The notes under the pieces were generated by a model. That model ran no database searches. It saw only the letters and a list, made by a program, of their open reading frames with translations, and was not told where the DNA came from. Of a stretch of DNA of 32,264 nt, positions 1-32,264 are shown piece after piece. Position numbers and translations under genes: made by a program. Numbering within the stretch: position 1 is the first letter of the stretch; each line of letters starts with the position of its first letter. The DNA is taken from NCBI RefSeq assembly GCF_011170085.1, contig NZ_BLLI01000018.1, forward strand, positions 1 to 32,264, in the 5' to 3' direction. The stretch comes from Pseudolactococcus hodotermopsidis. GTDB taxonomy: Bacteria; Bacillota; Bacilli; Lactobacillales; Streptococcaceae.

Positions 1-943
1 GGCAGACTATACTGGTTCAGTGACATTTACCAAAACAGTTGATGCACTAGGTAATGTGACGTACAGTTCAAGCTCAGAAACGCTTGGTTATCAAGCTATT
101 CCGACTTTGAAAGGTTATGATGTTATCGCAACACCAGTTGGTGTTTCTGAAAATTCTACTGTGAATTTCTATTCTGATGATATTGAGTTGAGTGTTATCT
201 ATAAAAAGCAAGCACCGACCATTACTGAAGAAACAGTGACTAAGACTGTCCATTACATTGATGAAACTGGTAAGCAAATTGCGCCAGACCACACTGTGTC
301 TGTAACACTTACTAAATCAGTTGATGCCGTGACAGATGAAGTGACTTATACGCCAGTTGATGCCCATCTAGCAGGTCAGAATGCCCCAACAGTACCAGGT
401 TATGTTGTCCAAACTGTCCCAGATGGTGCACAATCTGATTCTATCGTCAACTATGGCGACGAGAATATTGAGCTGAATGTTGTTTATAAAAAACAAGAAT
501 CAACTGATGAAATTCGAGATGTTATCAAAACGATTCACTATGTTGATGAAGCTGGTAATGAACTTGTGGCAGACTATACTGGTTCAGTGACATTTACCAA
601 AACAGTTGATGCACTAGGTAATGTGACGTACAGTTCAAGCTCAGAAACGCTTGGTTATCAAGCTATTCCGACTTTGAAAGGTTATGATGTTATCGCAACA
701 CCAGTTGGTGTTTCTGAAAATTCTACTGTGAATTTCTATTCTGATAATATTGAGTTGAGTGTTATCTATAAAAAGCAAGCACCGACCATTACTGAAGAAA
801 CAGTGACTAAGACTGTCCATTACATTGATGAAACTGGTAAGCAAATTGCACCAGACCATACTGTGTCTGTAACACTTACTAAATCAGTTGATGCCGTGAC
901 AGATGAAGTGACTTATACGCCAGTTGATGCCCATCTAGCAGGT
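1..943. repeat. 567-bp period duplication inside the adhesin gene
   Basis: Bases 1-375 and 568-943 are nearly identical, with only a few substitutions such as GATGAT to GATAAT near 176 and 743. The offset of 567 bp equals 189 codons, or two MucBP-like repeats. The copies diverge abruptly after the codons for HLAGQ (about 375 and 943). This is typical of recent unequal recombination in repeat adhesins and suggests that repeat number varies between strains. Confidence 0.85.
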
Positions 944-1543
944 CAAACTAATCCTAAAATCAAAGGTTATACTGTCAAAACAAATCCGAAAGGTGCGGAA
1001 GCTGATTCTGTGGTTGCATTTGGTGATGGCGATATTGAGCTGACAGTTGTCTATAAAAAACAAGCACCGATTATTACTAAAGATACAGTGACTAAAACTG
1101 TTCATTACGTTGATGAAAATGGTAAACAAATCGCACCTGATTATACCGTGTCTGTAACGTTTACTAAGTCAGTTGATCCAGTGACAGGCGAAATAAGCTA
1201 CACGCAAGTTGACGTAAAATTAGCAGGACAACCTGCTCCAACGGTGTCAGGTTACATCGCAAAAACTGTCCCAGATGGTGCACAATCTGATTCTATCGTC
1301 AATTATGGCGACAAGGATATTGAGCTGACAGTGATTTATGCCAAAGAAGTGACTATACCGAATATACCTAATACTGGTACTACTGATAAAACTACTAAAA
1401 CTACGCAAAATGCTACTAATAATAAGCAAACTATCTTGCCAAATACTGCGATTGAAAATGCTTTTTATAGTATAGCTATGGGACTTTTCATGGTTATCAT
1501 GGCAGCATTAGCTTTGATTAAACGCAGAGAAGTTAGATCATAA
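2..1543 (+). CDS. LPXTG-type surface adhesin with MucBP-like repeats (3' part, 5' end outside window)
   Basis: The reading frame is already open at base 2, so the N-terminus and any signal peptide lie upstream. The visible 513 codons are five to six repeats of about 90-95 residues. Each begins like TVHYIDETGKQIAPD, runs through PGY/KGY and ends near ELTVVYKK, which is the MucBP (mucin-binding protein) pattern of lactic acid bacteria adhesins. A Thr/Asn-rich linker follows (about 1370-1430). The sorting signal is LPNTA (1436-1450), then a hydrophobic segment and the charged tail KRREVRS. The protein is therefore predicted to be anchored to peptidoglycan by a sortase and to bind mucus or other host or plant glycans, although the ligand cannot be read from the sequence. 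The LPxTA form differs from canonical LPxTG. Two repeats are nearly identical at DNA level. It ends 133 bp before asd and has no visible functional link to it. Confidence 0.85.
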   Translation, partial: ADYTGSVTFTKTVDALGNVTYSSSSETLGYQAIPTLKGYDVIATPVGVSENSTVNFYSDDIELSVIYKKQAPTITEETVTKTVHYIDETGKQIAPDHTVSVTLTKSVDAVTDEVTYTPVDAHLAGQNAPTVPGYVVQTVPDGAQSDSIVNYGDENIELNVVYKKQESTDEIRDVIKTIHYVDEAGNELVADYTGSVTFTKTVDALGNVTYSSSSETLGYQAIPTLKGYDVIATPVGVSENSTVNFYSDNIELSVIYKKQAPTITEETVTKTVHYIDETGKQIAPDHTVSVTLTKSVDAVTDEVTYTPVDAHLAGQTNPKIKGYTVKTNPKGAEADSVVAFGDGDIELTVVYKKQAPIITKDTVTKTVHYVDENGKQIAPDYTVSVTFTKSVDPVTGEISYTQVDVKLAGQPAPTVSGYIAKTVPDGAQSDSIVNYGDKDIELTVIYAKEVTIPNIPNTGTTDKTTKTTQNATNNKQTILPNTAIENAFYSIAMGLFMVIMAALALIKRREVRS

Positions 1544-1572
1544 TTTTTGACAAGTTTTTCTCCATCTGAGTC

Positions 1573-1601
1573 TTTCATTTTCCATTAAAACATGATAAAA
1601 T
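1573..1601 (+). promoter_or_regulatory. Putative asd promoter (extended -10)
   Basis: TGATAAAAT at 1593-1601 reads as an extended -10 (TGn plus TAAAAT). A weak TTTCAT lies 17 bp upstream at 1573-1578. The 5' leader to asd would be about 70 nt. A good TTGACA at 1547-1552 has no -10 at proper spacing. Confidence 0.4.
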
Positions 1602-1676
1602 GGATAAATAGTAATTTTTTAGAAAATTCAATCGAAAGCAAAAGGTTTGTAAACCGAAATTAGAGGATAAAATCAC

Positions 1677-2759
1677 ATGTCAAAAGAATACGTTGTTGCA
1701 GTTGTTGGTGCTACGGGCGCGGTTGGGAGTCGCATGATTCAAATGCTTGAGGAATCGACCCTGCCAATCAAGGAAATTCGCCTCCTTGCGACAATTCGCT
1801 CAGCTGGTAAAGTTTTGCAGTTCAAAAATCAAGATGTTACAGTCCTTGAGACGACCGAAAATTCCTTTGATGGCGTTGATATTGCGCTCTTTTCGGCGGG
1901 CGGTGGCGTTTCTGCCAAGTTCGCCCCATACGCCGTCAAAGCGGGTGCGGTGGTTGTTGATAACACCTCGCATTTTCGGCAAAACCCTGACGTGCCACTG
2001 GTTGTGCCAGAGGTTAATGCTCATGCGCTAGACGCGCACAATGGTATCATCGCCTGTCCGAATTGTTCGACGATTCAGATGATGGTAGCGCTCGAACCTA
2101 TCCGCAAACAGTTTGGGTTAGAACGCATTATTGTCTCAACCTATCAAGCAGTGTCTGGTGCTGGCGCAAAAGCCATTGCCGAGACAGAACGTGAAATCAA
2201 GGAAGTTGTCAATGATAAAGTTGACCCTAAAGACGTTCACGCAGATATTTTACCAGCTAGTAGTGACAAAAAACATTACCCAATCGCTTTTAATGCGCTC
2301 CCACAAATTGACGTTTTCACTGATAATGATTATACTTATGAAGAGATGAAAATGACCAATGAAACCAAAAAAATCATGGCTGATGACAAGATTGCGGTTT
2401 CAGCAACATGTGTACGGATTCCGGTTATTCTCTCACATTCAGAGTCGATTTACATTGAAACGAAAGAAGTTGCGCCGATTGACCAAGTGAAGGCAGCGAT
2501 TGCGAACTTTCAAGGCGCTGTTTTGGAGGATGAGCCAAGTCAGCAAATTTATCCGCAAGCGGTCAATGCTGCTGGTCGTCGTGAGACCTTTGTCGGTCGG
2601 ATTCGTAAAGATTTGGATGCCGAAAAAGGCATTCACATGTGGGTCGTTTCGGATAATTTGCTCAAGGGTGCTGCATGGAACTCAGTTCAAATCGCTGAAA
2701 CCTTGCACGAACGTGGCTTAGTCCGCGCGACTGAAGAGTTGAAATTTGAACTTAAATAA
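1677..2759 (+). CDS. asd: Aspartate-semialdehyde dehydrogenase
   Basis: Makes L-aspartate 4-semialdehyde from aspartyl-4-phosphate with NADPH in the cytosol. This is the branch point to lysine/diaminopimelate, threonine and methionine. The 360 residues match the family length. The N-terminal nucleotide-binding loop is GATGAVG (residues 11-17), and the catalytic cysteine is C130 in CPNCST. The C-terminal part contains GRIRKD and the [12 protein letters not shown] signature. The ATG at 1677 follows AGAGGATAA as ribosome binding site. The next enzyme of the same branch, dapA, lies 2.2 kb downstream, separated by a broken gene and two mobile elements, so the two may once have been closer. A terminator follows directly, so asd is probably transcribed alone. 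Confidence 0.97.
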
Positions 2760-2765
2760 ACTCAT

Positions 2766-2799
2766 AAATACTATTTCCCCACGGAAGTAGTATTTTTTT
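2766..2799 (+). terminator. Rho-independent terminator of asd
   Basis: A stem formed by AAATACTATTTCC and GGAAGTAGTATTT closes a CCAC loop and is followed by a run of T. It starts 7 bp after the asd stop codon. Confidence 0.85.
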
Positions 2800-2810
2800 A
2801 TAAATTTTAA

Positions 2811-2882
2811 CTACTATGCTTTACGGCGACATTGGTCGGAAAAGTTGCTAGCATTATTGAAAAGGAAACTGGAGAAGAGTAA
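2811..2882 (+). pseudogene. Possible 3' remnant of a lost gene
   Basis: Between the asd terminator and the next start codon one frame reads FTATLVGKVASIIEKETGEE and stops at 2880-2882, directly before the following ATG (TAAATG). It has no start codon of its own and is closed upstream by a stop. The tight TAAATG join looks like a former operon junction, so this may be the tail of a deleted upstream gene. I do not recognise the family, and chance is a real alternative. Confidence 0.2.
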
Positions 2883-4035
2883 ATGAAAACAGAAAGTACA
2901 GCGTTTTTGATTGCTGAAAATAATGTGTTGAAATCGTGTTTGAATGCTGAAAATAAAGCCTATTTTGAGAAGATTATCTCGTATATGCGTGCTATTTCCT
3001 TGCTCAAAAATGAGCTAGAAATTGAAAATATTTTGCTGAATTTGTTGAAAGATTTGTTGGTCGCACAGGAAAATGGCGAGAGCGCACTTGCTTATTTTGG
3101 TAAAAATCCGCAAGAAATGTGTGAGGGTCTGATTGAGAATATTGGCAAAAGGTCATTTAAAGAAACGCTAACATCATTGCTTGCCATATCTGGCGGTTAT
3201 CTACTGATAACACTCTTTTTGGGGCTGTTCATGCTAATCTAACAATTAATTTATGTCAACTCATTTTGGCAATCGTTTTTGTCCCAATCCTCATTTGGAC
3301 CGTTTTCTCTTTTATGAAAAAAGACGCTTTTAAGGGCATCTCTAAAAACTGATTTTTCAAAATTTTAGATAGATTTTTTAATCGCAAGAAAATTCGACGA
3401 CGGCTTGTGACTGCGCAATGCTCGTCACAGGTAAACACGTGCTGGTGCACATGTACTTTCTGTGGCGAGTAATCGCAGCCACAAGGCTAGGAGGATTGAC
3501 GTAGGATTTGGAAAATCTAGCACATCTTTTCCTGTTAGCGATTTTATGAGCTAACAAAATTTGGGAAATCTGAGTTTTTAGAGATGCCCTTAAACATAAA
3601 AAAAGGCTCAAAATTAAGAATTTACTTCCCTTGATGTTTATTTATATGACATTCATCTTGACAATCGTGTTATTGGAACGCTTTGCCAAAAATCTCCTTG
3701 TGGTAACCGTGCCGCAACCTTATGATTTGATTTTGATTATTTCACTGACAATCATACTTGTTATTTTAGGAATCATTTTAAAAACGAGTTTGTTAAAAGA
3801 ATTTATCCCACTAGCAGTTGTGATGACAAGCCTTGCGCTAATTGCTCGGACACCATTTGGCGAAAACATCATTGCCTATTTTAAGGAATCTGAAATGAAA
3901 ACACTTGTCGGATCGCTACTTGTTGACGCAGTGGCGATGATTAGTCTGACACTACCATTTGCTCTCCAGAGTATACGTGAGAAAAAATTAGTGAAGAGGA
4001 AAACACAGATGAAAAAATTTAAAATAAGTCTTTAA
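2883..4035 (+). pseudogene. DUF1129-like membrane protein gene, broken by a frameshift and a MITE
   Basis: The first part (2883-3242, 119 codons) encodes a helical, charged N-terminal domain and one hydrophobic segment, resembling DUF1129 proteins of lactic acid bacteria (function unknown). Its frame stops at 3240-3242. The neighbouring frame then reads a second membrane segment, QLILAIVFVPILIWTVFSF, up to KKDAF at 3331. There a 256-bp element (3334-3589) interrupts it. Removing the element and one TTAA copy rejoins the same frame to the downstream codons KHKKRLKIKN, which continue through several more membrane segments to 4035. So there are two separate lesions, a -1 frameshift near 3225-3245 and an insertion. 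The 3' fragment could start at 3631 (TTG) or 3634 (ATG), but no ribosome binding site supports it. The DUF1129 name is from recognition only; the breakage is seen directly. Confidence 0.75.
3334..3589. mobile_element. MITE, 256 bp, copy 1 (TTAA target duplication)
   Basis: It is bounded by inverted repeats GGGCATCTCTAAAAACT (3334-3350) and AGTTTTTAGAGATGCCC (3573-3589), and by a direct TTAA at 3330-3333 and 3590-3593. Removing the element plus one TTAA restores the reading frame of the interrupted gene, which shows that it is an insertion. It contains no plausible coding sequence. The interior carries one copy of the core CGCAATGCTCGTC, present about seven times in copy 2, and a subterminal TTAGCGATTTTATGAGCTAA shared with copy 2. 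It must be moved in trans by a transposase not in this window; I cannot assign the IS family. Confidence 0.88.
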
Positions 4036-4059
4036 ACATCAGTAAAAATATGCTATACT
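4031..4059 (+). promoter_or_regulatory. Promoter in front of the lysine riboswitch
   Basis: TGCTATACT at 4051-4059 is a strong extended -10. TTTAAA at 4031-4036 lies 17 bp upstream as a weak -35. The predicted transcript starts near 4066, just before the riboswitch. Confidence 0.6.
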
Positions 4060-4067
4060 TGAGTTAA

Positions 4068-4292
4068 TTAGAGGTTGCAGATGCGAAAAATGATAATTGA
4101 GTGGTGGACACAACGACATTATCAGGCGGCGCAGTTGCCGAAAGGGAGATTTACCACAAAAATCTTGCCTTGGGTCGTTAGGTTAAAGCCTGCGAACTGT
4201 CTTTTGCTATTATTTAGCAAGAGGTGAGCTAATCAAATCATAAAATTTGACTAACTGACAGCCTTTGATTCTTAAAAATAAGGCTGTTTTTT
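4068..4292 (+). promoter_or_regulatory. Probable lysine riboswitch (L-box) with terminator
   Basis: Conserved L-box landmarks appear in order: AGAGGTTGC (4070-4078), GCCGAA (4137-4142), CTTGGGT (4169-4175) and GAACTGTC (4194-4201). Stems include TGATAAT/ATTATCA and AGATTT/AAATCT. The 3' AACT of GAACTGTC lies in a strand that can pair with the 5' AGGTTGCAG. Its CTGTC can instead pair with GACAG (4257-4261), the left arm of the terminator ACAGCCTT/AAGGCTGT plus T6 (4258-4292). That is the usual switch: with lysine bound the terminator forms and diaminopimelate/lysine synthesis is shut off. The downstream gene dapA fits. The motif matches are close but not perfect and the AGUA element is not obvious, so another structured leader is possible. 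A 559-bp MITE now lies between the terminator and dapA. Confidence 0.68.
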
Positions 4293-4295
4293 ATA

Positions 4296-4854
4296 GGGCA
4301 TCTCTAAAAACTGCTCCTGCGATTACTCGTCGCAAAATGAGTTGCTCCTGCGATTACTTGTCGCAAAAAGATTTGCTTTTGTTCATTTTTAGATAAAATT
4401 TTCTTAGGCTAGGAAATTCGACGAAGGCTTGCTCCTGCGCAATGCTCGTCGCAGAAAGTGCGTGTGCTCCTGCGCAATGCTCGTCGCAGAATGTGCGTGT
4501 GCTCCTGCGCAATGCTCGTCGCAGAAAGTGCGTGTGCTCCTGCGCAATGCTCGTCGCAGAAAGTGCGTGTGCTCCAGCGCAATGCTCGTCGCAGAAAGTG
4601 CGTGTGCTCCAGCGCAATGCTCGTCGCAGAAAGTGCGTGTGCTCCTGCGCAATGCTCGTCGCAGAAAGATTTTGCTGGTGCACAAGCACTTTCTGTAGCG
4701 AGTAATCGCAGCTACAAGTCAAGGAAGATTGACGACGACTAAGGAAAGATAGCAATTTTTTCATGCACCGAGTAACCGCAGGTGCACATCTTTTTTCTGT
4801 TAGCGATTTTATGAGCTAACAAAAATGGGCGAATCTGAGTTTTTAGAGATGCCC
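4296..4854. mobile_element. MITE, 559 bp, copy 2 (TATA target duplication, internal tandem repeats)
   Basis: It has the same terminal inverted repeats as copy 1, GGGCATCTCTAAAAACT (4296-4312) and AGTTTTTAGAGATGCCC (4838-4854), flanked by direct TATA at 4292-4295 and 4855-4858. The outer parts align with copy 1, including TTAGCGATTTTATGAGCTAA near the right end and GAAATTCGACGAAGGCTTG before the core. The extra length comes mainly from a 35-bp tandem array (4431-4668) and additional TGCGATTACTCGTCGCA-like hairpins near the left end. No open frame inside looks like a protein; the long frames only translate the tandem repeat. It separates the lysine riboswitch terminator from the dapA leader. 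Confidence 0.88.
4431..4668. repeat. 35-bp tandem repeat array (seven copies) inside MITE copy 2
   Basis: Units start at 4431, 4466, 4501, 4536, 4571, 4606 and 4641; the last is cut after 28 bases. Each contains an imperfect palindrome, CTGCG then CAATGCTCGT then CGCAG, followed by an AAAGTGCGTGTG-type linker. Units five and six share CCAGCG instead of CCTGCG, a sign of duplication by unequal exchange or slippage. The units are directly adjacent with no unique spacers. Confidence 0.92.
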
Positions 4855-4862
4855 TATAGATT

Positions 4863-4942
4863 AAAACCATGATACTTAAAAGCGAAGCGCCAAAGGCGCA
4901 AACTTTCTTAGAAATTAGCTTGAAGTTCAAATAAAGGAGAAG
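4863..4942 (+). promoter_or_regulatory. Structured leader module upstream of dapA (copy 1 of a dispersed element)
   Basis: About 75 nt are shared with the leader of pyrR (7829-7906). The module starts near CATGATAC, has hairpin GCGCC-AAA-GGCGC (4887-4899), then small stems TTTC/GAAA and TTGAA/TTCAA, and ends in the ribosome binding site AAAGGAGA just before the start codon. The pyrR copy has GCGAC-ATA-GTCGC in place of the first hairpin, a paired change that keeps the stem. Confidence 0.75.
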
Positions 4943-4944
4943 AT

Positions 4945-5829
4945 ATGACAATCGAACAGCTCAAAAAGGCGCAAATTATCACTGCTCTGGTCACACCGTT
5001 CAAGAAAAATGGCGACATCAATTTTGCAGTTTTGCCAAAACTTATCGAACATTTGCTGTCGCATCACACGGACGGTCTTGTTTTGGCGGGGACAACAGGC
5101 GAATCGCCAACTTTGACCCATGATGAAGAACTCGAACTTTTTCGTGTTGTTCAAGAAATTGTCAAGGGGCGTGTGCCATTGATTGCTGGTATCGGGACAA
5201 ATGACACACGTGATTCTATCATTTTCACGCAAGAAGTGGCGGCGTTTGGTGGTTTTGCGGCGGGACTTGCGGTCGTGCCTTACTATAACAAACCGAGTCA
5301 AGAGGGGTTGTTTCAGCATTTTACAGCGATTGCGAATGCGTCAACCTTGCCTATTATTCTGTATAATGTGCCAAGTCGCACGGCTGCACAACTAACGCCG
5401 GAAACGACGCTCCGCCTAGCTCAGCACCCCAATATTATTGCCATTAAAGAGTGTACAGGTGTTGAAAATCTGGCTTGTCTGATTGAGCATGCGCCTAGTG
5501 ATTTCCTGATTTATACAGGCGAGGACGGCTTGGCTTTTCATGCCAAGGCTTTAGGCGCTAAAGGCGTGATTTCGGTGGCTGCGCACACCAATGGCACTGA
5601 CTTTTATGACATGTTTGAAAAACTAGATAAGGGAGACATTCAAGGCGCAGCCAAAATACAACGTCAACTTTTGCCAAAAATCAATGCTTTATTTTCATTG
5701 CCTAGCCCCGCCCCACTTAAAGCCGTTCTCAATCATCTGGGATTTGAGGTCGGACCATTAAGATTGCCACTTGTGGCAGCAACGTCATCTGAGACCAAAA
5801 CCATTCTTCAAAAACTAGATTTGATATAA
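4945..5829 (+). CDS. dapA: 4-hydroxy-tetrahydrodipicolinate synthase
   Basis: Condenses pyruvate with aspartate semialdehyde (the product of asd in this window), the first committed step to diaminopimelate and lysine, needed for peptidoglycan. The 294 residues form the usual TIM barrel. Seen are GTTGE (residues 49-53), the catalytic tyrosine Y140 in YNVPSRT, and the Schiff-base lysine K168 in AIKECTG. The ATG at 4945 follows AAAGGAGAAG, supplied by the leader module. Expression probably depends on the lysine riboswitch at 4068-4292, unless the inserted MITE changes this. rnjB follows after 106 bp with its own promoter, which overlaps the last dapA codons. Confidence 0.97.
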
Positions 5830-5849
5830 TCGCTAAAAAATGGTACACT
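5821..5849 (+). promoter_or_regulatory. rnjB promoter overlapping the dapA 3' end
   Basis: TTGATA (5821-5826), a 17-bp spacer, and TACACT (5844-5849). The -35 lies in the last codons of dapA. Predicted start is near 5856. Confidence 0.6.
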
Positions 5850-5874
5850 AATAGTAAGTGTAACTGTACAAGAT

Positions 5875-5904
5875 AAGTCGGAGCTGCACAGTTCCGACTT
5901 TTTG
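5875..5904 (+). terminator. Terminator between dapA and rnjB, inside the rnjB leader
   Basis: AAGTCGGA (5875-5882) and TCCGACTT (5893-5900) form a stem followed by T. It ends the dapA transcript. Because it lies about 20 nt after the predicted rnjB start site, it could also attenuate rnjB. Confidence 0.8.
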
Positions 5905-5935
5905 AATTGCAAGAAAAATTATTGGAGAAAATTTA

Positions 5936-7657
5936 ATGAGTCATGTGAAAATTACGGCGCTTGGTGGCGTGCGCGAGTTTGGTAAAAATATGTATGTTGT
6001 TGAGGTTGATGAGGTTATCTTTGTTTTGGATGCTGGCTTGAAATATCCTGAGACGGAGATGCTGGGGGTTGATTTTGTCATCCCTGATTTGACCTATTTG
6101 CTTGAAAATGCTGATCGTGTGGCAGGAATTTTCTTGACTCACGGTCATCCTGATTCGATTGGTGCTTTGCCTTATCTTTTAGCTGAGGTTGAAGTGCCTG
6201 TTTTTGGTAGTCAATTGACGATTGAACTTGCTAAAATCAATGTCAAAGGTTTTGATGGTAGCAAGAAATTTGATGATTTCCATATTGTTGACGAAACGAC
6301 TGAGATTGATTTTGGAACAGCTGTGATTTCATTTTTCTCAACAACACATACCATTCCTGAAAGTTTAGGAATTGTTGTGGGAACGCCTGATGGCAATATC
6401 GTTTATACAGGAGATTTCAAGTTTGACCCAGCAGTTGGCGAAGGGTACAAGACCAATATCAGTCGTTTGGCTGAAATTTCGTCGCAAGGTGTTTTGGCGT
6501 TACTGAGCGAATCGGCAAACGCCTTGTCTAGCGTGCAATCTGCTAGTGAACCTGAAATTTCTGATAAGATTTTTGATACAATTGCGGATTGGGAGGGGCG
6601 CGTGATTATTGCCTCAACTGCTGCTAATTTGGCGCGGATTCAACAAGTGATTGACAGCGCAATCAAAGTCGGGCGTCATATTGCTTTCACGGGGCATGAC
6701 TTGGATCAAATTGTCAAAACGGCGCGTGCGCTTGGTAAACTTCGCATTGACGATGATAAGATGATTATCAAGCCACAAGAAATCAAGAATTTTGAGGATA
6801 GCGAGCTTCTGATTTTGGAAACTGGGCGCATGGGTGAACCTTTGAAAACTTTGGCGGATATGGCGACTGGTCGTCATCGTTGGGTTAAAATCAAGGACGG
6901 CGACTTGGTTTATACGGTCACAAGTCCAACGATTGCCTATGAAACAGTTGTTGCGAAAACTGAGAACATTGTCTATCGTGCAGGTGGTATCATGAGAATG
7001 TTGTCAAGTGAGCTTAAAGTTTCGGGTCATGCTAATTCTCGCGATTTGCAGTTTTTACTAGACATTTTGCGCCCTAAAAATCTAGTGCCGGTTCAAGGCG
7101 AGTATCGTGAGTTGCAAGCGCATGCCGAACATGCCATGGCAGTTGGTATGTTACCTGAAAATATCTTCCTTGCCAAACGTGGCGAAGTGATTACTTTTGA
7201 TGACAATGGTAACTTAGAACCAAACGGCGTTGTTCCTGCGGAAAACGTGATGATTGATGGCTCAGGTGTTGGTGATATTGGAAATATTGTCTTACGTGAC
7301 CGTAAAATTCTCAGCGAAGAAGGTATTTTTATCGCAGTTATTACGATTTCTAAGCATGATAAAAAAATCATCAGCAAAACAAAAGTGCATACACGTGGCT
7401 TTGTTTATGTGAAAAATTCGCGTGATTTGATGAAAGAAGCAGCACTCAAAGTTGATGAAAAAGTCACACAGTATTTGGCTGGCGATAGCTTTGATTGGGC
7501 GGAAATCAAATCTGAAATTCGTGATGTTTTAGGTAAATTTCTCTTTGATCAAACCAAACGTCGTCCAGTTGTTTTGCCAGTTGTCATGGAAGTCCGCCAA
7601 AATGATTATCGCCAAAAACGTCATCCCAAACCTAAGAAAAAAGTGTCTAGTAATTAA
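5936..7657 (+). CDS. rnjB: Ribonuclease J2 (metallo-beta-lactamase/beta-CASP family)
   Basis: The RNase J family degrades and processes RNA and forms a J1/J2 complex in the cytosol. The 573 residues have the beta-lactamase core, the beta-CASP insert and a C-terminal domain. The metal-binding motif that is HxHxDH in active J1 reads HGHPDS here (residues 69-74), so the last histidine is missing. B. subtilis J2 is altered at the same place, which is why I call this J2 and not J1. The later motif SGHAN (363-367) also follows J2. Family knowledge says that J2 has weak activity of its own and stabilises or directs J1. The ATG follows TTGGAGAAAATTTA. A terminator follows at 7662-7687. Confidence 0.9.
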   Translation: MSHVKITALGGVREFGKNMYVVEVDEVIFVLDAGLKYPETEMLGVDFVIPDLTYLLENADRVAGIFLTHGHPDSIGALPYLLAEVEVPVFGSQLTIELAKINVKGFDGSKKFDDFHIVDETTEIDFGTAVISFFSTTHTIPESLGIVVGTPDGNIVYTGDFKFDPAVGEGYKTNISRLAEISSQGVLALLSESANALSSVQSASEPEISDKIFDTIADWEGRVIIASTAANLARIQQVIDSAIKVGRHIAFTGHDLDQIVKTARALGKLRIDDDKMIIKPQEIKNFEDSELLILETGRMGEPLKTLADMATGRHRWVKIKDGDLVYTVTSPTIAYETVVAKTENIVYRAGGIMRMLSSELKVSGHANSRDLQFLLDILRPKNLVPVQGEYRELQAHAEHAMAVGMLPENIFLAKRGEVITFDDNGNLEPNGVVPAENVMIDGSGVGDIGNIVLRDRKILSEEGIFIAVITISKHDKKIISKTKVHTRGFVYVKNSRDLMKEAALKVDEKVTQYLAGDSFDWAEIKSEIRDVLGKFLFDQTKRRPVVLPVVMEVRQNDYRQKRHPKPKKKVSSN

Positions 7658-7661
7658 GTCC

Positions 7662-7687
7662 AAATCTCTGAGAAATCGGAGATTTTT
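7662..7687 (+). terminator. Rho-independent terminator of rnjB
   Basis: AAATCTC and GAGATTT pair around a 10-nt loop, followed by T. It begins 5 bp after the rnjB stop codon. Confidence 0.8.
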
Positions 7688-7718
7688 GTATTCTCTCTAA
7701 CCTAAACCCCTAAAAATT

Positions 7719-7727
7719 TGATATAAT
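7719..7727 (+). promoter_or_regulatory. pyrR promoter (extended -10)
   Basis: TGATATAAT at 7719-7727 is a perfect extended -10; no good -35 is seen. Transcription would begin near 7734, directly before the PyrR-binding hairpin. Confidence 0.6.
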
Positions 7728-7738
7728 AATATCAGAAC

Positions 7739-7818
7739 CCTTTAACTCGTCCAGAGAGACGGCAAGGTAAAATGAACGGATTTAATCATTTTCTTGCCAT
7801 TTTAGGTAAGGATTTTTT
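7739..7818 (+). promoter_or_regulatory. PyrR attenuator upstream of pyrR-pyrP
   Basis: The PyrR-binding hairpin spans 7739-7767. Outer stem is CCTT/AAGG, inner stem CGTC/GACG, with hexaloop CAGAGA (7752-7757), which fits the CNGNGA consensus of PyrR-binding loops. GGCAAG at 7761-7766 can pair with CTTGCC (7793-7798) as antiterminator. CTTGCC also pairs with GGTAAG (7805-7810) and T6 to make the terminator. With high UMP, PyrR holds the first hairpin and transcription ends before pyrR. Confidence 0.85.
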
Positions 7819-7828
7819 ACATAAAAAT

Positions 7829-7906
7829 AAAAGCATGATACCAAAGCGATGCGACATAGTCGCAAACTTTCGTAGAAAATTAGCTTGAAGTTCAAATAAA
7901 GGAGAG
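7829..7906 (+). promoter_or_regulatory. Structured leader module upstream of pyrR (copy 2 of a dispersed element)
   Basis: This is nearly identical to the dapA leader module at 4863-4942: CATGATAC, a hairpin (GCGAC-ATA-GTCGC, 7851-7863), AAACTTTC, TAGCTTGAAGTTCAAAT and AAAGGAGAG as ribosome binding site. It lies directly after the attenuator terminator, as it does after the riboswitch and MITE of dapA. Confidence 0.75.
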
Positions 7907-7909
7907 ATT

Positions 7910-8434
7910 ATGTCAAAAACAAAAGAAATTATTGATGAAGTGACGATGAAACGTGCGATTACACGAATTACCTATGAAATCATTGAGCGCAATAAAGAGC
8001 TTGATAAGTTGGTTATCGTTGGCATTAAAACACGTGGTGTTTATATTGCCAAGCGGATTCAAGAACGCCTTAAACAGCTGGAAAATATTGCTATTCCGCT
8101 CGGCGAGTTGGACACAAAACCTTTTCGTGATGATGTTAAGACAGATGAAAACACGACAGAGATTCCTGTTTCAGTCACTGATCGTGACATTATCCTAGTG
8201 GATGATGTTCTCTACACAGGTCGGACGATTCGTGCGGCGATTGATGGTTTGGTGGCGCTTGGTCGACCGTCAAAAGTGAGTTTGGCGGTTCTTGTTGACC
8301 GTGGTCATCGTGAGTTGCCGATTCGTGCGGATTATGTTGGGAAGAATATTCCGACAGCTAAAAATGAAGAAATTATTGTGCATGTTGCTGAAATTGATGG
8401 TTCTGACAGCATTCTCATCAAGAAAGAGGATTAA
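7910..8434 (+). CDS. pyrR: PyrR, bifunctional pyrimidine regulator / uracil phosphoribosyltransferase
   Basis: Binds the attenuator hairpins of pyrimidine mRNAs when UMP is high and forces termination; it also has uracil phosphoribosyltransferase activity. The 174 residues match the family. The PRPP-binding loop DDVLYTGRT (residues 98-106) is intact. The ATG follows AAAGGAGAG from the leader module. It is co-transcribed with pyrP, whose ATG follows its stop codon without a gap. Its targets in this window are the attenuators at 7739-7818 (its own) and 9791-9890 (pyrB). Confidence 0.97.
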
Positions 8435-9712
8435 ATGACGACTTCTAAAAAAGATGTGATTTATGATGTTCATGATAAACCGCCAATTGGTATGTGGATT
8501 GGGCTGTCTTTTCAACATCTCTTTGCCATGTTTGGTGCGACTGTTTTGGTGCCAATTTTGGTTGGGATTGATCCGTCGATTGCACTATTTTCCAGTGGTC
8601 TAGGTACTTTGGCGCATTTGTCGGTGACCAAGTACAAAATTCCTGCTTACATGGGGTCGAGTTTTGCCTACATTCTTGCCATGCAAAGTCTGATGAAATC
8701 TGATGGCATTGCGGCGGTTGCCCAAGGTGCAGTGGTAGGTGGTCTGGTTTATTTACTTGTCGCACTTATTGTCAAGTTTGTTGGTAAGGCTTGGATTGAT
8801 AAGGTTTTGCCGCCAATTGTTGTCGCTCCGATTGTCATGGTGATTGGGCTTAGCCTTGCGGGGACTGCGGTCAATGATGCCATGAATAAAAATGGTGACT
8901 ACAATTTGACGTTTTTGCTGATTGCGCTTGTGACTTTGTTCGCCGTTCTTGCCTTTAATATGTTTGGTAAGGGCTTGACAAGCCTGATTCCCATTTTGCT
9001 CGGCATTATCGTGGGTTATAGCTTCACGCTGATTGTTCAGCAAATCACTGGCACGCCGATTATTACCTTTGATGAGATTAGCGCTAGTCACTGGTTTAGC
9101 GTGCCGAGCTTTGACATTATGTTCGTTGATTATAGCTTTAAACTTTATCCGTCGGCGATTTTGACCATGGCACCGATTGCTTTTGTGACCATGACCGAAC
9201 ATTTCGGTCATGTTATGGTGCTGAACTCGCTGACAGGAAATGACTATTTTAAAGACCCAGGACTTGAGCGCACCCTAACTGGAGATGGTGTAGCGCAGAT
9301 GATTGCGGGAGTCTTTGGCGCACCGCCAGTGACTTCTTACGGTGAAAATATCGGTGTAATGGCGATTACCAAAATTCACTCAGTTTATGTGATTGCAGGC
9401 GCTGCTGTATTTGCAGTTGTGCTAAGCTTTATTGGAAAAATTACCGCTGTCATTCATTCTATTCCAACACCAGTTATCGGTGGCGTGTCAATTGCACTCT
9501 TTGGCGTGATTGCCTCAAGTGGTCTGAAAATTTTGGTTGAAAATAAAGTCGATTTTGATGATAAACGCAATCTTTTGATTGCTAGTGTGATTCTCGTTTC
9601 GGGAATTGGTGGCTTGACTTTAAATATTGCGGGCATTTCAATTTCTGGTGTTGCTTTTTCAACGATTTTAGGCATTGCTATGCACTTGATTTTGCCAAAA
9701 ACGACTGATTAA
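8435..9712 (+). CDS. pyrP: Uracil permease (NCS2 family)
   Basis: Proton-coupled uptake of uracil across the cell membrane, allowing salvage into UMP by uracil phosphoribosyltransferases. The 425 residues contain about 12-14 hydrophobic segments. The NCS2 features are seen in SLAGTAVNDAMNK and in the stretch containing TEHFGHVMVLNSLTG, where the conserved acidic residue of the substrate site lies. It starts at the base after the pyrR stop codon, with AAAGAGGA in the pyrR end as ribosome binding site. It is thus under the same PyrR attenuator as pyrR. Confidence 0.95.
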   Translation: MTTSKKDVIYDVHDKPPIGMWIGLSFQHLFAMFGATVLVPILVGIDPSIALFSSGLGTLAHLSVTKYKIPAYMGSSFAYILAMQSLMKSDGIAAVAQGAVVGGLVYLLVALIVKFVGKAWIDKVLPPIVVAPIVMVIGLSLAGTAVNDAMNKNGDYNLTFLLIALVTLFAVLAFNMFGKGLTSLIPILLGIIVGYSFTLIVQQITGTPIITFDEISASHWFSVPSFDIMFVDYSFKLYPSAILTMAPIAFVTMTEHFGHVMVLNSLTGNDYFKDPGLERTLTGDGVAQMIAGVFGAPPVTSYGENIGVMAITKIHSVYVIAGAAVFAVVLSFIGKITAVIHSIPTPVIGGVSIALFGVIASSGLKILVENKVDFDDKRNLLIASVILVSGIGGLTLNIAGISISGVAFSTILGIAMHLILPKTTD

Positions 9713-9741
9713 ATTTGATACATACAAAACGTAAAAAATAT

Positions 9742-9770
9742 TTGAAAATTGACAAAAATTTTGATATAAT
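9742..9770 (+). promoter_or_regulatory. pyrB operon promoter
   Basis: TTGAAA (9742-9747), a spacer of exactly 17 bp and a perfect TATAAT (9765-9770). The start site near 9777 leads into the PyrR-binding hairpin. Confidence 0.8.
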
Positions 9771-9790
9771 AGGTCAAATGAATAAAAAAT

Positions 9791-9890
9791 CCTTTAAAAA
9801 CAGTCCTGTGAGGCTGTGAAGGTTGACCACGTATCCGTGCGTTTTTTGGCGCACTCTTATCAATGGCTGCCTTTAAGGTAGCCATTTTTT
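9791..9890 (+). promoter_or_regulatory. PyrR attenuator upstream of pyrB-carA
   Basis: The PyrR-binding hairpin spans 9791-9822: outer CCTT/AAGG, inner CAGTC/GGCTG, hexaloop CTGTGA, again CNGNGA. The terminator is AATGGCTGCC/GGTAGCCATT with a TTTAA loop and a T tail (9862-9890). GGCT and AAGG of the binding hairpin can pair with the terminator strand to give the antiterminator. Unlike the pyrR leader, 360 bp separate this terminator from the start codon. Confidence 0.85.
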
Positions 9891-9892
9891 GC

Positions 9893-10217
9893 GTGAGACG
9901 TGCGATGAGCATCGTTAGTCTTCAACTCACAACCCTAAGGTTGCACTGTTTCGACTGCCTTGTCCTCACACGTCTCACGCAAAAAAAATCTAATGTGAGA
10001 CGTGCGATGAGCATCGTTAGTCTTCAACTCACAACTCCAAGGTTGCATCGTTTCGACTGCCTTGTCCTCACACGTCTCACGCAAAAAATCTAATGTGAGA
10101 TGTGTAATGAGCATCGTTAGTCTTCAACTCACAACCCCAAGGTTGCATCGTTTCGACTGCCTTGTCCTCACACGTCTCACGCAAAAAATCTAATGTGAGA
10201 TGTGCGATGAACTCACA
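9893..10217. repeat. Three tandem 100-bp inverted-repeat units plus a fragment, in the pyrB leader
   Basis: Units begin at 9893, 9995 and 10095, each running from GTGAGACGTG (GTGAGATGTG in the third) to CACGTCTCAC and an A-rich tail, so each can close into one long hairpin. A truncated fourth starts at 10195 and runs into the pyrB ribosome binding site region. Inside each is CAACC-nnA-AGGTTG and, in the first two, CGATG-AG-CATCG. The outer arm of the first unit extends to TTTTTTGCGTGAGACGTG, with the mirror image at its right end. No convincing coding sequence is present. Confidence 0.85.
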
Positions 10218-10251
10218 CAAAGAATCTTTAAAATGTGAAAGGAAAGCTATT

Positions 10252-11181
10252 TTGACAATTTCACCAGACGGTATCGTGTCTATCAAACATTTAACGAGCA
10301 TGGAGTTGCTAAGTAATGATGAGGTGCTGGGCTTGATTAAGCGCGCTCAAGACTTTAAGTATCAGCGTGTCACACCTGAGTTTAAACGGCAGTTTTTCGT
10401 GGCGAATCTTTTTTTTGAAAATTCAACGCGAACGCACAAATCTTTTGAAGTTGCGGAGAAAAAACTCGGACTTGATGTGATTGAATTTGACGCGTCAACC
10501 AGTTCAGTCAATAAAGGCGAGACTTTATATGACACGATTTTGACCATGAGTGCGATTGGCGTTGATATTTGTGTCATTCGTCACACGGACGAGCATTATT
10601 ATCAAGAGCTGGTTGATAGTCGGACGATTCAGTCGGCGATTGTCAATGGTGGCGATGGTTCGGGTCAACATCCGAGTCAGTCTTTGCTTGATTTATTGAC
10701 GATTTATGAAGAATTTGGGCATTTTGATGGTCTTAAAATCATGATTTCGGGTGATATTACGCATAGTCGGGTTGCCAAGTCAAATATGCAGATGTTGAAA
10801 CGTCTGGGTGCTGAGATTTATTTCACAGGGCCTGAGAGTTGGTACTCTGATGAGTTTGATGTTTATGGTCATTATGTGAATTTGGATGATATGATTGATA
10901 AGGTAGATGTTGTGATGTTACTTCGGGTACAGCATGAGAGACATGACTCTGGCGAAACATTTTCAAAAGCCGACTATCATGCCAAATACGGCTTGACACA
11001 TGCGAGATATGCGCAGATGGGAGCGTCGGCAATCATCATGCACCCAGCGCCAGTCAATCGTGGCGTGGAAATCGCCAGTGACTTGGTTGAGGCACCAAAA
11101 TCGCGAATTGTGGCGCAGATGACCAATGGCGTGTTCGTGCGCATGGCGATTCTGGAAGCAATTTTGAACGGTAAGGCATAA
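10252..11181 (+). CDS. pyrB: Aspartate carbamoyltransferase, catalytic subunit
   Basis: Joins carbamoyl phosphate and aspartate to N-carbamoyl-aspartate, the second step to UMP. I start it at TTG 10252, 8 nt after AAAGGA (10238-10243), giving 309 residues, the normal length. An in-frame earlier start at 10162 would lie inside the tandem repeats and add 30 unrelated residues. The carbamoyl phosphate loop STRTH (58-62) and HPSQ (140-143) are present. The regulatory chain pyrI is absent, as is usual in Firmicutes. carA follows 21 bp later and supplies the carbamoyl phosphate. Confidence 0.96.
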
Positions 11182-11202
11182 GCAAATATGAAAGAGGAAA
11201 GT

Positions 11203-12285
11203 ATGAAAAGACTTTTAATATTAGAAGACGGTACGATTTTTGAGGGCGAGGCTTTCGGTGCGGACGTTGATGTGACGGGCGAAGTGGTCTTTAACACGGG
11301 CATGACGGGCTATCAAGAGTCGATTACTGACCAATCTTACAATGGTCAAATTCTGACTTTTACTTATCCCTTGGTTGGTAATTATGGGATTAATCGTGAT
11401 GATTATGAGTCGATTATCCCGACTTGTAAGGGTGTTGTTGTGCGAGAAAATGCGCGTTTGGCGAGTAATTGGCGCAATCAGCTGTCGCTTGATGAATTTT
11501 TGCAACGGAAAAATATTCCCGGCATTTCTGGCATTGACACGCGTGCTTTGACACGAATTATCCGTCATCATGGTACGATGAAAGCGACTTTGGCAAATCC
11601 AGTTGACGAGCTCAAACATATGCAAGACCAGCTCCGTGCGACTGTTTTGCCGACCAATCAAGTCGAGCAAGTCTCAACGATGACGGCTTATCCGAGTCCT
11701 GGCACGGGGCGCAATATCGTTGTTGTCGATTTCGGTCTCAAACACTCGATTTTGCGCGAACTCTCTAAGCGCGAGTGCAATCTGACGATTGTGCCGTATA
11801 CGATTACGGCTGAGGAAATCATTGACATGAACCCTGACGGTGTTATGTTGACCAATGGTCCTGGCGACCCGACTGATGTACCGCAAGCGCTTGATATGAT
11901 TCGTGGCATTCAAGACAAGTTTCCGATTTTCGGCATTTGTCTCGGTCATCAGCTGTTTGCTATGGCAAATGGTGCGACAACGAGCAAGATGAAATTTGGT
12001 CATCGCGGGTTCAACCACGCTGTACGTGAAATTGCGACTGGGCGTGTTGATTTTACCTCGCAAAATCACGGTTATGCGGTGGATGCGACTTCAATTGATA
12101 AAACGGATCTCATGATTACGCACATTGAAATCAACGATAAATCCGTTGAGGGTGTACGCCACAAGTATCTCCCAGCCTTTTCTGTGCAATTTCACCCAGA
12201 CGCAGCCCCAGGTCCGCATGATGCGGCTTATCTGTTCGATGAGTTTATGGAGATGATTGATGCATGTAAGGAAGAACAAGTGTGA
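11203..12285 (+). CDS. carA: Carbamoyl-phosphate synthase, small (glutaminase) subunit
   Basis: Hydrolyses glutamine and channels ammonia to CarB. I start at ATG 11203 after AGAGGAAAG, giving 360 residues; an ATG at 11188 in the same frame lacks a ribosome binding site. The N-terminal domain has [10 protein letters not shown]. The class I amidotransferase domain has the nucleophile C246 in GICLGHQ and H331 in [12 protein letters not shown]. The third triad residue, usually glutamate two places after the histidine, is aspartate (D333), a conservative change that I think is common in Lactobacillales but cannot check here. In most relatives carB would be the natural partner; here abiH lies between them. 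Confidence 0.96.
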
Positions 12286-12288
12286 TTT

Positions 12289-13470
12289 ATGGCTGAACAG
12301 TTGATTATTTTAGGTAATGGGTTTGATTTGCGGCGTGATTTGAAATCTTCTTATGCTGATTTTTATAGGGATAGATATGAGAGTCAGCTTTATAAGGATA
12401 AAATTGGCTATTTGAAATCTGTTAATGGTGAAAAGTTCGAGAATTTAGATTTTGATTTGAATATTTGGGATATTATTCTTTGTGAAATTGAAGAGGTAAG
12501 AAACGCTTACTGGAAAGATATTGAGGAAGTTATTAGAAAATATGTCATAATGAGTGATCCAGAGATAGTAGAGGCAATTAATGTTGGTTTAAACAATGGA
12601 GGTAGAGATCAAATTCTGGAGAGATTTGATTTTCGTGCTAGGGAAAGGATTTTTATTGAAGCTCCAAATGGTGATTTACACTCATCTGACAAAGAAGATT
12701 TTTTTGAATTGTTTGACGAAAATTTCAGTTTTAGTAATTTTTTCGATTTTCTAATGACAGAACTTAAAAAATTTGAAAAAGAATTTGCTAAGTATTTATT
12801 TAATCAATGTAGTGGAAAATATAGTGAATATTATGCTATCATGTCTACCATTATTTTGAGTAAAATAATAGAGTTCGATACTGATAACAAAATATTTGAT
12901 ACAAAAGTTATTTCTTTTAATTATACTTCTCCTTTTAATGCAAACAACAGCATTTATCAATTAAAAGATGAATCTCAAATAGAAATTCAAAAAATTCAAA
13001 ATGTTCATGGCAGATTACCACATGATATAGTCTTTGGTATTGATAGAAATGCTGAAAATGAAACTCTACCACCTCAAGCTCTTCCTTTCACTAAAACTTA
13101 TCGCTCCTTATCTGTTGGGCAATCAAATCATCAGATAAAACTATTCTCAAAAGATACTAAAATAATCAAATTTTACGGTCATTCTTTAGGAGAAATGGAT
13201 TATACATATTTCAAAGTTATTTTTGATAGCGTTGATTTAGTCAATGGCATTGTTCAACTAATTTTCTTTTTCAGTCTATATAATAAACATAAAGATAAAG
13301 AAAATACTGAAGCAGAAGATAATGAAATCAGAGAAGAAAACTACAAACGTATAGACAACTTAATCCGAAGATATGAAGATGAAACAATGAGTAAAGACAG
13401 CGATGTTTTATTACACAAACTCAGACTAGAAGGTCGCTTGTTATTACTTGAAGAAGGGTCTTACTGGTAA
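12289..13470 (+). CDS. abiH: AbiH-family abortive infection protein
   Basis: The 393 residues begin with [22 protein letters not shown], the hallmark start of the AbiH family (first found in Lactococcus as a phage abortive-infection factor, mechanism unknown). The second family hallmark, [13 protein letters not shown], starts at residue 296 (H298, D304). It starts 3 bp after carA and ends 19 bp before carB, so it sits inside the pyrimidine operon with no terminator on either side. Its body is clearly richer in A and T than carA and carB, pointing to acquisition by transfer. The spacing from the nearest purine-rich ribosome binding site (AAGGAAG, about 14 nt) is long, so translation may be weak or coupled to carA. 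The family call is strong; an antiphage role here is inferred. Confidence 0.88.
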
Positions 13471-13489
13471 CGAAAACGAGGAGAAGAAA

Positions 13490-16400
13490 ATGCCAAAACG
13501 TAACGATATAAAAAAAATAATGGTCATCGGATCTGGTCCCATCATCATCGGACAAGCAGCAGAATTTGACTATGCGGGAACGCAAGCCTGTCTTGCCTTG
13601 AAAGAGGAGGGATATAGTGTTGTCCTTGTCAATTCAAATCCTGCGACGATTATGACTGACCGTGAGATTGCGGATAAGGTTTATATTGAGCCTATCACGC
13701 TTGAATTTGTCACACGCATTTTGCGTAAAGAACGCCCCGATGCATTGTTGCCAACGCTTGGCGGTCAAACTGGGTTGAATATGGCAATGGAGTTGTCAAA
13801 AACAGGTATTTTGGACGAGTTGCATGTCGAACTCCTTGGCACCAAGCTCACTGCCATTGACCAAGCTGAAGATCGCGATTTGTTCAAGCAACTTATGGAG
13901 GAGCTGGCGCAGCCGATTCCCGAGTCTGAGATTGTTAATACCGTTGATGAGGCGGTAACTTTTGCTAGCAAAATCGGCTATCCGATTATCGTGCGCCCCG
14001 CTTTTACCCTTGGTGGCACGGGCGGCGGTATGTGTGACAATGAAGAAGAACTGCGTGAGACGGCTGAAAATGGGCTTAAACTATCGCCTGTCACGCAGTG
14101 TTTGATTGAGAAATCAATCGCTGGTTTCAAGGAAATCGAGTACGAAGTCATGCGTGATGCGACAGACAATGCTATTGTGGTTTGTAACATGGAAAATTTT
14201 GACCCAGTTGGCATTCATACAGGCGATTCGATTGTTTTTGCGCCAAGTCAAACGCTCAGCGATATTGAATATCAGTTGCTCCGTGATGCGTCGTTGAAAA
14301 TTATTCGTGCGCTTAAAATCGAGGGTGGTTGTAATGTTCAGCTCGCCCTTGACCCTAATAGTTTTAATTACTATGTTATCGAAGTCAATCCGCGTGTCTC
14401 TCGTTCATCAGCCTTGGCCTCCAAAGCGACTGGCTATCCAATTGCCAAATTAGCGGCGAAAATCGCTGTCGGCTTAACCCTTGATGAGATGATTAACCCA
14501 GTCACAGGGACGACTTACGCCATGTTTGAGCCAGCGCTTGACTATGTTGTGTCGAAAATTCCGCGTTTTCCATTTGACAAATTCGAGTCGGGCGAACGCC
14601 GTCTTGGCACGCAGATGAAAGCGACTGGCGAGGTCATGGCGATTGGGCGCAATATTGAGGAATCATTTCTCAAAGCCGTTCGGTCGCTTGAAGTCGGCGT
14701 TTATCATAATGAAATGCCAGAACTTGCTGATGTGACTGACGATGCCTTGGTTGAGAAAATTGTCAAGGCGCAAGATGACCGACTTTTCTACTTATCTGAG
14801 GCGATTCGCCGTGGCTACACGATTGAAGAATTGCACAGCTTGACTAAAATTGACCTCTTTTTCCTTGATAAATTACAGCATATCTTTGAAATCGAACAAG
14901 AACTGGCAACCAATGTTTTCAATCCAGAAACGCTGAAAACAGCCAAACGCAATGGTTTTTCTGACCGCAAAATCGCAGACCTCTGGCATACAGATGCAGC
15001 AGAAATTCGCCGTCGCCGCTTTGACAATAGTATTGTGCCAGTTTTCAAAATGGTTGATACCTGTGCTGCTGAATTTGAGTCAGAAACGCCTTATTTTTAC
15101 AGCACCTATGAATTTGAAAATGAATCAATCAAGTCAGAAAAAGAATCAGTTCTTGTTCTTGGTTCTGGACCGATTCGGATTGGGCAAGGAGTCGAGTTCG
15201 ACTATGCGACCGTTCACTCAGTCAAAGCCATTCAGGCTGCGGGTTATGAGGCGATTATCATGAACTCAAATCCTGAGACTGTCTCAACTGACTTTTCTGT
15301 GTCTGACAAACTTTACTTTGAGCCCTTGACCTTTGAAGATGTCATGAATGTTATCGACCTTGAGCAGCCAAAAGGTGTTATCGTCCAGTTTGGTGGTCAA
15401 ACTGCGATTAATCTCGCTGAACCTTTGTCGAAAGCTGGTGTGAAGATTCTCGGCACGCAAGTCGAGGCGCTTGACCGTGCGGAAGATCGCAAACTTTTCG
15501 AGGCGGCACTTAAAGAGCTTGCGATTCCGCAACCAATCGGTGCGACAGCGACAAACGAGGAGGAGGCGGTCGCAAACGCCAATCGTATCGGCTACCCTGT
15601 CCTTGTCCGTCCGTCTTATGTGCTTGGTGGTCGTGCCATGGAAATCGTGGACAATGAGGCAGATTTGCGAAATTATATGCAAACCGCAGTCAAGGCAAGT
15701 CCCGACCACCCCGTCCTTGTTGATTCCTATCTGCTCGGTCGTGAGTGTGAAGTCGATGCCATTTGTGACGGCGAAAATGTGTTGATTCCAGGCATTATGG
15801 AACATATTGAGCGTGCGGGTGTTCATTCGGGCGACTCCATGGCAGTTTATCCACCACAAAATCTCTCGGCTGAACTCCAAGCGACGATTGCTGACTATAC
15901 CAAACGTCTAGCAATCGGTCTCAACTGTATCGGCATGATGAATGTCCAGTTTGTTATTTTTGATAACACGGTCTACGTTATCGAAGTTAATCCGCGTGCC
16001 TCACGAACTGTGCCATTTTTATCGAAAGTCACAGGTATTCCCATGGCACAAGTCGCAACGCAGCTGATTCTCGGCAAAAACTTGCTAGAGCTTGGCTATG
16101 CGGACGGTTTGTACCCCGAAGATAGCAAGGTTCACGTCAAAGCGCCTGTTTTCAGTTTTACTAAGCTGCAAAAAGTAGATGCTTATCTCTCGCCCGAGAT
16201 GAAGTCAACAGGCGAGGTCATGGGCTCTGATACAACGCTTGAAAAGGCGCTTTACAAGGCTTTTGAGGCATCTTATCTGCACCTGCCGACTTTCGGTAAT
16301 GTCCTTTTTACAGTTGCCGATGATGCCAAAAAAGAGGCGCTTGCCCTTGCCAAACGTTTCCGTGAAATCGGCTACGGCATTTACGCCACGGCTGGCACTG

Positions 16401-16678
16401 CCAAGTTTTTTGAGGAAAATGGTGTCTATGCCACACTCATCGCTAAAATTGGCGAAAACGTAGAAAGTCATCCCTCTATCGTTGATAGCATTCGTTTAGG
16501 ACGCATTCAAGCCGTTATCAATACCATGGGGAAAGACCGCAACGACCAAAACACCGACGGCATGACGATTCGCCGTGAATCAATCGAACACGGTGTCCCA
16601 TTGTTCACATCACTTGATACAATTGCCGCCATGCTGAAAGTTCTCGAAAGTCGCTCATTTGTGACACAAGCGATCTGA
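13490..16678 (+). CDS. carB: Carbamoyl-phosphate synthase, large subunit
   Basis: Makes carbamoyl phosphate from bicarbonate, ammonia (from CarA) and two ATP, for pyrimidines and arginine. The start is ATG 13490 after GAGGAGA, giving 1062 residues. The two homologous ATP-grasp halves each begin with a GSGPI motif, in the first near residue 15 and in the second near residue 558. A methylglyoxal-synthase-like allosteric domain occupies roughly residues 930-1062. It lies 19 bp after abiH and probably is read from the pyrB promoter, since no other promoter is visible within abiH's end. Confidence 0.97.
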
Positions 16679-16692
16679 TAAGGTTGTACTTA

Positions 16693-16719
16693 AACTGCAG
16701 GAAATTCCTGTGGTTTTTT
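16693..16719 (+). terminator. Terminator between carB and pyrK
   Basis: AACTGCAGG and CCTGTGGTT pair (two wobble pairs) around AAATT, followed by T6. It is short and lies 14 nt before the pyrK start, so some read-through is likely. Confidence 0.6.
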
Positions 16720-16732
16720 ATGAAAGGAAGTC

Positions 16733-18560
<1,828 letters not shown>

Positions 18561-18564
18561 ATAA

Positions 18565-19263
18565 ATGACGAATTTTGAAACACGACCGATTATTGCCTTG
18601 GATTTTCCAACCTTTGAAGCAGTCAAAAACTTTTTAGCAAAATTTGACCCATCAGAAAAACTTTACGTTAAAATCGGTATGGAATTGTTCTATGCTGTTG
18701 GTCCTGAGGTTGTGACTTATGCTAAAAGTCTTGGACATTCAGTCTTTCTTGATTTGAAATTGCATGATATTCCAAACACTGTCAAATCAGCTATGAAAGT
18801 ACTTGCTAATCTTGGTGTTGATATGACAAACGTGCATGCGGCGGGCGGTGTTGAGATGATGAGCGCAGCGCTTGAAGGTTTGGGTGGCAAAACGAAGCTG
18901 ATTGCGGTCACACAATTGACCTCAACCAGTCAAGAAATTATGCAAAATGACCAAAATATTCAAACAACTTTGGCTGAATCAGTTGTCAATTATGCTAAAA
19001 AAACAGCTGAATCTGGACTTTTAGGTGTTGTTTGTTCGGCTCAGGAAGTTGCCTTGATTAAATCAGCAACAACTGAAAATTTCATTTGCCTAACACCAGG
19101 TATTCGTCCAAGTGGGGCAGCGGTTGGTGACCAAAAGCGCGTGATGACACCAGCTCAGGCGCGAGCGATTGGCAGTGACTATATCGTCGTTGGTCGTCCG
19201 ATTACGCAGGCAGAAAATCCTGTTCAAGCCTATCTTGAAATTAAAAATGATTGGAATGCTTAA
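18565..19263 (+). CDS. pyrF: Orotidine 5'-phosphate decarboxylase
   Basis: Decarboxylates OMP to UMP, the last step of the pathway. The 232 residues match the short bacterial type. The catalytic array is seen as D63, K65 and D68 in DLKLHDI, with the substrate phosphate loop PGIRPSG and GRPITQ near the end. ATG 18565 lies 11 nt after AGAGGAG. It is probably read with pyrK-pyrDB; pyrE is not in this window. Confidence 0.97.
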
Positions 19264-19286
19264 ACAGATTATTTTTTACCTTGTCC

Positions 19287-19315
19287 TTGTAAATCTGATA
19301 AAAATTTGGTAAGAT
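19287..19315 (+). promoter_or_regulatory. gpsB promoter
   Basis: TTGTAA (19287-19292), 17-bp spacer, TAAGAT (19310-19315) preceded by TGG as an extended -10. Confidence 0.55.
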
Positions 19316-19355
19316 TGAACATATAACGAAAAGAAATAGTGAGACTGAAAAAATA

Positions 19356-19775
19356 ATGACAACTTACAATTTTACGCCCAAAGATATTTACGATGCAGAT
19401 TTTGACATCAAGATGCGCGGCTATGACAAAGATCAAGTCAATGATTTACTTGATAATGTTATTGTTGATTACGAGAAATTTCAAGAAGAGATTCTGTCTT
19501 TGAAAGAAGAAAATGAATTTCTGAAGAAAAAAATTCGTGATATTGAGTCTAAGCCACAGATTCCTGTCCCTGAAAAAATGCAACGTCCTACTCCGCCTGC
19601 GCCACCAGTTGCGCCACCTGTACCACCGACTATTGAAGAGGTCAAGCCAGCTGGTGAGTTAGGTGGGCATGTGTCAATTAAACCAGTCAATAACTTTGAT
19701 ATTCTCAAACGTTTGAATCGTTTGGAACGTGCAGTCTTTGGTCCTCAAGCGCTTAAAAACGATATTGAGAGCTAA
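19356..19775 (+). CDS. gpsB: Cell-division protein GpsB (DivIVA-like)
   Basis: A cytosolic coiled-coil adaptor that links penicillin-binding proteins and the division machinery at the septum. The 139 residues begin with a DivIVA-type N-domain containing the loop motif FDIKMRGYDKDQVNDLLD, followed by a coiled coil to about residue 65. A proline-rich linker (PAPPVAPPVPP) and a short C-terminal segment FDILKRLNRLERAVFG follow, which is the conserved GpsB end. It stands directly before rnpB, as in other Streptococcaceae. Confidence 0.93.
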   Translation: MTTYNFTPKDIYDADFDIKMRGYDKDQVNDLLDNVIVDYEKFQEEILSLKEENEFLKKKIRDIESKPQIPVPEKMQRPTPPAPPVAPPVPPTIEEVKPAGELGGHVSIKPVNNFDILKRLNRLERAVFGPQALKNDIES

Positions 19776-19815
19776 TAAATTTTTTATAGTTTCTGAAGTT
19801 TAATCGTGTATTAAC

Positions 19816-20210
19816 AATCAGTTTTCGGATAATTGCGCGATTTCTTAGAAAATCGTGAGGAAAGTCCATGCTCGCGCGGACTGCGATGTCCGCAGTGTTT
19901 GTGCTAGGCGAAACCATAAGCCTAGGTAGGTGTGTCAGACCTAACGGCTGAATTTTAGCTAAGTTTTCTTTGGAAGATAAGCGAAAAATTCTGTAAAAGT
20001 GCCATAGAGACGAGTTGCTTTGGAAACAGAGCAAGTGGAACGTGGTAAACCCCTCAAGCGAGCAACCCAAACTTATGGTAGGGGCACTTGTCACGCGGAA
20101 TGTTTAAGAACGCACGACGAGGCTGGTTTTAACTAATCAGCAGACAGATGATTATCAACGGTTGGTTGAAATACCAACTGGAACAAAACATGGCTTATAG
20201 AAAACTGGAT
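19816..20210 (+). ncRNA. rnpB: RNase P RNA, class B
   Basis: The RNA catalyst that removes tRNA 5' leaders. Conserved blocks are GAGGAAAGTCCATGCTC (19856-19872), GTGGAACGTGGTAAACCCC (20036-20054), GGTAGGGG (20077-20084) and GGAACAAAACATGGCTTA (20180-20197). CAGTTTTC at the 5' end pairs with GAAAACTG at the 3' end as helix P1. Ends are judged from that pairing and may be off by a few bases. Confidence 0.95.
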
Positions 20211-20217
20211 GACAGGG

Positions 20218-20244
20218 GCTGGAGCGTAAAGCTCCAGCTTTTTT
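20218..20244 (+). terminator. rnpB terminator
   Basis: GCTGGAGC and GCTCCAGC pair perfectly around GTAAA and are followed by six T. Confidence 0.95.
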
Positions 20245-20269
20245 GCTAAACTAGATAGAAAAGAATAAG

Positions 20270-21430
20270 ATGAAAAGTAATTTTAATTTGGTAGCGACAG
20301 CGGCTGCGGGACTTGAAAGTTTGACGGCGCGTGAATTGCGCGATTTAGGTATTGAAACGAAACTTGATGATCGGTCACGTGTCTTATTTTCGGGGACAAA
20401 AGAAACGATTGCGACAGCTAATCTTTGGTTGCGGACGGCTGACCGTGTCAAAATCATTGTTGGCGAATTTCCTGCTAAAACTTTTGATGACTTGTTTGAA
20501 GGTGTTTATGCTTTGGAATGGGAAGAATTGTTGCCATTTGGTGCGAAATTTCCGATTGCTAAGGCGAAAGCTATCAAATCTGACTTGCACAATGAGCCAA
20601 GTATTCAAGCGATTACCAAAAAAGCGATTGCTAAAAAATTACAGGTTCATTATCATCGTCCTGAAAATGTACCGATTCCTGAAACAGGTGCTTTGTTTTC
20701 GATTGAGGTAGCGCTTTATAAGGATGTGGCGACGATTATGATTGATACGACTGGCGACTCGCTTTTTAAGCGTGGTTATCGTGTTGACAAGGGTGGTGCG
20801 CCAATCAAGGAAAATATGGCGGCGGCAATTATCATGCTGACCAATTGGCGAGCGAATATGACACGTCCCTTTGTTGATCCGACTTGCGGTTCTGGAACAT
20901 TTTGTATTGAGGCGGCGCTAATTGGCATGAATATTGCGCCTGGTTTTAATCGTGACTTTGCTTTTGAGGCTTGGCCTTGGTTTGAAGATGACATTTTTCA
21001 AAAAGTTCGTGATGAGGCTGAAAAGGTGGCAAATTATGATGCTGAACTTGATATTTGGGGCTTTGATATTGACGGTCGGATGATTCAGATTGCTCAGGAA
21101 AATGCGTTAGAAATTGGTCTTGACGGCATTGTCAACTTTAAACAAATGAGATTGCAAGACTTTCGTTCTGATAAATTGGACGGTGTTTTGGTGTCTAATC
21201 CACCTTATGGCGAACGTTTGGGCGATGAGACGGCTGCTTATCAGCTTTATAAGGAAATGGGCGAGACTTTTAAGCCACTTGAAACTTGGAGTAAATATAT
21301 TATTACAAGTGACTTGATGTTTGAAGAACATTATGGGGCAAAGGCGACTAAGAAACGAAAGTTATATAATGGTCGCTTGCGCACAGATTTATATCAATAT
21401 TTTGGTAAGAGAGTAAAAGAACGTGGATAA
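20270..21430 (+). CDS. 23S rRNA guanine-N2 methyltransferase, RlmL/YpsC-like (THUMP domain)
   Basis: Probably methylates a guanine of 23S rRNA with S-adenosylmethionine. The 386 residues start with a THUMP RNA-binding domain. The methylase domain has motif I DPTCGSGTF (203-211) and motif IV NPPYGE (N310-Y313). The order gpsB-rnpB-this gene-mapZ is conserved in streptococci. The exact target base cannot be read from the sequence. The start ATG has only a weak ribosome binding site (AAAAGAATAAG). Confidence 0.88.
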   Translation: MKSNFNLVATAAAGLESLTARELRDLGIETKLDDRSRVLFSGTKETIATANLWLRTADRVKIIVGEFPAKTFDDLFEGVYALEWEELLPFGAKFPIAKAKAIKSDLHNEPSIQAITKKAIAKKLQVHYHRPENVPIPETGALFSIEVALYKDVATIMIDTTGDSLFKRGYRVDKGGAPIKENMAAAIIMLTNWRANMTRPFVDPTCGSGTFCIEAALIGMNIAPGFNRDFAFEAWPWFEDDIFQKVRDEAEKVANYDAELDIWGFDIDGRMIQIAQENALEIGLDGIVNFKQMRLQDFRSDKLDGVLVSNPPYGERLGDETAAYQLYKEMGETFKPLETWSKYIITSDLMFEEHYGAKATKKRKLYNGRLRTDLYQYFGKRVKERG

Positions 21431-22982
21431 TAAAAACGAAAAAATAACAGATAATGAAAAAGTAGACTATGACAGCAAAGTGCCATATAAAGAGAAAACT
21501 TTAGATTTAAAAGATGTCGAAAAAATGACAGTGGCGGAAATTTCTACCAAATCTAATCATATTTCTGAGGAAAATTTGGTAATGGAAAGCTCACTTGATA
21601 AATATATTCGTCAGCATCGTTCTGATATTGAATCAGCGAAAAAGGCGCGTGAGCTAAAAGCAGCTGTGACAAATAAGGAGTTGGATAAGTTAGTTAGAAC
21701 GGCGCGAGATGAAGTTGTGTCGCCATCGGAAGAAGTGTCTGAATCTGAGGATAAGATTAAAGATGATGCTAACTCTGAGAGTCAATCAGAACTTAATAAC
21801 GAGTTGATTTCTGAAACTGTTGTTGCTGACAAAGAGGAAACCTCGGAAGTTGAACTAGAATCTGATTTCCCTGAACTTCAAGGGGCATTTGACAAGGTAG
21901 TTGTTGTGCCAGATGATGTGTCTCTTGATACGACTGAAGAAACGCTCACTTCTGAGGAAGTTTCAGTTGCTAGTGATACTAAGTCAGAACCTGAGTCGAC
22001 TTGGCAAATTTTAACAGAAGATGATGGATTAACGCGTTCTGAAAAAGTTAGTGATGTCGTTAATAAGTATAAAAAGCCTGTTGTTATTACGATTTGTGGT
22101 TTGTTATTATTAGTTGTGGGTGGTTTGGTTTGGCATAATGATAATCAGACCAATCAAAAGCAGACAGTCCAAACTTCAAAATCTCAGGCTAAACAATCTG
22201 AGGAAGCTGAAAAAACAGCTGCTTTTAATAAAGTCTATGCGTCATTTTTCATAGATGATAAAGAAACAAAACTAAAAAATAGTGAATTTTCTGACTATAA
22301 GACGAAATTAACGGCAGCATTGGCTAAAGTTAATGGTCAATCCAATGAAAAAACGCTTGAGGCAAAAGTTGAGGAGCTGAAAGCCCAAATCGTTGCGGTG
22401 CAAAAAATGAACGCTGACTTTGATAAAGCGGTCATTGTTGACGGTGCTTTGGATAAGACGGCGAAAGTGAAAGAGGGCGTAACGCTGAGTTTTACGGCAA
22501 CTGAAAACACGGCGCTAAATAACTTGCTCAAAGAGGCAGTTGCACTTGGTAAAACGCAGCAAAATACTGTTAAATCATCAGCAGAGTTAGCTAAAGAAGC
22601 TGAGCAAGTAGCGGTTGTTGAACCGTCAGTAGCTGCTTCAACGACAGCGCAAAATTCTGAACAGACTTCATCTCAAAGTGCACCGCAAAATTCAGGACCA
22701 GTCAATGCCTCAAATTCACGTGTACCAGTTGATGCAAACGCGAATCTGAGCGATCCTGCTTACACTTGGGCGCCTGGTATCATGGAGTTAGTGCTTAACA
22801 AATGTCGTGAGCGCGGTTATATCACGGGCGATAACTACATTCTTCAGCCAGCTAGTATCCAAAATGGCAATGGTTACTACAATCTTTACCGCCCAGACGG
22901 TACTTATCTGGTGTCAATTAACTGTAAAACAGGTTATTTTGTCGGCAATGGTGCTGGTCATGCTGATGCCTTGGATTATTAA
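21423..22982 (+). CDS. mapZ: Mid-cell-anchored protein Z (MapZ)
   Basis: Marks the division site and positions the FtsZ ring in streptococci and relatives. The 519 residues start with GTG and overlap the previous gene by 8 bp. The cytosolic part (1-218) is very acidic. One membrane segment, VITICGLLLLVVGGLVW, spans about residues 221-237. The outer part has a coiled, Ala/Lys-rich stalk, a Ser/Gln/Asn-rich linker, and a C-terminal domain beginning near DPAYTWAPGIMELV, which matches the MapZ extracellular domain proposed to bind peptidoglycan. The gene neighbourhood supports the call. Confidence 0.85.
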   Translation: MDNKNEKITDNEKVDYDSKVPYKEKTLDLKDVEKMTVAEISTKSNHISEENLVMESSLDKYIRQHRSDIESAKKARELKAAVTNKELDKLVRTARDEVVSPSEEVSESEDKIKDDANSESQSELNNELISETVVADKEETSEVELESDFPELQGAFDKVVVVPDDVSLDTTEETLTSEEVSVASDTKSEPESTWQILTEDDGLTRSEKVSDVVNKYKKPVVITICGLLLLVVGGLVWHNDNQTNQKQTVQTSKSQAKQSEEAEKTAAFNKVYASFFIDDKETKLKNSEFSDYKTKLTAALAKVNGQSNEKTLEAKVEELKAQIVAVQKMNADFDKAVIVDGALDKTAKVKEGVTLSFTATENTALNNLLKEAVALGKTQQNTVKSSAELAKEAEQVAVVEPSVAASTTAQNSEQTSSQSAPQNSGPVNASNSRVPVDANANLSDPAYTWAPGIMELVLNKCRERGYITGDNYILQPASIQNGNGYYNLYRPDGTYLVSINCKTGYFVGNGAGHADALDY

Positions 22983-22999
22983 GGACATCTCTAAAAACC
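22983..22999 (+). repeat. Solo MITE terminal-repeat remnant next to mapZ
   Basis: GGACATCTCTAAAAACC differs from the MITE end GGGCATCTCTAAAAACT at two positions and is also preceded by TTAA (which contains the mapZ stop). No partner end is seen nearby. It overlaps the PurBox by six bases. Confidence 0.45.
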
Positions 23000-23006
23000 G
23001 AACATT
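22994..23006 (+). promoter_or_regulatory. PurBox (PurR activator site) of purC
   Basis: AAAACCGAACATT fits the PurBox consensus AWWWCCGAACWWT exactly. Its central G (23000) lies 76 nt before the start site predicted from TAAGAT at 23064-23069, the known position for activation by PurR in Lactococcus. Confidence 0.75.
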
Positions 23007-23012
23007 TAACTT

Positions 23013-23040
23013 AAAAACTGCCTAAATTGGGCAGTTTTTT
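23013..23040 (+). terminator. mapZ terminator
   Basis: AAAAACTGCC and GGCAGTTTTT pair and are followed by T. It lies between the PurBox and the purC -10 region. Confidence 0.85.
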
Positions 23041-23063
23041 CATGTTTTCATGAAAATTTGCGA

Positions 23064-23069
23064 TAAGAT
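23064..23069 (+). promoter_or_regulatory. purC -10 element
   Basis: TAAGAT without a recognisable -35, as expected for a promoter that depends on PurR activation from the PurBox. Confidence 0.45.
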
Positions 23070-23100
23070 AGAGTTAATCAAAATAAATAGGAGAAAAATC

Positions 23101-23823
23101 TTGACTAAAAAACGAACATTGCTCTACGAGGGTAAGGCGAAAAACCTTTACAATACTGATGATGAGACGATTGTCTTGGCAGAATATAAAGATCAAGCAA
23201 CGGCACTAAATGGTAAGAAAAAAGATGTGGTTGTGGGCAAAGGTGCGTTGAATAATCAGATTACCAGTTTGATTTTCCGAGAGCTCAATCGGCGTGGGGT
23301 TCAGACGCATTTCATCAAACAGGTTTCTGAAACTGAACAGTTGAATACGAAAGTTGACATTATTCCTTTGGAAGTGGTTGTTCGGAATTATACAGCGGGG
23401 TCATTTTCAAAACGTTTTGGTATTGAAGAAGGTATGAAATTGTCAACGCCGATTGTTGAATTTTACTATAAAAATGATGCCTTGGATGATCCCTTTATCA
23501 ATGATGCCCATGTCAAGTTTTTAGAAATTGCGACGGATGAGGAGATTGATTTTCTCAAAAAATCGGCGCTTGAAATTGATACTCTTTTGACGGCTATTTT
23601 CGGGCAGATTGATCTGAAATTAATCGACTTCAAGTTAGAATTTGGTCGTTTGCCTGATGGCACCATTATCCTTGCTGATGAAGTCTCGCCTGATACGTCG
23701 CGCCTTTGGGATGCGGCTAATAATCATGTGGATAAGGATGTTTATCGGCGTGATTTGGGCGATTTGATTCCAGTTTATGAAAAAGTGTTGCGTGGTTTGC
23801 AAAATGAATTTGAGGGAGAATAA
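23101..23823 (+). CDS. purC: Phosphoribosylaminoimidazole-succinocarboxamide (SAICAR) synthase
   Basis: Joins CAIR and aspartate with ATP in purine synthesis. The start is TTG 23101 after TAGGAGA, giving 240 residues; an ATG at 23050 would add 17 residues that match nothing in the family and overlap the promoter. Seen are YEGKAKNLY near the start, [13 protein letters not shown]-like sequence ([14 protein letters not shown]) and [14 protein letters not shown] near the end. purL follows after 4 bp. Confidence 0.96.
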
Positions 23824-23827
23824 TCTC

Positions 23828-26800
23828 GTGAAAAAACGTATTTTTGTCGCTAAAAAACCTGAATTTAAGGTCAAAAATCAATCGCTTTTGTCTGAGTTGC
23901 AACATAATCTGCAACTTGAAACCTTGACTTCTGTCAATATTGTTCAAGTTTATGATGTGTTTAATGTACCAGTTGATATTTTATCTGCTGCTGAAAAGTC
24001 TGTTTTTTCTGAAAAAGTGACGGATAATCTTTTGTCTGATGAAATGGTAAAATCAGCGCTAAAACAAGCAAAATGCTTTGCGATTGAGGCGCTACCTGGT
24101 CAATTTGATCAACGGGCAACTTCGGCAGAGGAGGCTTTATGCTTACTCGGTGCAAGTCATGAGGCAGTTGTCAGAACAGCGCAACTTTATTTGCTCAATG
24201 CTGATTTGTCAGATGAAGAATTGACCAAAATCAAGAATTATCAGCTCAATCCTGTTGATTCGCGTTTCAAAGCGATTGAAACGCCGATTTCTGATGAGGA
24301 AGAATTGGCTGAGGCAGGAGAGATTCCGATTCTTTCTGGTTTTATCACGCGCACAGCTGCTGAAATTGCTGACTTGCACGCTGATTATTCGCTGGCTATG
24401 GAAGTGGCTGATTTGCTATGGATTCAAGATTATTTCAAAAAAGTGGGGCGTGATCCGTCTGAAACGGAGCTAAAAGTACTTGACACTTATTGGAGTGATC
24501 ACACGCGTCACACGACTTTTGAGACTGAGTTACGTCATATTGACTTTTCGCAATCTAAATTTCAAAAACAGTTACAGGCAACATTTGACAAATATGTGGC
24601 GATGCGCAAAGATGTCAAACGTTGTGAGAAACCGACGACCCTCATGGAATTAGCGACCATTTTCGGACGTTATGAACGCAAAAATGGGCGGCTGGACGAT
24701 ATGGAAGTATCTGACGAAATCAATGCGTGTAGCGTGGAGATTGAGGTGGACGTGAACGGTGTCAAAGAGCCGTGGCTCCTCATGTTCAAGAATGAAACGC
24801 ACAATCATCCGACGGAGATTGAGCCTTTTGGTGGTGCGTCGACTTGTATTGGTGGTGCGATTCGCGATCCGCTTTCTGGTCGTGCCTATGTCTACCAAGC
24901 TATGCGTATCACGGGTGCAGGCGATATTACAGCGCCGATTTCAGAAACTCGTGCGGGCAAACTGCCACAACAAGTCATTTCCAAAGGTGCAGCGCATGGT
25001 TATAGCTCTTATGGCAATCAAATCGGACTTGCAACGACCTATGTCAAGGAATATTTCCACCCAGGATTTGTTGCTAAGCGCTTGGAAACAGGTGCTGTCG
25101 TTGGTGCTGCGCCAAAGGAAAATGTTTTGCGTTTGAAACCACAAGCTGGCGATGCGATTATTCTTCTCGGTGGTAAGACGGGGCGTGACGGTGTCGGTGG
25201 TGCGACTGGTTCGTCCAAGGTACAAACTAAGGAAACGGTTTCAACAGCGGGCGCTGAAGTTCAAAAAGGCAATGCGATTGAGGAACGTAAGATTCAACGT
25301 CTTTTCCGAGATCCGAAAGTTACCCAACTCATCAAAAAGTCCAATGACTTTGGTGCAGGCGGTGTCTGTGTCGCCATTGGCGAACTTGCGGACGGCTTAC
25401 GCATTGACCTTGACAAAATTCCGCTTAAATATCACGGCTTGTCTGGCACGGAAATTGCCATTTCTGAGTCGCAAGAACGAATGTCTGTCGTTGTTGATAA
25501 GGGCGATGTTGCCCAATTTATCGCAGCTTGTGCTAAGGAAAATATTCTTGCCGTTCAAGTGGCAGAAGTGACTGAAAAAGCTAATTTGACGATGATTTGG
25601 AAAGGTCAGACGATTGTCGATATTGCACGTGAATTTTTGGATACTAATGGGGTGCGTGTCGTTGTTGATGCGACAGTTGTTGATTCTGAAAATGCTAGAC
25701 CATTTGACAAAACATCAACATTAAACACCTTATCAGATGATTTAAACGCTCTCTTATCAGAACTCAACTTTGCCTCACAAAAAGGGATACAGACGATATT
25801 TGACAGCTCAATCGGGCGCTCAACGGTCAACTCGCCAATCGGTGGTCGTTACCAGCTGACACCAACGGAAAGCTCTGTCCAAAAATTGCCCGTCTTACAT
25901 GGTGTGACCAATACAGTCTCGCTCTTAGCGCACGGCTACAACCCCGAAATCGCAGCATGGTCGCCTTATCATGGCGCAGCTTATGCGGTTATCGAGGCGA
26001 CGGCGCGCTTGGTTGCGACAGGCTCAAACTGGAAGAAAGCACGTTTTTCTTACCAAGAATACTTTGAGCGCATGGACAAACAGCCTGAGCGTTTTGGCAA
26101 ACCTTTGGCGGCATTGCTCGGCTCAATTGAGGCGCAAGAACAGCTTGGTTTGCCATCAATCGGCGGTAAAGATTCCATGTCTGGCACTTTTGAGGAGATT
26201 ACCGTACCGCCAACGCTGATTGCTTTTGGCGTGACAACCTCAACCACTGACCGCGTGCTATCGCCCGAGTTCAAGACGGTTGGCGATAATCTCTACTATA
26301 TCCCTGGTGTGCCTTTGACTGATAACATTGACTGGGACATCGTCAAAGCTAACTTTAAGCTGGTCGCTGATTTACAGGCACATCACAAGATTACAGCGGC
26401 GATTTCGACCAAGGCGGGTGGCTTTGGCGAGGCGCTCGCCCTCATGACTTTCGGCAACCACATCGGCGCTGACATCAATCTGACGGACGTCAGCGACTTC
26501 ATCAAGGCGCAGTTCGCAGGCTTTATCCTTGCGACCCCAGACGAGATTGACGGTTTAGCTAAGATTGGCCAAACGACTGCTGATTTTAGTCTTTTGGTTA
26601 ATGGTGTCAGAATTTCAGGCGACGAACTTTTGTCTCATTACGAAAGACCACTAGAATCTGTTTATCCGACCCTGTTTGAACAATCTGACGACTTAGCAAA
26701 AGTTGAGACAGTTGACACCTCTCATCTCACAATCAAAGCGAAAACAAAAGTCGAGACACCATTAGTCTATATCCCAGTTTTCCCAGGTACCAACTGTGAA

Positions 26801-27544
26801 TACGATACAGCAAAAGCCTTTGAGGCAGCGGGTGCGAAAGCCAAAATCGTCCCATTCCGCACGCTTGATATTTCAGGTTCAATCAAAGAAATGGTTGCAA
26901 ATATCGAAATCGCCAACCTCCTCATGTTTGCGGGGGGGTTCTCGGCAGCTGATGAACCCGACGGTTCAGCGAAATTTATCGTCAATATTCTTCTAAACGA
27001 GCAAGTCAAATCAGCGATTGATGCTTTTATTGCGCGTGGAGGCTTGATTCTCGGTATCTGTAATGGTTTTCAAGCCTTGGTCAAATCGGGTCTCTTGCCT
27101 TATGGCAAGTTTGACACATTGACCGAAAAATCGCCAACACTTTTCTACAATGATGCCAATCAGCACGTTGCGAAAATGGTTGAGACGAGAATTACCAACA
27201 CCAACTCACCATGGCTAAGTGGTGTTTCTGTCGGCGATAGTCACACGATTCCAGTTTCTCACGGCGAGGGCAAATTTGTCGTGACGGCAGAAGAACTCGC
27301 TGAGCTGAGCGAAAATGGTCAAATTATCACGCAATACGTTGACTTTGACGGCAAACCAACTATGGACTCTTTCTACAATCCAAACGGTTCAGTTGCAGCG
27401 ATTGAGGGCATTATCAGCAAAAACGGTCAGATTCTCGGCAAAATGGGGCATTCTGAACGTTACGAAACAGGTCTCTTTAAAAATATCCCAGGCAATAAAG
27501 AACAGTTGCTTTTTGAGAGCGCTGTGGCTTATTTTAGGGGTTAA
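23828..27544 (+). CDS. purL: Phosphoribosylformylglycinamidine synthase, fused synthase-glutaminase form
   Basis: Converts FGAR to FGAM with glutamine and ATP. I start at GTG 23828 after GAGGGAGAA, giving MKKRIFVAKK and 1238 residues. The synthase half contains the KNETHNHPTE nucleotide site near residue 319. The C-terminal class I glutaminase has C1078 in GICNGFQ and the His/Glu pair in SHGEGKF. Fusion of both parts in one chain is the streptococcal/enterobacterial arrangement, whereas L. lactis, as I recall, has purS, purQ and purL. A terminator follows and the rest of the pur genes are not in this window. Confidence 0.95.
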   Translation: MKKRIFVAKKPEFKVKNQSLLSELQHNLQLETLTSVNIVQVYDVFNVPVDILSAAEKSVFSEKVTDNLLSDEMVKSALKQAKCFAIEALPGQFDQRATSAEEALCLLGASHEAVVRTAQLYLLNADLSDEELTKIKNYQLNPVDSRFKAIETPISDEEELAEAGEIPILSGFITRTAAEIADLHADYSLAMEVADLLWIQDYFKKVGRDPSETELKVLDTYWSDHTRHTTFETELRHIDFSQSKFQKQLQATFDKYVAMRKDVKRCEKPTTLMELATIFGRYERKNGRLDDMEVSDEINACSVEIEVDVNGVKEPWLLMFKNETHNHPTEIEPFGGASTCIGGAIRDPLSGRAYVYQAMRITGAGDITAPISETRAGKLPQQVISKGAAHGYSSYGNQIGLATTYVKEYFHPGFVAKRLETGAVVGAAPKENVLRLKPQAGDAIILLGGKTGRDGVGGATGSSKVQTKETVSTAGAEVQKGNAIEERKIQRLFRDPKVTQLIKKSNDFGAGGVCVAIGELADGLRIDLDKIPLKYHGLSGTEIAISESQERMSVVVDKGDVAQFIAACAKENILAVQVAEVTEKANLTMIWKGQTIVDIAREFLDTNGVRVVVDATVVDSENARPFDKTSTLNTLSDDLNALLSELNFASQKGIQTIFDSSIGRSTVNSPIGGRYQLTPTESSVQKLPVLHGVTNTVSLLAHGYNPEIAAWSPYHGAAYAVIEATARLVATGSNWKKARFSYQEYFERMDKQPERFGKPLAALLGSIEAQEQLGLPSIGGKDSMSGTFEEITVPPTLIAFGVTTSTTDRVLSPEFKTVGDNLYYIPGVPLTDNIDWDIVKANFKLVADLQAHHKITAAISTKAGGFGEALALMTFGNHIGADINLTDVSDFIKAQFAGFILATPDEIDGLAKIGQTTADFSLLVNGVRISGDELLSHYERPLESVYPTLFEQSDDLAKVETVDTSHLTIKAKTKVETPLVYIPVFPGTNCEYDTAKAFEAAGAKAKIVPFRTLDISGSIKEMVANIEIANLLMFAGGFSAADEPDGSAKFIVNILLNEQVKSAIDAFIARGGLILGICNGFQALVKSGLLPYGKFDTLTEKSPTLFYNDANQHVAKMVETRITNTNSPWLSGVSVGDSHTIPVSHGEGKFVVTAEELAELSENGQIITQYVDFDGKPTMDSFYNPNGSVAAIEGIISKNGQILGKMGHSERYETGLFKNIPGNKEQLLFESAVAYFRG

Positions 27545-27566
27545 TAGAGTAGTTTGCGTTAGAAGA

Positions 27567-27594
27567 AGTGATGAGGGAACTTGTCGCTTTTTTT
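27567..27594 (+). terminator. purL terminator
   Basis: AGTGATGAG pairs with CTTGTCGCT (three G-T pairs) around a GGAA tetraloop, followed by a run of T. Confidence 0.8.
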
Positions 27595-27601
27595 GTAAAT
27601 T

Positions 27602-27633
27602 TTGATGTGTGCTAACTTAAAAAATGATATAAT
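27602..27633 (+). promoter_or_regulatory. Promoter of the methyltransferase operon
   Basis: TGATATAAT at 27625-27633 is a perfect extended -10. TTGATG (27602-27607) lies 20 bp upstream, a little far for a -35. Confidence 0.55.
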
Positions 27634-27666
27634 TGAGGTAGCAAATACTTGACATGGAGAAATAAA

Positions 27667-27801
27667 ATGGTAGAATTATTTAGCCAACAGCCAACAGCCA
27701 ACAGAACGTTAGAAATAGCTCTTTTTGCAATACTTTTTTTAAACGTTCACAGCATTTTTGTGAGCGTTTTTCATATGTTTTTGGGGGTGTCTAATGGTTA
27801 G
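27667..27801 (+). CDS. Small hydrophobic leader ORF (44 aa) before the methyltransferase
   Basis: ATG 27667 follows a good ribosome binding site (GGAGA, 6 nt upstream). The peptide starts MVELFSQQPTANRTLEIALF and is mostly hydrophobic after residue 15. Near its start the DNA has three direct AGCCAAC heptamers (27684-27704). It ends eight bases into the methyltransferase gene, in another frame. A terminator hairpin lies inside it. It may be a regulatory leader peptide or translational coupler; it could also be a chance frame. Confidence 0.4.
   Translation: MVELFSQQPTANRTLEIALFAILFLNVHSIFVSVFHMFLGVSNG
27740..27771 (+). terminator. Hairpin terminator/attenuator in the leader of the methyltransferase operon
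   Basis: AAACGTTCAC and GTGAGCGTTT pair with one G-T pair around AGCATTTTT, and T residues follow. It lies after the operon promoter and before the methyltransferase start, so it would limit transcription of all three genes. Confidence 0.7.
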
Positions 27802-30535
27802 ACGTCCGATTACAGAAATTGAAAATGGGTTGCAAGAATTATTTGAAAAAGAGATAGTAATTCCTGGAGAATTTATTTATAATTTTTTGGCTTGGTATGA
27901 TATTCCTAAATCAACGCTAACACGTGCAAAAAATGAGAAAGAAATCAATCTTAAAATCAAAAATAAAATTCATTATGAATTAGTCAAAAATGGCGCAACG
28001 CCAGTTTCAGTTGTTACAAAAATTGAGCAAGAGATAAAAGGAAATCGGTCACAACCACGATTTATTATTGCGACAAACATCGTAGATTTTGCAGCTAAAG
28101 ATACTAAAACGCAAAATACTTTGACTATTCCTTTAATTGAATTGCCAGCAAAAGCTGATTTTTTCTTGCCATTAAATGGTATTGAAAAGGTTGAGTATGA
28201 GAAAGAAAATCCAGCCGATAGAAAAGCTGCTGATCGTTTTACAAAACTTTATGATACATTGATTAAAATAAATGAAGAAGCGACTGAAAAAGATTTCAAT
28301 GAATTTTTGATTCGTTTGTTGTTTTTGCTCTTTGCTGAAGATACGAATATTATGCCGAAAAGTATTTTTACAAATGCTATCAAAACTCGTACAGCGGTTG
28401 ATGGTAGTGATATGAATGGCATTATCAGTGATATTTTTAAATCGCTTGATGTTTTAACTAGAAACTCTGAAAAGGAATGGTTAAGGGCTTTTCCATATGT
28501 TAATGGTAAGCTGTTTTCTAAAGCTCATGTAAATTTGAAATTTAATGCAGTAACTAGGAAAATGATTCTTGAGGCTGGTGAGTTACTAGATTGGAATGAA
28601 ATCAATCCAGATATTTTAGGTTCAATGATTCAGACGGTTGCAAATGCTGAGCAACGTGCAGTTACTGGTATGCACTATACGAGTGTAGAAAATATCAAGA
28701 AACTTATCAAACCGTTATTTCTTGATGATTTGACAATGATTTATGATGAAATAGCAGTTAAGATAAGTGAAAATGAAGACAAGGAAATTACAGAAAAAAG
28801 TAAGCAAGAGAATCGTCGAACTTATGAGGAAAAATTAGAGGCGTTAATTGAACGAATTAGTAAGATTAAATTTTTCGACCCAGCCTGTGGCTCTGGTAAT
28901 TTTTTGATTATTACTTATAAAGAAATTCGTAGATTAGAAATCAATATTTTGAAAACCTTAGGCGATTTAAGGATAAAGAAGAAGGAAGAGCATGCTAAAC
29001 AAGGGAACATGTTAAAAACATCAGCTATTTCTCTTAATAAATTTTATGGCATTGAGTTAGATGATTTTGCTCATGAAGTGGCTAGACTTTCTCTTTGGAT
29101 AGCGGAACATCAGATGAACGTTGAGATGACTGAAACCTTGGCAGATTATCAGCCTAACTTATTGCCTTTAAAAGATGCGGGGCATATTATTCAAGGTAAT
29201 TCGTTGCGGATTGATTGGAATGAAGCTGTGCCACATACAGCTGATGAAGAATTATATATTATGGGGAATCCGCCTTATATTGGGGCACGAAAAATGGATT
29301 CAAATCAAAAAAGGGAAATTGCAAAGGTCTTTGAGAGTTACTTGTTAAAAACTGGAGATTTAGATTATATTTCAGGGTGGTTTATGAAAATTGCAATTTC
29401 AGTAGAGAATACTAATATAAAAGCTGCGATTGTAAGTACAAATTCTGTGGTACAAGGCTCTCAGGCGTCTTTATTATGGAATACTATTTTTAATAAAACA
29501 GAAGCTGAAATTAATTTTGCTTATTCCTCTTTTAAGTGGGGAAATAGTGCTAAACATAATGCAGGCGTTACTGTAGTAATAGTTGGAATAGTCAATAATA
29601 AATATAAAGGGAACAAAGTATTATTTGATACAATAGGTGGAAAGATTGTTAAACAAATCAATGCCTATTTAGTTGATGGTCCTTTAATAACAGTTAAGAA
29701 AAGTACTAGTCAAATTTCTAATCTTCCAGAAATGTTATCAGGTGATATGCCTAACGATGGAGGGAACTTAATCGCAGATAGAATAGATGAGTTTGTAGAT
29801 ATTTTCGAGAGTAAGAAATATTCTAGTATAATTAAGGAATTTATCGGTTCACGTGAATTTTTGAATGATAAAAAAAGATATACACTATGGATTTCTGAAA
29901 ATGACTTGGAATTGGCTATTTCTAATACCAAAATTAAAAATAGAATAGATAGAGTTAGGAAATTAAGAGAAAACAGTAGCAGAAAAGTAACAAGAGAAAT
30001 GTCAGATACTCCTTACAGATTTGGTGAAATTCGGCATAAAAATTTTGACTATATTTTTATTCCGCAAGTATCTTCTGAAAATAGGGATTATGTTCCAATG
30101 GGGATACTAGATAAAAATGTTATCACTGCTTCTCCTAACTTTGCAATCTACGATGCACCAATCTGGCTTTTAGGTTTATTAGAATCTCGGATGCACATGA
30201 CGTGGCTACGTGCTGTTGGCGGGAAATTGAAAACTGATTACCGTTATTCTGCTGGCTTAGTTTACAATACATTTCCAGTGCCAGAACTTTCAACACAACG
30301 AAAAAATCAAATGGAAAATCAAATTTTCGAGATTTTGGATCTTCGTGAAGAAATTGGTGGCACGCTTGCTGAACTTTACAATAACAAGACAATGCCTAAG
30401 CGTTTGCGTGAGGCGCACGAAGCACTTGATAGAATTGTTGAGCGAGCTTATCGTCGTGATACACCATTTGTCAGTGATGAAGAACGCTTGAGTGTTTTAT
30501 TAAATATGTATCAGGAGATGACGAAAGATGACTAA
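27794..30535 (+). CDS. MmeI-like adenine DNA methyltransferase, without a visible nuclease site
   Basis: The 913 residues show S-adenosylmethionine motif I DPACGSGNF (about 361-369) and motif IV NPPY (492-495), so it is a gamma-type N6-adenine methylase. The helical part with FLIRLLFLLFAEDTNI near residue 175 and a late target-recognition region (about 640-820) match the MmeI layout of type IIG restriction-modification enzymes. In that family the N-terminal 150 residues hold a PD-(D/E)XK nuclease. Here the end of this domain (RFIIATNIVDF, PLIELP) is recognisable, but I find no D...ExK pair, so the protein probably only modifies DNA. The ribosome binding site is GGGGGTG. It overlaps the next gene by 8 bp and starts a three-gene operon. 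Its target sequence cannot be read. Confidence 0.83.
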   Translation: MVRRPITEIENGLQELFEKEIVIPGEFIYNFLAWYDIPKSTLTRAKNEKEINLKIKNKIHYELVKNGATPVSVVTKIEQEIKGNRSQPRFIIATNIVDFAAKDTKTQNTLTIPLIELPAKADFFLPLNGIEKVEYEKENPADRKAADRFTKLYDTLIKINEEATEKDFNEFLIRLLFLLFAEDTNIMPKSIFTNAIKTRTAVDGSDMNGIISDIFKSLDVLTRNSEKEWLRAFPYVNGKLFSKAHVNLKFNAVTRKMILEAGELLDWNEINPDILGSMIQTVANAEQRAVTGMHYTSVENIKKLIKPLFLDDLTMIYDEIAVKISENEDKEITEKSKQENRRTYEEKLEALIERISKIKFFDPACGSGNFLIITYKEIRRLEINILKTLGDLRIKKKEEHAKQGNMLKTSAISLNKFYGIELDDFAHEVARLSLWIAEHQMNVEMTETLADYQPNLLPLKDAGHIIQGNSLRIDWNEAVPHTADEELYIMGNPPYIGARKMDSNQKREIAKVFESYLLKTGDLDYISGWFMKIAISVENTNIKAAIVSTNSVVQGSQASLLWNTIFNKTEAEINFAYSSFKWGNSAKHNAGVTVVIVGIVNNKYKGNKVLFDTIGGKIVKQINAYLVDGPLITVKKSTSQISNLPEMLSGDMPNDGGNLIADRIDEFVDIFESKKYSSIIKEFIGSREFLNDKKRYTLWISENDLELAISNTKIKNRIDRVRKLRENSSRKVTREMSDTPYRFGEIRHKNFDYIFIPQVSSENRDYVPMGILDKNVITASPNFAIYDAPIWLLGLLESRMHMTWLRAVGGKLKTDYRYSAGLVYNTFPVPELSTQRKNQMENQIFEILDLREEIGGTLAELYNNKTMPKRLREAHEALDRIVERAYRRDTPFVSDEERLSVLLNMYQEMTKDD

Positions 30536-31256
30536 ATTATCAAATGTTGCCTTAAATACTGTAACAGATGCTTTATTAAGTTGTTTTCCAAATTTTAGAG
30601 ATATTGACCTTATTAAACACATGTCTTTATTTGCTTTAGAAAATGACTTTGACTTGAAACATACTAGAACTAAGGCAGATGTGCCTATCAGAACCTTTAT
30701 TTTTGATAATTTAGCCGAAATGGACGGAAAAAATCAAAAGTTATATTTATTAGAAACTTCTAAAATCATTGAAACGACTTTAGGAAAATATGATTCAATA
30801 ACATTTTCAGAAATTATCAAAAGAGCCATAAAGACGATAAATAGTGAAAGCGAGCGTAAAGTAAGAAAAGAAGTTGATAGAACACTTGATATTTATCCAG
30901 AAGTTAAATCTGAATGGTTGAAAGTTTATGATAAAGTAAATTCGGGTGAGAATCGTTATGCTTTAGATAGCGCACGACTGAGCTTGGAATTACTTTTAAA
31001 AACTATTTTCAATAATGAAAAATCATTAGAAAATCAACAAAAAAATATCGGTGAAGCTTTAAAACAGAAATCTGTTTCAAAGGAATTTATTACTATCATA
31101 ACACAAAATTTAAGACAGTATGCAGAACTACAAAATGAAAATGCTAAACATAAGGCAAAATCAGACGATTGGGAAGAGTTGGAAGTGGAGACGATTCTTA
31201 ATCAAACATGGCTACTGATGAAATATTTGATAACAAAACTAGGAAGAAGAGAATAA
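30528..31256 (+). CDS. Unknown protein with HEPN/Abi_C-like C-terminal domain
   Basis: I do not recognise a named family. The 242 residues are entirely helical in character and highly charged, without membrane segments. From about residue 124 the sequence (YALDSARLSLELLLKTIF, then LRQYAELQNENAKHK) resembles the C-terminal domain of abortive-infection proteins and HEPN domains. HEPN ribonucleases carry R[N/D/H]xxxxH; here the corresponding site is QNENAKH (Q202, N203, H208), so the arginine is replaced. It could be a degenerate ribonuclease or a protein-binding subunit. It overlaps the methylase gene by 8 bp and abuts the helicase gene (TAAATG), so the three act together. Confidence 0.55.
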   Translation: MTKLSNVALNTVTDALLSCFPNFRDIDLIKHMSLFALENDFDLKHTRTKADVPIRTFIFDNLAEMDGKNQKLYLLETSKIIETTLGKYDSITFSEIIKRAIKTINSESERKVRKEVDRTLDIYPEVKSEWLKVYDKVNSGENRYALDSARLSLELLLKTIFNNEKSLENQQKNIGEALKQKSVSKEFITIITQNLRQYAELQNENAKHKAKSDDWEELEVETILNQTWLLMKYLITKLGRRE

Positions 31257-32174
31257 ATGCTAGATAATCTATTTGAAATAAAATATGATACAACTGGGAC
31301 AAGTGTCAAGACAAATAATCTTGGTATGCGTGAAATGCAAGAAAGAGTTTATCAGCGAAGAAATAGTCAATATCTATTAGTAAAAGCACCACCAGCCTCT
31401 GGTAAATCACGTGCTTTGATGTTTGTAGCGCTTGATAAACTTCATCATCAAGGTATCAAAAAAGTAATTATTGCTGTACCAGAACGCTCAATTGGCAAGT
31501 CTTTTCGCAATACAAAACTATCTGAAAATGGTTATTTCTGGGATTGGCATGTTAAACCGGAAAATAATCTGACTATTAATGGAACAGATAAGAGTAAAGT
31601 GAAACAGTTTGTGGATTTCATGCGTTCGACTGATTCAAATGATAATATTTTAATTTCAACTCATGCGACATTGCGCTTTGCTTTTGAGAAACTAGATGAT
31701 AGTGTGTTTGATGAGACATTAGTCGCTATTGATGAATTTCATCATGTTTCTCGTGATGATAATTCTGTTTTGGGAAATGCTTTGAGAAGTATTTTAACAA
31801 ATTCTAGTGCGCATATCTTAGCTATGACAGGGTCATATTTCCGAGGAGATGAAACACCAATCTTAGAAGCGGCAGATGAAATAAAATTTGATAAAATTAC
31901 TTACACCTATTATGAGCAGCTTGAGGGGTATCAATATCTAAAAAGTTTTGCTATGGGTTATAGTTTTTATCGTGGTCGTTATACTGAGGCGTTAGATGAT
32001 GTGATTGATACTAATAAAAAGATGATTATTCACATTCCAAATGTAAATTCTGGCGAATCTACCAAAGATAAATACGATGAAGTAGCGCGCGTTATAGATA
32101 CGATAGGTAATGTTGAGGAAACAAATGAGAATAATATTAGACTTGTTCCTAAACCATCGCTCTTTCAAAATTGA
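31257..32174 (+). pseudogene. DEAD/DEAH-like helicase, truncated by an IS element
   Basis: Residues 1-294 are native. They include Walker A as APPASGKS (44-51), Walker B DEFHH (159-163, a DExH variant) and motif III-like AMTGS (189-193). These belong to the first RecA-like domain of a superfamily 2 helicase or translocase, as found in restriction and other phage-defence complexes. The second RecA domain has only begun when the IS element starts at about 32140. The last eleven or so codons (LVPKPSLFQN) are read from the IS end and stop at 32172-32174. A working helicase cannot be made unless the remainder is rejoined. Confidence 0.8.
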
Positions 32175-32264
32175 TAATGCCACAAATTAATTCAGCCCGA
32201 TAATCAAAGCGCCTTCTCCGATTCCGATAAGGAAGTGCCATAATTTGAAAGGTTTTGAATACCG
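32140..32264 (-). mobile_element. IS5-like insertion sequence, one end (continues beyond window)
   Basis: The helicase frame is interrupted at about 32138-32141 by sequence GACTTGTTCCTAAACC, the probable terminal repeat. On the minus strand this end carries the transposase stop codon, a compact arrangement. The other end and any target duplication lie outside the window, so the exact junction is uncertain; TA at 32137-32138 or nearby fits an IS5-type target. Confidence 0.7.
32149..32262 (-). CDS. Transposase, IS5 family, C-terminal fragment
   Basis: The minus strand encodes 37 residues up to TAG at 32149-32151: VFKTFQIMALPYRNRRRRF followed by DYRAELICGIINFERAMV. The pattern ALPYRNRRRRF...LI.GI.NFE is the usual C-terminal end of IS5/IS427-group DDE transposases. 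The N-terminal part lies past the end of the window. The IS family assignment rests on this short segment. Confidence 0.7.
   Translation of the reverse strand, partial: VFKTFQIMALPYRNRRRRFDYRAELICGIINFERAMV

Follow-up and report, generated by a model that had tools for sequence, protein, structure and literature searches.

When a DNA methylase, a small protein of obscure family and a helicase are encoded by three consecutive genes, it has to be asked whether they constitute a defence system of their own or belong to one already described, and what the small protein contributes to it. Such a locus lies at the end of a contig of Pseudolactococcus hodotermopsidis. The original prediction, made from the sequence of that contig, was of a defence-type operon with a layout unlike any known system, in which the helicase and the HEPN-like small protein act jointly on unmarked phage nucleic acid. 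The operon does appear to be of the defence type, with a methylase-helicase-nuclease set and an embedded guest protein of the PDC-S32 family; its layout, on the other hand, is that of the dnmA-yeeB-yeeC cluster (as reported in PMC7261158 and PMC9973331), with the same gene order in relatives. The match to a named system that would speak against novelty has therefore largely been found, because the set is dnmA-yeeB-yeeC. A supposed new system is thereby removed and a defined, testable question is put in its place.

Locus and genomic context

The window, that is, the whole stretch of 32,264 nucleotides that was analysed, is an entire contig (C18) of a 2.30-Mb genome in 138 contigs. The three tightly packed genes were correctly recognized from the outset: the reading frames are real, those of methylase and guest overlap by 8 nt, and the guest and helicase genes directly abut. 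The locus had been taken to start at 27602, where no operon feature lies; its first gene begins at 27794. The features are as follows (positions in the window; strand, where one applies).

27649..27676, + strand: promoter-like match (TTGACA-16-TAGAAT with TG), the best one upstream of the methylase; 11 of 12 consensus positions, but weak, with 22 such sites against 22.0 expected
27794..30535, + strand: DnmA/YeeA-like MmeI-family adenine DNA methyltransferase, 913 aa, with motifs DPACGSGNF and NPPY
27869..28267, + strand: MmeI_N region (aa 26-158), PD-(D/E)XK-like predicted fold with no conserved catalytic triad
28817..29626, + strand: methyltransferase domain (aa 342-611; MmeI_Mtase, 9.8e-98)
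29678..30289, + strand: target recognition domain (aa 629-832), a Pfam MmeI domain
30528..31256, + strand: embedded guest gene, 242 aa, PDC-S32 family
30879..31253, + strand: C-terminal HEPN-fold domain of the guest (aa 118-242), from the predicted model
31131..31151, + strand: QNENAKH (aa 202-208), a non-canonical HEPN motif with N203, K207 and H208 invariant in 40 sequences
31257..32174, + strand: YeeB-like DEAD/DEAH helicase, N-terminal fragment of 305 aa (about 293 native residues, then about 12 from an insertion sequence, then a stop)
32136..32138, no strand: ATT, a 3-bp target-site duplication whose second copy adjoins the inverted repeat on contig C5
32138..32264, no strand: insertion-sequence end with an exact 20-bp terminal inverted repeat at 32138-32157; the contig ends here

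Within the genus the guest is present in one of 12 genomes, namely this one, and none of the other 11 has a dnm gene beside purL, within 1.5 kb. Comparison of the purL neighbourhood among congeners did not reveal an empty site, the purL flank being different.

The interrupted helicase

The helicase fragment is 51-76% identical to 11 relatives, and the full-length protein comprises about 650 aa, of which the window carries the first part. Measured against a relative, the window encodes residues 5-291, and residues 295-646 are encoded near the end of another contig, C5 (59347-60378, minus strand). An identical 20-bp inverted repeat is found at both contig ends, just outside the helicase sequence, with ATT adjoining on both sides; for the last part of the window 40 places in this genome were scored, its own among them, out of 59 candidates, and another copy of the insertion sequence, on contig C3 (locus L018), carries HTH_Tnp_4 and DDE transposase reading frames. 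A single insertion into the helicase gene would explain the split halves, the repeats and the ATT duplication, and the insertion-sequence ends suggest that C18 and C5 adjoin, an adjacency for which the congener genomes offer no help from synteny. The gene that follows the helicase half on C5 encodes a 398-aa protein with T5orf172 and MUG113 domains, i.e. a GIY-YIG/T5orf172 nuclease. The original identification of an SF2 helicase thus holds, and what could not be seen from the window is that an insertion sequence breaks it and that its remainder, together with the nuclease gene, lies on C5. As the helicase is broken, restriction is probably off, or dead, in this strain, and the methylase probably functions as an orphan m6A enzyme.

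Identity of the core operon

The locus is very probably a restriction-modification operon of the dnmA-yeeB-yeeC type with a guest added, in the order methylase, PDC-S32/HEPN-fold guest, helicase and GIY-YIG nuclease. The cluster of Bacillus subtilis consists of genes for an MmeI-like m6A methylase, an SF2 helicase and a T5orf172/GIY-YIG protein, and the same three core genes occur here in the same order: an MmeI-family methylase, which there and here has no N-terminal nuclease motif, an SF2 helicase downstream in the same orientation, and, after the helicase, the nuclease on C5 (given the adjacency suggested by the insertion-sequence ends), in which the T5orf172 domain reported in print for YeeC was found. 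The present cluster departs from that of B. subtilis in two respects: a PDC-S32 gene is added after the methylase gene, ahead of the helicase, and the helicase gene itself contains an insertion sequence. The plasmid relatives shown also have the order methylase, helicase, GIY-YIG nuclease, except for L004, whose record ends in the helicase. Listing the neighbours in intact relatives, as had been proposed, revealed a conserved nuclease gene downstream of the helicase in 73 of the 78 surveyed loci (24/24 in genomes, 10/11 on plasmids and 39/43 on viral contigs); the guest is not conserved, standing at the junction in 7 of 69. Helicase relatives at E 1e-40 were obtained from 20 of 395 genomes of the order, 9 of 398 in the class sample and 1 of 388 in the phylum sample, which overlap and each of which counts this genome; the fragment also matches 262 of 72,556 plasmid records, and 43 viral-contig loci are of this cluster type.

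DnmA of B. subtilis is reported to place m6A at GACGAG, its deletion to leave plasmid uptake unchanged, and deletions in dnmA-yeeB-yeeC to leave sensitivity to three phages unchanged (PMC7261158, PMC9973331). A homologous cluster of Vibrio crassostreae is described as altering sensitivity to some phages (Piel et al., as cited in PMC9973331), and the same article cites Morgan et al. 2009 for a type I-like enzyme and mentions uncharacterized dnmA neighbours, unnamed, that could be another member of the locus. Clusters of this type thus occur on plasmids and viral contigs, and, in the account of PMC9973331, one of them is regarded as a relic without function and another has an influence on sensitivity to phages.

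Other assignments were considered and rejected. In type I restriction systems there is a separate HsdS, whereas here the recognition domain lies inside the methylase and the relatives shown have no annotated hsdS in between their operon genes. For BREX, the best score to the PglX-type methylase was 29.7 bits against a curated cut-off of 500, and for DISARM the methylase has only partial similarity to DrmMI, with no DrmA or DrmB match for helicase, guest or nuclease.

The methylase

The description of the first gene as an MmeI-like methylase without a recognisable nuclease site is supported. All five MmeI Pfam domains are present, with the methyltransferase domain giving the best match, and the nearest solved structure, which is also the sole solved relative with E < 0.001, is MmeI itself (5hr4, E 3e-156; the alignment begins at residue 84). 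No conserved D/E/K triad was read in the N-terminal region from an alignment of 25 sequences; the invariant or nearly invariant columns (F27, L125, G129, I9, T94, A101, F123, F124, E138, D142 and A145) contain no D...ExK pattern. Structure prediction, which had been proposed for this region and for the guest, was carried out for both. The N-terminal 169 residues, modelled from the 25 sequences (pLDDT 80.8), adopt a predicted PD-(D/E)XK-like fold: a second structure aligner ranks DrdV, TT1808, HsdR and BpuSI first (Z 6.2-4.8), a modest support, and Foldseek alone places histidyl-tRNA synthetases first and DrdV at rank 5. The result agrees with PMC7261158, according to which DnmA is without the MmeI nuclease motif. 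An enzyme of type IIG or IIL, with nuclease site and methylase in one polypeptide as in MmeI, was also considered and set aside, there being no conserved triad. The MmeI domain set is matched over the whole of the window methylase, but in contrast to MmeI and other type IIL/IIG enzymes the cutting is presumably done by the products of separate helicase and nuclease genes. PADLOC labels the methylase IIG, by overall similarity.

The embedded protein

The guest has no match in Pfam at E 1 or in NCBIfam, and membership of Abi_C is rejected, as no Pfam family reaches E 1 for the window protein. It matches the PADLOC profile of PDC-S32 (PDLC04998, 9.6e-30), as do all 40 aligned guest relatives; the PDC families are said to come from a preprint of Payne et al. 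2024. They are described as candidates obtained by guilt-by-embedding (PMC10855318, PMC12988326). When the 40 relatives were compared with Pfam at E 0.05, 22 families were matched by one or two members each, the best at 0.0013, among them HEPN (PF05168) in one of 40 at 0.03 and DUF4145 in one of 40 at 0.045. Because these matches look like chance, the HEPN assignment rests on the predicted fold. Searching solved structures by the guest sequence returned nothing credible.

The AlphaFold2 model of the guest (pLDDT 88.8) has no Foldseek match at E 0.001, and the first seven Foldseek rows are HEPN structures, with probabilities of up to 0.99 and E values of 0.87 or worse, 1ufb and 2q00 not being titled HEPN. 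With VIA-align, every one of the top ten rows (Z 11.1-8.0) is an HEPN protein or bears an HEPN domain, the alignments running from residues 105-119 to 239-242; among them are the sacsin HEPN domain (11.1), AF_0298 (10.3), AbiA (8.8), an MNT-HEPN toxin (8.2) and LsoA (8.0). For helical bundles a Z below 13 can mean merely a common arrangement; a predicted HEPN fold for the C-terminal half is accepted despite this because the first rows are HEPN throughout. TT1696, another of the fold matches, is presumably also an HEPN structure. As for 2q00, AbiA and LsoA, they are listed as HEPN in PMC3710099.

A degenerate HEPN-like motif had been noted in this protein. The HEPN character is supported by the predicted fold, but the degeneracy is a family-wide trait and not decay of the window copy: in the place of the canonical Rx4-6H RNase motif stands QNxxxKH, of which N203, K207 and H208 are kept by all 40 aligned members; the position of the arginine is held by Q (Q202) in 36, N in three and H in one. 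RNase activity of the guest is uncertain, because the catalytic HEPN arginine is replaced throughout the family. The residues R150, E154, N203, K207 and H208 are invariant both in this alignment and in one of 12 sequences whose members were not picked by a sequence pattern. The larger alignment comprises the window protein and 39 of 62 loci from an alignment search (23 being left out as longer, shorter or near-copies), and a pattern spanning residues 160-170 had served to select those 62, so that the invariance of N163 and S166-Q170, the SLENQ stretch, is partly built in; R150, L151, E154, N203, K207 and H208 lie outside that pattern. For an unvalidated candidate family there is thus a fold prediction and a list of invariant residues at which mutations can be aimed.

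Distribution and phylogeny of PDC-S32

The PDC-S32 profile was matched in 13 of 395 genomes of the order, two of which (G277 and G325) match its N-terminal part alone, and in none of 14 control genomes. As a single protein query the guest found nothing in genome contigs, whereas the alignment query found 62 loci in named genomes; the guest search of viral contigs found none. The gene lies between those of dnmA and yeeB in six of the 62: in Streptococcus sp. 121, S. suis (two), S. cuniculipharyngis, Enterococcus cecorum and a Pseudogracilibacillus MAG. The remaining 56, some of them on short contigs, had no detected dnm neighbour, and those whose neighbours were listed, from Bacteroidota, Pseudomonadota and other groups, look like solo genes; with 56 of 62 loci lacking a detected dnm gene, S32 seems to need no restriction partner. 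In the tree, all nine embedded S32 proteins fall on one branch together with two solo ones (support 99/98), and the labels embedded and solo require three changes, against a mean of 8.4 in shuffles; the window protein has a long branch (2.49). We infer that S32 entered dnmA-yeeB-yeeC operons rarely and stayed, with later loss or exchange.

Exchange at the methylase-helicase junction

The junctions of the operon were surveyed in loci to which a helicase or methylase search had led; L042-L046 came up with the guest as well as with the helicase, and the loci from the alignment search with the guest did not enter the count. Of 69 loci, 17 have an extra reading frame of at least 100 aa between methylase and helicase (6/24 in genomes, 2/11 on plasmids, 8/33 on viral contigs, and the window), and none of 73 has one between helicase and nuclease (0/24, 0/10, 0/39). 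The difference has a Fisher's p of 1.5e-6, which ignores the relatedness of the loci that the survey mixes; when the loci are clustered at 90% identity of the helicase, the junction can be seen in 46 clusters, 14 of which have at least one cargo-bearing member. Ten of the 43 viral loci were dropped from the methylase-helicase count, the C-terminus of the methylase not being visible. One of these ten, L166, has a truncated methylase followed by a PDDEXK_4 reading frame.

The cargo is diverse. Besides S32 (the window, L003 and L042-L046), it includes a SLATT 2TM effector with a SMODS/AGS_C cyclase, i.e. a CBASS pair (L126), a 250-aa protein of no recognized family with RNASSH (L004), FRG with DUF3800 (L141), RhuM (L152), a DUF1016/YhcG nuclease (L153 and its near-copy L173), a CoiA-like protein (L146) and further unclassified proteins (L142, L150, L156). 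The FRG, RhuM and DUF1016 proteins match PDC families themselves.

Closely related operons differ in this cassette. The E. cecorum locus L046 has S32 and L114 has not; the two are 89.7% identical across helicase and nuclease together and 79.7% identical in the 487 bp that immediately precede the slot. Against L113, also without S32, the values are 86.4% on the helicase side and 76.7% before the slot. For two L. amylovorus plasmids with different guests, L003 and L004, identity is 92.5% over the first part of the methylase, drops to 79.4% over the final 354 bp of that gene and is 96.2% over the helicase, and RhuM stands in L152 where L145, L149 and L151 have 91 nt. Overall, the compared pairs are 75-81% identical in the last 350-490 bp of the methylase and 86-96% on the helicase side. 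In each pair the stretch of the methylase gene around the recognition domain is also unalignable at the DNA level, and a conserved block of about 350-490 bp separates that stretch from the slot. Related operons thus differ cleanly in the cassette, and on these sequence comparisons the guest is an embedded, optional cargo.

Already known are the core cluster, the presence of embedded defence genes in restriction operons, and PDC-S32 as a candidate family. In the open literature searched, no description was found of a slot in dnmA-yeeB-yeeC or of an HEPN fold for PDC-S32, and the name PDC-S32 itself had no match.

Proposed mechanism and alternative explanations

The best overall explanation, which is favoured here with some reserve, is that of a dnmA-yeeB-yeeC type operon, split by an insertion sequence, with a guard-like guest as a second line of defence. 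By extension from DnmA of B. subtilis, the intact methylase would mark one strand of a non-palindromic site with m6A; on unmarked DNA it would act as a specificity factor, calling in or licensing the helicase and the GIY-YIG nuclease, which would then translocate and cut in the manner of a type I enzyme, a mode of action already put forward in the literature. The guest would be silent as long as the restriction complex is intact and, once a phage inhibits the complex, would block growth through its HEPN domain. The analogy is with PrrC, likewise an HEPN-domain protein encoded among methylase and motor genes, in the type Ic operon EcoprrI; this HEPN RNase is reported to be kept silent by the complex and released by T4 Stp (PMC3710099, PMC12707154). 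PrrC, however, is an ABC ATPase fused to HEPN, whereas the guest, of 242 aa, has neither an ATPase domain nor RxxxxH, and a PrrC-like guard role is put forward tentatively, at somewhat less than an even chance. Several points weigh against the overall reading: the B. subtilis cluster restricted neither plasmid uptake nor three phages (PMC7261158, PMC9973331), the HEPN arginine is missing from the guest, most S32 loci have no detected dnm neighbour, the window protein stands on a long branch of the S32 tree, and no Foldseek match of the guest reached E 0.001. Other guests are described within type I operons, namely DarTG2 between hsdS and hsdR (PMC12255303) and TgvAB in another (PMC11411939), and PDC-S32 is a candidate by the same principle of embedding; here the host operon is of a different kind, dnmA-yeeB-yeeC, and cargo is seen only at the methylase-helicase junction. 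A bolder version, speculative and rather unlikely as a whole, would make this junction an exchangeable guard slot, in which unrelated abortive-infection modules (the PDC-S32 HEPN protein with a new QN...KH active site, another HEPN-like protein, the CBASS pair, FRG, RhuM and DUF1016) are translated with the complex, held silent by it and released once a phage disables it, with specificity domain and guard being swapped around one conserved block of the methylase.

The guard reading has to be weighed against others, which are not mutually exclusive. A serious possibility, though again short of an even chance, is that the guest is an independent single-gene phage-defence module that shares just the promoter, the junction being a landing place (e.g. 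a by-product of specificity-domain recombination) without any coupling. This would suit the finding of dnm genes at only six of 62 S32 loci, the acceptance of modules as unrelated as the CBASS pair, FRG with DUF3800, RhuM, DUF1016 and a CoiA-like protein, and the divergence of the recognition-domain stretch in the same operon pairs; TgvAB, too, is reported to protect when expressed alone. However, cargo occupies one of two junctions only, the embedded S32 proteins of Streptococcus, Enterococcus, Lactobacillus and Bacillaceae lie on one supported branch with two solo ones, as expected under co-inheritance, and TgvAB alone is described as 10-100-fold less protective against several phages than the whole gene cluster (PMC11411939). 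Natural operon pairs with, without or with different guests make it possible to distinguish a guard from a passenger by simple swaps. Rather doubtful is the idea, which has been suggested for B. subtilis, that the whole locus is a decaying relic in which the methylase survives by chance or as a regulator of genes and everything else is dead. The broken helicase, the restriction of the guest to one genome of 12, the lack of a dnm gene beside purL in the other 11 and the reported absence of an effect of the B. subtilis cluster on plasmid uptake or three phages (PMC7261158, PMC9973331) are in its favour; yet the frames are open apart from the insertion, the Walker and DEFHH motifs of the helicase and the motifs of methylase and S32 are kept, and the V. 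crassostreae cluster affects phage sensitivity, as cited in PMC9973331.

It is also unlikely that the guest is no toxin but an HEPN protein without catalytic activity, which would bind nucleotide, RNA or the complex and either regulate restriction or protect the host. The motif position lacks arginine in 40 of 40 aligned members, and motif-less HEPN families are thought to bind RNA (PMC3710099), but the invariance of R150, E154, N203, K207 and H208 looks like that of a site under strong selection, and the apparently solo copies speak against a pure regulator of dnmA-yeeB-yeeC. Least probable by far is that methylase, HEPN protein and helicase, whose genes are adjacent in the window, form a new system of their own and operate jointly without a nuclease. 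Against this, and against the joint effector of helicase and HEPN protein that was first envisaged, stand the same two findings: the operon has a nuclease gene of its own, present in this genome on C5 and downstream of the helicase in nearly all surveyed loci, and S32 occupies the junction in just seven of 69.

Guest genes at the methylase-helicase junction

In some dnm operons the junction between the methylase gene and the helicase gene holds guest genes, as does that of the window, and their contents vary between loci. In two of these, the guest encodes a protein with an HEPN-like motif for which neither a Pfam nor a PADLOC family was matched. A third slot protein, of 262 aa (L142, 6216-7004), had no match in Pfam and was found by eye to resemble, in a YIDxLG near its start, the genes that come next after solo PDC-S32 genes, i.e. 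those without dnm genes found beside them, in two alphaproteobacterial loci.

Genes in, or resembling those in, the slot
L004 (Lactobacillus amylovorus plasmid operon), 8225-8977: slot protein, HEPN-like motif RNASSH, fits Rx4H
L156, 276-1109: slot protein, HEPN-like motif RDFRNYIH, fits Rx6H counted from the first Arg
L057, 10660-11475, and L108, 10363-11178: gene next after solo PDC-S32, resembles the L142 slot protein by eye

In a Lactobacillales genome (L126, 2618-4501), a CBASS-type pair, formed by a SLATT 2TM effector and a SMODS/AGS_C cyclase, lies between the dnm helicase and the methylase, the latter being split into two ORFs.

With neighbours named by eye from their ORFs, solo PDC-S32 genes were surrounded by conjugation-type genes in three genomes of the set L039-L041 and L049, and in another genome of that set the solo gene lies about 3 kb from an ORF judged, also by eye, to be Cas9-like.

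The purL flank

The sequence adjoining purL (window, 27545-27793; compared in L175-L186) differs among congeners, and no dnm gene was found beside purL, within the 1.5 kb read, in any of the 11 other genomes of the genus. This flank looks like a variable integration site. At the other end of the contig, a partial MucBP/Muc_B2 surface-protein ORF (2-1543) runs open.

Split and altered dnm genes

In nine loci (L042-L045, L053, L072, L008, L009 and L172), from Streptococcus and some Gram-negative relatives, the YeeC nuclease is encoded by an ORF of about 96 aa and another of about 290-305 aa, a split that is apparently conserved. Methylase genes are altered on two plasmids. That of Proteus terrae (L008, 7026-9002) lacks its 5' part where it adjoins an IS26 copy in a drug-resistance region. 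In Ligilactobacillus salivarius (L007, 6304-8994), the gene is in pieces, between which a segment of about 100 codons is also present in inverted orientation; this arrangement may represent an invertible segment or damage.
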